The notes under the pieces: model-generated
Databases searched by the model: none
Seen by the model: only the letters and a program-made list of their open reading frames with translations
What the model was told of the DNA's origin: nothing
Program-made: the position numbers and the translations under genes
Part shown: in pieces, positions 1 through 64,000 of the stretch
How the letters are laid out: every line of letters starts with the position of its first letter
Numbering within the stretch: the stretch's first letter is position 1
DNA from: Caulobacter sp. CCUG 60055
Lineage (GTDB): Bacteria > Pseudomonadota > Alphaproteobacteria > Caulobacterales > Caulobacteraceae
DNA: 64,000 bases
NCBI RefSeq assembly: GCF_022750545.1
Contig: NZ_PUIC01000004.1
Location: 124,001-188,000 of the forward strand
Reading direction: 5' to 3'

Positions 1-1
1 G

Positions 2-1186
2 CCGTCGGCCTCGGTGACCATCGGCTTCGCCGGCCGCGAGCCGTCGGCCGACCAGGTGCGCGCGGTGCAGAACCTGGTCGCCGCCGCCGTGCCCAACCTC
101 AAGCCCGACCGCGTCACGGTCATCGACCAGCGCGGCAAGACCCTGGCCGGCGGCGGCGACGACAGCTTCGCCGGCAAGGTGGCCGAGGAGCGCCGCGGCC
201 AGGCAGAGGAAGCCATCCGCAAGAAGATCAAGGAGCTGGTCGAGGGCGTCGTCGGCCCGGGCAAGGCCCGCGTGCAGGTCACCGCCGACCTCGACCTGGC
301 CCGCACCACCACCCAGGAGGAGAAGTTCGACCCGGACGGCCAGGTGGTGCGCTCGACCCAGACCACCGAGGAGAAGGCCAAGGAGAACCAGGCCGACCAG
401 AACGGCCAGGTCAGCGCCGCCAACAACATCCCCGGCGGCGCGGCGGGCTCTCCCCCCGGCTCGACCACCTCGGACAGCGGCAAGACCGAGGAGACCACCA
501 ATTACGAGATCTCCAAGAAGACCACGACCACCATCGCCGAGCCCGGGGCGGTCAAGCGCCTGACCGTCGCCGTCGCCGTCGACGGCGTCACGGCGGCCGG
601 CAAGGGCGGCAAGCCCGGCCCCTACACCCCCCGCACGGCCCAGGAGATGCAGCAGATCGAGCAACTGGTCCGCTCGGCGGTGGGCATCGACGCCAACCGC
701 GGCGACCAGATCAGCGTGGTCAACGTCCGCTTCACCCGCGACGAGGCGGCCGAGGGCGGGGTGATCGCCAACTCGCCCCTGGCCGGCTTCGACAAGAACG
801 ACATCATGCGCGCCGCCGAACTGGCCGTGCTGGCCGTGGTCGCCGGCCTGATCATCTTCTTCGTGGCGCGGCCGCTGCTGAGCTCGGCCGGCGGCGGCGC
901 GGGCGGGCGGCTGGCCCTGGCCGGCCCCGGCGGCGCCCAGACCACCACGCTGCACGCCGCCGCCGTCCCGCAGGCGGGCGCGCAGGGCGGCCAGATCGCG
1001 TATGATCCCCAGACCGGCCAGCCCCTGGCCCTGCCTTCGCCCGAGGGCGAGGAACACCGCATCGACATCGCCCGCATCGAGGGTCAGGTTAAGGCGTCGT
1101 CCGTCCGGCAGGTGGCCGAGTTCGTCGAGCGCCACCCCGAAGAGTCCGTCTCCATCCTGCGTAGCTGGCTGCACGAGTCCGCATGA
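2..1186 (+). CDS. fliF: Flagellar MS-ring protein FliF (3' part)
   Basis: The gene is cut by the left edge of the window; about 395 C-terminal residues remain. FliF forms the MS ring in the inner membrane and houses the export gate. Visible here are the C-terminal periplasmic ring region rich in Gly/Thr/Lys, the second membrane span (near residues 270-290 of this part, ending [10 protein letters not shown]) and a cytoplasmic tail ending in [20 protein letters not shown], the kind of segment that binds FliG. Its stop codon overlaps the fliG start (ATGA), so the two are translationally coupled. The family assignment is firm because fliG, fliH and fliN follow in order. Confidence 0.95.
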
Positions 1187-2211
1187 CCGCCCGCGCCAAG
1201 AAAGCCATCGTCGATCCCAGCCGGCTGAGCGGACCGGAAAAGGCCGCCGTCGTCCTCCTCGCCCTGGGCGAGGAGCAGACCGTGCTGTGGGAGGCGCTGG
1301 ACGACGAGGAGATCAAGGAGATCTCCCAGGCCATGGCCGGCCTGGGCACGGTGTCGGCCGCCGCCGTCGAGGAGCTGCTGGTCGAGTTCGTCTCCGGCAT
1401 GTCGGCCACCGGCGCGATCATGGGCTCCTACGAGCAGACCCAGCGCCTGCTGGCGGCGTTCCTGCCGCAGGACAAGGTCGACTCCCTGATGGAGGAGATC
1501 CGCGGCCCGGCCGGGCGCACCATGTGGGACAAGCTCGGCAACGTGAACGAGGCCGTGCTCGCCAACTATCTGAAGAACGAATATCCGCAGACGGTCGCGG
1601 TGGTGCTGTCCAAGATCAAGTCAGACCACGCCGCCCGCGTGCTGGCCGCCCTGCCCGAGGAGTTCGCCCTCGAATGCGTCGCGCGCATGCTGCGCATGGA
1701 GCCGGTGCAGCGCGACATCCTCGACAAGATCGAGCAGACCCTGCGCACCGAGTTCATGTCGAACCTGGCCCGCACCTCCAAGCGCGACAGCCACGAGCTG
1801 ATGGCCGAGATCTTCAACAACTTCGACCGCCAGACCGAGAGCCGCTTCATCGGGGCCCTGGAGGAGCGCAACCGCGAGTCCGCCGAGCGCATCCGCGCGC
1901 TGATGTTCGTGTTCGAGGACCTCGGCAAGCTCGACCCCGGCGGCATGCAGACCCTGCTGCGCGCCGTCGACAAGGACCAGCTGGCCCTGGCGCTCAAGGG
2001 CGCCTCGGACGCCCTGCGCGAGCTGTTCTTCTCGAACATGTCCGAGCGCGCCGCCAAGATCATGCGCGAGGACATGGAGACCATGGGTCCGGTCCGCCTG
2101 CGCGACGTCGACCAGGCCCAGATGGCCGTGGTGCAGATCGCCAAGGACCTCGCCGCCAAGGGCGAGATCGTCCTGGCCGGCGCCGGCGGCGACGACGAGC
2201 TGATCTATTGA
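1183..2211 (+). CDS. fliG: Flagellar motor switch protein FliG
   Basis: This 342-residue protein is the torque-generating rotor component that sits on FliF and contacts the stator. The N-terminal [18 protein letters not shown] segment, the middle domain and a C-terminal domain with [19 protein letters not shown] are typical of FliG, and the length is normal (about 330-350). The ATG overlaps the fliF stop by 4 nt. fliH starts 19 nt downstream, consistent with one operon. Confidence 0.96.
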
Positions 2212-2230
2212 GGACCGGGGAGCCGCACAG

Positions 2231-2884
2231 ATGACCGACATCCCCCCGCGCAAGTTCGACTTCGACACCGTGTTCGACGGCGGCGGCGGCGTGGCCTACG
2301 CCCCGCCCCGGCCCAAGCGGGCCTTCACGCCCGAAGAGGTCGAGCAGATCCGCCAGCAGGCCTATCGGGACGGCGAACGCTCGGTGACCGCCCTGGCCGA
2401 GGCCGAGGCCGCCGCCGCCATCCGCGACGCCGCCCAGGCGGCCCACGCCGCCCTCGGCGCGCTGGCCGCCGTGGCGCACGAGCACCGCGTCGCCTCGGCC
2501 GAGCTGGCCCTGACCGCCGCCCGCAAGATCGCCGACGCGGCGCTGGAGCGGTTCCCGGACGCGCCGGCGGCCGCCGCGCTGCAGAGCCTGTCCCGCGAGA
2601 TCGAGGCGACGCCCCGGCTGCTGGTGCGCGCGCCGGCGGGTCTGGAGGAACGACTGCAGGCGGCGCTGGAGCAGGCCGCCCAGGCGGCGGGCTTCCCCGG
2701 CCAGATCGTCGTCAAGGCCGACCCTTCCCTGCCGCCGGCGGCCTTCGTGCTCGATTGGGGCGACGGCCGCGCCGCCTTCGACCCCACTGACGCCGCCGCC
2801 CGCATCGGCGAGGCCCTGGCGACGGCGCTCGCCGCCGAGGGCCTGCACGCCGAACCCCTGCTGCCCGCATCGGAGGCCTTCTGA
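2231..2884 (+). CDS. fliH: Flagellar assembly protein FliH/FlbE
   Basis: A 217-residue protein rich in Ala and Glu with a long helical middle (about residues 40-110), as expected for FliH, the cytoplasmic stator-like regulator of the export ATPase FliI. In Caulobacter the gene at this position between fliG and fliN is called flbE. The N-terminus has an [12 protein letters not shown] segment followed by a Pro-rich stretch, which fits the FliN-binding end of FliH. Sequence conservation in this family is low, so the call leans on the fliG-fliH-fliN order. Confidence 0.85.
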
Positions 2885-2886
2885 CC

Positions 2887-3225
2887 ATGTCCGAGGACAC
2901 CCCCCTCACCCTCGACGAGTTCGAACCCGGCACGGCGCTGGTCTCGGACCTGGGCGACGCCGACGACAAGACCGCGTCGGACCTCGCGCCCGTGTTCGAC
3001 GTGCCGGTCAACATCTCGGCCGTGCTCGGCCGGGCCACCCTGTCGGTGGCCCAGCTGCTCCAGCTCGGCCAGGGCAGCGTGCTGGAGCTGGACCGCAAGG
3101 TCGGCGAGGCCATCGACATCTACGTCAACAACCGCCTGGTGGCGCGGGGCGAGGTCGTCATCGTCGACGAACGCCTGGGCGTGACCATGACCGAAATCGT
3201 CAAGGACGGCGACGCGACCGCGTAA
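2887..3225 (+). CDS. fliN: Flagellar motor switch protein FliN
   Basis: A 112-residue protein with the SpoA/FliN C-terminal domain: FDVPVNISAVLGRATLSV, then a VGEAIDIYVNNRLVARGEVVIVDERLGV stretch (read as two adjoining segments) near residues 37-100. FliN forms the lower C-ring with FliM and docks the FliH-FliI complex. It starts 2 nt after the fliH stop. Length and motifs are normal for the family. Confidence 0.95.
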   Translation: MSEDTPLTLDEFEPGTALVSDLGDADDKTASDLAPVFDVPVNISAVLGRATLSVAQLLQLGQGSVLELDRKVGEAIDIYVNNRLVARGEVVIVDERLGVTMTEIVKDGDATA

Positions 3226-3254
3226 CGGGCGCGAGCTTACGAGGAGACTAACCC

Positions 3255-4626
<1,372 letters not shown>

Positions 4627-4637
<11 letters not shown>

Positions 4638-5505
4638 GCCTTTCCCGGCCCTCGACCGGCGCGGCCTGATCGCCGGCGCCCTCGCCCTGGCGGTCGCCGG
4701 CCGCGCCTGGGCGGCGACCGCGGCGGCCGACCTCGCCGCCGCCGAGAAGGCCTGCGGCGGCCGCCTGGGCGTCCACGTCCGCGACACCGGCTCCGGCGCG
4801 ACGCTGACCCATCGGGACGGCGAACGCTTCCCGATGTGCAGCACCTTCAAGGCGCTGCTGGTCGGGCGGGTGCTGGCCCGGGTCGACCGGGGCGAGATGT
4901 CGCTGGCCGCCCGCGTCGCCTACGGCCGCGCCGACCTGCTGCCGGTCTCGCCGATCACCGGCCGGCACGTGGCCGACGGCGGCCTGCCGCTGGCCGACCT
5001 CTGCGCCGCCGCCATCCAGTACAGCGACAACGCCGCCGCCAACCTGCTGCTCCGCGAGACCGGCGGCCCCGCCGCCCTGACCGCATGGCTGCGCGCCCAG
5101 GGCGACGCGGTCACCCGCCTGGACCGCAACGAACCCAGCCTGAACAGCGCCATCGCCGGCGATCCCCGCGACACCTCGACGCCGGCGGCTATGGCCGCGA
5201 CCTTCGGGCGGCTGACCCTGGGCGAGACGCTGAAGCCCGCCTCCCGCGAGCGCCTGCGGACCTGGCTCGACGGCAACACCACCGGCGCCGAACGCCTGCG
5301 CGCCGGCCTGCCGAATGACTGGATCGTCGGCGACAAGACCGGCTCGAACGGGACCCACACCGCCAACGACGTCGCCCTGATCCGGCCTCCGGGCCGCGCG
5401 CCGCTGACCGCCGCCGTGTTCGTGACCGGCGCGAGGTCGCAGGACGCCGCCGTCGCCGCCGTCGCCGAGGTCGGCCGAATCATAGTCCGTTCCCGCTCCG
5501 CCTGA
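4627..5505 (+). CDS. bla: Class A beta-lactamase
   Basis: A 292-residue serine beta-lactamase with the four class A hallmarks: STFK (catalytic Ser72, Lys75), SDN (133-135), the omega-loop EPSLN with Glu169, and KTG (237-239). The N-terminus (DRRGLIAG followed by a hydrophobic stretch ending in WA) looks like a Tat signal peptide, so the enzyme should be periplasmic. A Cys precedes the catalytic Ser, as in some carbapenemases, but the partner Cys after KTG is absent. The gene overlaps flbD by 11 nt and lies before flhA, so it is probably co-transcribed with flagellar genes. Substrate range cannot be read from the sequence. Confidence 0.93.
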
Positions 5506-5555
5506 TGCGCCCGCTTCCCGCCCCCCTCCGGTTCAGGACCCCCTAAGCCCCGCCG

Positions 5556-7649
5556 ATGGTCGACACCGCCCTCGCCAACGCCCTGAACAACCGGCCCAGC
5601 CCCAAGCAGGTCTGGGGCTGGCTGGCGCGTGGCGAGGTGGGCATGGCCCTGGGCGTCGTCAGCATCGTCGTGCTGATGATCCTGCCGGTGCCGCCGGTGC
5701 TGCTGGACCTGCTGCTGGCCATCTCGATCACCAGCGCCGTGCTGATCCTGATGACCTCGGTGCTGATCAAGAAGCCGCTGGAGTTCTCGGCCTTCCCGAC
5801 GGTGCTGCTGGTCGCCACCCTCTACCGGCTGGGCCTCAACATCGCCTCCACCCGCCTGATCCTCGGCCACGGCCAGGAGGGCGTCGGCGGCGCGGGCAAC
5901 ATCATCGAGGCCTTCGGCCACCTGATGATGCAGGGCAACTTCATCATCGGGGTGATCCTGTTCGCCATCCTGGTGATCGTGAACTTCGTGGTCATCACCA
6001 AGGGCTCGACCCGCATCGCCGAGGTGGCGGCGCGCTTCACCCTGGACTCCATGCCCGGCAAGCAGATGGCCATCGACGCCGACCTGTCGGCCGGCCTGAT
6101 CGACCAGGACGAGGCCAAGCGCCGCCGCAAGGAGCTGGAGCAGGAATCGACCTTCTTTGGGGCCATGGACGGCGCCTCGAAGTTCGTGCGCGGCGACGCC
6201 GTCGCCGGCCTGATCATCACCGGCATCAACATCATCGGCGGCATCCTGATCGGCGTCGTCCAGCACAAGCTGCCGATCGGCCAGGCGGCGTCGACCTACA
6301 CCATCATGACCATCGGCGAGGGCCTGGTCAGCCAGATCCCCGCCCTGATCATCTCGATCGCCGCCGGCTTCCTGGTCTCCAAGGCCGGCGTCGAGGGCGC
6401 CGCCGACAAGGCCCTGACCGCCCAGCTGGCCATGAACCCGGTCGCGCTGGGCATGGTGTCGGCGTCGGCGGGGGTCATCGCCCTGGTGCCGGGCATGCCG
6501 ATCATCCCGTTCGCGGCCATCTCGATCGGCGCCGGCGCCCTGGCCTGGCGACGGTCGCGAGAACCCAAGGAAGCCGTCGCCGAGGAGGCGCCCGCCCTGC
6601 CGGTCGAACAGGAAGAAGAGCCGATCAGCGCCGCCCTGGCCATCGACGACATCAAGATCGAGCTGGGCTACGGCCTGCTGCCGCTGATCAACGACCTCGA
6701 AGGCCGCCGCCTGACCGACCAGATCCGCGCCCTGCGCCGCACCCTGGCGGCCGAGTACGGCTTCGTGATGCCCAGCGTGCGCATCCTCGACAACATGCGC
6801 CTGCCCACCCAGGGCTACGCCATCCGCATCAAGGAGATGGAGGCCGGCGCCGGCGAGGTGCGGCTGGGCTCGCTGATGGCCATGGACCCGCGCGGCGGTC
6901 AGGTCGAGTTGCCGGGGGAGCACGTGCGCGAGCCGGCCTTCGGCCTGCCGGCCACCTGGATCGACGACAACCTGCGCGAGGAAGCCACCTTCCGCGGCTA
7001 CACCATCGTCGACCCGGCCACGGTGCTGAGCACGCACCTGACCGAGATCCTCAAGGACAACATGGCCGACCTTCTGTCCTACGCCGAGGTGCAGAAGCTG
7101 CTGAAGGACCTGCCGGGCGAACAGAAGAAGCTGGTCGACGATCTGGTCCCCTCGATCGTCACCGCCTCGACCCTGCAACGGGTGCTGCAGCACCTGCTCA
7201 AGGAGCGGGTGTCGATCCGCGACCTGCCGACCATCCTGGAAGGCGTCGGCGAGAACGCGCCCCACACCGCCAGCGTCACCTTCCTGGTCGAGGGCGTGCG
7301 CGCCAAGCTGGCCAAGCAGCTATGCTGGCAGAACCGCGCCGAGGACGGCACCTTGCCGATCATCACCCTGTCGCCGGAATGGGAGCAGGCCTTCGCCGAG
7401 GCCCTGGTCGGGCCGGGCGAGGAGAAGCAGCTGGCCATGGCCCCCTCGCGCCTTCAGGACTTCATCCGCAACGTCCGCGACGCCTTCGAGCGGGCGGCCC
7501 TGGGCGGCGACGCCGCCGTGCTGCTGACCAGCCCGGGGGTGCGGCCCTATGTCCGCTCGATCATCGAGCGGTTCCGCGGCCAGACGGTGATCATGAGCCA
7601 GAACGAGATTCATCCGAAGGCGCGGTTGAAGACCGTGGGCTCGGTGTGA
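5556..7649 (+). CDS. flhA: Flagellar export gate protein FlhA
   Basis: This 697-residue protein forms the export-gate ring of the flagellar type III apparatus. The N-terminal half has about eight hydrophobic spans. The conserved cytoplasmic loop after the fourth span includes RFTLDSMPGKQMAIDADL. The C-terminal half is the soluble substrate- and chaperone-docking domain. It was named flbF in Caulobacter. It starts 50 nt after the beta-lactamase stop with no strong ribosome-binding site, and no clear promoter was seen in the short gap. Confidence 0.96.
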   Translation: MVDTALANALNNRPSPKQVWGWLARGEVGMALGVVSIVVLMILPVPPVLLDLLLAISITSAVLILMTSVLIKKPLEFSAFPTVLLVATLYRLGLNIASTRLILGHGQEGVGGAGNIIEAFGHLMMQGNFIIGVILFAILVIVNFVVITKGSTRIAEVAARFTLDSMPGKQMAIDADLSAGLIDQDEAKRRRKELEQESTFFGAMDGASKFVRGDAVAGLIITGINIIGGILIGVVQHKLPIGQAASTYTIMTIGEGLVSQIPALIISIAAGFLVSKAGVEGAADKALTAQLAMNPVALGMVSASAGVIALVPGMPIIPFAAISIGAGALAWRRSREPKEAVAEEAPALPVEQEEEPISAALAIDDIKIELGYGLLPLINDLEGRRLTDQIRALRRTLAAEYGFVMPSVRILDNMRLPTQGYAIRIKEMEAGAGEVRLGSLMAMDPRGGQVELPGEHVREPAFGLPATWIDDNLREEATFRGYTIVDPATVLSTHLTEILKDNMADLLSYAEVQKLLKDLPGEQKKLVDDLVPSIVTASTLQRVLQHLLKERVSIRDLPTILEGVGENAPHTASVTFLVEGVRAKLAKQLCWQNRAEDGTLPIITLSPEWEQAFAEALVGPGEEKQLAMAPSRLQDFIRNVRDAFERAALGGDAAVLLTSPGVRPYVRSIIERFRGQTVIMSQNEIHPKARLKTVGSV

Positions 7650-7740
7650 GCGGGATCGGCGGAGATTGCGTCCGCCGCCTCGCCCTGATAGCCAATTCAG
7701 CAACTACGCCGCGTTCCGCCGGCCCAGGGGTGACACAGGT

Positions 7741-8121
7741 ATGCGTCCCAGTGTGAAACCGACCAGACGCGTCTCGGCGCGTGAATTCTTTTGGGACCTG
7801 CTGACCTTCGACCGGCTGATGACCGGTCCGCTGGTCCACCTGATCTATTGGGCGGGCCTGGGCATCCTGACCATCATGGCCTTCGGCATCCTCGGCACCA
7901 CGGTGGGCCTGGCCCTGCGCGGCGAGGACTTCTCCGGCGTCCTGCTGGCCGTCGCGGTCGGCGTGGCCGGTTTCCTGGTCATCGGCGCCCTGGTCCTGAT
8001 GTGGCGGGCCTTCTGCGAGTTCTACGTCGCCATCGTGCGCATCAGCGACGACCTGCGCGCCCTGCGCCAGGCCGCCGACGCCGAAGCCGCCCACCAGACC
8101 CGCCTGCACGGCCAGATCTGA
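7741..8121 (+). CDS. DUF4282-type small membrane protein
   Basis: A 126-residue protein with two hydrophobic spans (roughly residues 28-60 and 65-90) between a basic N-terminus with AREFFWDLLTFDRLMTGP and a C-terminal IVRISDDLRALRQ. This layout matches the DUF4282 family of unknown function. The ATG at 7741 was preferred to an upstream in-frame start because the extra residues look non-coding. It stands alone after flhA and before the ArsR module. Confidence 0.75.
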   Translation: MRPSVKPTRRVSAREFFWDLLTFDRLMTGPLVHLIYWAGLGILTIMAFGILGTTVGLALRGEDFSGVLLAVAVGVAGFLVIGALVLMWRAFCEFYVAIVRISDDLRALRQAADAEAAHQTRLHGQI

Positions 8122-8254
8122 CGGGCTTCTCCGGCCGGCCCTCTCCTGAGGCAAGCCGGCCGCCGGACCGCCCTCGGGCCGATTCCACTCTCAAAAGAAC
8201 GACCGCCGCCCGACCGCCTCCCTGAGGCGGCGCGGACGCGCCGGCTTGACGCCC

Positions 8255-8274
8255 ATATATGCACGATCATATAT
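8255..8274. promoter_or_regulatory. Palindromic operator before the ArsR gene
   Basis: A 20-bp inverted repeat, ATATATG-N6-CATATAT, lies 5 bp before the ArsR-family start codon in a tract much richer in A+T than its surroundings. ArsR-type repressors bind such palindromes over their own promoters, so autoregulation is inferred. No binding data are available. Confidence 0.6.
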
Positions 8275-8278
8275 ATTT

Positions 8279-8626
8279 ATGGCCATGCATATTAATGCCT
8301 TCGAAATGCTCGCCGACCCGACCCGCCGCCTCATCGTCGAGGCGCTGCGCGACGGCGAGCGGCCGGTCAACGACATCGTCCGTCGGGCCGGCATCCATCA
8401 GTCCGGCGTCTCGCGCCACCTGCGCCTGCTGCACGACGCCGGCTTCGTCTCGATACGGCCGGAAGGACGCCGCCGGGTCTACGCCCTGCAGCCGGGGCCT
8501 TTCCGCGAACTGGAAGCCTGGATCGCCGGCTACCGGCGCCTGTGGGAAGCCCGCCTCGACCGCTTCGGCGCCGCGCTTGAGGAACGACGCAACGACGGCG
8601 CCGCCAAAGAGGAGCCAGGACAATGA
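8279..8626 (+). CDS. ArsR-family winged-helix repressor
   Basis: A 115-residue protein with the ArsR winged helix: FEMLADPTRRLIVEALRDGERPVNDI, recognition helix HQSGVSRHLRLLHDAGFV, and wing RPEGRRRVYALQPGPFRELEAW. No Cys or His cluster is seen for metal binding, so it belongs to the group that pairs with an AHSA1-domain protein. The ATG at 8279 was chosen over an upstream start because the upstream one would run through the palindromic operator. Its stop overlaps the next start (ATGA). Confidence 0.85.
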   Translation: MAMHINAFEMLADPTRRLIVEALRDGERPVNDIVRRAGIHQSGVSRHLRLLHDAGFVSIRPEGRRRVYALQPGPFRELEAWIAGYRRLWEARLDRFGAALEERRNDGAAKEEPGQ

Positions 8627-9132
8627 GCGACGCCAGCCGACCGACCGCCGCGCCCCAGGCCATCGTCGTCGTCGAACGAGTCTACCGCGCCCCGGTCGAG
8701 GACCTGTGGGCGTTGTGGACCACCAAGGCGGGGTTTGAATCGTGGTGGGGCCCCGAGGGCTTCCGCGTCGAGGTCCACGCACTGGAGGCGCGCGCCGACG
8801 GCGTGCTGGAGTACGACATGATCGCCGACGCCCCCGAGGCGATCGCCGCGATGAAGAGCATGAACCAGCCGCTGTCGCACAACACCCACGGACGGTTCGC
8901 CGAGTTCAGGCCCTATGCGCGGCTGACCCTGGTCCACTTGATCGACTTCGTGCCGGGCTCGGGACCGTATGAGAGCCTCATCGAGGTCGATTTCCAGGCA
9001 CGGGACGACCAGACGCGGATGGTGGTCACCCTCCACCCCCACCTCGATCCGCACTGGACGAGGATGTCGGTCGAAGGCTTCAACAGCCAGATTAGGAAAC
9101 TCGACAGGCGCTACGGCCAACCGGAGCGATAG
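8623..9132 (+). CDS. SRPBCC/AHSA1-domain protein
   Basis: A 169-residue START-like (SRPBCC) protein: it opens with VVERVYRAPVEDLWALWTTKAGFESWWGPEGF, a stretch typical of AHSA1 ligand-binding folds, and continues with RFAEFRPYARLTLVHLIDF. Such proteins bind small hydrophobic ligands in a helix-grip pocket. Translational coupling to the ArsR gene makes this a standard regulator/effector pair. The ligand is unknown. Confidence 0.85.
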   Translation: MSDASRPTAAPQAIVVVERVYRAPVEDLWALWTTKAGFESWWGPEGFRVEVHALEARADGVLEYDMIADAPEAIAAMKSMNQPLSHNTHGRFAEFRPYARLTLVHLIDFVPGSGPYESLIEVDFQARDDQTRMVVTLHPHLDPHWTRMSVEGFNSQIRKLDRRYGQPER

Positions 9133-9148
9133 CGGCGCGGCGCCGGCC

Positions 9149-9586
9149 CTAGGCCCACCCAGGCGGCAGAAGCCGCACGGAGGCCAGGGCCGGACCGCCC
9201 CTGGGCGACCGGCTCGGGATTCGCGCCACGAGGCGAGCGCCCGGCGGACGCGCCTCGATCATGTCCCAGCCCAGACCGCCCAGCGGCACCTTGACCCGGC
9301 CGCTCCACGGCGAGTCCGCCTGGCCGGCCATGACGCCCACGCACAGATAGACGAACCGCGCGTCGGGCGGCCCCTGGACGCAGGGGCCCAGCAGCCGCGG
9401 TCGCCCGTCCGGCAGGCCGCCCTCCACTATCGCCTCCAGGTCGAAGACCACCGCCTCGGCCGAACGGCTCGCGGGCGGGACCAGCTCGGCCGCCCCCGCT
9501 CGCCCTCGCTGCAGGGCGAGCGCCAGTCCGGGAATGGGGTCGTCGACCAGGATGCGAAGGGGTAGCTCGAACCGCTCGGGCCGCAT
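9149..9586 (-). CDS. DUF5990-family protein
   Basis: A 145-residue cytosolic protein with RFELPLRILVDDPIPGLALALQ, LLGPCVQGPPDARFVYL and SPWSGRVKVPLGGL, which match what is known of DUF5990, a small family of unknown function. It lies 59 nt downstream of fliJ on the same strand, so it may be the last gene of the fliI-fliJ operon. No catalytic motif is evident. Confidence 0.7.
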   Translation of the reverse strand: MRPERFELPLRILVDDPIPGLALALQRGRAGAAELVPPASRSAEAVVFDLEAIVEGGLPDGRPRLLGPCVQGPPDARFVYLCVGVMAGQADSPWSGRVKVPLGGLGWDMIEARPPGARLVARIPSRSPRGGPALASVRLLPPGWA

Positions 9587-9645
9587 GACGCGTTTCCTCT
9601 TTCAGTCCGCCCGCGCCCGCCGCCGGCGGGTCGCCGGCCGCGTGG

Positions 9646-10059
9646 TCAGCTTCGCGAAGCGAGACGACGCAGGCCCAGTTCGTCCAGGGCCGCCGTCTCG
9701 CGACGCGCCGTCTCCTTGGCCGCCGCCGTCTTGGCGTTCTCGGCCACCTGCTCGTACTTCTTCAACTCCTCGAAGGCCTGGGCCAGGGCGTCGCGGGCCC
9801 CCGCCTCCTCCTGGGCCAGAGCGTCGAGCGCCGCCTGGAACGACGCCACCCGCAGCTTCACGCCCTCGCGGAATCCGGCCAGGTACCAGCCGGCCTCGGC
9901 GTCGGTGCGGGCGCGCAGGGCCTCGGCCTCGGCCTCGGCCTCGATCAGCGACATCTTGACCTCGACCTGCACGCGCAGGTCGACGATCTCGGCCAGCCGC
10001 TTCTGCAGCGTCTCGACCTCGAAGGTCGAGATGCGGATCAGGGATTGGGCCCACTTCAT
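9646..10059 (-). CDS. fliJ: Flagellar export protein FliJ
   Basis: A 137-residue, almost entirely alpha-helical coiled-coil protein (starting [21 protein letters not shown], read in short pieces), the length and composition of FliJ. FliJ is the stalk-like subunit that sits in the FliI hexamer and couples it to FlhA. The start overlaps the fliI stop by 4 nt. Primary sequence in this family is poorly conserved, so linkage to fliI is the main support. Confidence 0.87.
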
Positions 10060-11396
10060 CCGATCGCTCCTTCAGTCAGGATCGCGTGCAGGCGATCGAA
10101 GCTCTCGTCCAGCGTGCTGACCTCATCCTTACCCTGCCTGAGGAATTCCTCCAACGCCGGGTTGAGCCGGATGGCCCTGTCCACCTGCGGATCGGCCCCC
10201 ATGCGATAGGCGCCGATGCGGATCAGCTCCTCCATGTTGGCGTAGGAGGCCAGGGCCTGCCGGGCGACGGTGACGACCTCGCGCTCGTGCGGCAGCTGGC
10301 AGCCGGGCATGGTCCGGCTGATCGACTTCAGCACGTTGATGGCCGGGAAACGGCCGCGCTCAGCGATGGCCCGCTCCATGACGATGTGGCCGTCGAGGAT
10401 GCCGCGCACGGCGTCGGCGATCGGCTCGTTATGGTCGTCGCCGTCGACCAGCACGGTGAACAGGCCGGTGATCGGCCCCGCCGTGGTGCCGTCGGGCCGG
10501 ATCGGCCCCGGCCCGGCCCGTTCCAAAAGCTTGGGCAGCTCTGTGAACACGGTCGGGGTGTAGCCCTTGGTGGTCGGCGGCTCGCCGGCGGCGAGGCCGA
10601 TCTCGCGCTGAGCCATGGCGAAGCGGGTCACCGAGTCCATCAGGCACAGGACCTCCTGGTCCTGGTCGCGCAGGTATTCGGCGATGGCCAGGGTCATGAA
10701 AGCGGCCTGGCGGCGCTTGAGCGCCGGCTCGTCCGAGGTGGCCACCACCACCACGGCCCGCTTCAGCCCCTCCTCGCCCAGGGTCTCCTCGATGAACTCG
10801 CGCACCTCGCGGCCCCGTTCGCCGATCAGGCCGACGACCACGGCGTCGCAGGCCGCCTCGCGCGCCAGCATCGACAGCAGCACCGACTTGCCGACGCCCG
10901 AGCCGGCGAACACGCCCAGGCGCTGGCCGCGACAGCAGGTGGTGAAGACGTTCATCGCCCGCACGCCCAGGTCCAGCCGCTCGCCCACCCGGCCGCGGGC
11001 GTGGGCCGGCGGCGGCGGGCTGCGCAGCGGATAGGCGGCCGGCCCCTGGGGCAACGGCCCCTTGCCGTCGATCGGCTCGCCGAAGGCGTCGACGATGCGG
11101 CCGCGCCAGGCCAGGGTCGGGCGCACCGAGGCGCCCTCGGGCATGATGCGGATCTCGGCGCCGGGGGCGACGCCCTCGACCGGGCCGAACGGCATCAGCA
11201 GGGCCCGCGCCTCGCGAAAGCCGACCACCTCCGCGGCCAGGGGCCCGCCGCCCAGCCGGTCGATCTCGGCGCGCGCGCCCACCGCCAGCCGCGTCAGTCC
11301 GCCCCGGGCCTCGATCAGGAGCCCGTTCACCGCCGCCACCCGCCCGGAGACGGTCAGCGGGTCGATGCGCTCGACGGCCGCGATCAGATTGCGCAA
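10056..11396 (-). CDS. fliI: Flagellum-specific ATPase FliI
   Basis: A 446-residue F1-beta-like ATPase that drives flagellar protein export. Walker A is GSGVGKS (165-171); Walker B is [30 protein letters not shown] is a conserved region of the family. The reading frame opens with TTG at 11396, preceded by a GGGGGGA Shine-Dalgarno sequence; no better start is visible. It is transcribed divergently from ctrA and is followed by fliJ with a 4-nt overlap. Confidence 0.95.
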
Positions 11397-11437
11397 GCGC
11401 TCCCCCCAATGCCCGCCGACACAATCGCCGGTCGCCG

Positions 11438-11445
11438 TTAACCAT
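11438..11445. promoter_or_regulatory. CtrA half-site upstream of fliI
   Basis: The octamer TTAACCAT lies 42 bp upstream of the fliI start codon. TTAACCAT is a well-known form of the CtrA recognition half-site in Caulobacter, and early flagellar genes are CtrA-controlled there. A partner half-site is not obvious, so direct control is inferred. Confidence 0.5.
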
Positions 11446-11519
11446 GTGTGAAACGCCGGCCACGGACGATCAGGCCGGATGCGCCGGCGAAAAACGCGTG
11501 CAGGAACAAGGCGAAACTT

Positions 11520-11653
11520 GACTCACGGGTCGAACGGAGTCCTGTCACGGCCTCGCGCGGAGCGTTCACAGCCTGTGGAAGAATCCAACGAATCCAATGC
11601 GAAATTTGGTTAACCGGGAGTCTTGTCTGCGATTCGCAAATCACCCTAGATTC
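11520..11653. promoter_or_regulatory. Cluster of seven GANTC (CcrM) sites before ctrA
   Basis: GANTC occurs at 11520, 11537, 11581, 11590, 11618, 11631 and 11649, seven times in 134 bp, whereas a random 256 bp would hold about one. In Caulobacter, methylation of a GANTC site in the ctrA P1 promoter by CcrM delays ctrA transcription until the replication fork has passed, with GcrA as activator. The 378-bp fliI-ctrA gap contains no gene and is otherwise AT-rich promoter DNA. Confidence 0.8.
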
Positions 11654-11672
11654 GCAAACGAAGCGTTCACGA

Positions 11673-11686
11673 TTAACCAAGTTTAA
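11673..11686. promoter_or_regulatory. CtrA-type box in the ctrA promoter
   Basis: TTAACCAAGTTTAA holds two TTAA half-sites separated by 6 bp; the usual CtrA box is TTAA-N7-TTAA. A further TTAACC lies at 11610. The location about 90 bp before the ctrA start fits the autoregulated P2 promoter known in Caulobacter. Confidence 0.6.
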
Positions 11687-11774
11687 AGCTCCTCGTCGCC
11701 AATGTGGCGGGAAGCCTGTGCGGAGCGGTCTTAATCTCCGCCTTTCGACACCGCCTTCGCGCGGGGAGGGACTG

Positions 11775-12476
11775 ATGCGCGTACTGTTGATCGAGGATGA
11801 CAGCGCCACAGCGCAAAGCATCGAATTGATGCTGAAGTCCGAGGGCTTTAATGTTTACACCACTGATCTTGGTGAAGAGGGCGTCGACCTCGGTAAGATC
11901 TATGATTACGATCTGATCCTGCTCGACCTCAATCTGCCCGACATGTCGGGAATGGACGTGCTGCGCACTCTGCGCGTCGCCAAGATCAATACGCCGATCA
12001 TGATCCTCTCGGGCACGGCCGAGATCGACACCAAGGTGAAGACCTTCACCGGCGGCGCCGACGACTACATGACCAAGCCGTTCCACAAGGACGAACTGGT
12101 CGCCCGCATCCACGCCGTGGTCCGCCGCTCCAAGGGCCACGCCCAGTCGGTGATCAAGACCGGCGACATCACCGTCAATCTGGACGCCAAGACGGTCGAG
12201 GTGAACGGCATCCGCGTGCACCTGACCGGCAAGGAATACCAGATGCTGGAGCTGCTCTCCCTGCGCAAGGGCACGACCCTGACCAAGGAGATGTTCCTCA
12301 ACCATCTCTACGGCGGCATGGACGAGCCCGAGCTGAAGATCATCGACGTCTTCATCTGCAAGCTGCGCAAGAAGCTGGCCGCCGCCACGCACGGCAAGCA
12401 TCACATCGAAACCGTCTGGGGCCGGGGCTACGTGCTGCGCGACCCGCAGGAAGGCCTGGACGCCGCCGTCGCCTGA
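11775..12476 (+). CDS. ctrA: Cell-cycle response regulator CtrA
   Basis: A 233-residue OmpR-type response regulator, nearly the size of Caulobacter CtrA (231). The receiver has the acidic pocket (Glu7, Asp8, Asp9), phospho-acceptor Asp51 ([15 protein letters not shown]) and Lys in [16 protein letters not shown]. The C-terminal winged helix includes [17 protein letters not shown] and [13 protein letters not shown]. The C-terminus ends in AVA, like the Ala-Ala degron used for ClpXP proteolysis. The ATG at 11775 follows GGGGAGGG and was preferred to an upstream in-frame start inside the promoter. Confidence 0.97.
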
Positions 12477-12501
12477 CGCGGGGCGACGCCGCGACGTTTC
12501 G

Positions 12502-12535
12502 AACGCCCGCCCTCGCCGGCGGGCGTTTCGCTTTT
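12502..12535 (+). terminator. Rho-independent terminator of ctrA
   Basis: A 10-bp stem, AACGCCCGCC / GGCGGGCGTT, with a 6-nt loop, is followed by TCGCTTTT. It begins 26 nt after the ctrA stop. Confidence 0.8.
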
Positions 12536-12600
12536 GGACGCCCGCCCTTGCCGCCGTCGCCGTTGTCCCCGACAGTTCGGAAAATGCGGGGGAAGGCGTC

Positions 12601-14400
12601 ATGCGGGGCTTCATCGGACTGATCGTGGTGGTCGCGTTCGGCGGCGCGCTCGCCTGGTCGGCGGCGCGCACGCCGCCCCCCGCGCCGGCCTCGTCGCCGG
12701 CCACGGCCTTCTCGGCCGAGCGGGCCATGGCCGACGTGCGGCGGATCGCCGCCGCGCCGCGCCCGAACGGCTCGCCCGCCGCCGCCGAGGTTCGCGACTA
12801 TCTGACCGGCAGGCTGGCCGGCCTCGGCCTGCAGACCTCGATCCAGCGCGAGGAGATCATGACGCCCGGCCGGCGTGGCGGCCCGCCGCGCGCCGTGACG
12901 GTCGAGAACGTCGTCGGCGTGCTGCCCGGGCGCTCGCCGCTGGCGCCGGCCCTGCTGGTCATGAGCCACTACGACAGCGTGCCCGGCTCTCCCGGCGCGG
13001 CCGACGACGGGGCCGGCGTGGCCTCGGCCCTCGAGATCGTGCGCGCCATCAAGGCCCAGGGCGTTCCCGAGCGGGACGTCATCGTGCTGATGACCGACGG
13101 CGAGGAGAAGGGCCTGTGCGGCGCGGTGGCCTTCTTCGGCCGCAGCCCCCTGGCCCGCCGCGTCGGCTTCGTGGTCAACATGGAGGCGCGCGGCGGCGGC
13201 GGCCGCGCCGCCATGTTCGAGACCGGCCGGACGTCCGGCGCGGTGATCGGCGCCTTCGCCGCCAGTGCGATCCATCCGAGCAGCAACTCGCTGGCCAGCT
13301 ACATCTACAGCGTCATGCCCAACGACACCGATTTCAGCGTGTCCAAGGGCCAGGGCCTGCCCGGCCTGAACTACGCCTTCATCGGACGCCCCGGCCAGTA
13401 TCACACCCCGTCGGCGACGCCGGACGCGCTGGAGCAGGGCGCCTTGCAGAGCCTCGGCGAGCAGGGGCTGGCCGGCGCGCGCATCGCCGCCTTCGCCGAC
13501 GCCCTGCCGCCGCCCGCCCCGGACCCGGTGTGGTTCGATCTGTTCGGCGGCCCGGTGATCGCCTATCCGGGCTGGGCCGGGTGGCTGATCCTCGCCGCTT
13601 CGGCCGGGCTGATCGTCGTCGCCGGCGTCGCCCTCGGCCGGCGGAGCGCCTGGCGCTGGACCGACGCGGCGCGCGGCGCGGGCCTGGCGCTCTACCTGCT
13701 CCTGGTCGGGGCCCTCGCCCTGCAGGCCGCGCCGCGCCTGGCCGGGGGCGGGCGCAGCTACGCCTCGTTGCGCCCCCTGCTCGACCGCTTCGACCGCTAC
13801 GAGGCCGCCCTCGGCTTGATCCTGTTCGGCGTCGCCCTGGCGACGACCTGGGCGTTGAGGAAGGGCCGCGCCCGCCGGCTCGCCGCCCTCGCCCCCTTGC
13901 CGCTGCTCGCGCTCGGCATGATCGCCGGGGTTCAATGGCCGATGATCGTCATCGCCGCCCTCGCCGCCGGGCTCGGCCTGGCGGTCTTCGGCGCGCGGCC
14001 CGACCGCGACGGCGCCTGGACCGGCGCGCTGGCGCTGGGCTGGCTGCTCGCGGCGGCCAGCCAGATGGCGGCGCCGCAGACCAGCTTCTTCCTGCAATGG
14101 CCGGTCCTTGCCGGCGCGGCGGGCCTCGCCGCGCTGGTCCTGCGGCCCGGCGCTCTCGGCCTCGGGATCGCCGGGATCGCCGCCGTCCTCGTCTTCGCCT
14201 GGGCCGCCGGGCTCGGCCACTTCGCCGCCCTCGGCGTCGGCGCCGCCACCCCGCAGGCGGTGGCGATCGGCGGCCTGCTGGCGATTTTCGGGGTCTGGCC
14301 CTTCCTGTGGCGGGCGTCGGAGGCTAGACCGGCCCCGGCGCTGAGCGCCGCGGCGGCCGTCGCGGGCGCGGCGGCGCTGATTTCGATCCCGTTGATCTGA
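12601..14400 (+). CDS. M28-family metallopeptidase with C-terminal membrane domain
   Basis: A 599-residue protein. An N-terminal signal anchor (residues 5-22) leads into an M28 aminopeptidase-like domain with zinc ligands in SHYDSVPG (His123, Asp125), the AADDGAGV loop and TDGEEKGL (Glu168/169). From about residue 320 the chain has some seven or eight hydrophobic spans. This matches membrane-tethered M28 peptidases whose peptidase domain faces the periplasm. The substrate is unknown. It is followed 10 nt later by arsC, possibly as an operon. Confidence 0.85.
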   Translation: MRGFIGLIVVVAFGGALAWSAARTPPPAPASSPATAFSAERAMADVRRIAAAPRPNGSPAAAEVRDYLTGRLAGLGLQTSIQREEIMTPGRRGGPPRAVTVENVVGVLPGRSPLAPALLVMSHYDSVPGSPGAADDGAGVASALEIVRAIKAQGVPERDVIVLMTDGEEKGLCGAVAFFGRSPLARRVGFVVNMEARGGGGRAAMFETGRTSGAVIGAFAASAIHPSSNSLASYIYSVMPNDTDFSVSKGQGLPGLNYAFIGRPGQYHTPSATPDALEQGALQSLGEQGLAGARIAAFADALPPPAPDPVWFDLFGGPVIAYPGWAGWLILAASAGLIVVAGVALGRRSAWRWTDAARGAGLALYLLLVGALALQAAPRLAGGGRSYASLRPLLDRFDRYEAALGLILFGVALATTWALRKGRARRLAALAPLPLLALGMIAGVQWPMIVIAALAAGLGLAVFGARPDRDGAWTGALALGWLLAAASQMAAPQTSFFLQWPVLAGAAGLAALVLRPGALGLGIAGIAAVLVFAWAAGLGHFAALGVGAATPQAVAIGGLLAIFGVWPFLWRASEARPAPALSAAAAVAGAAALISIPLI

Positions 14401-14410
14401 GCGACCGGCC

Positions 14411-14788
14411 ATGAGCGACTTTCCCGTCACCATCCACCACAACCCGAACTGCGGCACGTCGCGCAACGTCCTGGCCGCCATCCGCGAGGCCGGTCACGAG
14501 CCCCGGGTGGTCGAATACCTCAAGACCGGCTGGACGCGTCCGGCGCTGGAGACCCTGCTCGCCAGGATGGGCGCCCGCCCGCGCGACATCCTGCGTCTGC
14601 GCGGAACGCCGGCCGAGGAGCTCGGCCTCGCCGATCCGGCCGTCGGCGACGACCGCATTTTCGAGGCGATGGTCGCCCACCCGATCCTGGTCGAGCGCCC
14701 GATCGTCGAGACGCCGCTGGGCGTCGCCCTGTGCCGCCCGGCCGACAAAGTCGCCGCCCTGCTCGACCAGGGGATGAACCGGGGCTGA
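14411..14788 (+). CDS. arsC: Arsenate reductase (ArsC, glutaredoxin-dependent type)
   Basis: A 125-residue thioredoxin-fold protein with the catalytic Cys in HHNPNCGTSRNVL (near residue 14). The family's conserved Arg residues are seen in ILRLRGTPAEELGL, and LVERPIVE lies near residues 95-102. ArsC reduces arsenate to arsenite with glutathione and glutaredoxin. No arsenite exporter or ArsR-type arsenic sensor is adjacent, so a role in arsenic resistance is likely but depends on genes elsewhere. Confidence 0.88.
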   Translation: MSDFPVTIHHNPNCGTSRNVLAAIREAGHEPRVVEYLKTGWTRPALETLLARMGARPRDILRLRGTPAEELGLADPAVGDDRIFEAMVAHPILVERPIVETPLGVALCRPADKVAALLDQGMNRG

Positions 14789-14815
14789 AAATCGCCTCGC
14801 CCCGCACACGAAGGC

Positions 14816-14930
14816 GTGACAATTTCGTCACTTCTGGTAAATTTTGCTTGCACTCGATCCGGAGGCTCGGCCATAGCTCGGCCACCTCAAATCTTAGTCG
14901 CAGGCACGCTAAGCCTCTGTATTGCTTAGC
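14816..14930. promoter_or_regulatory. Promoter region with two inverted repeats before the M23 gene
   Basis: The 172-bp gap is AT-rich at its start. GTGAC-N6-GTCAC lies at 14816-14831, and GCTAAGC-N9-GCTTAGC at 14908-14930, about 30 bp before the M23 start. The first resembles a regulator-binding palindrome; the second could be an operator or a 5'-leader hairpin. No regulator can be assigned. Confidence 0.4.
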
Positions 14931-14960
14931 CGTCGGCATCGTCAGCGTTTCGGGGGAACG

Positions 14961-16367
14961 ATGCAGTCTTTTGATCCGCGCCGACCGGCGTTCCGAATCA
15001 CGCCGCGCCTGTTCGTCGCCGTCGCCGGCCTGGCGGCCTTGGCGGCGGGCTGGCGCCTGACGGCCACCGAGGGCCAGAGACACGGCGGGCAGGCGCCCAA
15101 GCCGCTGGACGCGGCGGCCTTCGCCGCCCTGCAGAACAAGGCCTTCACCCAGGCCGAGGCCCAGCCCGGCTTCACCCGTCCCGAGAACATCCACGTCGAG
15201 GTGCGCTCCGGCGAGACGCTGGAATCGGCCGTGCGGCGCACCGGGATCGCCGCCGACGAGGCCAAGCAGGTGGTCTCGACCCTGGCCCAGGCCTTCGACA
15301 CCGTGAACATCAAGGCCGGCCTCGCGTTCAACGCCGCCATCGCCCGCCCGCGCGACCAGCGTGGCCCCGTCCGGCTGGTCGGCCTGTCGATGCGCACCGG
15401 CCCCGCCACCGCCATCACCGTCTCGCGCACCTTCGACGGCGCGCTGAAGCTGCGGGAGATGGAGGAGAAGATCCGCGAGGAGACCACGGTGGCCCAGGGC
15501 GAGCTGGAAGGCTCGCTCTATGAAAGCGCCACCGCCGCCGGCGCCACGCCGCAGCTGACGGCCCAGGTGGTCAAGCTGTTCTCGCACAAGCTCGACTTCA
15601 GCCGCGACATCCACAGCGGCGACCAGTTCAAGATGGTGTTCGACCGCAAGGTCACCGAGAGCGGCCGCACCATCGAGACGGGCGAACTGCTCTACGCCGA
15701 GATCGGCGCCAAGGGCCAGACCACCCGCTTCTACCGCTTCAAGGGCGGCGACCAGTCCGAAGCCCAGTATTTCGACGAGTTCGGCAAGAACATCCGCGGC
15801 TTCCTGCTGCGCACCCCGGTGGACAGCGCCCGCGTCACCTCCGGCTTCGGCATGCGCTTCCATCCGCTGCTCGGCTACAACCGCATGCACAAGGGCGTCG
15901 ATTTCGGCGTGCCGATCGGCACGCCGGTGTTCGCCGCCGGCGACGGCGTGGTCGAGCAGGCCCAGTGGTCGAGCGGCTATGGCCGGTGGGTGAAGATCAA
16001 GCACAACGGCGGCTTCGAGACCGGCTACGGCCACCTGTCCGGCTGGGCCGTCAAGCCGGGCCAGCATGTCCGCCAGGGCCAGGTGATCGCCTATACCGGC
16101 AACACCGGCCAGTCGACCGGCCCGCACCTGCACTACGAGGTGATGATCAAAGGCGACAAGGTCGACCCCAAGAGCGCCAAGGTGCCGCAGGGCACGGTGC
16201 TGGCCGGCCGCGACCTGGCCGCCTTCAAGGCCGAGAAGACGCGCATCGACACCCTGATCGCCCGCAACGCCTCCGAGGGCGATCGCCTGGCCAAGGCCGA
16301 CGTGGCCAAGGCGTCCCAGGTCGCCGACCTGCGTCCGAGCCAGGGCATCGGCCGCACCGGCCGCTAG
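14961..16367 (+). CDS. M23-family (LytM-type) peptidoglycan endopeptidase
   Basis: A 468-residue protein with an N-terminal membrane anchor (RLFVAVAGLAALAAGW, near residues 14-30), a long helical and LysM/OapA-like middle, and a C-terminal LytM domain. The zinc motif is intact: HPLLGYNRMHKGVDFG supplies His and Asp, and GPHLHYEV the HxH pair. Such enzymes cut peptide cross-links in the cell wall during growth or division. The ATG at 14961 follows CGGGGGAA and excludes 13 upstream residues of an alternative start. Confidence 0.88.
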   Translation: MQSFDPRRPAFRITPRLFVAVAGLAALAAGWRLTATEGQRHGGQAPKPLDAAAFAALQNKAFTQAEAQPGFTRPENIHVEVRSGETLESAVRRTGIAADEAKQVVSTLAQAFDTVNIKAGLAFNAAIARPRDQRGPVRLVGLSMRTGPATAITVSRTFDGALKLREMEEKIREETTVAQGELEGSLYESATAAGATPQLTAQVVKLFSHKLDFSRDIHSGDQFKMVFDRKVTESGRTIETGELLYAEIGAKGQTTRFYRFKGGDQSEAQYFDEFGKNIRGFLLRTPVDSARVTSGFGMRFHPLLGYNRMHKGVDFGVPIGTPVFAAGDGVVEQAQWSSGYGRWVKIKHNGGFETGYGHLSGWAVKPGQHVRQGQVIAYTGNTGQSTGPHLHYEVMIKGDKVDPKSAKVPQGTVLAGRDLAAFKAEKTRIDTLIARNASEGDRLAKADVAKASQVADLRPSQGIGRTGR

Positions 16368-16475
16368 GCGGCCGCCTGGCGGCCCTGGGGCCAAGCTGGA
16401 ACTTCCCGAGATCCCGCCGGGTCAGCGCCTCGCCGGCGGTTCGCGCGCCTAGGAAAGCGCTGTCAGCCGCCCGGC

Positions 16476-17501
16476 TCAGGCCGGAGGCGGCGCCGTCGAT
16501 TCCCGGACGATGAGATCGAAGTCGAGCAGGCGGCTGGCCGGCCCCCCGGCCTCGTCGCGACGACCGGCCTCGCCCGAGATCAGCAGCTCGGCGGCTGCGG
16601 CGGCCATCTCCATGATCGGCTGGCGGATGGTGGTCAGCTGCGGCCAGACCACCCGCGCGCCCGGCGTGTCGTCGAACCCCGCCACCGACACGTCCCCCGG
16701 GATCGACACGCCCAGGCGGTAGGCCACCGCCGTCACCCCCAGCGCCATGTCGTCGTTGGAGGCGAACACGGCGGTGGGGCGGTCGGGGCCGGCCAGCAGG
16801 CTCTCGGCCGCCTCGAAACCCGAGCGGAACGAGAACTGTCCCTGACGGACGTGCTCGGGCCGGAACGCCCGCCCGCCGTCGGCCAGGGCCTGGCGATAGC
16901 CCTCGTAGCGCAGGTGCGCCGCCCCGTGGTCGGGAGGGCCGATGATGAAGCCGACGCTCTCGTGCCCCAGGCCGAGCAGGTAGGCGGTCATCTCGTAGGC
17001 GGCCCGGCGGTCGTCCATGTGCACGTAGGCGGCGCGGTCCGGAGCCTTGTCGGGCGCGATGCGGACATAGGCCGCGCCGGCGCGGTCGAGGGCGTCGAGG
17101 ATGGCGACGTTGTCGCACACCGGCGGCGTCAGGATCAGCCCGTCGACATTGAGCGTGTCGAGCATCGGCTCGATCACCGCGCCGACGTCGCCCGCCGCCG
17201 AATCGATCGGCTCGACGATCAGGTGGTATCCGGCCTGACGGCACCGGGTCACGGCGCCCATCTGCACGTCGGCGACATAGGCCGGGCTCGGGTTGTCGAA
17301 CAGCAGCCCGATCAGGTACGAGCGCGAACCGGCCAGGCTGCGGGCCGAGACGTTCGGCCGATAGCGCAGCGCCTCGGCGGCGGCCAGGACCTTGGCGCGG
17401 GTCTGCTCGCGCACGTTCGGCTCGAAATTGAGCACCCTGGAGACGGTCTTGATCGACACGCCGGCCTGGCGAGCGACGTCGATAATGGTTGCGGAACTCA
17501 C
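16476..17501 (-). CDS. LacI-family sugar regulator
   Basis: A 341-residue repressor starting with GTG. The DNA-binding helix-turn-helix is IIDVARQAGVSIKTVSRVLN, followed by the hinge YRPNVSARSLAGSRSYLIG, and the rest is a periplasmic-binding-protein-like effector domain. It lies 87 nt downstream of the sugar transporter start-to-stop unit on the same strand. The perfect palindromes at 18993 and 20222 in front of the transporter and glucokinase genes are its likely operators. Confidence 0.9.
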   Translation of the reverse strand: MSSATIIDVARQAGVSIKTVSRVLNFEPNVREQTRAKVLAAAEALRYRPNVSARSLAGSRSYLIGLLFDNPSPAYVADVQMGAVTRCRQAGYHLIVEPIDSAAGDVGAVIEPMLDTLNVDGLILTPPVCDNVAILDALDRAGAAYVRIAPDKAPDRAAYVHMDDRRAAYEMTAYLLGLGHESVGFIIGPPDHGAAHLRYEGYRQALADGGRAFRPEHVRQGQFSFRSGFEAAESLLAGPDRPTAVFASNDDMALGVTAVAYRLGVSIPGDVSVAGFDDTPGARVVWPQLTTIRQPIMEMAAAAAELLISGEAGRRDEAGGPASRLLDFDLIVRESTAPPPA

Positions 17502-17587
17502 AGATCAGCCATCGCGCCTGGGTTGATGATGGTCCTGCCGGGACGAGGCGAGCCTAACGGCCCGCCTCGCAAAGATAAACGCGGCCC

Positions 17588-18910
17588 TCAACCCCCGGGC
17601 GTCGCCGCATCGAGGGGATAGCGCCTGTCGAGCACGCCGCTGCGGGTCAGCAGGCCGTAGGCGCAGATCCACCCATAGCACAGGATCGGCGCGGTCAGGG
17701 CCAGCGCCAGGCCGAAATGGTCGGCCAGCGCGCCGGTGATCAGCGGCACGACCGCCCCGCCGACGATGGCCATGCACAGAAGGCCCGAGCCCTGCGGGGT
17801 CTCCTCGCCCAGGCCCTCGATGGCCAGGGCGAAGATGGTGGGGAACATGATCGAGTTGAACAGGCCGACGCCGATCAGGGTGGCGGCGGCCACGACGCCC
17901 GCGGTGTTGGCCGAGACCGCCGCCATCAGGGCCGCGCCGACGGCGCAGGCGCACAGCACCGCCCCCGGCTTGACGAAGCGCAGGGCCGCCGAGCCGATCA
18001 GCCGCCCGACCATGGCCCCGCCCCAGTAGAAGCTGACCAGATGGCCGGCCGAGACCGCGTCGAGGCCCAGAACGCCCTTCTGCATCAGGTAGTTGATCAT
18101 CAGGCTGCCGATCGACACCTCGGCGCCGACATAGAGGAAGATCGACAGCACCCCGAGCGCCAGGCGCGGACGCCGCAGCAGGGTGAAGGCGGGACGGCTC
18201 TGCTCGGCCGGCGCCGGCGCGGCGGCCGAGCGGCGGGCGATCCAGAAGATCACCGCCAGGACGATCAGGCCGGCGGCGATGCCGAGGAACGGCAGCTGCA
18301 CGGCGTGGGCCTCGGTGCGGCGGAAGACGGCCAGGGCTTCGGCCGAGATCGTCTTCGGGTCGGGCGCGACGGCGACGCCGCCGGCCAGGATCAGCGCCGA
18401 GCCGACCCACGGACCGACGAAGGTGCCGAGGGAGTTGAAGAACTGCGCGAAGGTCAGGCGGCTGTGCGACTTGGCCGGATCGCCCAGGGTGGCCATCAGC
18501 GGATTGGCGGCGACCTGCAGGATGGTGATGCCCGAGGCCATCACGAACAGCGCGGCCAGGAAACCGGGATAGACCCCCAGCGCGGCGGCCGGCGAGAACA
18601 GCAGGCAGCCGACCGCCATGATGCACAGGCCCGCCACCAGGCCGCGGATGTAGCCGATGCGGTTGATCAGCATGCTGGCCGGCGTCGACATCACCAGATA
18701 GGCCAGGAAGAAGCAGAACTGGGTGAGCATCACCTCGGCGTAGCTGAGGGCGAACAACCCCTTCAGCTTGGGGATCAGGGTGTCGATCAGCACCGTGGCG
18801 AAGCCCCAGGCGAAGAACAGCACCGTCACCAGAGGCGCCATCCAGCCCGCCGACCTGCCCGCGCCCGCGCCGTCGACCGACCGCGAGGCGGCCGCGCCCG
18901 AATATTCCAT
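17588..18910 (-). CDS. Sugar/proton symporter of the FucP (FGHS) MFS family
   Basis: A 440-residue, 12-span major facilitator. The opening LFFAWGFATVLIDTLIPKLK and the FAQFFNSLGTFVGPWVGSALI segment are typical of the fucose/glucose/galactose/N-acetylglucosamine permeases. It sits between a LacI regulator and glucokinase, so the substrate is probably glucose or another hexose that is phosphorylated after entry. The exact sugar cannot be read from sequence. Confidence 0.85.
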   Translation of the reverse strand: MEYSGAAASRSVDGAGAGRSAGWMAPLVTVLFFAWGFATVLIDTLIPKLKGLFALSYAEVMLTQFCFFLAYLVMSTPASMLINRIGYIRGLVAGLCIMAVGCLLFSPAAALGVYPGFLAALFVMASGITILQVAANPLMATLGDPAKSHSRLTFAQFFNSLGTFVGPWVGSALILAGGVAVAPDPKTISAEALAVFRRTEAHAVQLPFLGIAAGLIVLAVIFWIARRSAAAPAPAEQSRPAFTLLRRPRLALGVLSIFLYVGAEVSIGSLMINYLMQKGVLGLDAVSAGHLVSFYWGGAMVGRLIGSAALRFVKPGAVLCACAVGAALMAAVSANTAGVVAAATLIGVGLFNSIMFPTIFALAIEGLGEETPQGSGLLCMAIVGGAVVPLITGALADHFGLALALTAPILCYGWICAYGLLTRSGVLDRRYPLDAATPGG

Positions 18911-18992
18911 GCCGTTTCCTTCCTTGGCGCTCTGGCCCTGGCGCTTTAGCCACGACGCCTTGGCGCGCTCTTTCAGGTTAGGCTAAAGCTAA

Positions 18993-19006
18993 TGACAACG
19001 TTGTCA
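18993..19006. promoter_or_regulatory. LacI-type operator before the sugar transporter
   Basis: TGACAACGTTGTCA is a perfect 14-bp palindrome centred on CG, the form bound by LacI-family regulators. It is 83 bp upstream of the transporter start and recurs before glucokinase at 20222. Confidence 0.75.
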
Positions 19007-19016
19007 ACCATCGCGG

Positions 19017-20039
19017 TCAGCCAGCCCGCGCCAGGGCGTGCAGAACCCGCGCCGCGCCGCTCAGCGCCACGTGCGGCCGGGTGATGACCCAGGTGGGGAT
19101 CGCCTCCAGATAGGGCACGAAACGGCCCTTGGCCTCGAACCGCCGGCGGAACGGTCCCGGCTCCAGGATGTCGATCAGGTGGGCGACGACGCCGCCGGTG
19201 ATGAACACCCCGCCCTTGGCCCCGTAGGTCAGGGCCAGGTCGCCGGCGACGCAGCCCAGGATGGCGCAGAAGCGGTCGAGGGTGCGCCGGCAGTCCTGGT
19301 CCCCGGCCAGGCCGAGGCGGGTGATCTCCGCCGGATCGACGCGCACGTCCTGGCGGCCGTCGACCGCCGCCAGGGCCTCGTGCAGGTTGGCCAGGCCCGG
19401 CCCGGAGAGGATGCGCTCCAGCGACACCCGCCCGAACCGCCCGCGCAGGAAGCGCAATACCTCGGTCTCGACGTCGTCGTTGGGGGCGAAGGCGGCGTGG
19501 CCGCCCTCGGTCGCCATCGGCGTGGCGCCGTGCTCGTCGCGCGCCAGGGCCGACACGCCGAAACCGGTGCCCGCCCCCAGCACGGCGAGGTTCTGGTTCG
19601 GCTCGGGGTTCCGCAGGCCGCCGATCGGGCGGGCGTCGGCCTCGCCCAGGGTCGGCGCGGCGACCGCCAGGGCGGCGAAATCGTTGATCAGCTTGGCCTG
19701 GCCGAACCCGAGGGCGCGCAGGTCGCGCTCCGAGAACCGCCAGCTCATATTGGTGAAGGCGATGGCCCCGTCGACCACCGGACCGGCCACCGCCAGGACC
19801 ACGTGCGTCGGCATGCGCCCAGGCGACCGCTGTTCGAGATAGGCGGCGACGGCGTCGTGGACATTGGGAAAATCGCGGCAGGCGAAGCTCTGCGCCTCGA
19901 ACACCTGATCGTCCGGCTTGGACAGATCGGTCAGGGCGAATCGGGCGTTGGTGCCGCCGATGTCGCCGACCAGACCCAGTCCGGCGTCCTGGCGCGGGGC
20001 GCCGGCGATCGGTTTGCTGACTGCGTGCGCTTGGCTCAC
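19017..20039 (-). CDS. glk: Glucokinase
   Basis: A 340-residue sugar kinase with the ATP phosphate loop LVGDIGGTNARFAL near the N-terminus, the second loop LGAGTGFGVSAL, and a catalytic-region motif NDFAALAVAAP, all typical of bacterial Glk. It makes glucose 6-phosphate for the Entner-Doudoroff route. GTG at 20039 was chosen because GGGAGAA lies 8 nt before it; a GTG five codons upstream is possible. It lies upstream of the transporter on the same strand, and each gene has its own operator. Confidence 0.92.
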   Translation of the reverse strand: MSQAHAVSKPIAGAPRQDAGLGLVGDIGGTNARFALTDLSKPDDQVFEAQSFACRDFPNVHDAVAAYLEQRSPGRMPTHVVLAVAGPVVDGAIAFTNMSWRFSERDLRALGFGQAKLINDFAALAVAAPTLGEADARPIGGLRNPEPNQNLAVLGAGTGFGVSALARDEHGATPMATEGGHAAFAPNDDVETEVLRFLRGRFGRVSLERILSGPGLANLHEALAAVDGRQDVRVDPAEITRLGLAGDQDCRRTLDRFCAILGCVAGDLALTYGAKGGVFITGGVVAHLIDILEPGPFRRRFEAKGRFVPYLEAIPTWVITRPHVALSGAARVLHALARAG

Positions 20040-20221
20040 GCCGGGTTCTCCCACGCCCCCGACGCCAACGCGGTCGGCAGGGTCGGCGTTCCGTCCCCCC
20101 GCCCTTCCCCCGACGACGGGAACGCCCCGGACGGGCGGGCGCGGCGGACTGCGCCGCCGTTACGATGCGAATGTGTGGCCATGATTGTTGAGCGGCCTCC
20201 CTGTCCTCCAGCTAGCGCACA

Positions 20222-20237
20222 ATGACAACGTTGTCAT
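20222..20237. promoter_or_regulatory. LacI-type operator before glk
   Basis: ATGACAACGTTGTCAT, a perfect 16-bp palindrome, contains the same 14-bp core as the site at 18993. It lies about 180 bp upstream of the glk start, between glk and hutC. Confidence 0.75.
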
Positions 20238-20277
20238 CATCCCTGGCCGCGAAAACGCACGCGCCGCCGCTTCGACC

Positions 20278-21018
20278 TCAGGCCCGGGCGGGACCGAACC
20301 GGGCGATCAGGTCGTAGGCGTCGCCCGGGAACAGGTTGCGCACGAAGGTGATCCGCTCGCCGCCGCGCCATGTGCGCCGCTCGACCGCCAGGCAGGCCGC
20401 GCGCGGCTCGATGGCCAGCAGGCCGGCCGCGTCCGCGTCGGCGTTGACGGCGTAGATGCGGTGCTCGGCCTCGGTCCACGGAACATGGCTCAGCAGCCAG
20501 GCGCCCGGCGAGGTTTCGTCGAAATCGACCCCGGCCGCCTCGGGCACGGCGGAAAGGCCGATCAGCCGCTCCTCCAGCGAGAACGGACGGTCGCTGGCCA
20601 GGTGCAGGCCGCGCAGCACCAGCACCTCGCCGTCCTCGGCCAGTTCGACCTCCTCGGGGCGGCGCGGATTGGCCAGCCGCCGCCGGCGCGACAGCAGCCG
20701 GAAGCCGTAGGGCTCGCCGCGGCGCTGGATTTCGCCCTGGATGTCGGGGATGTCGAGCACCACCGACTGGATGCGCGGGCGGGCGACGAACGACCCGGCG
20801 CGGCGGCGGCGCACCACCAGCCCGACGTCGGCCAGGGCCGAGATCGCCTTGTTCACCGTCATGCGCGAGCAGCCGTACTCGACCATCAGCTCGTGCTCGA
20901 ACGGGATGCGATGTCCCGGCGCCCAGGCGCCCGACAGGATCCTGGCCTCGATGTCGCCGCGGATGCGCTGGTGCAGAGTTGAGGGCGGCTCCCCGCCCGT
21001 GACGTCGCTCTTGGTCAA
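20278..21018 (-). CDS. hutC: Histidine utilization repressor HutC (GntR family)
   Basis: A 246-residue regulator with a GntR winged helix (LHQRIRGDIEARILSGAWAPG, then YGCSRMTVNKAISAL) and a C-terminal UTRA ligand domain that in HutC binds urocanate. The start is TTG at 21018, overlapping the hutF stop as TTGA; upstream sequence in this frame belongs to hutF in another frame. Expression should be coupled to hutF, giving autoregulation through the palindrome at 22429. Confidence 0.9.
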   Translation of the reverse strand: MTKSDVTGGEPPSTLHQRIRGDIEARILSGAWAPGHRIPFEHELMVEYGCSRMTVNKAISALADVGLVVRRRRAGSFVARPRIQSVVLDIPDIQGEIQRRGEPYGFRLLSRRRRLANPRRPEEVELAEDGEVLVLRGLHLASDRPFSLEERLIGLSAVPEAAGVDFDETSPGAWLLSHVPWTEAEHRIYAVNADADAAGLLAIEPRAACLAVERRTWRGGERITFVRNLFPGDAYDLIARFGPARA

Positions 21019-22403
21019 GCCAGAACCTTCTTCAGCGTCCCCGCGTATCGGCGCGCGATCTCGGAGCGGGCGTGATGGCGTCCTTGGCTGACCACCCGGC
21101 GCCCCGCCCGCCAGACCGCGTCGACGGCCCCATGACGCCCCGCGAACACCCAACTGTCGAGCAGGGCGTCGTCGGAACGGCCCGACAGCGACGGATGGTC
21201 GCGGTTCAGGCCGACGATGTCGGCCGAGGCGCCGACGCTCAGGCCGCCCGGCGCGCCGAGCGCCCGCGCGCCCCCGGCCGCCGCCGCCCGGTAGAGGTCC
21301 GCGCCGGTCGAGCGGCCCGGGCCGTCGGCGGCGACGTTGCGGGCCCGCAAGGTCAGACGCTGGCCGTATTCGAGCAGGCGCAGCTCCTCGGCCGCGTCGA
21401 TGAGGACGTTGGAGTCGGAGCCGACGCCGAGCGCCCCGCCGGCGGCCTTGTAGGCGAGCAGCGGGAACAGGCCGTCGCCCAGATTGGCCTCGGTGATCGG
21501 GCACAGCCCGGCCACGGCGCCGGAGCGCGCCAGGGCCTCGACCTCGCGCTCGATCAGGTGAGTGGCGTGCACCAGGCACCAGCGCCCGTCGACCGGCGCC
21601 GCCTCCAGCAGCCATTCCACCGGCCGGCGGCCGGCCCAGGCGAGGCAGTCATCGACCTCCTTGACCTGCTCGGCGATGTGGATGTGGATCGGCCCCGCCC
21701 CGGCCAGTTCGACCAGCAGCCCCAGCTCCTCGGGCGTCACCGCGCGCAGGCTGTGCGGCGCCAGGCCCACCACCGCGTCGGGCAGGGCCGCGCAGGCGCG
21801 GCGGCTGGCGGCGAGCAAGGCCGCGAAACCGTCGATGTCGTTGACGAACCGCTTCTGGCCGGCGTTGGGCGCCAGGCCGCCGAAGCCGGCGTGGGCGTAG
21901 AACGCCGGCAGCAGGGTCAGGCCGACGCCGGTCGCGGCGGCGGCGGCGGCGATGCGGGCGGCCATCTCCGCCGGGTCGGCGTAGCGGCGGCCATAGGGAT
22001 CGTGGTGCAGGTAGTGGAACTCGCCGACGCGGGTGAAGCCGCTCTCCAGCATCTCGACATAGGCCATGGCGGCGACAGCCTCGACCTCGTCAGGGCCGAG
22101 CCGTTCGAGGAAGCGGTACATCACGTCCCGCCAGGTCCAGAAGCTGTCGCCCGCCGGGCCGCGCACCTCGGCCAGGCCGGCCATGCCTCGCTGGAAGGCG
22201 TGGCTGTGCAGGTTGGCGAGGCCGGCGACGGCGACGGCGCCGATCTCGTCGCCCGGCTGCGGCGCGACGTCGCACGCCACCTCGCCGATGCGGCCGCCCA
22301 CGACGCCCACGCGTACGCTCCGGGCCCAACCCGTATCGAGCAGGGCGCTCTCGAACCACAGGGCGGCCCGGGCCGGCGGATCGAAATTCTCGTTGCTGGT
22401 CAC
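21015..22403 (-). CDS. hutF: Formimidoylglutamate deiminase HutF
   Basis: A 462-residue amidohydrolase started by GTG. Metal-binding motifs are [14 protein letters not shown] near residues 62-75, HIHIAEQ, and VHATHL. HutF converts N-formimidoyl-glutamate to N-formyl-glutamate plus ammonia, the first step of the five-enzyme branch of histidine degradation. hutG, needed for the next step, is present at 25233. It is divergent from hutI. Confidence 0.93.
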
Positions 22404-22428
22404 TGGACAACCCTCATCGCCTGAGCAT

Positions 22429-22440
22429 ATGTCTATACAT
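22429..22440. promoter_or_regulatory. HutC operator in the hutF-hutI divergent promoter
   Basis: ATGTCTATACAT is an imperfect palindrome whose core TGTCTATACA matches the HutC site core known from Klebsiella and Pseudomonas (TGTATAGACA read on the other strand). It lies 26 bp from hutF and 50 bp from hutI, so one site could control both directions. Confidence 0.7.
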
Positions 22441-22489
22441 TATAGAGCCGGACGCCAAGCCCGCCCCGGCCGCCCCTGGGAAGGAGATC

Positions 22490-23695
22490 ATGCGCTGCGA
22501 TCGGATCTGGCGTAACGCCCGTCTGGCCACGCTCGCCCCGGACCGCCCCGGCCTGGGAGAGGTCGAGCATGGCCTGGTCGCCGCCCGCGACGGCCGCATC
22601 GTCTTCGCCGGGCCGCAGGCCGACGCCCCCGATCTTGAGGCGCGCGAGACCGTCGATTGCGACGGCCGCTGGATCACGCCCGGCCTGATCGATTGCCATA
22701 CCCACCTCGTCCATGGCGGCGACCGCGCCCGCGAGTTCGAGCTGCGCCTGGCCGGCGCCTCCTACGAGGAGATCGCCCGCGCCGGCGGCGGCATCGTCTC
22801 GACCATGCGGGCCACCCGCGCCGCCAGCGAGGCGGAGCTGGTCGCGGCCGCCCTGCCCCGCCTCGACGCCCTGATCGCCGAGGGGGCGACCACGGTCGAG
22901 GTCAAGTCGGGCTATGGCCTGGCCCTCGACCACGAGCTCAAGCAGCTGCGCGCCGCCCGCGCCCTGGCCGGCGCCCGCGACGTCGACATCGTCCCCACCT
23001 TCCTGGGCGCTCACGCCCTGCCGCCGGAGTTCGCCGGGAACGCCGACGGCTATATCGACCTCGTCTGCGAGGCGATGATCCCGGCCGTGGCCGAACAGGG
23101 CCTCGCCGGCGCCGTCGACGCCTTCTGCGAGGGCATCGGCTTCTCCCTCGACCAGACCCGGCGAGTGTTCGAGGCGGCCAAGCGGCATGGCCTGAAGGTC
23201 AAGCTGCACGCCGAACAGCTGTCCAACCTGCACGGCGCGGCCCTGGCGGCCGAGTTCGGAGGCCTGTCGGCCGATCACCTGGAACATCTGGACGAGGCCG
23301 GGGTCGCGGCGATGAAGGCGGCGGACACCACGGCGGTGCTGCTGCCCGGCGCCTATTACTTCGTGCGCGAGATCGTGCTTCCGCCGATCGCGGCGCTGCG
23401 GGCGGCCGGCGTGCGGATGGCCCTGGCCACCGACTGCAATCCCGGCACCTCGCCGCTGACCTCGCTGCTGCTGACCATGAACATGGCCGCCACCCTGTTC
23501 CGCATGACCGTGGACGAGTGCCTGGCCGGGGTCACCCGCGAGGCGGCGCACGCCCTGGGCCGCCAGGACGAGATCGGAACGCTGGAGGCCGGCAAGCGCT
23601 GCGATCTGGCGATCTGGAACATCGAACGACCGGCCGAGCTGGTCTATCGCATGGGGTTCAACCCGCTCCATGCCCGCGTATGGAGAGGCAAGTGA
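22490..23695 (+). CDS. hutI: Imidazolonepropionase HutI
   Basis: A 401-residue amidohydrolase with the metal motif [31 protein letters not shown] and the C-terminal [10 protein letters not shown] loop, all standard for HutI. It hydrolyses imidazolone propionate to N-formimidoyl-glutamate. The ATG follows GGAAGGAG. Its stop overlaps the hutH GTG start (GTGA). Confidence 0.95.
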
Positions 23696-25236
23696 ATCCG
23701 ATTGTTCTGCGTCCCGGCGAGGTTTCCCTGGCCGACTGGCGGGCGGTCTATCGCGGCGCGGCCGCGCGGCTCGACGCCTCGGCCGCGCCGCTGATCGCCG
23801 AGAGCGCCGCCGCCGTCGAGCGCATCCTGGCCAAGGGCGAGCCGGTCTACGGCATCAACACCGGCTTCGGGAAACTGGCCAGCGTCCGCATCGAGAGCGC
23901 CGACCTGGAGCGGCTGCAGCGCAACATCGTGCTGTCGCACGCCGCCGGCGTCGGCGAGCCGATGCCGGTTCCGATCGCCCGGCTGATGATGGCGCTGAAG
24001 CTGGCCAGCCTGGCGCAAGGCGCCTCGGGGGTGAAGCCGGCGACGGTCGCCCTGCTGGAGGCGATGCTGGCCAAGGGCCTGACCCCCGTGGTCCCGGCCC
24101 AGGGCTCGGTGGGCGCCTCGGGCGACCTCGCGCCGCTGTCGCACATGGCCGCGACCATGATCGGCGTCGGCGAGATCTTCGTCGGCGAGACCCGCCTGCC
24201 CGCCGCCGAGGCCCTGGCCCAGGCCGGGCTCGCCCCGCTGACGCTCGGCCCCAAGGAGGGCCTGGCCCTGCTCAACGGCACCCAGTTCTCGACCGCCAAC
24301 GCCCTGGCCGGCCTGTTCGAGGCCGAGGTGCTGTTCCGTTCGGCCCTGGTGACCGGCGCCCTGTCCACCGAGGCCGCCAAGGGCTCGGACACGCCGTTCG
24401 ACCACCGCATCCACGCCCTGCGCCGCCACAAGGGCCAGATCGAGACCGCCGACGCCCTGCGCGCCCTGATGGCGGGCTCGGCCATCCGCGCCTCGCACCT
24501 GAAGGACGACGAGCGGGTGCAGGACCCCTATTGCCTGCGCTGCCAGCCGCAGGTGATGGGCGCGGCCCTCGACGTGCTGCGCCAGGCCGCCGCGACCCTG
24601 GCCACCGAGGCCAACGGCGTTTCGGACAACCCCCTGATCTTCCCGGAGGCCGACGAGGCGCTGTCGGGCGGCAACTTCCACGCCGAGCCGGTGGCCTTCG
24701 CCGCCGACATGATCGCCCTGGCGGTGTGCGAGATCGGCTCGCTGTCGGAACGCCGTGTGGCCATGCTGGTCGATCCGGCCCTGTCGGGCCTGCCGGCTTT
24801 CCTGACGCCGAAGCCGGGGCTCAATTCCGGCTTCATGATCCCGCAGGTCACCGCCGCCGCCCTGGTGTCGGAGAACAAGCAGAAGGCCTATCCGGCCAGC
24901 GTCGATTCCATCCCGACCTCGGCCAACCAGGAAGACCACGTGTCGATGGCCGCCCACGGCGCGCGCCGCCTGCTGGGCATGGTCGACAACGCCACCGCCG
25001 TCATCGGCGTCGAGCTGCTGGCCGCCGCCCAGGGCTGCGACTTCCACGCCCCGCTCAAGTCCAGCGCCGCGCTGGAAGCCGTCCGCGCCGCCCTGCGCGC
25101 CCGGGTGCCAACGCTCGAGGACGACCGTCACTTCCACCCGGACATGGAGCTGGCCATCGCCCTGGTCCGCTCCGAGGCCGTAGCCAAGGCGGCGGCGGGC
25201 GTCGCCCTGCCCGGCGTGACGGAGGCGGCCGCGTGA
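23692..25236 (+). CDS. hutH: Histidine ammonia-lyase HutH
   Basis: A 514-residue lyase containing [13 protein letters not shown]; Ala142-Ser143-Gly144 cyclise to the MIO electrophile. [10 protein letters not shown] and [14 protein letters not shown] are further family marks. It turns histidine into urocanate. GTG at 23692 was chosen because GAGAGG lies 4-9 nt upstream and it forms GTGA with the hutI stop; an ATG four codons upstream is possible. Its end overlaps hutG in the same way. Confidence 0.95.
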
Positions 25237-26072
25237 CCGCCCATCCCGCCTGGCTGCAGGTGCGGCGGGGCGAGGCGCCGCTGATCGTCAGCTTCCCGCA
25301 TGCCGGGACCGACCTGCCCGCCGAGATCGCGCCCAGCCTGGTCTCGCCCTGGCTGGCGCGCAAGGACGCCGACTGGTGGGTCGACCGCCTCTACGACTTC
25401 GCGCAGGGCCTGGGCGCGACCACCGTGCGCACGGCGATCTCGCGCACGGCCATCGACGTCAACCGCGACCCGACGGGCGCCTCGCTCTATCCCGGCCAGG
25501 CGACCACCGAGCTTTGCCCGACCACCACCTTCGACGGCGAGCCGCTGTACCAGGACGGCCGCGCGCCCGACGAGGCCGAGATCGCCCGCCGGCGGGAGAC
25601 CTACTTCGCGCCCTATCACGACGCCCTGGCCGAAGAGATCGCCCGGCTGAAGGCCGCGCACGGAACGGTGGTGCTGTACGAGGCCCATTCGATCCGCTCG
25701 CTGATCCCGCGCCTGTTCGACGGGCCGCTGCCGAACTTCAACATCGGCACGAACAGCGGCGCGAGCTGCGCCGTCGCGCTGACCGGCGCCATCGACGCCC
25801 TGTGCGTCGCCTCGCCGTTCTCCAGCATCGTCGACGGCCGCTTCAAGGGCGGCTGGACCACCCGCCGTTACGGCCGCCCCGAGGACGGCGTCCACGCCGT
25901 GCAGATGGAGCTGGCCTGCCGAGGCTACATGGACGACCCGGCCGAGCCGCCGACCGAGGCGAACTGGCCCACGCCCTACGACCCGGCCAGGGCCGCGCCG
26001 ATGCGCGCCGTCCTGAGCGACATCCTGAAGGCCTGCATCGCCTTCGCCGAAGCAGCTCAAGGCGCGCGCTGA
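25233..26072 (+). CDS. hutG: N-formylglutamate deformylase HutG
   Basis: A 279-residue N-formylglutamate amidohydrolase: [13 protein letters not shown] near the start, [35 protein letters not shown] and [11 protein letters not shown] are characteristic. It releases glutamate and formate, completing the route started by HutF. GTG at 25233 overlaps the hutH stop as GTGA. Confidence 0.93.
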
Positions 26073-26097
26073 TGCGGCGGCGTCTCGTCACGGGCCT

Positions 26098-26235
26098 CCC
26101 TTCCCCCTCGATGGGGGAAGGGCCGGGGATGGGGGTGAGCGCGCGGCGCCATCCGATGGCCTCCGCGCCGCTCGCGCCCTTCCCGAAACACCCTGCCTTC
26201 GCCCCCACCCAACCCTCCCCCATCGAGGGGGAGGG
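26098..26235. repeat. REPIN-like intergenic element with two inverted hairpins
   Basis: Two C/G-rich hairpins face each other across a 90-bp spacer: CCCTTCCCCC-tcgat-GGGGGAAGGG at 26098-26122 and CCCTCCCCC-atcga-GGGGGAGGG at 26213-26235. The right end read in reverse is nearly the same as the left end, including a G-rich tail, so the unit looks like a pair of REP sequences in opposite orientation (REPIN or MITE-like). It lies in the hutG-hutU gap and may affect mRNA ends within the operon. Confidence 0.65.
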
Positions 26236-26271
26236 CGCTTGAGTCATCGCCCAAACGCCCCAGGACCCGTC

Positions 26272-27939
<1,668 letters not shown>

Positions 27940-27941
27940 GC

Positions 27942-28535
27942 ATGACGGCGCGGCTGCTTCCTGCCGGGGGACACAAGGTCACGCCGTGGAAGAACGGCCT
28001 CGGCGTCACCGCCGAGGTCGCCGCCTTCCCGCCGGGCGCGGATTTCGAAGCCTTCGACTGGCGCGTCAGCATGGCCCAGGTCGACGCGGGCGGCCCGTTC
28101 TCGCGCTTTCCCGGCGTCGACCGCGTGCTGGCGGTGCTGGAGGGACGGCTGGCCCTGCGCGTCCAGGGCCGCCCGTCCCTGGAGCTGAGCCGCCGCTCCG
28201 CCCCCGCCGCCTTCCCAGGCGACGTCGACACCGACGCGGCCCTGATCCGCGGCCCGGTGCGCGACCTCAACATCATGACCCGGCGCGGCCGCTGGACGGC
28301 CGAACTGGAGCGGCTGGCCCCCGAGGCCCCGACCACGCTCGCCGTCGGCGCGCCGACCGCCCTGCTCCTATGCCAGGCGGCCGAGGCCAGCCTCGGCCTC
28401 GACGGCCGCGCCTGGCGGCTGGCGCCGGACGACGCCCTGCTGATCGAACACCGCCCGGACGCCGTCCTGGCCGTCGAGCCGCACGGCGCGGCGACGCTCT
28501 ACCTGGCGCGGCTGTTCCCGACGGCGCCAGGATAG
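27942..28535 (+). CDS. hutD: HutD-family protein
   Basis: A 197-residue cupin-like protein with WKNGLGVTAEVAAFP, FDWRVSMAQVDAGGPFSRFPGVDR and a C-terminal VEPHGAATLYLARLFP. HutD is common in hut operons; in Pseudomonas it has been proposed to limit hut expression, perhaps by binding an intermediate. It starts 2 nt after hutU. Its last 60 or so nucleotides recur in damaged form at 30341. Confidence 0.88.
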   Translation: MTARLLPAGGHKVTPWKNGLGVTAEVAAFPPGADFEAFDWRVSMAQVDAGGPFSRFPGVDRVLAVLEGRLALRVQGRPSLELSRRSAPAAFPGDVDTDAALIRGPVRDLNIMTRRGRWTAELERLAPEAPTTLAVGAPTALLLCQAAEASLGLDGRAWRLAPDDALLIEHRPDAVLAVEPHGAATLYLARLFPTAPG

Positions 28536-28540
28536 CCCGG

Positions 28541-30136
28541 TCAGTTGCCCAGGGTGTAGACGCCGTTGTCGTTCTCGACGCCTTTCCAGGCCAGGCGGAT
28601 CTGGTTGTTGAAATAGGCGATCCCGGGAGGCTCGGAGCTGCCGACGTTGTGGACGTTGGCCTGGCTTGACCATACCGGCGCGGCCCCGGCGACGTCCCGC
28701 GCCAATTGGCTGAACCAGAGGCCCTGGTCGCCATCGACGCCGCGCCAAGCCGCGAAGATCACGGTCGCCCCCGGCGAGGTGAAGTTGGGCGCGGCGTACA
28801 TCACGGCGAGGCTCGGTCCGCCCGCCGATCCTGGCCGCTCGGTCTTCGGGCCAGCCCCGCCGTTGCCGGGGATGGCCCAGCTGACCTGAACTTGCGGGGC
28901 GAAGGCCAGCGAGCCCGGCGGCGCCGTCGTGGTGTAGAGCGACTGGTCGCCCCTGACGCCCCGCCAGAGCAGTCGGGCGCCGCCGTCGATGTCCTGGCAG
29001 ATCGCGGGCGCCGCCGCCGTGCCGACATTGGGAATACGGGTTTGCCCCTGCCAGCGGCCAGCGCGGAACTGCGAGGCGTAGATGCCCTGATCGTCGTTCA
29101 CCCCCTTCCACACCATGGTCGGCACGCCGGCGATGATGGCGATGCGCGGCCCATGCGACGATCCGGCGAAACCCAGGCCCTGTTGCGGCGGGTTGTCCCG
29201 GGCGAAGAGGTCGGTGCTGGACTTGAAATAGAGCCCCTGGTCGTCGCCGGTTCCCCGCCAGACCATCCAGAGTCGAGTTCCATCATAGGCCAGAGCCGGA
29301 CCGCCGATGGTGGCGACGTCGCCAAAGCGTTTCTGCGGCGACCAATTGGCGCCGTCGCGTGAGAACGACATCCAGATGTTGCGGTCGTGGCCGGCGCCGC
29401 GCCAGGCCATCACCAGCACGCCGCCGCAGACGCACAGGGCCGGCGCCTGCTCCGTTCCGAAGGCCAGCTGCTGTTGAGGCGGCCAGTTGTAGAGCGCCCT
29501 GATCGCACCGTAGTCGTCGGAATTGAGGACCTCCTGGGGTCCCGCGAAGGCGTTCATGATCGCATTGCCGGTGGTGGCGTGCAGCAACCCCAGGGCGTGG
29601 CCGATTTCGTGGGTGGCGACGTTGAGCAAGCTCTGGTTGGGGCCTGTCGCATTCGCGGAGAAGGCCGCTCCATTGCTGAAGGTGATCGACCGGCCGTCAG
29701 GCGTGGTTAGGCCGATCGCCGGCGCGGTCAGCGGCCCGACTTCCAGAGCGATGTCCCCGCCGCTCGCCACCTGGCGGAAGCGAAGCAACGGCGCGGCCTG
29801 GGCCCACAATCCGAAGGCGCGCACGAGTACCGGCGTGACGGCCGCAGGCCCGCCGACGCCGACGACCGAGCCGGAATACGACCATGAGAAGTCGAACTTG
29901 CCGCGCCATCCGCTCGCCTTCAGGCCATAGGCCTTGGGACCGAGCCCGCCGCCGTTGCGCGGCGGATCGGGCACGCCGCAGCGCCAGCGGCCGCCGGGGG
30001 GACGGGTCAAGGCTCCCCTGATGCTCGTATAGGGCTGGCGCGAGCGGGCCTAGTCGCTCGCCGGCCCTTGGGCCAAGGCGGCCGAGCAGCATCCGCACCA
30101 GCTGGCGCCGCCGATGAGCAGGTCTCTGCGCTTCAT
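28541..30136 (-). pseudogene. Matrixin-type metalloprotease with six propeller-like repeats, split by an in-frame TAG
   Basis: From the ATG at 30136 (GGAG 8-11 nt before it) the frame encodes a Tat-like signal peptide, KRRDLLIGGASWCGCCSAALAQG, shown here in part, then ASD and a TAG at 30052-30050. The same frame continues without another stop to 28541. The remainder has a small zinc protease domain with HEIGHALGLLH (around 29611-29579) and a nearby Met-turn, as in matrixins. It is followed by six repeats of the form (A/V)W(R/K)GxxxDQxLY spaced about 50 residues apart, probably a six-bladed propeller. A TTG at 30010 could start the protease part alone, but it would lack a signal. Nonsense mutation, stop read-through or a base-call error could explain the TAG. 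Confidence 0.72.
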
Positions 30137-30340
30137 TGTCAGGCTCCGTTGTGCAAGGAGCGGCTGACTGGCGACGCTCCGACGCGAGATCAGAGAACGC
30201 GGTGCACTGCCGGCGCAACGTACACGAGTTGCAACCTTAAGGAAACCTTGAGCAATGCTCGTAAGTTGCGCCGGGACCATCCCGCGCGCCGCAGACGTGG
30301 GACCTCGGAGGACCACGGAACGCCCCAAGGCCGTCAGCAG

Positions 30341-30413
30341 GCGGCCGTCAAGCCGCACGGCGCGGCGGCGCTCCATATGGCGCTATGTGGCGCGGTTGTT
30401 CCCCGCGCCCTAA
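30341..30413 (+). pseudogene. Remnant of a hutD 3' end
   Basis: Codons from 30341 read AAVKPHGAAALH, then a 10-bp insert (30377-30386), then VARLFPAP and TAA at 30411. The intact hutD ends AVEPHGAATLYLARLFP. The DNA matches closely (for example the 17-mer AGCCGCACGGCGCGGCG is shared exactly). The insert resembles the adjacent GTGGCGCGGT and shifts the frame. The matrixin gene lies between the intact hutD end and this remnant. Confidence 0.75.
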
Positions 30414-30426
30414 GAGGCCGGCGGCC

Positions 30427-31140
30427 CTATTGTTCGCTGCCGGGTTCCGCCGCCGCACGGCCCATCGAGACGAAGCCGTGCGCCTGGGCCAGGGTGGCCT
30501 TGCCCGCCTCGATCCGCGCCAGCGGATTGGGCTGCGGTCCGGCGACCTTGGCGAGGGTGTTGCGGTCGACGTGGCGGAACGGCTCGGCCCGGCCGCGAAC
30601 CTGCAGCATGGTCGTCGACACGTAGCTCCAGCCGCCGTCGGCGTTGAAACTCACCTCGAGCTCATAGGAATCGGTCCGGAACGCCCATTCCAGGAAGTCC
30701 GTTGAACAGATGCCATAGCCGGGACCGCCGCGCTCGGCGCGGACGACCAAGCTGGCGCCGTCCGCCGCCGCGCGGCCGCTGGCCAAGGCCACCTGCCCCC
30801 TCGGAATGGCCAGGGTCTGCATGATCAGCCCGGTGGCCGGCTCCCACAGCCAATAGCCGGTCTGGTCGTGGAAGGTGGTGTCCTCGTCCGAGGCGACGAT
30901 ATGGACGTGGTAGCGCAGCCCGTAGAACAGCTGCGGCCCGTTGGCCTGGGGATCGATGGGCTGCATCTCGATGCGTTCGAGATAGTCGCGCCGCTCCGGC
31001 CCCTCGGCCTTCGGATTGACGTCGACGCCCTTGCGCCCTTCCCATACGCCGGCCAGCGGCCGCAGCGGCCCCAGATTGGCCAGGGTCTCGGGATCGACGT
31101 TCTCCGGTTCGGTGAAGATGTCGTCGGGGAAGGAGATCAT
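30427..31140 (-). CDS. Heme-binding beta-barrel (nitrobindin/THAP4-like) protein
   Basis: A 237-residue soluble protein. LGPLRPLAGVWEGRKGVDVNP near residues 23-43 resembles the opening of the nitrobindin/FABP-like family (LxxLxxLxGxWxGxG), and later strands such as TGYWLWEPATGLIMQTLAIPRGQ and EWAFRTDSYEL fit an antiparallel barrel. Nitrobindins bind heme through a C-terminal His; candidates are HVD or AHGF near residues 200-225. The call rests on partial motif similarity. Confidence 0.6.
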   Translation of the reverse strand: MISFPDDIFTEPENVDPETLANLGPLRPLAGVWEGRKGVDVNPKAEGPERRDYLERIEMQPIDPQANGPQLFYGLRYHVHIVASDEDTTFHDQTGYWLWEPATGLIMQTLAIPRGQVALASGRAAADGASLVVRAERGGPGYGICSTDFLEWAFRTDSYELEVSFNADGGWSYVSTTMLQVRGRAEPFRHVDRNTLAKVAGPQPNPLARIEAGKATLAQAHGFVSMGRAAAEPGSEQ

Positions 31141-31228
31141 CGCGCGTCAACTCCGAAGAGGTCACCAATTGCCTCTATCGACCCGAACTCTCTCGTCAAG
31201 GGGCGGCTCGCCGGCACGGCCGAAAACA

Positions 31229-31256
31229 GCAACGGCGCCCCGCGAGGAGCGCCGCC
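31229..31256 (-). terminator. Probable terminator of the VOC gene
   Basis: GGCGCTCC-tcgc-GGGGCGCC on the minus strand, followed by a broken T tract (TTGCTGTTTT), 40 nt after the VOC stop. The hairpin is nearly identical to the efp terminator at 31832. Confidence 0.55.
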
Positions 31257-31296
31257 TTGACGCCGGCGGCCTGACGCCGCCGGAAAGCCGTCGCGG

Positions 31297-31674
31297 TCAG
31301 CCCATCCGGTGCATGCCGCACAGCTTGTTGCCGTCCTGGTCGCGCAGATAGGCCAGATAGAGCTTGCCCAGCCGGCTTTCGCGCACGCCGGGCGGCTCCT
31401 CGCACGAGGTCCCGCCATTGGCGAGACCGGCGGCGTGCCAGGCCTCGACCTGTTCGGGCGAACTGCAGGCGAAGCCGATGGTGCCGCCGTTGGCGAAGCA
31501 GGCCGGCTCGCCGTTGATCGGCTCCGACACCGCGAACACGCCCGTCTCGGTCCGGTAGAACATGCGATGCCCGTCGACCCAGGACGGCGGCACGCCGAGG
31601 GTCGCGAGCACGGCGTCGTAGAACGACTTGGCCCTTTGCAGATCGTTGGTCCCGATCATCACGTGCGAAAACAT
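31297..31674 (-). CDS. VOC-superfamily (glyoxalase/dioxygenase fold) protein
   Basis: A 125-residue single-domain VOC protein: MFSHVMIGTNDLQRAKSFYDAVL at the start, GTIGFACSSPEQVEAWHAAGL in the middle and LYLAYLRDQDGNKLCGMH at the end. The metal-binding His/Glu pattern is partly present. Such proteins include glyoxalases, dioxygenases and drug-binding proteins, so no reaction is assigned. Confidence 0.85.
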   Translation of the reverse strand: MFSHVMIGTNDLQRAKSFYDAVLATLGVPPSWVDGHRMFYRTETGVFAVSEPINGEPACFANGGTIGFACSSPEQVEAWHAAGLANGGTSCEEPPGVRESRLGKLYLAYLRDQDGNKLCGMHRMG

Positions 31675-31702
31675 CCCGCTTCTCCTCCGTTTACCGTCGT
31701 TG

Positions 31703-31745
31703 AACCCCTGGCCCGGCTTTCGGCGCCGGGCTCCGCGAAGGGGTT
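31703..31745. other. Nested inverted repeat between VOC and efp
   Basis: AACCCCT-g-GCCCGGC-tttcggc-GCCGGGC-tccgcga-AGGGGTT forms a two-part hairpin upstream of the VOC gene, 30-70 bp before its start on the minus strand. It could be an operator or a leader structure. There is no T run to make it a terminator. Confidence 0.45.
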
Positions 31746-31831
31746 TAGCGTCGGCGTTCGATCGGCGACAGCGCTTTCGAGGGCGCCCTTGGGTAAGCCG
31801 TGAACCCGCGGGCGGTCTCGCGCCCCCAACG

Positions 31832-31860
31832 AAAAACGGCGCCCCGCGAGGAGCGCCGTT
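31832..31860 (-). terminator. Rho-independent terminator of efp
   Basis: On the minus strand AACGGCGC pairs with GCGCCGTT across a short CG-rich loop and runs into TTTTTC. It begins 30 nt after the efp stop. Confidence 0.8.
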
Positions 31861-31890
31861 CCGGATTTCGCCATGGACCAGAGCGCGTGC

Positions 31891-32457
31891 TCAGTCCTTG
31901 GCGCGCTCCACGTAGGAGCCGTCTTCGGTCAGGATCACCACCTTGGTGCCGGCGGTGATGTAGGTCGGGACCATGGTGCGCAGGCCGTTGTTGAGCATGG
32001 CCGGCTTGTACGAGCCCGAGGCCGTCTGGCCCTTCACCACCGGTTCGGTCTCGGTGATCTCCAGCGTCACGCGGGCCGGCAGGTCCAGGGCGATCGGAAC
32101 GCCCTCGTGCGTCGACAGCATCACCGACATGCCGTCCTGCAGATAGACCGCCGAGTCGCCGACCATCTCGGCGCTGGCCGTGACCTGGTCGTAGTTCTCG
32201 GGGTTCATGAAGTGGAACCCTTCGCCGTCGCTGTACAGGAAGGTGTAGGTGCGGTCGTCGACGAAGGCGCGCTCGACCTGCTCGGTCGTGCGGTAGCGTT
32301 CCGACACCTTCACGCCGTCCGAGATGCGGCGCATGTCCAGCTGGGTCACCGGGGTGCCCTTGCCGGGGTGGATGTTCTGGGCGCTCAGGACGACATAGAG
32401 CTTGCCGTCGATGTCGACGACCGAGCCCCTGCGGAGCGAGCTGGCTTGGACCTTCAC
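31891..32457 (-). CDS. efp: Elongation factor P
   Basis: A 188-residue translation factor that rescues ribosomes stalled at polyproline. It starts with GTG at 32457 ([21 protein letters not shown], in part), the standard N-terminus and length of the family. The tip of domain I is [12 protein letters not shown] with the modifiable Lys33. The genes for the lysylation enzymes EpmA and EpmB lie immediately upstream (divergent) and 3 kb away, so the beta-lysyl form is expected. Confidence 0.95.
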
Positions 32458-32596
32458 GTCAGTATCGTCCTCAACACCGCGCGTCCCAGGATCGGCCCGC
32501 GTGGTCGTGTTAATTGATCGGGTCACGCTCTATAGCAATCCGCGCAAAGATCGCCACCCCTCCCGGCGGCGACAGTCTTTCAGGCCCCGCACGCCG

Positions 32597-33667
32597 ATGT
32601 CCTCGAACCCGCCCTCCGCGTCCACCGTCACCGCGTCCTGGCCCGGCCGCGAGCGCCACCAGGATCGCCGCCCGTTCCTGCTGGCCCGGGGCCGCATCGC
32701 CCGGGCCTTTCGCGGCTGGTTCGAGGACCAGGGCTTCGTCGAGGTCGAGACCGCGGCCCTGCAGGTCTCGCCCGGCAACGAGGCCCACCTGCACGCCTTC
32801 GCCACCGAGGCCCTGACCATCGACGGCCGGCCCTCGCCGCTCTACCTGCACACCTCGCCGGAATTCGCCTGCAAGACCCTGCTGGCGGCGGGCGAGGACA
32901 GGATCTTCAGCCTGGGCAAGGTGTGGCGCAATCGCGAGCGCGGGCCGCTGCACCATCCCGAGTTCACCATGCTGGAATGGTACCGGACCGGCGCGCCCTA
33001 TCAGACCCTGATGGACGACTGCGCGGTCCTGCTGGCCCTGGCGGCCGAGACGGCGGGGACGAAGCGATTCGCCTTTCGCGGGATCGAGCTCGATCCCTTC
33101 GCCGCGCCCGAGCGCGTCACCGTGGCCGAGGCGTTCCAGCGCTTCGCCGGCGTCGACCTGCTGGCCAGCGTCGCCCCCGACGGGAGCACCGACCGCGACG
33201 CCCTGGCCGCCGCCGCGACCGCCTCCGGCCTGCGCGTGGCGGCCGACGACACCTGGGCCGACGTGTTCAGCCGCATCATCGTCGGCAAGGTCGAGCCGAA
33301 CCTGGGCCACGGGCGCGCAACCATCCTGTGCGAATACCCGGTCGCCGAGGCCGCCCTGGCCCGGCCCAAGCCCGGCGATCCGCGCGTGGCCGAGCGTTTC
33401 GAGCTCTATGCCTGCGGGGTGGAGCTGGCCAACGCCTTCGGCGAGCTGACCGACCCGGCCGAGCAGCGCGGGCGCTTCCAGGCCGAGATGGACGAGAAGG
33501 CCCGCATCTACGGCGAGCGCTACCCCATCGACGAGGACTTCCTCGCCGCCCTGGCCCACATGCCGCCCGCCAGCGGCTCGGCCCTCGGTTTCGACCGCCT
33601 GGCCATGCTGGCCGCCGGCGCCCGGCGGATCGAGGATGTCCTGTGGTCGACCGTGGCCGAAGGGTGA
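32597..33667 (+). CDS. epmA: EF-P lysine aminoacylase EpmA (GenX/PoxA)
   Basis: A 356-residue class II lysyl-tRNA-synthetase-like protein without the anticodon-binding domain. Motif 2 is KVWRNRERGPLHHPEFTMLEWYR; motif 3 is near SGSALGFDRLAML. EpmA transfers (R)-beta-lysine to EF-P. It is divergent from efp across a 139-bp gap that must hold both promoters. The ATG at 32597 gives the usual N-terminus; upstream in-frame residues cross the promoter. Confidence 0.93.
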   Translation: MSSNPPSASTVTASWPGRERHQDRRPFLLARGRIARAFRGWFEDQGFVEVETAALQVSPGNEAHLHAFATEALTIDGRPSPLYLHTSPEFACKTLLAAGEDRIFSLGKVWRNRERGPLHHPEFTMLEWYRTGAPYQTLMDDCAVLLALAAETAGTKRFAFRGIELDPFAAPERVTVAEAFQRFAGVDLLASVAPDGSTDRDALAAAATASGLRVAADDTWADVFSRIIVGKVEPNLGHGRATILCEYPVAEAALARPKPGDPRVAERFELYACGVELANAFGELTDPAEQRGRFQAEMDEKARIYGERYPIDEDFLAALAHMPPASGSALGFDRLAMLAAGARRIEDVLWSTVAEG

Positions 33668-33670
33668 AGC

Positions 33671-34348
33671 CTAGTCCGACCTATCCGGCGTCCCGTCCTT
33701 CGAGGCCGCGACCAGCTCCAGCACCGCCGGGTCGACGGCCGGCCGCCGCATCAGCTCGATAAGGCCGGCGCGGGTCCTCACGGCGCAGTAGTCGGTCCGG
33801 ACATGGCCCCGGCCGGCCGCCGCGCGCTGGCGATAGCCCAATAGGCGCCAGGACTCTGCGCCGGCGCCGGCGCAATCGAAGCTGGAGACCTCGAAGCGTT
33901 CATGTCGCCCCGTCAGCACCAGATAGCGGCTACCGCCGCGAAACCCGATCTGGAGCGCGAACGCGGCCTGCTCGCGCGGCGGGTCCGTCTGCGGCAGCTC
34001 GGCCAGCACCGCCGGCTCGCCGACCGCCGCGTTCAGGCCGGCGCGGGTCCTGGCTTCGCGCAGCACAAACCCGCCGCGAACGAAACTGAGGGGGCGCAGG
34101 CGCAGCCACGTGACGCAGTCCGCTCCAGGCTTGGCGGAACAGTCCTTGGGCGTCAGGCGCCAGTCGCCGGTCGGGACGACGCTTTCAAAGGCCGTCCCGT
34201 CTTCCTCCGTCACCAACCTGGGCCACACCCCTTCGCCCGCCATGGGCCAGAGAGGCGCGTCTGAGCGGATGGGCGCCGCGCCCGCCCGCTCGCCGCCCGG
34301 TGCCAACGCACAGGCGACGACCAGGCCCGCCAGCAACCTTCCGAGCAT
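33671..34348 (-). CDS. Putative secreted protein of unknown function
   Basis: A 225-residue protein with a signal peptide (LGRLLAGLVVACALAPGGERAGA) and no membrane span after it. Three or more Cys residues and repeated Arg/Ala-rich segments suggest a small periplasmic domain. The end is 3 nt from the epmA stop on the opposite strand. I do not recognise the family. The ATG at 34348 was preferred over a start nine codons upstream because it opens directly into the signal peptide. Confidence 0.6.
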   Translation of the reverse strand: MLGRLLAGLVVACALAPGGERAGAAPIRSDAPLWPMAGEGVWPRLVTEEDGTAFESVVPTGDWRLTPKDCSAKPGADCVTWLRLRPLSFVRGGFVLREARTRAGLNAAVGEPAVLAELPQTDPPREQAAFALQIGFRGGSRYLVLTGRHERFEVSSFDCAGAGAESWRLLGYRQRAAAGRGHVRTDYCAVRTRAGLIELMRRPAVDPAVLELVAASKDGTPDRSD

Positions 34349-34417
34349 GTCGTTTCCCCCGGCCGTCCGCCCCACGCCCCATACTGAAACAGCTCCCGGC
34401 CGCGGCGAAGGCCGAAT

Positions 34418-35335
34418 TCAGCCGCCGATCTCGGCCGGGTCGAAGGGCGTGGTCTGGTAGATCTCGTTCAGCCAGTTGCCGAACAGCAGGTGGGCGTGGC
34501 TGCGCCAGCGGTTGGCCGGCGGGCGGGCGGGGTCGCCGCCCGGGAAGTAGTGGCGCGGCTGCGGCGTCGCCGGGTCGACGGCGCTGTCGCGGGCGTATTC
34601 CGCCGCCAGGGTCGCCGCCTCGTATTCCAGGTGGTTGAACATGTGCAGGCCGCGGCGGACGGGGTCTTCCAGCAGGCAGAGACCGGCCTCGTCGGACTCG
34701 AGCAGGACCCTCAAGGCCCCGTCCGCCGGCAGGTCCCCGGCGCGCACCTCGGCCCAGCGGGAGACCGGCACGTCGATCTCGTCCGACAATCCGCGCAGAT
34801 AGGGCGAAGCCGGCGCCCGGCAGCGGTGGGCGAACACGCCCGAGCATTTCTCGGCGAGGGCGTGCTTGGGCACGCCGTGGAAATGCCGCACGGCGGCCAG
34901 CGCGCCCCAGCAGACGGTGAACAGCGCGTGGACGTGGGTGCGGGTCCAGTCGAGGATGCGGGTCAGCTCCTCCCAATAGACCACGTCCTCGAACGGCAGG
35001 GTCTCGACCGGCGCCCCGGTGACGATGAAGCCGTCGAACTTCTCGTCGCGCACCTCGTCCCAGGCCCGATAGAACGCCGCCATGTGCGCCTGGGGCGTGG
35101 TCTTGGGCGTGTGGCTGCTCAGCCGCACCAGGCTGAGCTCGACCTGCAGGGGGCCGGCGCCGAGCAGGCGGGCGAACTGGGTCTCGGCGCTGGGCTTGTC
35201 CGGCATCAGGTTGAGCAGGCCGATGCGCAGCGGGCGGATGTCCTGCCGGGCCGCCGTGCTCTCGCGCATGACCACCACGCCCTCGCTCTCGAGCGCCGCG
35301 CGGGCGGGCAGGTCGTCCGGAATCCTGATCGGCAT
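34418..35335 (-). CDS. metA: Homoserine O-acetyltransferase (MetA family)
   Basis: A 305-residue MetA-type acyltransferase. It numbers like E. coli MetA: catalytic Cys142 in [15 protein letters not shown], with His235 and Glu237 in HMFNHLEYE. Residue 111 is Glu ([10 protein letters not shown]), the residue known to favour acetyl-CoA; enzymes using succinyl-CoA have Gly there. The product is therefore predicted to be O-acetylhomoserine for methionine synthesis. The ATG at 35335 is used because upstream in-frame codons run through a structured leader. Confidence 0.92.
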
Positions 35336-35359
35336 GAAACGTCCCTGGGCCGTGATCTC

Positions 35360-35485
35360 GAACTGACGCGGGACGGAACTGGGATCACCCGTTTGGTTGC
35401 CGTCTCGGCCGCATCCTCCCAGCGGGAGCGCCACCTTGCTCGGGAAGCAGGTTGGCGTCGGACGAAGGCCCGACTCTTGATGCAG
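35360..35485 (-). promoter_or_regulatory. Candidate SAM-responsive riboswitch in the metA leader
   Basis: The minus-strand leader holds GCATCAAGAG (35483 down), hairpin GTCGG...CCGAC, an imperfect hairpin GCC...GGC, hairpin CTCCC-gct-GGGAG, then GATGC pairing back with GCATC. After that come CGGCAACC and GGGTGATCCCAGTTCC. The GGGAGGATGCGGCC...CGGCAACC order resembles the SAM-I clan core, most like the SAM-I/IV variants. The position, directly before metA, supports methionine or SAM control. A covariance search would be needed to name the class. Confidence 0.55.
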
Positions 35486-35589
35486 GGGCTCGTCTAGAGC
35501 CAAAGGGCGCGGGCCGCAAGCACGGCGCCTAGGCCCGACTTTCGTCCGCCCTGTGATTTCCCGCCTCCGACGCGCTATAAGCGCGCGCC

Positions 35590-36648
35590 ATGACCGCCGC
35601 CGCCACCCTTCGCACGCCCGATGCCCTCGCCCGCGCCGGCCTGGTCGCGCCCGAACGGCTGCCCGCCCTTGAGCGCGTGGCGGCCCGGTACGCCGTCGCC
35701 GTCACCCCGGCCGTCGCCGAGCTGATCGACCCGGCCGACCCGGCCGACCCTGTCGCCCGCCAGTTCCTGCCGCAGGAAGCCGAGCTCGACGCCCAGCCGA
35801 GCGAACGGCCCGACCCCATCGGCGACGACGCCCACAGCCCCGTGACCGGCATCGTCCACCGCTATCCCGACCGGGTGCTGCTGAAGATCACCCACACCTG
35901 CGCCGTCTATTGCCGGTTCTGCTTCCGGCGCGAGATGGTCGGTCCCGGCGGCCTCAAGACCCTGACGCCGGCCGAGCTGGACGCGGCCCTGGCCTATGTC
36001 GCCGGCCGCCCGGAGATCTGGGAGGTGATCCTGACCGGCGGCGACCCGCTGGTGCTGTCGCCGCGCCGCCTGCGCGAGGCGATGGAGCGGCTGGCCGCCA
36101 TCGACCACGTGAAGGTGGTCCGCCTCCATACCCGCGTGCCGGCGGTCGATCCCGAGGCGGTGAGCGACGAACTGGTCGCGGCGCTGAAGTGTCCGGGCAA
36201 GGCGGTCTATGTCGCCCTGCACGCCAACCACCCGCGCGAGATGACGCCCAAGGTGCGCGAGGCCTGCGCCCGCATCGTCGACGCCGGCCTGCCGATGTTG
36301 AGCCAGACCGTGCTGCTGCGCGGGGTCAACGACGATCCCGAGGTGCTGGGCGCCTTGATGCGGGCCTTCGTCGAGACGCGGATCAAGCCCTACTACCTGC
36401 ACCAGGGCGACCTCGCCCCCGGCACCGGCCATCTGCGCACCAGCGTCGCCGAGGGCCAGGCTGTGATGCGCGCCCTGCGCGGCCGCTATTCGGGCCTGTG
36501 CCAGCCGACCTACGTCCTCGACATCCCCGACGGCCACGGCAAGGTCCCGATCGGCCCGGCCTATCTGGACGAAGGCGTCGCCCAGGTCCGAGACCCGAAC
36601 GGCGCCGCCCACGCCTATCCGCCGGAAGGCTTTATTCTCAAGGAGTGA
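35590..36648 (+). CDS. epmB: EF-P beta-lysylation protein EpmB (lysine 2,3-aminomutase family)
   Basis: A 352-residue radical-SAM aminomutase with the cluster motif CAVYCRFC (Cys104, Cys108, Cys111) and a downstream [11 protein letters not shown]. EpmB converts (S)-alpha-lysine to (R)-beta-lysine for EpmA. It is shorter than catabolic lysine 2,3-aminomutases, as EpmB is. The nearby efp and epmA confirm the role; epmC, the optional hydroxylase, is not in the window. Confidence 0.92.
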
Positions 36649-36720
36649 GCGAACATTCCAAGGGCGAAACCGTGCACCTTGTCGCCCAACGCCCTCCAGC
36701 GCATCGATCGGGGGATCGTC

Positions 36721-36975
36721 GTGCTCAAAGTATCCTGCGACTTCAATGACCACACCGACAGCGACCTGTACTGGGTGCTCTTCCATGGGGATGCGCCTTT
36801 GGAGAAAGTCGCCGAACGCCTTGGCCTAATCGAATGCTCGCGGGTCGTTCTGTTCCAGGACGAGGACGACTTCGAAGTGGAGGCCACGCTGCATTTCGCT
36901 TGCAATGAGCCCGACTTCTTCATCGGGAGCCGCGTTTGCGCGAAGCCCGACTGGAGCACGTTGCGTCGGCTTTGA
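36721..36975 (+). CDS. Small hypothetical protein
   Basis: An 84-residue acidic protein (LYWVLFHGDAPLEKVAERLGL, VVLFQDEDDFEVEATLHF) with three Cys residues. GTG at 36721 is preceded by GGGGA at a good distance; a TTG at 36679 is an alternative. It lies 70 nt after epmB and has a lower G+C content than its neighbours. No family was recognised. Confidence 0.5.
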   Translation: MLKVSCDFNDHTDSDLYWVLFHGDAPLEKVAERLGLIECSRVVLFQDEDDFEVEATLHFACNEPDFFIGSRVCAKPDWSTLRRL

Positions 36976-37072
36976 GCGAGCCGCGCCACCCCGGAGCGCG
37001 CGCCAATCCCGGAAGCCTCGCAGAGGCTATCCGGGAGCCAGCAGCGGAAGCGGAAGGTTCGCTGGCGGACCT

Positions 37073-39670
37073 CTATCGCCCGTACTTGTAGAGCGTGTTG
37101 AACACGAACTTGTAGGCGCCGTGCGACTGGCCGCGCCACTGCGGCTTGAAGCCGTAGAGAACGACGCGGCCCTGGCCGTACTCGACCTCGACCGCCGCGG
37201 CCTTGCCCTGGATCGCCTCGGGGTGCAGCAGGACGCCGCTGCGCAACGGGTTTCCGTCCGCCGCATAGGTCGCCAGCACCGCGCCCTTGAAGCCGGGCTT
37301 GGTGGTGAAGGCCGGGCCGTTCTCGAACATCACGATCGGGTCGGCGGGCAGGCCCAGCGTCGCCGTGCGGCTGGCGTCGGTCAGGCGGATCTGCAACAGG
37401 GCGCCCGAGCAGAAGAACTGGTCGCTGCGCAGGCCCTTGAGGCTGTCGGTCACCGGCAGGTCGAACAGGCCGATCAGGGTCGAGGCCGTCTGGTTGAAGG
37501 CGACCAGGGTCCCGCCCCCGGCGACGAAGTCCTTGAGCGCGGCCAGGCCCTTGTCGCCGACGCCGCCGACATATTGCGGCGGGACCGAGCCGGGCTTGTT
37601 CCCCTGCATCAGGCGGCCGCCGCCCCCGTCATCGTCGTCGTCGCCGATGTCGGGCAGCACGATGACGTCGTAGGCGCCGCCCAGGCCTCCGGCCTGGAGA
37701 TCGGCGTTGCGCAGCGTGGCGGGCGCGTAGCCGTACTGTTCGAGCAGCCAGCGGGTCCACCCCTCGTCGATGTTCGCCATCCACGACCGGTAGAGGCCGA
37801 CGCGGGCCCTGGCCATCGGCGTGACGGCCGGCTTGACGTCGCCGGCCAGCATCCGCACGCCGCGCGCCCTGGCGATCTGGGCCATGCGGTCGGCCGGCAG
37901 GCCGCCGACCACGATCGCCCCCGCCTCGGGCCCGCCAGCGGCGGCGAGCGCGGTCTTGGCGACGCCGGCCTCGCCGCCCGCCGCCAGCACGTCGTTCACC
38001 GCCTGGAAGCTGGCGTTGACCTTGTGGCTGAGGACATAGACCGGCCCGCGCCCGCCGACGCCGCCGGCCGCGGGCTCGATCCTGGCCGCCGGCTCCAGCG
38101 CGGCGCGCTGGGCGGCGTCGACGGGCTTGGCGACCATGTCGACCCTGACGCCCATCTGCATGGGCAGGGTCCAGCCGGTGACGTCGTAGGGCAGGTCGGC
38201 CGGCTTGCCCGCGCCGTCGAGGATGGCGTCGGGATATTTCTGCGGCTCGAACAGCTCCTTGGCCAGGCCGGCGAACGGCTGGTCCATCAGGATCACCCAC
38301 GAGCCGGCCGGATAGGCCGCGCCGCCCAGGCTCACCGCCGTCCTGGCGCGATGCACGGTCAGGCCGTGGTCGATCATCTTCTGGGCCAGCAGCCCCGCCT
38401 CGGGCAGGTCGGCCTGGTCGGCCGGGATCACATAGGCGAACGGCCCCTCGGTCGAATAGAGCCGGATGTTGTCGCGGCCGGCCTGATAGCGGTTGTAGAG
38501 CAGGGTGGACCGATAGCGGGCGGCGGTGTCCAGCACGGCCATCGACGCGGTCATCATGTAGTCGACCGAGTCCTTCAGCCGCCACAGCCCGCCCTTCCAC
38601 GGCGAGGGGTACATGACCTGGGCCTTCAGGTCGCGCATCGGCTTGGGGAAGTCCTCGACCTTGTAGACCTTGGGCGTGGCCGAATCGTGGGCGGTCTCGG
38701 TGAAGAACGAGATCGTGTTGCGGAACACGTGGGTGTAGTCGAGGAAGCCCGGGAACCAGTTGTCGAACCGGGCCTCGGCGATGGCCCCCGGCTTTCCCTC
38801 GTTCTGGAAGGCGGCCATCATGTCCAGGCCGATCTTGCTGGTCCAGGTCCGCATGTACGGGCTGATGTTGGACGAGATCGGATCGGCGAAGGGCGGCATC
38901 CAGATGCGGGCCGGGAACGGCGCGGCCTGGTGCTGCGAGTACCAGATCGCCGGGGCGTAATCCTGTTCGGCGCGGGTGACGACCTGGCTCTCGATCATGT
39001 TGAGCATGTAGCCGTCGCGATTGTTGTCGTGGCCGACATACTCCTGGTACAGCCACGGCATCCGGCTGGTCTCGAACGGCGTGCCCAGGTTCTTGCGGTA
39101 CCAGTCGACGGCCATGTCCTGGCCGTCCGGGTTGAGCGTCGGCCACAGCACCAGGATGACGTTGTCGAGGATGGCGTCGACCTGCGGATCGCCCTTGGCC
39201 GACAGCAGCCTGTAGGCCAGGGCGATCGGCAGCTGGTGGTCGGCGACCTCGCTCGAATGCATGCCGCCGTCGATGTGGACGATGACCCTGCCCGTCTCGG
39301 CCAGCGCCTTGGCCTCGGCGTCGGTCAGCCCCTCGACCGCGCCCAGCCGATGCGACAGCGCCTTGTATTCCTCGAAGCGGGCCAGGTTGCGCGGCGAGGA
39401 GATCACCGCGTACTCCATGACCTTGCCGTGAGTGGACCGGCCCGCCGTCACCATCCGCATCCGGTCGGGCGCGGCGGCGGCCAGCTTGTGGAAATAGCCG
39501 ACGGCCTCCTCGTAATTGGCCAGGTAGTAGTCGTCGCCGGGATCGTGTCCCAGCACCGAGACCGGGGTCGGAACCTCGGCCGGGGCGGCGAAGGCGGGCG
39601 CCGCCGCCAGGACGGCCGTCGCAGCCGCGACGGCGGCCCACAGGCCGCGCGCATTCTGATGTCTGGACAT
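37073..39670 (-). CDS. Secreted M14-family zinc carboxypeptidase
   Basis: An 865-residue protein with a clear signal peptide (LWAAVAAATAVLAAAPAFA). The M14 domain includes VIVHIDGGMHSSEVADHQL (the H-x-x-E zinc pair), a following stretch with VGHDNNRDGYMLN, and YSQHQAAPFPARIW. The C-terminal 350 residues form an additional all-beta or ThuA-like region (VVYGFKPQWRGQSHGAYKF at the end). Such large periplasmic M14 proteins are common in Caulobacterales; the substrate is unknown. The gene stands alone. Confidence 0.85.
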   Translation of the reverse strand: MSRHQNARGLWAAVAAATAVLAAAPAFAAPAEVPTPVSVLGHDPGDDYYLANYEEAVGYFHKLAAAAPDRMRMVTAGRSTHGKVMEYAVISSPRNLARFEEYKALSHRLGAVEGLTDAEAKALAETGRVIVHIDGGMHSSEVADHQLPIALAYRLLSAKGDPQVDAILDNVILVLWPTLNPDGQDMAVDWYRKNLGTPFETSRMPWLYQEYVGHDNNRDGYMLNMIESQVVTRAEQDYAPAIWYSQHQAAPFPARIWMPPFADPISSNISPYMRTWTSKIGLDMMAAFQNEGKPGAIAEARFDNWFPGFLDYTHVFRNTISFFTETAHDSATPKVYKVEDFPKPMRDLKAQVMYPSPWKGGLWRLKDSVDYMMTASMAVLDTAARYRSTLLYNRYQAGRDNIRLYSTEGPFAYVIPADQADLPEAGLLAQKMIDHGLTVHRARTAVSLGGAAYPAGSWVILMDQPFAGLAKELFEPQKYPDAILDGAGKPADLPYDVTGWTLPMQMGVRVDMVAKPVDAAQRAALEPAARIEPAAGGVGGRGPVYVLSHKVNASFQAVNDVLAAGGEAGVAKTALAAAGGPEAGAIVVGGLPADRMAQIARARGVRMLAGDVKPAVTPMARARVGLYRSWMANIDEGWTRWLLEQYGYAPATLRNADLQAGGLGGAYDVIVLPDIGDDDDDGGGGRLMQGNKPGSVPPQYVGGVGDKGLAALKDFVAGGGTLVAFNQTASTLIGLFDLPVTDSLKGLRSDQFFCSGALLQIRLTDASRTATLGLPADPIVMFENGPAFTTKPGFKGAVLATYAADGNPLRSGVLLHPEAIQGKAAAVEVEYGQGRVVLYGFKPQWRGQSHGAYKFVFNTLYKYGR

Positions 39671-39754
39671 TCGCCCCTTCCTCCCTGCCGCTAGACCTGC
39701 CCCGTCCGGGCCGGCCTGGCAATGCGCGAAAGGCTCGGGCGCGGCGCGGCGCCG

Positions 39755-40216
39755 TCAGATGGGCAGTTGCGCCGTGTTCTTGACCTCCTCCAGCACGGCG
39801 TAGGTGCGCGTCTCGCGCACGCCGGGCATGCGCACCAGGATGTCGCCGAGGAAGGTGCGATAGGCGTCCATGTCGCGCACCCGCGCCTTGATCAGGTAGT
39901 CGAAGCCGCCGGCGACCATGTGGCACTCCAGGATCTGCGGCGTGCGGCGCACGGCGGCGGCGAACTCGTCGAACACGTCGCCCGTGGTGCGGTCGAGCAG
40001 CACCTCGACGAAGATCAACAGCGCGAGATCGACCTTGGCCGGGTCGATCTGGGCGGCGTAGCCTGTGATCAGCCCCCGCTCGCGCAGGCGCCGCACCCGG
40101 TCGAAACAGGCGGCCGGGGACAGGTGGCAGGCCTGGGCCAGGGCCTGGTTGGTGATGCGGCCGTCGGCCTGCAGCACGCGCAGCAGGCGGCGGTCGGTGT
40201 CGTCAAGAGCAGACAT
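39755..40216 (-). CDS. putR: Lrp/AsnC-family regulator of putA (PutR)
   Basis: A 153-residue Lrp-type regulator: N-terminal helix-turn-helix LDDTDRRLLRVLQADGRITNQALAQACHLSPAACFDRVRRL (in parts) and a C-terminal RAM domain with MVAGGFDYLIKARVRDMDAYR. It is divergent from putA, the usual arrangement of PutR in alphaproteobacteria, where it activates putA in response to proline. The ATG at 40216 was chosen over one 18 codons upstream because the usual MSALDDTDRRLL opening starts there. Confidence 0.9.
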   Translation of the reverse strand: MSALDDTDRRLLRVLQADGRITNQALAQACHLSPAACFDRVRRLRERGLITGYAAQIDPAKVDLALLIFVEVLLDRTTGDVFDEFAAAVRRTPQILECHMVAGGFDYLIKARVRDMDAYRTFLGDILVRMPGVRETRTYAVLEEVKNTAQLPI

Positions 40217-40346
40217 GCGTTCCAATGACCTTTCACCGAATATGCTTCGGCGATCTGAGCCAACAAACAAAGCACATTCGCCATTGGGACGGATAGAGCG
40301 GACATAAACACGGCGCGACGCGCGCCTCGCCTGTCAGGAGCCGAAC

Positions 40347-43300
40347 ATGGATTGGGACACGCTGGACGACGGCAAGTATCGCGACGAGGCCGAGGCCGTC
40401 CGCGACCTCCTGGCCAAGGCGCCGCTGGACCCGATCGACCGCGCCGCCGTGCGCGCCGAGGCCGAGGCCCTGGTCCGCACCGCCCGCCGCTCGGCCCGCC
40501 GCCAGGGCGTGGTCGAGAGCTTCCTGCAGGAGTTCTCGCTGGGCACCCGCGAGGGCCTGGCGCTGATGTGCCTGGCCGAAGCCCTGCTGCGCACCCCGGA
40601 CGAGGAGACCCGCGACCGGCTGATCGCCGAGAAGATCGGCTCGGCCGACTGGGCCGCGCACCTGGGCCAGTCCGACAACCTGTTCGTCAACGCCTCGACC
40701 TGGGGCCTGATGCTGACCGGCAAGCTGGTCGACGTCGACGAGGACGCCAAGAACGACCCGCCCGGCTTCGTCCGCAAGCTGGCCAGCCGCATCGGCGAGC
40801 CGGTGATCCGCCACGCCGTCGCCCAGGCCATCCGCATCATGGGCGAGCAGTTCGTGCTCGGCCGCGACATCGAGGCGGCCCTCAAGCGGGCCGCCAGCGA
40901 CGGCTACATGTGCTCGTTCGACATGCTGGGCGAAGGCGCCCGCACCGCCGCCGACGCCGCCCGCTACGAGAAAGCCTACGCCGACGCCATCGAGGTGGTC
41001 GGCAAGCTGTCCAAGGGCGCGGGACCGGAAGCCGGCCACGGCGTCTCGGTCAAGCTGTCGGCCCTGTCGCCGCGCTACGAGGCGGTGCAGGAAGCCCGCG
41101 TCTGGGAAGAGCTCTATCCGCGCGTCAAGCGCCTGGCCCTGATCGCCGCCCGGCACGACATCAACTTCACCATCGACGCCGAGGAGGCCGACCGGCTGGC
41201 CCTGTCGCTGAAGCTGCTCGACCGGCTGTGCCGCGAGGCCGAGCTGGGCGAGTGGAAGGGCCTGGGCCTGGCCGTGCAGGCCTACCAGAAGCGCGGCCCC
41301 GAGGTGATCCGCCGCCTGCGCGCCCTGGCCGAGGAGACCGGCCGCCGCCTGATGGTCCGCCTGGTCAAGGGCGCCTACTGGGACAGCGAGATCAAGCGCG
41401 CCCAGGTCGCCGGGCGGCCTGACTATCCGGTCTACACCACCAAGCCGGCCACCGACCTGTCGTACCTGGTCTGCGCCGAGGCGATGATCTCGGCCGCGCC
41501 GCACATCTACGCCCAGTTCGCCACCCACAACGCCCACACCCTGGCCGCCGTCGGCCGCCTGGCCAAGCGCCAGGGCGTCAAGATCGAGTACCAGCGCCTG
41601 CACGGCATGGGCGAGGCGCTCTACCGCGCCGCCGAGGACCTCTATGACGGCGTCACCCTGCGCGCCTACGCCCCCGTGGGCGGCCACGAGGACCTGCTGC
41701 CCTATCTGGTCCGCCGCCTGCTGGAGAACGGCGCCAACACCTCGTTCGTCCACGCCCTGCTCGACGAGCGGGTGCCGGCCGAGGACGTGGTGGTCGACCC
41801 GATCACCGCCGTCGAAAGCCATCCCGACCGCCACGCCAAGATCCCGCGCCCGGCGGACGTCTACGGCCCCGGCCGCCCGAACTCGGCCGGCGTCGACCTG
41901 TCGGTGCGCGCCGAGCGCGAGCGGCTGGCCAAGGCCGTGGCGGCGGTCGACGCCGAAAAGCTGATCGCGGGCCCCATCGTCGGCGGCAAGCTGCTGGCCG
42001 GCGTCGCCCCCTCGGCGGTGACCAGCCCGGCCGACGCCGCCCACGTGCTGGGCCAGGCCTCCGAGGCCGGTCCGGCCGACATCGACGAGGCCTTCCGCCT
42101 CGCCCGCGCCGCCCAGCCCGCCTGGGACCGCGCCGGCGGCCCGGCCCGCGCCCGGACCCTGCGCGCCATGGGCGACGCCCTGGAGCGCGACGCCGACCGC
42201 CTGATCGCCATCCTGTCGCGCGAAGCCGGCAAGACCCTGCCCGACGCCGTGGCCGAGGTGCGCGAGGCCGTGGACTTCTGCCGCTACTACGCCCACCTGG
42301 CCGAGACCCAGTTCGCCGACGGCGAAGTGCTGAAGGGGCCGGTCGGCGAGACCAACACCCTGGCCCTGCGCGGGCGCGGCGTGTTCGTCTGCATCAGCCC
42401 GTGGAACTTCCCCCTGGCCATCTTCACCGGCCAGATCGCCGCCGCCCTGGCCGCCGGCAACGCCGTGCTGGCCAAGCCCGCCGAGCAGACGCCGCTGATC
42501 GCGGCCGAGGCGGTGCGGCTCTACCACGCCGCCGGGCTCGACCCGAACCTGCTGGCCCTGACGCCCGGCCGCGGCGAGACCGTCGGCGCGGCCCTGACCG
42601 CCCATGACGGGCTCGACGGCGTCGCCTTCACCGGCGGCACCGACACGGCCTGGAAGATCAACCAGACCCTGGCCCAGCGCCAGGGCCCGATCGTGCCGTT
42701 CATCGCCGAGACCGGCGGCCTGAACGGCATGTTCGTCGACACCACCGCGCTGAAGGAGCAGGTGGTCGACGACGTGGTGATCTCGGCCGTGGGTTCGGCC
42801 GGCCAGCGCTGCTCGGCGTTGCGCCTGCTGTTCGTGCCCGCCGACACCGCCGACATGGTCATCGAGGCGGTGGCCGGGGCCATGGACGCCCTGGTGATCG
42901 GCGACCCGGCCCAGCCGACCACCGACGTCGGCCCGGTGATCGACGAGGACGCCCGCGCCTTGCTGGAGGCGCACCTGACCCGCCTGAAGAACGAGGCCAA
43001 GGTGCTGCGCCAGCTCGACGCCCCGGCCGGCGGCGTGTTCTTCGGCCCGGTGCTGGCCGAGATCCCCTCGGCCGACTTCCTGCAACGCGAGGTGTTCGGC
43101 CCGATCCTGCACGTGGTCCGCTACGACCCGGAGAACCTCGAGGAGGTCGCCAAGGTCCTGGCCGCCAAGCGCTACGGCCTGACCCTGGGCGTGCATTCGC
43201 GCATCGAGGCCTTCGCCGAGGAGGTCGCGCGCCTGGTCCCGGCCGGCAACGTCTACGTCAACCGCTCGATGATCGGGGCGGTGGTCGGGGTGCAGCCGTT

Positions 43301-43433
43301 CGGCGGCGAGGGCCTGTCCGGCACCGGCCCCAAGGCGGGTGGTCCTCACGCCCTGCTGCGCTACGCCGTCGAGCGGGCGACCAGCGTCAACATCACCGCC
43401 CAGGGCGGCGACCCGGCCCTGCTCAATCTTTAG
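40347..43433 (+). CDS. putA: Bifunctional proline dehydrogenase / P5C dehydrogenase PutA
   Basis: A 1028-residue enzyme that oxidises proline to glutamate at the membrane. The proline dehydrogenase barrel spans about residues 130-430 (RLMVRLVKGAYWDSEIKRAQ, GHEDLLPYLVRRLLENGANTSFVH). The aldehyde dehydrogenase domain spans 500-1000, with catalytic Cys in VGSAGQRCSALRLLFVP and GVFVCISPWNFPLAIFTGQ. There is no N-terminal ribbon-helix-helix DNA-binding domain, so control falls to PutR. The size fits the short type A PutA. Confidence 0.97.
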   Translation: MDWDTLDDGKYRDEAEAVRDLLAKAPLDPIDRAAVRAEAEALVRTARRSARRQGVVESFLQEFSLGTREGLALMCLAEALLRTPDEETRDRLIAEKIGSADWAAHLGQSDNLFVNASTWGLMLTGKLVDVDEDAKNDPPGFVRKLASRIGEPVIRHAVAQAIRIMGEQFVLGRDIEAALKRAASDGYMCSFDMLGEGARTAADAARYEKAYADAIEVVGKLSKGAGPEAGHGVSVKLSALSPRYEAVQEARVWEELYPRVKRLALIAARHDINFTIDAEEADRLALSLKLLDRLCREAELGEWKGLGLAVQAYQKRGPEVIRRLRALAEETGRRLMVRLVKGAYWDSEIKRAQVAGRPDYPVYTTKPATDLSYLVCAEAMISAAPHIYAQFATHNAHTLAAVGRLAKRQGVKIEYQRLHGMGEALYRAAEDLYDGVTLRAYAPVGGHEDLLPYLVRRLLENGANTSFVHALLDERVPAEDVVVDPITAVESHPDRHAKIPRPADVYGPGRPNSAGVDLSVRAERERLAKAVAAVDAEKLIAGPIVGGKLLAGVAPSAVTSPADAAHVLGQASEAGPADIDEAFRLARAAQPAWDRAGGPARARTLRAMGDALERDADRLIAILSREAGKTLPDAVAEVREAVDFCRYYAHLAETQFADGEVLKGPVGETNTLALRGRGVFVCISPWNFPLAIFTGQIAAALAAGNAVLAKPAEQTPLIAAEAVRLYHAAGLDPNLLALTPGRGETVGAALTAHDGLDGVAFTGGTDTAWKINQTLAQRQGPIVPFIAETGGLNGMFVDTTALKEQVVDDVVISAVGSAGQRCSALRLLFVPADTADMVIEAVAGAMDALVIGDPAQPTTDVGPVIDEDARALLEAHLTRLKNEAKVLRQLDAPAGGVFFGPVLAEIPSADFLQREVFGPILHVVRYDPENLEEVAKVLAAKRYGLTLGVHSRIEAFAEEVARLVPAGNVYVNRSMIGAVVGVQPFGGEGLSGTGPKAGGPHALLRYAVERATSVNITAQGGDPALLNL

Positions 43434-43440
43434 GCGTATT

Positions 43441-43485
43441 GGCGCGCCGTTCAATTCGAACGGCGCGCCGTCCCCAAATATGGTT
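43441..43485 (+). terminator. Terminator hairpin after putA
   Basis: A perfect 12-bp stem, GGCGCGCCGTTC-aattc-GAACGGCGCGCC (43441-43469), begins 7 nt after the putA stop. A T-rich stretch follows only about 15 nt later, so it may also act as an RNA 3'-end stabiliser. Confidence 0.65.
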
Positions 43486-43554
43486 ATTTTTGGCGGGACG
43501 TCGTCCGACGAAATGGGCTAGACCAGATGGACTGCGAGTGGGGGACGACGCAGC

Positions 43555-44418
43555 ATGGTCACCAATTCCTATTTGCAGCGCAATCCGTCCACGGATGCGT
43601 TGGAGGCCGCCAAGGCGAGGATACGGGCGCATCCCGATCTTCGTGACGCCGTCATGCTGTCGGCGGCCGGCTCGATCGCCGCCCATCAGAGCGATCCCGC
43701 CCTGCACACCACCCAGAAGGACGGCGGGCGGTTCCTGTTCACCATGCTGTCCATGCATGTCCACTACACGGACGGCTATCTCAGCGCCGGGCGCATCACC
43801 GCGCTTTGCGAGCAGCTCAACCTGTGCAGTCCGGGGCGCACCGCCGCCATGCTGGGCCAGATGGAGTACGCCGGCTACCTGACCCGCGATCCCGAGGATC
43901 GCCGCCGCATGGTCCTGGCCCGCGCCGCCATCGTCGCCGTGCGCGAGCGCATCCGTTCGGAGCTGCACGCCATCTCGATGGTGGCGCCCGAGGTGGCTCC
44001 CGCCCTGACCGCCCTGGACGACGAACGGGTGTTCGGCCGCATGATGCAGGAAACGGGGCTGATCTTCATCGAGCGGGGCCTGTTCTTCGTGCACAAGGAT
44101 TCGCCCGCCCAGGCCTTCACCCAGCGCGACTGCGGCATGCTGATCCTGTTCACCATCATGCTGTCGGGATCGCCGGACGACGACATCCCGCCGACCATGG
44201 CCGTGCCGGTGTCCATAGCCAAGATCGCCGACCAGTTCGGCGTCTCCCGCGCGCACGTGCGCAAGCTGCTGACCGACAGCGAGACCCTCGGCCTGTTGGA
44301 GCGCGAGCAGGGCGAACGCGCCGTCCGCATGACCCCGGTCCTGCGCGAGGCCGCCCTCGACTTCTTCGCGACGGTGTTCGCGGTCCTGCGGCGGGCCGCC
44401 CTGACGGCGGCTCCCTGA
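43555..44418 (+). CDS. Winged-helix transcriptional regulator of unknown role
   Basis: A 287-residue protein with two possible DNA-binding regions: YLSAGRITALCEQLNLCSPGRTAAMLGQM near residues 70-100 (MarR/PadR-like) and VSIAKIADQFGVSRAHVRKLLTDSETLGLLE near 220-250, a clear helix-turn-helix. No effector domain was recognised. It follows putA on the same strand but has its own AT-rich promoter region, so a link to proline use is not established. Confidence 0.65.
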   Translation: MVTNSYLQRNPSTDALEAAKARIRAHPDLRDAVMLSAAGSIAAHQSDPALHTTQKDGGRFLFTMLSMHVHYTDGYLSAGRITALCEQLNLCSPGRTAAMLGQMEYAGYLTRDPEDRRRMVLARAAIVAVRERIRSELHAISMVAPEVAPALTALDDERVFGRMMQETGLIFIERGLFFVHKDSPAQAFTQRDCGMLILFTIMLSGSPDDDIPPTMAVPVSIAKIADQFGVSRAHVRKLLTDSETLGLLEREQGERAVRMTPVLREAALDFFATVFAVLRRAALTAAP

Positions 44419-44436
44419 ACCGGACGCCTCGGAGCC

Positions 44437-45486
44437 TCAGCCGCCGGTCTTGGCGGCGGCGCCCTTGGCGTCGCGCTCGGCCTGCACCGCCTTGAGTTCG
44501 GCCTCGGCCGCCGTGACGGCGGCGGGGTCGCCCTTGCGCCGGGCCTCGATCAGCCGGCCGCTGGCCTCCATCTCGCGGACCGGCAGCAGGTGGCTGTCGT
44601 CGGCCGCGCGGAAGGGACCGAAATCCAGGGCGGCCAGCACCTTGCGCTGGCGCTCGGCCTCGGGCCCCTTGCCGACGCCGTAGCTCAGGAAGAACTGGCG
44701 CAGCCGGGCCTTGGTCGCCGGATCGAGATCTTTGCGCTCGACGATGGGGTCCTCGGGAATGGTCGGCGAGGTCCAGATCACCTTGATGTTGGCCAGGGTG
44801 CGCCGGGCGACGTCGGTGTCCACATGGCTCAGCCGCGTGATGTCGTTGGTGTTGTTGGTGGCGGCGTTCAGCACGCCCGTCCCCACCGACATCAGGTTCG
44901 ACTGGTGGTTGGCGGTGCGCACCGTCGAGAAGCAGGTCGACGGCTCGATCCCGCGCGGCCCGAACAGGTAGGTCATCGGCGCGATGGTGCCCGAGGTCGA
45001 CTTGGGATCGGCCATGCCGAAGCTGTAGCGCTTGCCGCACTTGAGCAGGTCGTCGAGGGTGATCTTGCTGTCCTTGCCGACGATGATCACCGCCTGATAG
45101 CCGTCGGCGCCGCTGGGCTTGGACGAGCGGGCGAACACCTCGCCGCCGCCGCGCCGCACCGCCTCCAGGCCCGAGGCGTTCGAGAACCAGCCGGCGTCGG
45201 TCTGCTTGAAGCGCATGGCCTCGATCAGGGCCGAGTAGCTGGAGGCGTAGAACGGCTTGACCTTCAGGCCGGTCGACTTCTCCATGTCGGCCAGGAACGG
45301 CGTCCACTTCCCCTGCTGGTTCTGGGCGTTCTCGGTCGACAGGATCGAGAAGTTCAAGGTCTCGGCGGCCGGCGGCGAGGCCTTGTGGCAGCCGGCCAGG
45401 GCCAGCCCCGTCGCCAGGATCGCGGCGAGTCCCAGACGTCGATCGATAACGGCCACGCGGCTTCCCCGTCGCTGATTGCGTTCCAT
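44437..45486 (-). CDS. PhnD-family periplasmic binding lipoprotein (orphan)
   Basis: A 349-residue lipoprotein: lipobox LALAGCHK, then [38 protein letters not shown] (read in parts) and [19 protein letters not shown], the layout of PhnD-type phosphate/phosphonate-binding proteins. The C-terminus is a Lys/Glu/Ala-rich helical extension. No permease or ATPase gene is adjacent, so it may work with a transporter encoded elsewhere. It is divergent from an M20 peptidase. Confidence 0.85.
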
Positions 45487-45633
45487 CGCTCTTATGGCGG
45501 GCACGGTCTCAGTATTATGACAACCCCCGCTCGCCGGCGACCGCACATGCGCGCGGGGCCGAAGCCGCCCCTTGCCAGCCGGCGCCGCGGGCCTAAGCTC
45601 GCCCGCAATCACGCATCGGGAGGGGAAGTCGTC

Positions 45634-47076
45634 ATGTTCAGGAGTCTCATGGTCGCCGGCGCGCTGCTGGCCGGCGCCGCCGGTCCGGCGCTGGCCCACG
45701 CTCAAGGCCAAGGTCAGGGCCAAGGTCAGGGCCCGCGGCCGGATCAGGCCGAGTTCCGGGCGCTGTACAAGCAACTGGTCGAGACCAACACCACCCTGTC
45801 GTCGGGCAGCTGCACCCTGGCCGCCGAGCGCATGGCCGCGCACCTGAAGGCCGCCGGCGTCCCGGAGTCCGACCTGCACCTGTTCAGCGTTCCCGACCAC
45901 CCCAAGGAGGGCGGGCTGGTCGCGATCTATCCCGGCCGCGATCCCAAGGCCAAGGCGGTGCTGATGCTCGCCCACCTCGACGTGGTCGAGGCCAAGCGCG
46001 AGGACTGGACGCGCGATCCCTTCACCCTGGTCGAGGAGAACGGCGCCTTCTACGCCCGCGGCGTCTTCGACGACAAGGCGATGGCGGCGACCTGGGTCGA
46101 CACTCTGGCCCGCTACAAGAAGGAAGGGTTCAAGCCGCGCCGCACGCTGAAGCTGGCCCTCACCTGCGGCGAGGAGACCAACGGCGCCTTCAACGGGGCC
46201 GAATACCTGGCCAAGAACAAGCGTGACCTGATCGACGCCGCCTTCGCCGTCAACGAGGGCGGCGGCGGCCTGCTGGACGCCGGCGGCAAGCCGGTCTTCC
46301 TCGGCATCCAGGTCGGGGAAAAGCTGTCGCAGAACTATACGCTGGAGGTGACCAACCCTGGCGGCCACTCCTCGCGTCCGCTGCCGGACAACGCCATCTA
46401 TCACCTGGCCGGCGCCCTGACGCGCATCCAGGCCTACCGCTTCCCGGTGGCGTTCAACGACACCACGCGCGACCTCTTCCAGCGGCTGTCGGCGACCCGC
46501 AAGCCGGACGAACAGGCCGCCGTCGCCACCCTGCTGAAGAGCCCCGCCGACGAGCCGGCGCGGGCGCTGCTGGAGCGCGATCCCGACCTCAACGCCATCC
46601 TGCACACCAACTGCGTGGCGACCATGCTCGACGCCGGCCACGCCACCAACGCCCTGCCCCAGCGGGCGCGGGCCAACATCAACTGCCGCATCTTCCCCGG
46701 GACCAGCGCCGAAGAGGTGCGCCAGACCCTGGAGCAGGTGATCGCCGACCCCAAGGTCAAGGTGTCGATCCGCGAGGTGCGCAACGCCCCCGCGCCGCCG
46801 CCGCCGCTCGATCCCAAGGTGCTGGGCCCGGCCGAGAAGCTGGCCGCCGAGATGTGGCCGGGCGTGCCGCTGGTGCGGACCATGTCCGCCGGGGCCACCG
46901 ACGGCGCCTTCCTCACCCCGGTCGGCATCCCGACCTACGGCATCTCCGGTGCCTTCGGCGACCCGGACGGCGACGGCGTCCACGGCCTCAACGAGCGGGT
47001 CCGGGTCAAGGTGCTGTATGACAGCCGCGACTACCTCTATCGCCTGATGAAGATCTACGGCGACATGCCGGGCTGA
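45634..47076 (+). CDS. Secreted M20-family peptidase
   Basis: A 480-residue protein with a signal peptide ([22 protein letters not shown]) and the M20 motifs [26 protein letters not shown] and [16 protein letters not shown], so the two-zinc site looks complete. A QG-repeat linker ([12 protein letters not shown]) follows the signal; it comes from a tandem repeat in the DNA near 45703. The ATG at 45634 follows GGGAGGGGAAG. Substrates of this subgroup are small peptides or amino-acid conjugates. Confidence 0.87.
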
Positions 47077-47085
47077 GGCTCGCTC

Positions 47086-47198
47086 GATCACGTTGAAATC
47101 AGATCGACTCGATCTGATTTCAAAAACCGTGATCGATTCCAAAAACTTGGAGCGGGATTTACGCGAAAAACCGGTACCCGCTTTTTCGCATCCCGCTC
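47086..47198. repeat. Two-hairpin intergenic repeat element
   Basis: Hairpin 1 (47086-47134): outer stem GATCACG / CGTGATC around a perfect 12-bp inner stem GAAATCAGATCG-act-CGATCTGATTTC. Hairpin 2 (47150-47198): outer GAGCGGGAT / ATCCCGCTC around GCGAAAAA / TTTTTCGC. It begins 9 nt after the M20 stop. Elements of this type with GAGCGGGAT and GCGAAAAA ends are scattered in intergenic DNA of many alphaproteobacteria. Besides being a repeat, it may end or stabilise the M20 transcript. Confidence 0.75.
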
Positions 47199-47240
47199 TA
47201 GGCTCCCTCCTCCACGCTTGACGAGTCGGAGGACGGGATT

Positions 47241-48209
47241 ATGGCCGCCATCGCCGGAACCGGACGGACGCCCCGGGGCCTCGTGGCCCTGGGCTGTCTG
47301 CTTTTCGCCCTGACGGCCCAGATCCCGACCGCGCCGCCGGCCGCCGCCGCGCCGCCGCGGCCGCGGCCGCAGGTCCTGACCACGGACGTCGACCGCTTCT
47401 ACGCCCTGTACGACGCGGCCGGCGGCCATCCTACGGCGGAGCAGCTCGACCGCGACTACCTGGCCAAGGGCGGGGCGGGCCTGACGGAGTTCGCCAGCCT
47501 GCGCAAGGTCACCGGCGCCCGGATCGCCGCCGCCATCGCCGCCCACCCCGAGACCTACACCAACGCCCGCCGCTGCCTGACGGTGCTGCCGGCGGTGAAG
47601 GTGCGCCTGGCCGCGGCCTTCGACCGGCTCGCCGCCCTCTATCCGGAGGCGAAGCTCGCCCCCGTGACCATCGTCGTCGGCCGTGGCCGGCCGGTCGGCA
47701 TCACCTCGCCCTCGGGCGTGACCATGGGGCTGGAGGCGCTGTGCGCCGCCGACTTCATGAACCCGAACCTCGAAGACCGCTTCGTCCACACCATCGCCCA
47801 CGAATACGGCCACATCCAGCAGTCGGCAGCCCTGCAGGCGGTGGACCCGGGCCAGCCGGACGCGACCGTGCTGCGCGTGTCGCTGATGGAGGGAACCGGC
47901 GAGTTCGTCGCCGAGCTGATCTCCGGCGGCGTCGGCGACTATCAGCACGCCGCCTGGACCCGGGGCAAGGAGGCCGAAATCGAAGCCGCGTTCGTACGCG
48001 ACGAGGACAAGACCGACCTGTCGGCGTGGCTCTATAACGGCCCCGGCGACGCCGCCCATCCCGGCGACCTGGGCTATTGGGTCGGCTATCGCATCGTGAA
48101 GGCCTATTACGACCGCGCCGGCGACAAGCACGCCGCGCTGAAGGCCATCTTCGAGATGACCGACCCGAAGGCCTTCCTGGCCGCCAGCGGCTGGAAACCG
48201 GCGAGCTAG
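47241..48209 (+). CDS. DUF2268-family predicted zinc-dependent protease
   Basis: A 322-residue protein with a signal peptide, an HEYGH zinc motif (IAHEYGHIQQSAALQ) near residue 189 and a downstream Glu-rich stretch with MEGTGEFVAELISG. This is the layout of DUF2268, a gluzincin-like predicted protease family. Its natural substrate is unknown. It stands alone after the intergenic repeat. Confidence 0.78.
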   Translation: MAAIAGTGRTPRGLVALGCLLFALTAQIPTAPPAAAAPPRPRPQVLTTDVDRFYALYDAAGGHPTAEQLDRDYLAKGGAGLTEFASLRKVTGARIAAAIAAHPETYTNARRCLTVLPAVKVRLAAAFDRLAALYPEAKLAPVTIVVGRGRPVGITSPSGVTMGLEALCAADFMNPNLEDRFVHTIAHEYGHIQQSAALQAVDPGQPDATVLRVSLMEGTGEFVAELISGGVGDYQHAAWTRGKEAEIEAAFVRDEDKTDLSAWLYNGPGDAAHPGDLGYWVGYRIVKAYYDRAGDKHAALKAIFEMTDPKAFLAASGWKPAS

Positions 48210-48271
48210 CCGCCGCCGGCCGCGAGGGCGAAGGCGCGAGCCCCGACGCCCGCGCCGACCCTTCGCCCCGC

Positions 48272-49504
48272 TCAGGCCGCTGGAAAGCCCGCGCGCCGGG
48301 CCCGCCAGACCACGACCAGGGCGACGGCCAGCAGTCCCAGCAGCGCCCAGGGCAGCGACGCCGCGCCGACCTTGTCCAGCAACATGCCGCCGAACAGGCC
48401 GCCGCCCGCTATGGCGATGTTCCAGGCGGTGACGATCATCGACTGGGCGACGTCGGCGGCCTCGCCCGCCGCCTGGGCCGAAGCGGTCTGGAACAGGGTG
48501 GGCGCCCCGCCGTAGGTGACGCCCCAGACGGCTACGGCGACATAGACCGCCAGGGGGCTGGCGCCCCAGAGGCCCAGCGCGACCGCGACCGCGCCGAAGG
48601 CGGCGATGCTGACCAGGGTCATCTCCCGCAGCCGCCGGGCGATCAGCGCGCCGACGATCCAGACGCCGGCGAGGGCCGCGGCACCGAACACGAACAGCAC
48701 CCGGTCGACCTGGCCGCCCAGACCGGCCGGAACCACGAAAGGCGCGACGTAGGTGTAGAGGATGTTGTGGGCCAGGACGTAGGTCAGGGTTCCCGCCAGC
48801 ACCGGACGCACGCCGGGCATGGCGAACACTCCGGCCAGCGGCAGGCGGCGGTCGGCGGCCTGTCCGGGGAAGTCCGGAACCCGCCACAGGGTCCAGCCGA
48901 TCAGGATCACGGTCAGCACGCTCATCAGGCCGAAGGCGTAACGCCAGCCCACCGCCGCGCCGAGGAAGGCGCCTGCTGGAACGCCCAGCGACAGGGCGAT
49001 CGGCGTGCCGATCATCGCCACGGCGATGGCCCGCCCCTTCAGGTGCTCGGGCGCCATGCGGGCGGCGTAGCCGGCGACCAGGGCCCACAGCAGGCCGGCG
49101 AACACCCCGGCGAGGAACCGCGCCCCGAGGGTGAGGGCGAAACTGGTCGAGACGGCGGTGACCGTGTTGACCACCGCGAAGCCGGCGATGGCCGTCAGCA
49201 GCAGGGGCCGGCGCCGCCAGCCGCGCGTGGCGGCGGTCAGTGGAATGGCCGCGACTAGCGAGCCGATGGCGTAGACCGTGACCATCTGGCCGGCCATGGC
49301 CTCGGAGATGGACAGGCCGGCGCCGATGCGCGGCAGGAGGCCGGCCGGCAGGGCCTCGGTCAGAACGGTGATGAAACCCGCCACGGCCAGGGCCAGCAGG
49401 CCGCCCCAGGGCAGGCGTTCGGGGGGCGGCTGGTCCAGCGGCGCCTCTGGCGGCGCGGCCGGTCGCGGACGCGAGACGGCGTCGAGGGTTTCGGTCGCGG
49501 TCAT
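48272..49504 (-). CDS. MFS exporter (DHA1 / AraJ-like)
   Basis: A 410-residue protein with 12 predicted spans. The GGLLALAVAGFITVLTEALPAGLLPRI opening and the motif A region TRGWRRRPLLLTAI place it in the DHA1 drug/sugar exporter group. It follows the quinol monooxygenase gene by 44 nt, and both are opposite a LysR regulator, which suggests export or detoxification of an aromatic or quinone compound. Start ATG 49504. Confidence 0.85.
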   Translation of the reverse strand: MTATETLDAVSRPRPAAPPEAPLDQPPPERLPWGGLLALAVAGFITVLTEALPAGLLPRIGAGLSISEAMAGQMVTVYAIGSLVAAIPLTAATRGWRRRPLLLTAIAGFAVVNTVTAVSTSFALTLGARFLAGVFAGLLWALVAGYAARMAPEHLKGRAIAVAMIGTPIALSLGVPAGAFLGAAVGWRYAFGLMSVLTVILIGWTLWRVPDFPGQAADRRLPLAGVFAMPGVRPVLAGTLTYVLAHNILYTYVAPFVVPAGLGGQVDRVLFVFGAAALAGVWIVGALIARRLREMTLVSIAAFGAVAVALGLWGASPLAVYVAVAVWGVTYGGAPTLFQTASAQAAGEAADVAQSMIVTAWNIAIAGGGLFGGMLLDKVGAASLPWALLGLLAVALVVVWRARRAGFPAA

Positions 49505-49548
49505 GATGAAGGGCTCCGGCCAGGTGCGGAAAAGAGAAGGGAGCGGCG

Positions 49549-49908
49549 TCAGCCGGCGGCGAAGACGGCGCCCGGCAGGATCAGGTCGCCGACGCGGTAG
49601 GTGTGGAACTCGCTGGTCGACACCGCGTCGAGGGCGCGGAACTTTTCGACGAACGCCGGGTCGGAGAAGAACTCGTCGACCTTGCCGGCGTCGGCTATGG
49701 CCTCGATGTTGACCACCGTCTCGCCGTCGTCGCTCTTGGCCAGGTTGCTCCACAGGAAGCCCGGCTTGCGCTCGGCCACGTAGCGCACGACCTCCTGGAT
49801 CAGCCGGAACGCCTCGTCCTGCCGGCCCGGATGGGCGTGGATGACGTTGACGATGAACACGGTGGGCTGCGGCCCGGCGGTGAAACCGGCGGCGGTCTGA
49901 ACGGTCAT
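49549..49908 (-). CDS. Antibiotic biosynthesis monooxygenase (ABM) domain protein
   Basis: A 119-residue dimeric alpha+beta barrel protein: PTVFIVNVIHAHPGRQDEAFRLIQEVVRYVAERKPGFLWSN (in parts) and a short C-terminal VSTSEFHTYRVGD. The family includes quinol monooxygenases such as YgiN. Operon with the MFS exporter and divergent LysR gene supports a stress or aromatic-handling role. Confidence 0.78.
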   Translation of the reverse strand: MTVQTAAGFTAGPQPTVFIVNVIHAHPGRQDEAFRLIQEVVRYVAERKPGFLWSNLAKSDDGETVVNIEAIADAGKVDEFFSDPAFVEKFRALDAVSTSEFHTYRVGDLILPGAVFAAG

Positions 49909-49996
49909 GGGTGTCTCCGAGACGGCCCGACGCCGCCGCTCGTCGAAATAGGCCCGCGCCCCTGCCGGAAAAATGCTCTATAGATCGGGATATATC

Positions 49997-50010
49997 GGAC
50001 AATCTTGTCC
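49997..50010. promoter_or_regulatory. Inverted repeat in the LysR/ABM divergent promoter
   Basis: GGACAA-tc-TTGTCC lies 20 bp before the LysR start, in an AT-rich tract with ATATA runs. LysR regulators commonly bind such dyads between divergent genes. Confidence 0.5.
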
Positions 50011-50029
50011 GCAATTGCAGGCCGGTCGC

Positions 50030-50926
50030 GTGGACAGTCTCGGATCCTTGAGCGCCTTCGTGCAGACGGCGGAAAGCCTCAGCTTCGTCGCCGCCGGGCG
50101 CCAGCTCGGCATATCGTCCTCGGCGGTCGGCAAGGCGGTGGCCCGCCTGGAGGCGCGCCTGGGCGTGCGGCTGCTCCACCGCAGCACCCGCAGCGTCGCC
50201 CTGACCCCGGAGGGCGCGCTGTTCCTCGAACGCTGCCGTCGCATCCTGTGCGAGGTCGAGGCGGCCGAGCTGGAGCTCTCGCAGTCCCAGGGCGCGGCGC
50301 GCGGCCGGCTGCGCGTCAGCCTGCCGCACACCAGCGGGCTGTTCGCGCCGGCCCTGGCCGGCTTCATGCGCGCCTATCCCGAGATCGAGCTGGACATCGA
50401 CTACACCAACCGCCTGACGGACGTGATCGACGAAGGGTTCGACGCCGTGGTCCGCACGGGCGACCTCACCGACTCGCGGCTGATGGCCCGCCGGCTGGGC
50501 GGCTTCCGCAAGCTGGTCGTCGCCTCGCCCGACTATCTGCGCCGACGGGGAGAGCCCCGCGCGCCGGAGGACCTGCTGGACCATGCCTGCCTGCGCCACC
50601 GCATGCTCAACAGCGGCAAGCTCGACCCCTGGCCCCTGCACCGCGACGGCCAGCCGCTCGACATCGACCCGCCGGCAATCCTGGCCGCCAACGCCCTGGA
50701 GCCGCAGATCTGCCTCGCCGAAGAGGGGTTCGGCCTGGCCTGCCTGCCCGACTTCGCCATCGCGGGCCAACTCGCCGATGGGCGGCTGGTCCCGGTGCTG
50801 GAGCCCTTCGTGCGCTATGTCGGGACCTTCAGCGTGCTGTGGCCGGCCAGCCGCTATCCCTCGCCCAAGGTTCGCGCCTTCGTCGACTTCATGGCCGAGA
50901 ACCTGTTCCCCGGCCAACGGGCCTGA
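50030..50926 (+). CDS. LysR-family regulator
   Basis: A 298-residue regulator started by GTG at 50030: the helix-turn-helix LGSLSAFVQTAESLSFVAAGRQLGISSSAVGKAVARLE (in parts) is immediately N-terminal, followed by the usual effector domain. The CrgA-like subgroup is suggested by FVVHRS-type LLHRSTRSVALTPEG. It is divergent from the ABM-MFS pair and ends 16 nt from the upp stop. Confidence 0.9.
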   Translation: MDSLGSLSAFVQTAESLSFVAAGRQLGISSSAVGKAVARLEARLGVRLLHRSTRSVALTPEGALFLERCRRILCEVEAAELELSQSQGAARGRLRVSLPHTSGLFAPALAGFMRAYPEIELDIDYTNRLTDVIDEGFDAVVRTGDLTDSRLMARRLGGFRKLVVASPDYLRRRGEPRAPEDLLDHACLRHRMLNSGKLDPWPLHRDGQPLDIDPPAILAANALEPQICLAEEGFGLACLPDFAIAGQLADGRLVPVLEPFVRYVGTFSVLWPASRYPSPKVRAFVDFMAENLFPGQRA

Positions 50927-50942
50927 GGCGCGCGGCCCCGAC

Positions 50943-51572
50943 CTATTTGGTGCCGTACATGCGGTCGCCGGCGTCGCCGACCCCAGGCAGGATGTAGCCG
51001 TGGTCGTTGAGGCCGTCGTCGATGGCGGCGGTCCAAACCGGCACGTCCGGGTGGCGGCCGTGCAGCGTCTCCAGCCCCTGGGGCGCAGCCACCAGGCAGA
51101 CCAGCCGGATGGCCACGGCGCCCTGCTCCTTCAGGCGGTCGACGGCGGCGACGGCGGTGTTGCCGGTGGCCAGCATCGGGTCGATGACGATGACCAGCCG
51201 CTCGGCCAGGTCCTGCGGCGCCTTGAAATAGTATTCGACGGCGCCGAGCGTGGCCGGATCGCGATAGAGGCCGATATGCGCCACCCGGGCGGCGGGGACC
51301 AGGTCGAGCATGCCCTCCAGCAGCCCCCCGCCCGAGCGCAGGATGTTGGCGAACACCAGCTTCTTGCCGGCCAGCACCGGGGCGGCCGTCGCCGTCAGCG
51401 GCGTCTCGATCTCCACCGTCTCCAGCTCCAGGTCGCGGGTCACCTCGTAGCACAGCAAGGTGGCGACCTCGCGCAGCAGCTCGCGGAAGCTCTTGGTCGA
51501 AGCGTCCTTCTTGCGCATCAGGGTCAGCTTGTGCTGGACCAGCGGGTGGTCGACGACCGTCACGCCCTTCAT
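50943..51572 (-). CDS. upp: Uracil phosphoribosyltransferase
   Basis: A 209-residue PRTase (E. coli Upp has 208). The PRPP loop is [18 protein letters not shown], and [18 protein letters not shown] and [19 protein letters not shown] are conserved. It makes UMP from uracil. AAGGAAG is 5-11 nt before the ATG at 51572. It is the last gene of the urc1-urc4-upp operon; in the URC pathway uracil must first be converted to UMP. Confidence 0.95.
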
Positions 51573-51598
51573 CGCGTCTTCCTTGCAAACCGTCATGG

Positions 51599-52837
51599 TC
51601 AGAACACCGTGCCGTCGCTGTCGACGGCGACCGGCGGCGAGCCGTCCTCGCGCCGCTGGCGGGCGGCCGCGCGGCCGGCGGCCCAGGTGCCGCCCTCCAG
51701 CACGCGCGCCAGCGGAAAATCGGCCTCGCCCACCCCAAGCCGCTGGCGGGTCAGCGGCGCGATCTCGTCCAGCAGCGCCACCGTCAGGGCCCGCCAGCCG
51801 ACCACCAGCGTATCGTCCACCGGCCGGCGGCGGATCGGCGCGGCGGGGTCGCGCGGGACCAGCACCCCCAGGTCGACGAACAGGCCGCCGTTGCGATACT
51901 CGGCCAGGCCGGTGAGGCCGTCGATCCCGGTCACGGCGACGCCGGCCGCTTGCAGCGGTTCGATCAAGGAATAGGCCAGCCATTGCGACAGCTTGTGCAG
52001 GGGCACGAGCCCGTCGGTGGCGTCGTCGCGCCTCAGGGCCGGATGGCGCCAGCAGTCGCCCAGGGGAACGCCGCCCAGCGACAGACGCCCGGCCCAGATC
52101 GGGCCCAACGCCTCCAGCAGCACCTCCAGGATGACCGCGGCCGGCAGACGGCCGCCCTCGGCGCTGGCGGCCATGACGTCGAACAGGCCGCCCGGCCGCG
52201 GCGCGTCGGCGATCGCGAACAGGTCCGGACGGGCCGCGACGGTCTCGCCCAGCCGCCGCAGCAGGGCGGCGCGGCCCTCCAGCCCGACCAGCGGGTTGGC
52301 CTCCGAGACCTGGAACCCCTCGGCCAGGGTCTCGACCTCCAGCCGCGACAGCCGTCCGGCGTCGGCGCGCAGGGGCTCGCCCGGCCGGTCGGACAGCGCC
52401 CCGCTCTCGAACAGGCGCAGGCTGGCGACGCCCAGCCCTTCCGAGCGCGCCGCGACGACCCCGCTGGCCGGATCGACGAAGCGCCAGCCGGCGCCCGCAC
52501 CGGCGTCCAGCAGCACCGAGGTTATGGCGAGGTCGAAGGCCGCCCTGGCCCTGCCCGCCGGATCGGTCAGGCCGGTGGACGCCTCGGCCCACAGGTCGCG
52601 GCCGGCCAGCACGAAATGCCGCCAGCGAGCATGGAACGGCACGGCGAGGTCGGGATAGCGGTCGCGGACCGTCGACGCCACGAAGTCGGCCGCCGCCGGC
52701 AGCCGTTCCATGGCGATGGTCCAGTCCGGCAGGCGGCCGTCCAGGGCGATGGCGAACAGCTCATGCGCCCGCTCGCGCACGGCGGCGGCCGACAGCAGCG
52801 ACCGCGCGGCGGCGGCCTCAGAACTCTTTGAGGTCAC
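51599..52837 (-). CDS. URC4-like uracil-catabolism protein (DUF1688)
   Basis: A 412-residue cytosolic protein belonging by its sequence to DUF1688: [31 protein letters not shown] and [22 protein letters not shown] are typical stretches. In the yeast Lachancea kluyveri, URC4 is required for the URC route of uracil degradation. Its GTG start overlaps the urc1 stop by 20 nt, so it is translationally coupled. The reaction it performs is not established. Confidence 0.8.
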
Positions 52838-54074
52838 GGCCCACCACGTGCTTGAGATCGTCGTCCGTCGGCGCCGGCTCGGGCGTGTAGTAGCCGGCCG
52901 CCTTCTTGGCCTCCAGTTCGACCGAGGCGTCGGGCGGCACCAGCTCGGCCGGGATCGGCACGCGTTCGCCGATTTCGATCCCCGACGCGGTCAGGGCCTC
53001 GTGCTTCATGTTCGACATCGACACGAACCGGTCGATGCGGGTGATCCCCAGCCAGTGCAGCACGTCGGGCATCAATTGCTGGAAGCGGGCGTCCTGCACG
53101 CCGGCGACGCATTCGGTGCGCTCGAAATAGGTCGCCGCCTGGTCGCCGCCCGGCTGGCGCTTGCGGGCGTTGTAGACCAGGAACTTGGTCACCTCGCCGA
53201 GCGCCCGGCCCTCCTTGCGGTTATAGGCGATCAGCCCCGCGCCGCCGGCCTGGGCCTCGCGCACGCACTCCTCGATGCCGTGGGTGAGGTAGGGCCGGCA
53301 GGTGCAGATGTCCGAGCCGAACACGTCCGAGCCGTTGCATTCGTCATGCACGCGGCAGGTCAGCCGGCGCAGGGGATCGGCGATCGCCGCGGGGTCGCCG
53401 AAGATGTAGAGGGTGATCCCCCCGATCGGCGGCAGGAACACCGAGATGTCCGGCCGGGTGACCAGTTCGGGATACATGCCGCCGGTCTGTTCGAACAGGG
53501 TGCGGCGCAGGACCGTCTCGGACACGCCGAAGCGCTCGGCGACGCCGGGCAGCCACCAGACCGGATCGACGGCGGCCTTGGTCACGGCGACGTCGCCGCC
53601 TTCGCGCAGCACCGATCCGTCCACGGACAGACGCCCCCTGGCGACGGCCTCGTGGATCTCCGGCAAGGTCAGCCGCGCCTTGGTCACGGCGATGGTCGGG
53701 CGGATGTCGACGCCCTCGGCGATCTCGCGGGCGAAGTCCTGGGCGACGCGGTGCCCCCACGGGTCGAGCGAGACGATCTTTCCCGGATCGCTCCACTGCG
53801 GAAACGGCCCGACCTCGACCGCCGGATAGGTGTCGGTGAGATCGGGCCGCACGAGCGGGTTCAACGCGCCGGCCGAGATCGCCAGGGCGCGGTAGACCGA
53901 ATAGGCGCCGCCATGGGCCCCGATGGCGTTGCGGTCGGCTCCGGCCAGGGCCGAGGCGATCACCGGGCCGCGCTCGGCCGCGCTGGGAGCGCCCCAGCGA
54001 ATGGGGAAGCGGCTGGCCTGCCCCGCCCCCGGATGGGAGGTCAGGCGGATGTGGCCGGATTGGTTGATCGACAT
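52818..54074 (-). CDS. URC1-like GTP cyclohydrolase II family protein
   Basis: A 418-residue RibA-like protein. The zinc-site region is RVHDECNGSDVFGSDICTC, and YNRKEGRALGEVTKF corresponds to the RQEGRGIG segment of RibA. The N-terminal 200 residues are an extension not found in RibA, as in URC1 proteins. URC1 is thought to open the ribosylated pyrimidine ring. Coupling to the URC4-like gene and upp is the chief support for this role rather than riboflavin synthesis. Confidence 0.8.
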   Translation of the reverse strand: MSINQSGHIRLTSHPGAGQASRFPIRWGAPSAAERGPVIASALAGADRNAIGAHGGAYSVYRALAISAGALNPLVRPDLTDTYPAVEVGPFPQWSDPGKIVSLDPWGHRVAQDFAREIAEGVDIRPTIAVTKARLTLPEIHEAVARGRLSVDGSVLREGGDVAVTKAAVDPVWWLPGVAERFGVSETVLRRTLFEQTGGMYPELVTRPDISVFLPPIGGITLYIFGDPAAIADPLRRLTCRVHDECNGSDVFGSDICTCRPYLTHGIEECVREAQAGGAGLIAYNRKEGRALGEVTKFLVYNARKRQPGGDQAATYFERTECVAGVQDARFQQLMPDVLHWLGITRIDRFVSMSNMKHEALTASGIEIGERVPIPAELVPPDASVELEAKKAAGYYTPEPAPTDDDLKHVVGRDLKEF

Positions 54075-54109
54075 GGGCTGGCGTCCGCGCGCATGCGCCT
54101 CCGAAACGG

Positions 54110-54168
54110 AAAAAGCCTCCCGCCGGCTAGGGGGAGGCCTTTGGAAGAGGATGGTGCTCCCCTTTTTT
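54110..54168 (-). promoter_or_regulatory. Attenuator-like leader before urc1
   Basis: On the minus strand a 7-bp stem GCCTCCC-N10-GGGAGGC runs into TTTTT and ends 35 nt before the urc1 ATG. Upstream, GGGGAG (54162-54157) can pair with CTCCCC (54136-54131), which uses the same left arm, so the two hairpins exclude each other. Because of symmetry, the plus strand also reads as GGGGAG-N20-CTCCCC followed by TTTTTT. Attenuation of urc1 is inferred; it may instead catch read-through from kynU. Confidence 0.5.
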
Positions 54169-54300
54169 CCCGCCGGTCAAGTGGACGAGCGGCGTTCGGC
54201 GGGAAGCCGCCCCCAGGGTCGCGCGGGCCGCAAGCCCTGGTCACGTCCGTGCGATCCGGCTAGTTGGCGAAACGGGCGGCCGAGCGAAGAGGATTGCAGC

Positions 54301-54801
54301 ATGACCACCGGCCTGGCGGCGGGCGCGGCCCGTCCGCGTCGAAACGGGGCCCGGCTCGCACGTCGAAGCGCCGTGCTGCTTCTGGTCCTGACCGCCGCCT
54401 GCGCCTCGGCCTCGCCCGACCCGACGCGCCCGATCGCGCCGCCGCAGGCCGAAGCGCCCTCCAGGCTTTCGATCGGCGGGGTCGCCTTCGGGCCTGGCGA
54501 CGTCGAAAGCTCCAGCCTGGTCTTCGACGCCGAGCAGCGCCCGGCGGTCGGCGTCCGCTTTTCGCGGTCGGGACAAGACAGGTTCCAACGCGCCATGGCG
54601 GCCCTGGGCGCAGGACGCCCCATGCCCATCGTCGTCGACGGCCAGTTGGTCAGCGCGCCGATCCTGCGCGAGCTCATTCCCAGCGGAAGCGTCCAGATCA
54701 CCGGCGCCTTCAGCCTGGACGAGGCCCGGACCATCGCCGAGAAGATCGGCGGCGGCCGGGCGCCGCCAGCAAGTCAGGTCACCGCGGAGACGCGACGATA
54801 G
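54301..54801 (+). CDS. Lipoprotein with a lone SecD P1-head domain
   Basis: A 166-residue protein with a lipoprotein signal (LLLVLTAACASASP) and one domain. VGVRFSRSGQDRFQRAM, MPIVVDGQLVSAPILRELIPSGSVQITGAFSLDEARTIAEKI (in parts) resembles the P1-head subdomain of SecD/SecDF. The other SecD parts are absent. It is probably anchored to a membrane facing the periplasm. Its 3' end overlaps the kynU 3' end by 28 nt on the opposite strand. Confidence 0.75.
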   Translation: MTTGLAAGAARPRRNGARLARRSAVLLLVLTAACASASPDPTRPIAPPQAEAPSRLSIGGVAFGPGDVESSSLVFDAEQRPAVGVRFSRSGQDRFQRAMAALGAGRPMPIVVDGQLVSAPILRELIPSGSVQITGAFSLDEARTIAEKIGGGRAPPASQVTAETRR

Positions 54802-56009
54802 TCTTCCTGGTCGTACGCCCGCGTCTCCAGCACGTCGCGCAGGATCTCCACCGCGTCCCAGACGTCGGCGTAGCCGACATAGAGCGGGGTGAAGCCGAAG
54901 CGCAGGATGTCGGGGGCGCGGAAGTCGCCGATGACGCCGCGGGCGATCAGGGCCTGCATCATGGCGTAGCCGTCGGCGTGGGCGAAGGAGACGTGGCTGC
55001 CGCGGCCGGCGGCGTCGCGGGGGCTGGCCAGCGTCAGGCCGGCGAAGCCGCAGCGCGCCTCGACCAGTTCGATGAACAGGTCGCCCAGGCGCTTGCCCTT
55101 GGCCTCCAGCGCGGCCAGCGGCGCGCGCAGGTGCAGGTCGACGCCGACCTCCAGGGCCGAGAGGCCCAGGATCGGCGGCGTGCCGCAGAGCTGGCGGCGC
55201 ACGCCCGGCGCCGGGGCGTAGGCGTCGACGAAGGCGAAGGGGTCGGCGTGGCCCATCCAGCCGGTCAGCGGGCTGCGGATCGCCGCCTGGTGCCGTTCGG
55301 CCACGAACAGGAAGGCCGGGGCCCCGGGGCCGCCGTTCAGATACTTGTAGCCGCAGCCGACGGCGAGATCGGCGTCCGCGCTGTTGAGATCGACCGCCAC
55401 GGCGCCGGCGCTGTGGCTGAGGTCCCACAGCATCAGGGCGCCGGCGGCGTGGGCGGCGGCGGTGACGGCCTTCATCGGCCAGCGGCGGCCGGTCTTGTAG
55501 TGCACCTCGGTCAGGACGACGACGGCGACGTCCTCGTCGATGGCGGCGACGAGTTCGTCGGCCGGAACGGTCTTGAGGCGGACGCCCTGGCCGAGCAGGG
55601 CGGCTAGGCCCTGGATGACATAGAGGTCGGTGGGGAAGTTGCCGGGCTCGGACAGGATGGTCCTGCGGCCCGGCCGAAGCGACAGCGCCCCGGCGACCAG
55701 CTTGAACAGGTTGGCCGAGGTGGAGTCGGCCGCCGTCACCTCGTGCGGGCGGGCGCCGACCAGGCCGGCGATCTTGCCGCCCACCCGCGCGGGCGCGTCG
55801 ATCCAGCCGGCGGTGTTCCAGCTGCGGATCAGGTCGCGCCCCCACTCCTGGGCCACCACCGCCTGCAGGCGCGGGCCCGTGGCCCTGGGCAGGGCGCCGA
55901 GTGAGTTGCCGTCGAGATAGATCACCCCTTCGGGCAGGTCGAACTCGGCGCGGAACGGGGCCAGCGGGTCGGCCGCGTCGAGGGCCAGGCAGTCGTCGCG
56001 AGTGGTCAT
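54774..56009 (-). CDS. kynU: Kynureninase
   Basis: A 411-residue PLP enzyme: VIYLDGNSLGALPRATGPRLQ near the N-terminus, DLSHSAGAVAVDLN and the PLP-Lys region FAVGCGYKYLNGGPGAPAFLFV (in parts). It cleaves kynurenine to anthranilate and alanine. The ATG at 56009 overlaps the kynB stop (TGATG); a TTG one codon upstream is possible. It is the third gene of kynA-kynB-kynU. Confidence 0.95.
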   Translation of the reverse strand: MTTRDDCLALDAADPLAPFRAEFDLPEGVIYLDGNSLGALPRATGPRLQAVVAQEWGRDLIRSWNTAGWIDAPARVGGKIAGLVGARPHEVTAADSTSANLFKLVAGALSLRPGRRTILSEPGNFPTDLYVIQGLAALLGQGVRLKTVPADELVAAIDEDVAVVVLTEVHYKTGRRWPMKAVTAAAHAAGALMLWDLSHSAGAVAVDLNSADADLAVGCGYKYLNGGPGAPAFLFVAERHQAAIRSPLTGWMGHADPFAFVDAYAPAPGVRRQLCGTPPILGLSALEVGVDLHLRAPLAALEAKGKRLGDLFIELVEARCGFAGLTLASPRDAAGRGSHVSFAHADGYAMMQALIARGVIGDFRAPDILRFGFTPLYVGYADVWDAVEILRDVLETRAYDQEDYRRVSAVT

Positions 56010-56650
56010 CAAAGCTCTCTCAGCACCGCCCGCACCGGGGCGGCGTCCAGGCCGGCCAGCGGCAACGGCGGGGCGATCAATTCGTAGTCGCCGGGCGGGA
56101 CGGCGTCGAGGACCAGCCCCTCCAGGATCGACAGGCCATGCCGGCGCACGGCGTTGTGGGCCGGCAGGTCCTTCGAGGTCTCGGGATCGATCGACGGCGC
56201 GTCGGTCCCGATCAGCACGCCGCCCCGGTCGGCCAGCGCCGCGATCAGCCCGGCGTCGACGGCGGTGAAGTCCGACACCCAGCGATCGTGCGGAAAGGCC
56301 GCGAAGGTGCGCAGCAGCAGCCTCGGCGGGCAGTCCTCCAGCGCCGCCTCGACGTCGGCCAGCCGCACCGCGCCCCGCGCATGGCGGGCGTCGACCACCC
56401 GGCAGGGGCCGATGTAGCGCGACAGGTCGACCGCCTCGATAGACGCGCCCGCCGGGTCGTAGTGCAGCGGCGCGTCGGCGTGGGCCCCCGAATGGGTGGA
56501 CAGCGCGAGCCTGGCGACATTGACCGGGCAGCCGCCCTCAAGCACCCAGGTCCGCTCGGCCGAGAACGGGGTGTCGCCCGGCCAGACCGGCAGGCCGGCG
56601 CGCAGCGGCTGGGAGATGTCCCACAGGCGACGCTCCGCGCGGGCCGTCAT
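56009..56650 (-). CDS. kynB: Arylformamidase (kynurenine formamidase)
   Basis: A 213-residue cyclase-family metal hydrolase: [47 protein letters not shown] (His/Asp metal ligands) and [20 protein letters not shown] are the KynB marks. It converts N-formylkynurenine to kynurenine. ATG 56650 overlaps the kynA stop (TGATG). Confidence 0.95.
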
Positions 56651-57516
56651 CAGATCGAGGTCCGCAGCGACAGCAGTTCGGGGAAGAAGCCTTTCTCCAG
56701 CGCCTTGACCAGATAGGCCACGCCGGCCGATCCGCCGGTGCCCCGCTTGTGGCCGATGATGCGCTCGACGGTCTTCATGTGCGAGAAGCGCCACTGCTGG
56801 AAGCGGTATTCCAGGTCGACCAGCTTCTCGCCCAGGTCATAGAGGTCCCAGTGGCGGTCGACGTTGCGATAGACCTCCAGCCAGGCGGCCTCGACGCCGG
56901 CGTCGGCCTCGTAGGGCAGGCTCCAGTCGCGCTCGACCTTGCCGGCCGGGATGGCGAAGCCGCGCCGCGCCATCAGCCGCAGCGCCTCGTCATAGAGGCT
57001 GGGCCTGTGCAGGGCCACGCTCAGGCGCTCGTGGACGCGGGGCTCGGCGGCGTAGACCTCGATCAGGCGGGCGTTCTTGGCCCCCATCAGGAATTCGAGC
57101 TGGCGATACTGGAACGACTGGAAGCCCGAGCTCGACCCCAGCGCCTCGCGGAAGCGCGAATAGTCGAACGGGGTCATGGTCGACAGGATCTCCCAGGCCT
57201 GGATCATCTGGGTCTGGATGCGCGCCACCCGCGCCAGCATCTTCGAGGCCGGCTCCAGGTCGTCGGCGGCCAGGCGCTCGCGCGCGGCCTCCAGCTCGTG
57301 CAGGCCCAGCTTCATCCACAGCTCGGTGGCCTGGTGGATGACGATGAACAGCAGCTCGTCGTGCTCGCCAGACAGCGGCCGCTGGGCGTCCAGCAGCCGG
57401 TCGAGCTGCAGGTAGCCGCCGTAGCTCATCGCGCCGGTCATGTCCCAGCGCACGCCGTCGAAGGGGTCCTTGCCCGGCGCGGCCTTGGAGGAGGTGTCGG
57501 AAATGTCTTCAGCCAT
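56650..57516 (-). CDS. kynA: Tryptophan 2,3-dioxygenase
   Basis: A 288-residue heme dioxygenase with [43 protein letters not shown] (in parts) and [12 protein letters not shown], the usual TDO motifs; the heme-binding His lies in the C-terminal half ([20 protein letters not shown]). It opens the indole ring of tryptophan. ATG 57516 was used; an ATG at 57531 in the same frame is equally possible, and neither has a clear Shine-Dalgarno sequence. Confidence 0.95.
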
Positions 57517-57567
57517 GCGCCGGACATACATCCGGCGGAGCGTCAGGTCACGGCCGTTCCGACCGGC

Positions 57568-58185
57568 TCAACGCACCATGTAGCCGATCAGCTTCGACAG
57601 CAGCGCCTCGCGCGAGGAGACGCCCGTCTTGGTGTAGATGTGCTTGATGTGGCTGCGGACGGTTTCGACCGAAATGTTCAGCGCCCGGGCGATCTCCTCG
57701 GCCGTGGCGCCGGAGATCATCATCGAGGCGACCCGGCTCTCGGCCGTGGTCATGTGGAACGCCTCGGTCAGGTCGGTGAGCTGATAATGGCTGCGGTCGG
57801 AGGCCCGGCGCACCATCAGCGTGACCAGGCGGTCCTCGTGGCCGGCCACCGCCGTCGCCCGCAGCACCACGTCCTTGTCGCTCTCGTCGCCGACGACGAC
57901 GTGGTTGCGCTCGACGATGCGGCCGGTCTCGTCCGGAAAGCCGGCGATCTTGGCGAACCGCGCCAGGGCCTGGTGGGCGCGCGGCGTCGAGGCGACCATC
58001 ATGCCGCCACGGTCGCGCAGCGTCTGGCTCTCCTTGAGCAGACGGTCCGCCATCGGATTGCGCCAGATGATGTTCAGCTGGCGCGTGACGATGAACAGCG
58101 CGATGGGCTCGTTGTCGGCCCAGCCGCGGAAATAGGCGTCCGACATCGGTGGCGGAGGCGCCGCAGAAAATCCGTCATCGGCCAT
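57568..58185 (-). CDS. LuxR-family regulator with PAS-like sensor
   Basis: A 205-residue protein with an N-terminal PAS-like region (ALFIVTRQLNIIWRNPMADRLL) and a C-terminal LuxR helix-turn-helix (MTTAESRVASMMISGATAEEIARALNISVETVRSHIKHIYTKTG, in parts). ATG 58185 follows GGGAG. It lies 51 nt upstream of kynA on the same strand, so it may control the kyn genes, but its position in front of them is the only evidence. Confidence 0.75.
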   Translation of the reverse strand: MADDGFSAAPPPPMSDAYFRGWADNEPIALFIVTRQLNIIWRNPMADRLLKESQTLRDRGGMMVASTPRAHQALARFAKIAGFPDETGRIVERNHVVVGDESDKDVVLRATAVAGHEDRLVTLMVRRASDRSHYQLTDLTEAFHMTTAESRVASMMISGATAEEIARALNISVETVRSHIKHIYTKTGVSSREALLSKLIGYMVR

Positions 58186-58224
58186 GTCGCCGAAAGCTCC
58201 CCTCTCGCGCATCCAGCTCAGTCT

Positions 58225-58379
58225 CCTGGTTCAGCCCTAACCAGGTTGGCCTTTGGCCTTGGCGACCGACAGTGGCGCTCGGCGTCGAGCGCGCAGGGCG
58301 CACTAACCCGCTCAGCGCGGTGAACGCGCCGGTAAACAAGATGGCATCCCCAATTTTGGTTAGCATCACCAAGATTGGG
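58225..58379. promoter_or_regulatory. Two inverted repeats in the LuxR-rcnA intergenic region
   Basis: CCTGGTT-N7-AACCAGG (58225-58245) lies 40 bp before the LuxR start. CCCAATTTTGGT-N7-ACCAAGATTGGG (58349-58379) has 12-nt arms with one mismatch. The latter is in the middle of the 473-bp gap between the divergent genes and is an obvious regulator-binding candidate. The rest of the gap shows no gene. Confidence 0.5.
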
Positions 58380-58596
58380 CACCTGCCAAGCCACAATCCG
58401 ACGGGCTCGCCAGCGGCGCGCCGTCGCAGGCGCCGCTGGCGGACCGATCACGCGCCGTCCCCGTCATCGCGCATCCTCCCCGCCCCAACATGGCTGAGTG
58501 ACGTTGCGGGCCGATTAACCCGCATCCGCCTCGCCGCCGGGCCGGGACCGTGCGCCTTCCATCGACGCCCTCCGCGCCAGCATGAGCCCGAGGCGC

Positions 58597-58629
58597 TTGA
58601 CACCATATCCTACCCTGGGGGATAGGATA
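58597..58629. promoter_or_regulatory. RcnR-type operator and promoter of rcnA
   Basis: TATCCTA and TAGGATA flank CCCTGGGGGA (58606-58629), a 24-bp dyad with a C/G tract in the centre. RcnR and CsoR-type repressors recognise such T/A-flanked G-tracts. A TTGACA hexamer at 58597 may be the -35 element, so binding would block the promoter. The exporter starts 30 bp downstream. Confidence 0.7.
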
Positions 58630-58658
58630 ATCCCAACGCTCAACCCTTGAGGCCGCCC

Positions 58659-59879
58659 ATGACGCCTTTCGCCGAACTGCTGCAGCAGGGCTCGACCCAC
58701 GCCTGGCTGTTCATCCCGACCGCCATCGTCCTGGGCGCCCTGCACGGCCTGGAGCCGGGACACTCCAAGACGATGATGGCGGCGTTCATCATCGCCATCC
58801 GCGGCACGGTGCGGCAGGCGGTGCTGCTCGGCCTGTGCGCCACGCTGTCCCACACCGCGATCGTCTGGGTGATCGCCCTGGGCGGCATGACCCTGTGGCG
58901 AGGCCTGAACGCCGAGACGGCCGAGCCCTATTTCCAGATGGCCTCGGGCGCGATCGTCGTCGGCATGGCCCTGTGGATGCTGTGGCGGACGCGCCGCGAG
59001 CAGCGCCTGGCCCAGGCGGGGGGACACGGTCACGGCCACGATCGCGACCATCGTCATTCCGCTCACGGCCATGACCACAGCCACGACCATGACCACGCCC
59101 CTCACGACCACGGCCCCCCTCCCGGCGTGCGGCTGATCGAGACGGACCATGGCGACCTCGCCCTGGAGCTGTTCGAGGACGCCGGCCCGCCCCGCTGGCG
59201 GCTGCACGTGCGCAACGGCCCGGCGTGGCGGCCCGACCAGATCGGCCTGGAGACCGAACGCCCGGACGGCGCGCGCCAGACCTTCGGTTTCGTCAGCAAG
59301 GACGGCCGGCTGGAATCGGTCGAGGCCATCCCGGAGCCGCACGACTTCATCGCCCGGCTGACCCTGACGCGCGGCCAGCACGCCCACGCCTATGACGTGG
59401 CCTTCACCGAGGACGCGCACGGCCACGGCGGCCATCATGGCGACGACCCGATCCACCGCGAGCTTCGCGGTCTCGACCTGGCCGCCGGCGGCTATCAGGA
59501 CGCCCACGAACTGGCCCACGCCGACGACATCCGCCGTCGGTTCGCCGACCGCGACGTCACCACCGGCCAGATCGTCGTCTTCGGCCTGACCGGCGGCCTG
59601 ATCCCCTGCCCCGGCGCCATCACCGTGCTGATGCTGTGCCTGCAGTTGAAGAAGCTGGCGCTCGGCGCGACCCTGGTCGCGGCCTTCAGCGTCGGCCTGG
59701 CCCTGACCATGGTGACGGCCGGGGTGGTCGCCGCCCTCAGCGTGCGCGAGGCCGCCCGCCGCTGGAGCGGTTTCGGCGAGATCGTGCGCAAGGCGCCCTA
59801 TGTCTCCGGCCTGGTGATCCTCGTCGTCGGGCTGGTCATCGGGGTTCAGGGCTGGCTCGCCGTGGCCCGAAGCCTGTAG
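58659..59879 (+). CDS. rcnA: RcnA-family nickel/cobalt efflux protein
   Basis: A 406-residue membrane protein of the NiCoT/RcnA type: GALHGLEPGHSKTMMAAFI in the second span (the H-x-x-E/D-like metal motif), and FGLTGGLIPCPGAITVLMLCLQLKK in the C-terminal half. A long central loop holds many His residues (HGHGHDRDHRHSAHGHDHSH, in part). It exports Ni(II) and Co(II). The ATG at 58659 was chosen over a TTG four codons upstream. The RcnR-like gene follows 10 nt later. Confidence 0.9.
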   Translation: MTPFAELLQQGSTHAWLFIPTAIVLGALHGLEPGHSKTMMAAFIIAIRGTVRQAVLLGLCATLSHTAIVWVIALGGMTLWRGLNAETAEPYFQMASGAIVVGMALWMLWRTRREQRLAQAGGHGHGHDRDHRHSAHGHDHSHDHDHAPHDHGPPPGVRLIETDHGDLALELFEDAGPPRWRLHVRNGPAWRPDQIGLETERPDGARQTFGFVSKDGRLESVEAIPEPHDFIARLTLTRGQHAHAYDVAFTEDAHGHGGHHGDDPIHRELRGLDLAAGGYQDAHELAHADDIRRRFADRDVTTGQIVVFGLTGGLIPCPGAITVLMLCLQLKKLALGATLVAAFSVGLALTMVTAGVVAALSVREAARRWSGFGEIVRKAPYVSGLVILVVGLVIGVQGWLAVARSL

Positions 59880-59889
59880 GCTGGCGGCC

Positions 59890-60156
59890 ATGAGCCACGC
59901 CGACAACGCCGACCTGATCAACCGCCTCAAGCGCGCCCACGGGCACCTGGCCACCATCATCCGCATGGTCGAGGACGATCGCGACGCCCTGGAGATCGCC
60001 CAGCAGATGCAGGCCGTGCTCAAGGCGCTGGACAAGGCCAAGACGGTGCTGGTCAGCGACCATATCGAGCATCACCTGGAGGCCGTCGCCGGGCCCCTCT
60101 CGCGCGAGACCCGCGAGGAGCTGGCCCGGCTGGCCGCCCTGGCCAAGTACCTCTAG
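59890..60156 (+). CDS. CsoR/RcnR-family metal-responsive repressor lacking the Cys ligand
   Basis: An 88-residue all-helical repressor: NRLKRAHGHLATIIRMVEDDRDALEIAQQMQAVLKAL (in parts) is the family signature. His3, His58 and His61/62 are present, but the metal-binding Cys conserved in CsoR, RcnR and FrmR is Ala33 here, and the protein has no Cys at all. It should bind the dyad at 58606 and control rcnA. The metal site must differ from that of E. coli RcnR. Confidence 0.85.
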   Translation: MSHADNADLINRLKRAHGHLATIIRMVEDDRDALEIAQQMQAVLKALDKAKTVLVSDHIEHHLEAVAGPLSRETREELARLAALAKYL

Positions 60157-60174
60157 CGCCGCGGCCGGCGGCGC

Positions 60175-61152
60175 TCAGACGCCGTGATAGGCCCGATACC
60201 AGTCGACCAGCCTCGCCAGCCCCTCCTCGATCGAGACCTTGGGCGCGAAGCCGAAGTCGCGGCGGCCGGCCTCGATGTCGGCGTAGGTCGAGGGCACGTC
60301 GCCCGGCTGCATCGGCTGGTAGTCGATCACCGCCCGCTTGCCGATCACCTGCTGCAGCACCTCGACGAAGTGGGCCAGCTTCTCGGGCTTGTTGTTGCCG
60401 AGGTTGTAGACCCGGTGCGGCGGGTCGAGGTCGGCGCCCGGCGGCTTGTCCAGCACCGCCAGCACGCCGTCGACGATGTCGTCGACATAGGTGAAGTCGC
60501 GCCACATCTCGCCGTTGTTGAATACGGTGATCGGCTCGCCGGCGATGATCTTCTGGGTGAACATCCACGGGGCCATGTCGGGCCGCCCCCACGGCCCGTA
60601 GACCGTGAAGAACCGCAGGCCGGTGGTCGGCGTCCGATAGAGGTGGGCGTAGGTGCGGGCGATCATCTCGTCGGCGCGCTTGGTGGCGGCGTAGAGCGAA
60701 TCCGGTTCGTCGGCGCGCAGGTCGGTCGAGAACGGCAGCGTCTTGCCGCTGCCATAGACCGACGACGAGCTGGCATAGACGAAATGGCGCAGGCCTTCGA
60801 CCTGGCGCGCCAGCTCGGCCATGACCACGAAGCCCATGACGTTGGCCTGGACATAGGCGTAAGGATCGACCAGCGAATAGCGCACCCCCGCCTGGGCGGC
60901 GAGGTTGAGGATGTGGGTCAGGCCCGCGCAGTCGGGCGACAGCGCCGTCATCGCCTCGCGGTCGCTGATGTCGGCCTGGACGAAGCGGAAATTGGGATGG
61001 CCCCGCAGCCGCGCCAGCCGCGCCTCCTTCAGGCTGACCGGATAGTAGGAATTCAGGTTGTCGACGCCCAGAACCCGCGCGCCGGCCGCCAGCAGTCGGG
61101 CCGAGACCTCGGCCCCGATGAAGCCGGCCGCCCCGGTCACCATCACATACAT
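60175..61152 (-). CDS. NAD-dependent epimerase, UDP-glucuronate 4-epimerase-like
   Basis: A 325-residue short-chain dehydrogenase-type epimerase: Rossmann loop VTGAAGFIGAEVSARLL, catalytic SSSSVYGSGKTLPF and YAATKRADEM. The stretch NNGEMWRDFTYVDDIVDGVL and GPWGRPDMAPWMFTQKI are typical of UDP-glucuronate 4-epimerases (LpsL/Cap1J group), which make UDP-galacturonate for surface polysaccharide. ATG 61152 was chosen because the Rossmann fold starts immediately after it. Confidence 0.85.
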   Translation of the reverse strand: MYVMVTGAAGFIGAEVSARLLAAGARVLGVDNLNSYYPVSLKEARLARLRGHPNFRFVQADISDREAMTALSPDCAGLTHILNLAAQAGVRYSLVDPYAYVQANVMGFVVMAELARQVEGLRHFVYASSSSVYGSGKTLPFSTDLRADEPDSLYAATKRADEMIARTYAHLYRTPTTGLRFFTVYGPWGRPDMAPWMFTQKIIAGEPITVFNNGEMWRDFTYVDDIVDGVLAVLDKPPGADLDPPHRVYNLGNNKPEKLAHFVEVLQQVIGKRAVIDYQPMQPGDVPSTYADIEAGRRDFGFAPKVSIEEGLARLVDWYRAYHGV

Positions 61153-61201
61153 GCACGTCTCCGCTCGTCCGCAGCCGGCATAGCCCAATTCGGGCCGCGG
61201 T

Positions 61202-61729
61202 TCACCCGTCGCCGCGCAGGACGCCGCCCTTCGTCGCGCCGTCGTCGTCGGCCAGGCTCTTCTCCATCCGATAGTTATGGATCGTCACGCCGCGCAGCAT
61301 GAAGTCGCGCCGCTCCAGCGCGACGAACCCCTTGGCCGCGAACAGACGCCGGGCGGCCTCGCTGGCCTCGACGAACAGGCGGACCAGACCCCGACCGCGA
61401 GCGGCGGCTTCCAGACGATCGTAAATCGCCGAGGCGACGCCGCGCCCGATCATGTCCGGCCGGCAATAGAGGTGGTCGATATGGCCCGACGGCTCCAGGT
61501 CGCCATAGGCCAGGGGCCGATCCCGCGCGTCCACCGCCACAAGGACCAGCCGTCCGTCTATCGCCCGCGCCGCGAACGCCGCCGGGTCGGGCGGCGACGG
61601 CGACCAGGCCACGACCTGCTCTGGCCGGTAGTCGCCCAGAGCGCCCTGCCGCACGGCCGCGTGGAACAGCGCCGCCAGAGCGCCGGCGTCGCCTGGACGA
61701 AAAGGCCGGATGGTCGTTGCGACGGACAT
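61202..61729 (-). CDS. GNAT-family N-acetyltransferase
   Basis: A 175-residue protein with the acetyl-CoA motif CRPDMIGRGVASAIYDRLEAAARGRGL (in parts) and RLFVEASEAARRLFAAKGFVALERRDFMLRG, the layout of GNAT enzymes. The acceptor is unknown. It is upstream of the epimerase on the same strand with a 49-nt gap. Confidence 0.85.
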   Translation of the reverse strand: MSVATTIRPFRPGDAGALAALFHAAVRQGALGDYRPEQVVAWSPSPPDPAAFAARAIDGRLVLVAVDARDRPLAYGDLEPSGHIDHLYCRPDMIGRGVASAIYDRLEAAARGRGLVRLFVEASEAARRLFAAKGFVALERRDFMLRGVTIHNYRMEKSLADDDGATKGGVLRGDG

Positions 61730-61837
61730 GCTTCTTGGCTAGGCGCGCGACCGCCGGCGATCAAGTCGCAGACCGCCGCCGCCCACGGCCGAAACCCCTT
61801 TTCGCCCGACGGCCGAATAGGCTAGGGAAGCCGGCGT

Positions 61838-61914
61838 GGCCCCGTAGCTCAGCAGGATAGAGCAGCGGTTTCCTAAACCGGAGGTCGGGTGTTCGAGTCA
61901 CCCCGGGGTCGCCA
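61838..61914 (+). tRNA. tRNA-Arg (anticodon CCU)
   Basis: A 77-nt cloverleaf with encoded CCA (61912-61914). Acceptor stem GGCCCCG pairs with CGGGGTC, TTCGAGTC is the T-loop and the anticodon loop is TTCCTAA. The stem below the anticodon has one mismatch at its outer pair (G27 facing G43). It reads AGG codons. A lower-G+C, gene-poor tract begins directly after it. Confidence 0.95.
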
Positions 61915-62288
61915 GCATCTTTGGTCGGGTGTCGGCACAAGTTAGAACTGTCCTGATTCCAAGCTAAGACTGTCAACATTGCGACTTAATCGCATCTACA
62001 TGCGAGCAGCCGCCTTGGGCGCTTCATGAGCACCCTAAGTCTGGAAACTGGGAAGCTTGAAGCTGACGATTTTTGAAGGCATACGCTTTCTACGGCCATT
62101 GGCCGCGGGACCATGGTCCTTGCCCCGCAAGGGGCGACGAAGCCCTGCCGCAGCGCCGGGCTTTTCATTTGTTGACGTCGTATTGCCCCGGCTCAACCAT
62201 CTTGACGCCCGATAGGCGCCAGATGCGGACCTTAGCGCCGCTCCAAGAACGGGACGTTCAGCGCAGCGGAACTCGGCTGACCAAAACT
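61915..62288. other. Gene-poor tract after tRNA-Arg
   Basis: This 374-bp stretch has no convincing coding sequence. GGTCGGGTGT, part of the tRNA (61883-61892), recurs at 61923-61932 right after the tRNA, a possible trace of an attachment-site event. Its second half holds a string of hairpins described as a candidate RNA. Confidence 0.4.
62093..62166 (+). ncRNA. Candidate structured RNA ending in a terminator
   Basis: Four successive hairpin-forming units: CGGCC-att-GGCCG (62093), palindrome GGACCATGGTCC (62108), GCCCC-gcaa-GGGGC (62122, a GNRA-type loop) and AAGCCC-N12-GGGCTT followed by TT (62140-62165). The last is a plausible plus-strand terminator. There is no gene on either side within about 120 bp. 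No known RNA family was recognised. Confidence 0.35.
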
Positions 62289-62579
62289 CTAGAGCTCGGA
62301 GACAATCCGGCTCATCGCTCTGTCTCCGCGTCGATAACCAGGTCTCGGAGCTTGCGATGCGCTCTCGCTCACATACGCGGTGAAGGCCTCATCACAGCGC
62401 ATGAGCTTCCAACCGCGCGGTTCATTGCTGTTGCTGCCGCCGCTCACCTGCCAGACTCGCATCAAAGGGTTTCCGTCGCGCGAGTAGCCCACCGCATGAA
62501 CTTCCACACAGCGACTCCAACCGTCGTACCTTAGCTCCAGAACCTTGCCGGACCGGAGGGCCTGCGAAGCGGTTTCCAT
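62289..62579 (-). CDS. Small WYL-like or effector-domain hypothetical protein
   Basis: A 96-residue protein: [35 protein letters not shown] (in parts), then [10 protein letters not shown] and [13 protein letters not shown]. The beta-rich RYDGxxRxVEVHAVG pattern resembles the ligand-binding WYL fold, but it is far shorter than WYL regulators. AAGGG is 5 nt before the ATG at 62579. It follows the repeat protein by 8 nt, so the two are an operon. Confidence 0.6.
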
Positions 62580-62587
62580 CCACACCC

Positions 62588-62839
62588 TTAGGACTTCCGG
62601 TTCGCCCGTTGGGTGAGCGCCGAAGCCGCCGCGCTCTTTTCCGCCGCTGTCGATTTGGGATCACGCAGGACACTAGAAGCTGCACTCGCGGCTGAACGGC
62701 TGGTTTGCTCAAGTTGGGTCGCCCGTTGAGTGAGCGTGGAGCCTGCAGCACTTTTCGCGGCCGCAGTCGCGTGCGGATCCCGCAATACCTTGGCCGCCTT
62801 GCTTGCGGCTGCCTTGCTAGACTGCTCTCGATTGGCCAT
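62588..62839 (-). CDS. Small two-repeat Ala/Ser-rich protein
   Basis: An 83-residue protein made of two similar halves: [26 protein letters not shown] and [26 protein letters not shown] (each read in parts). Charged, Ala-rich and without Cys, it is probably helical. GAGG precedes the ATG at 62839. No enzyme or binding motif was recognised. It shares an operon with the WYL-like gene. Confidence 0.6.
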
Positions 62840-63100
62840 AGCGCACCTCAGGATCAAAGCAGGAACATGGAGCAGCTAAGGCCATGCTTCAAGTGGCGGA
62901 CCGATGTTCAGCCATAGCGATCTGCGCCAGAAGCCAGGAACTAGACGTTTATGAGCCGGGCGCCCTGATAGGCCTCTGCTCGTCGGCCTATCTTGCCGCC
63001 CAAGCATGTTGAAGCCGCGCACCAGTCGGTTCGCGCAACGTTTGAGCTTCCCTAAAGCTATCCGTCCCGGTTAAGTTGATCGGAGCTTTCGGGGGAGAGC

Positions 63101-63622
63101 GTGTTCCGATCCATTGCACTACCGACGCCGGCAGCGTCCCATCTGGTCACCAATCGTCGCGGCGAATATGCGATCCTGAACCAGGACGATCATCTCCTCT
63201 TGCGAGATGGCGCCATGCAGGGCGACCACCCCCGGTATGATGATCTTCTCGCGCTCGGCTTCATCGAGCGGCCCGGCCGCGGCGGCCAACTGATCGATAG
63301 CGCGGTAGTGTTCGCTGCAACTCGCATTGCCAATGCCCGAGGTCACGACGCCCCCCTTTATGCGTTCGAAAGCTACGGGCATGCCATCAAAACAAACGCT
63401 GTCCGTCGCTCCACCCCAATTATCCGTCATGGCGTCAAACTGCTGCGCCGCCCGAAGGTACTCGACCTTGGGCATTGTGAAGTTGCGCGGCTTCGAGAAC
63501 GCAAAATTGTCGTCGTCTCACCGAACCGCAGTAAGTGCGACTTGGGCGAACTCTTCGTTGTCTGGCAGGTAGAGCGCCATAGCGTACCAGTCCGAAAACG
63601 AGGGCATGGCGACGTAGCTTAG
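63101..63622 (+). CDS. Hypothetical protein, N-terminus like HxsB of the His-Xaa-Ser system
   Basis: A 173-residue reading frame starts with GTG after GGGGGAG. Residues 15-60 (HLVTNRRGEYAILNQDDHLLL, PRYDDLLALGFIERPG) resemble the N-terminus of the HxsB radical-SAM maturase, but no radical-SAM Cys cluster follows. A minus-strand frame covering 63119-63475 without stops competes with it, and base composition does not clearly decide between them. The plus frame has the better Shine-Dalgarno sequence. Treat as tentative; it may be a truncated or unrelated protein. Confidence 0.35.
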   Translation: MFRSIALPTPAASHLVTNRRGEYAILNQDDHLLLRDGAMQGDHPRYDDLLALGFIERPGRGGQLIDSAVVFAATRIANARGHDAPLYAFESYGHAIKTNAVRRSTPIIRHGVKLLRRPKVLDLGHCEVARLRERKIVVVSPNRSKCDLGELFVVWQVERHSVPVRKRGHGDVA

Positions 63623-63880
63623 GACATTCTTTGAGCGGCCGGTCGTTTGACGCACCGACGCGAGGGATTTGGCGGCCTCGGCCGCCAGCAGTTCGCCCGA
63701 GGCCTCGATCAAGGGTCGATTGTGGGTCCTGGTCGCCTCAAGGAGACGGCTGCGCAGCTGTTGCCCGGATCGCCACCATCCGTAACCCAAATATCCCGCA
63801 GCCGCTAATTCGCACACGACAATTAACGTCGTCGCGTAACCGATGAGGTGCAGCAATCGGATGAATCGAAGCTTCGCCAT
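63518..63880 (-). CDS. Small membrane-anchored hypothetical protein
   Basis: A 120-residue protein with a basic N-terminus, one membrane span (LLHLIGYATTLIVVCELAAAGYLGYGWW) and a soluble tail. AAGGGGGA sits 4 nt before the ATG at 63880. The same frame continues after its TGA for 130 more codons, so it might be the first part of a longer broken gene. Family unknown. Confidence 0.5.
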   Translation of the reverse strand: MAKLRFIRLLHLIGYATTLIVVCELAAAGYLGYGWWRSGQQLRSRLLEATRTHNRPLIEASGELLAAEAAKSLASVRQTTGRSKNVLSYVAMPSFSDWYAMALYLPDNEEFAQVALTAVR

Positions 63881-64000
63881 ATTCCCCCTTGCTGGCATCG
63901 AAGCCCTGGAGTCCTCAGCGGTCAAGCAGAGGGGGCAAAGTCCGCAACGGGTCGGGACCCGACACTAGCCTGTAGCCGACTTGAGCCCCCGGCGCGGACA

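Follow-up and report, generated by a model that had tools for sequence, protein, structure and literature searches.

Caulobacter sp. CCUG 60055 probably carries an imported gene for a Tat-exported, MMP-like zymogen, which a natural nonsense mutation silenced in the recent past. We assign this reading a probability of roughly 0.7. The gene lies on the minus strand of the 64,000-nucleotide stretch of DNA analysed here, hereafter called the window. Its frame encodes a predicted signal peptide, a cysteine-switch motif, a matrixin domain, and a C-terminal propeller-type domain, and is interrupted by one TAG close to its 5' end.

A single TAG interrupts an otherwise coding frame

The minus-strand frame that leads from an ATG at 30136 to a TGA at 28541 is open apart from a single TAG at 30052-30050. 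A GGAG ribosome-binding site (30144-30147, minus strand) precedes the ATG with a spacing of 7 nt. The 28 codons between the ATG and the TAG (30053-30136, minus strand) encode MKRRDLLIGGASWCGCCSAALAQGPASD. Judged by its motifs, the segment of residues 1-22 is a predicted Tat-type signal peptide with a twin arginine, a hydrophobic stretch, and a putative cleavage site between ALA and Q (MKRRDLLIGGASWCGCCSAALA, followed by Q). The TAG (30050-30052, minus strand) is the seventh codon past the predicted signal peptidase site, and it is followed by 502 sense codons up to the TGA. The original prediction had placed a Tat-like signal peptide at 30136, the TAG at 30052-30050, and more than 500 codons beyond it, and these coordinates proved to be correct. 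The view that the TAG is the only defect, with ribosome-binding site, zinc motif, and repeats intact, held as well. We detected no second lesion in the frame, and the catalytic, switch, and repeat motifs are all undamaged. With an early in-frame stop within an otherwise coding frame, the gene has the form of a nonsense pseudogene. A search for promoter- or terminator-like sites was negative.

The coding signal extends across the stop codon. Third-position GC amounts to 0.83-0.90 through the TAG and drops to ~0.5 upstream of ATG 30136. On a codon adaptation scale based on 12 other window genes, the 28 codons before the TAG reached a value of 0.496, compared with 0.519 for the codons after it. 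The two other frames scored 0.161 and 0.219, and the region just upstream of the ATG 0.197, which can be compared with a 95% range of 0.09-0.39 for random off-frame segments. Since a coding signal is present on both sides of the TAG and in the same frame, signal peptide and protease once belonged to a single gene.

The same data bear on the possibility that translation starts 3' of the TAG. The first in-frame codon that could serve this purpose is a TTG at 30008-30010 (minus strand), and its use would yield a cytosolic, leaderless protein that retains the switch and all domains, with the upstream frame as a leftover. TTG is an allowed start codon, and the sequence AGGGGAG is located just upstream at 30019-30013. 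The gap between the two is, however, merely 2 nt, whereas ATG 30136 has a well-spaced GGAG, and the coding-type usage of the 28 upstream codons would be left unexplained. Matrixins, moreover, normally act outside the cytosol. A distant relative with a switch, encoded on contig L051, has a Tat-like signal right before its CGVPD motif, an arrangement that argues against a native form without a leader. We therefore consider translation from TTG 30010 quite improbable.

Alternatively, the TAG might be a base-call or assembly error, in which case the gene would be intact in the strain and encode a Tat-exported matrixin-propeller protease under the control of the switch. The undamaged remainder of the frame and the continuous coding signal are what such an error would leave. 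On the other hand, the assembly appears to be of good quality (27 contigs, 99.99% completeness), and assemblies of this kind contain few substitution errors in comparison with naturally occurring nonsense alleles. An error of this kind is thus unlikely.

Age of the stop codon and termination context

We simulated neutral decay of the frame and counted the resulting stop codons. At 5% divergence, a mean of 3.3 stops was obtained. At 12% divergence, which corresponds to that of a repeat flanking the gene (see below) and presumes that its copies were identical at insertion and drifted from then on, the mean was 7.2 stops and the probability of finding at most one stop was 0.004; the simulation was run without indels, and the 12% value dates nothing if the second repeat copy arrived with donor DNA. 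Compared with these numbers, the single lesion indicates at most a short period of decay.

None of the 40 tRNA genes above the cut-off encodes a UAG-reading (CUA) tRNA, and TAG closes several intact genes of the window, for example at 43433 and 48209. The original prediction had left it undecided whether the stop arose recently, is read through, or reflects an erroneous base call. A recent origin agrees with the one lesion and the coding signal on both sides, whereas read-through is disfavoured by the missing tRNA and the ordinary use of TAG as a terminator. Read-through at some frequency, which would set the amount of secreted enzyme, is consistent with the intact frame 3' of the TAG. It would also be in line with a survey of prokaryotic genes that described in-frame stops with dN/dS <1 and proposed frequent read-through, although the same survey deems many such cases short-lived (PMC7918605). 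In our case, no UAG-reading tRNA was found, TAG terminates neighbouring genes, and no homologue shows conservation of the stop, which makes read-through very improbable. The related idea of a leaky stop that is maintained as a gate between Tat signal and cysteine-switch domain of the zymogen, so that secreted protease results from a small and perhaps condition-dependent fraction of translation only, is most doubtful. We rather infer that the TAG is biologically real and that the product has been lost by a natural nonsense mutation.

The frame encodes an MMP-like catalytic domain and a cysteine-switch motif

The matrixin (M10A-like) catalytic domain occupies positions 29471-29965 (minus strand). 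The zinc motif HEIGHALGLLH, which had been predicted in this frame, is present at 29611-29579 and corresponds to the HExxHxxGxxH zinc site; it is followed by the Met-turn NAIMN. A Pfam scan matched the domain to PF00413 at 2.8e-12, with a score of 47.3 bits compared to a cut-off of 24. The alignment-based AlphaFold2 model of the catalytic domain had a pTM of 0.73, and in a Foldseek search against the PDB the top matches were all MMP catalytic domains (E ~1e-8, TM ~0.6). Thus, the domain has the MMP fold.

Between the TTG and the catalytic domain, the frame encodes the cysteine-switch motif RCGVPD (29966-29983, minus strand). It comprises residues 10-15 counted from the TTG, with the cysteine at residue 11, and has the usual spacing to the zinc site; the arginine is preceded by W, not P. 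The Cys, Gly, Pro, and Asp residues of the switch are invariant in 22 aligned proteins (the window protein and 21 others), but the 21 others were retrieved with a pattern requiring these residues, so that the invariance demonstrates the alignment and not independent conservation. Since the model confidence is below 50 in the switch segment, we infer the capping of the zinc by the cysteine from the motif.

The Pfam scan revealed no RTX or RsaA-type domain, that is, no C-terminal region for type I secretion. Membership in the serralysins (M10B) was rejected because this region is absent.

The C-terminal domain consists of six W(R/K)G repeats

The C-terminal, propeller-type domain (28541-29470, minus strand; 310 residues) was recognised by its repeat motifs, its relatives, and a mixed profile. 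Six W(R/K)G...D motifs begin at residues 203, 251, 301, 349, 422, and 475 (counted from TTG 30010), so that successive repeats are spaced by ~50 residues, except for one wider interval. While the number of six repeats agrees with the original prediction, the pattern W(R/K)GxxxDQxLY proposed for all of them does not hold exactly. The form W(R/K)GxxxDQx(L/I)(Y/W) fits four of the six repeats, and since repeat 1 (WRGAGHDRNIW) and repeat 6 (WKGVENDNGVY) deviate, the pattern represents a consensus. A full-length AlphaFold model calculated without an alignment was discarded; with a pLDDT of 31, it was too poor for a blade count, and six refers to the recognisable repeats.

The C-terminal 312 residues gave no Pfam match, which, together with the six W(R/K)G repeats, argues against a four-bladed hemopexin domain. 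Relatives of the repeats occur in Nonomuraea, Streptomyces, and a GH18 protein of Tolypothrix. A profile constructed from the window protein and four relatives matched PLL lectins (6rfz) at 7.7e-17. Neither the sequence of the window protein alone nor a profile of its repeats alone matched a PLL lectin or another solved structure; any relation to these lectins is therefore remote. The repeat layout of the window protein resembles that of the PLL-type lectins of Photorhabdus and of the wider family of PALAVF..LYCVHRG..D..LWW repeats. In contrast to the six recognisable repeats of the window protein, PLL lectins have seven blades (PMC6943638).

A DNA pattern for the propeller matched the window and no viral contig. 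In the propeller relatives from the phylum and the order whose frames were read, the repeats occur without an attached matrixin domain. One protein of the Caulobacterales (L154, family genome G046) is built of PALAVF..LYCVHRG..LWW repeats and lacks a protease domain. On a Tolypothrix plasmid (L010:1276-6078), a GH18 chitinase-type domain is joined to numerous repeats that belong to the propeller family described here. This fusion suggests that repeats of the family serve as a docking module for various secreted enzymes.

Comparison with relatives and known systems

We detected no orthologue at the level of the family (299 genomes), the class (385 genomes), or the phylum (up to 399 genomes). 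Single-sequence scans of the genome contigs and viral contigs likewise yielded no relative, and a strict CGVPD...HEIGH DNA pattern had no match in the genome contigs. The interrupted gene is the only M10 gene of its own genome. Matches to the M10 profile outside the family, as far as they were read in the correct frame, were serralysin-like or of other types without a switch. The design of a protease joined to a propeller had been called unusual, and indeed no other protein with the same domain combination was found.

A looser CGVPD...HEIGH pattern retrieved 67 viral contigs, and only the proteins of two IMG/VR contigs, L051 and L062, align with the window protein from the switch onward (~29-31% identity). 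These nearest switch-bearing proteins share with it a Tat-like signal, which in L051 and L062 directly precedes CGVPD, a short linker, and the matrixin domain. They differ in being single-domain proteins that lack an internal stop and whose signal and switch are separated by a shorter linker; L051 has no propeller, and L062 is cut by the end of the contig. The 67 IMG/VR contigs filed as viral (L015-L081), some of which are ~200 kb long, encode MMP-like proteins with an RCGxPD switch and HExGH, and one of the contigs scanned (L018) adds a PG_binding_1 prodomain, as in animal MMPs. Three of these MMP-like proteins were tested against PHROGs and matched no family. These proteins may be phage-borne matrixin zymogens.

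With the MMPs (MEROPS M10A, PF00413), the window protein has in common the switch by the catalytic domain, the HExxHxxGxxH motif, the Met-turn, the fold, and a C-terminal propeller-type domain. In contrast to MMPs, its pro-segment is very short and lacks the usual PG-binding-like prodomain, its signal is of the Tat and not of the Sec type, and the sequence RWRCGVPD stands where MMPs have PRCGVPD. The C-terminus is composed of six W(R/K)G repeats, whereas many, though not all, MMPs have a four-bladed hemopexin domain. The loop that reads GGxLAWxxLP in other members is altered. Karilysin of Tannerella forsythia is another MMP-like protease from a bacterium; its pro-segment is also short, and it was matched by both sequence and fold. 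Unlike the window protein, it uses an Asp switch and lacks a propeller.

The M10 matches within the family are serralysin-like proteases of the Caulobacterales. They have the matrixin domain in common with the window protein but differ by their RsaA N-terminal secretion regions and by the absence of a Tat signal, a switch, and a propeller. Four proteins of the family (L002, L003, L004, and L006) have the matrixin domain fused to an RsaA N-terminal (S-layer export) domain, which for L004 and L006 was read from their sequence similarity to L002 and L003.

A flanking repeat and poor codon usage point to horizontal acquisition

The convergent neighbour of the protease gene is hutD (27942-28535, plus strand), which ends at a distance of 5 nt from the TGA of the protease gene. 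A 41-nt segment of the hutD 3' end (copy 1, 28469-28509, plus strand) recurs upstream of the protease gene as a degenerate hutD 3' end (copy 2, 30343-30383, plus strand). Both copies have the same orientation and flank the gene, and 36 of the 41 bases are equal; ~3,000 control pieces compared with the same stretch gave at most 27 equal bases. Copy 2 contains a 10-nt insertion that nearly repeats the adjacent bases. The most plausible interpretation of this repeat is a footprint left by an insertion or recombination at the hutD end. The neighbours of the protease gene, hutD and a THAP4-like gene, do not lie side by side in the relatives examined, so that no empty site could be demonstrated there.

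The codon adaptation of the protease gene (0.52) was the lowest observed, with values of 0.62-0.83 for the 12 other window genes, whose scores are somewhat high because these genes defined the scale. Given the lack of an orthologue, the poor codon usage, and the repeat of the hutD end, the gene looks horizontally acquired. These signs of acquisition, the hutD remnant, and the cysteine switch had escaped the earlier interpretation, whose frame and stop otherwise stood.

Discussion

According to the preferred reading, the twin-arginine signal of the intact product would have exported a folded protein in which the cysteine of RCGVPD would cap the catalytic zinc. The matrixin domain would then be freed by removal of the short pro-segment, and anchoring of the enzyme on a glycan-bearing substrate might be the task of the lectin-like propeller. 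Both the activation mechanism and the glycan binding are proposed here. In the sequenced strain, translation would start at ATG 30136 and halt after 28 codons, giving the signal peptide and six residues, and no secreted protease would be made.

What is new is the domain combination, within a known kind of protease; the stop codon itself is ordinary. Neither the design nor the TAG alters known principles, and the gene is a modest curiosity without a new mechanism. If the design is real, the animal MMP layout of switch, matrixin, and propeller is paralleled in a bacterium with a different propeller, which would bear on how frequently docking domains of the propeller type are added to proteases. 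Provided that the TAG is real, the gene would show an imported secreted protease in the process of being lost, following a period in which it was intact.
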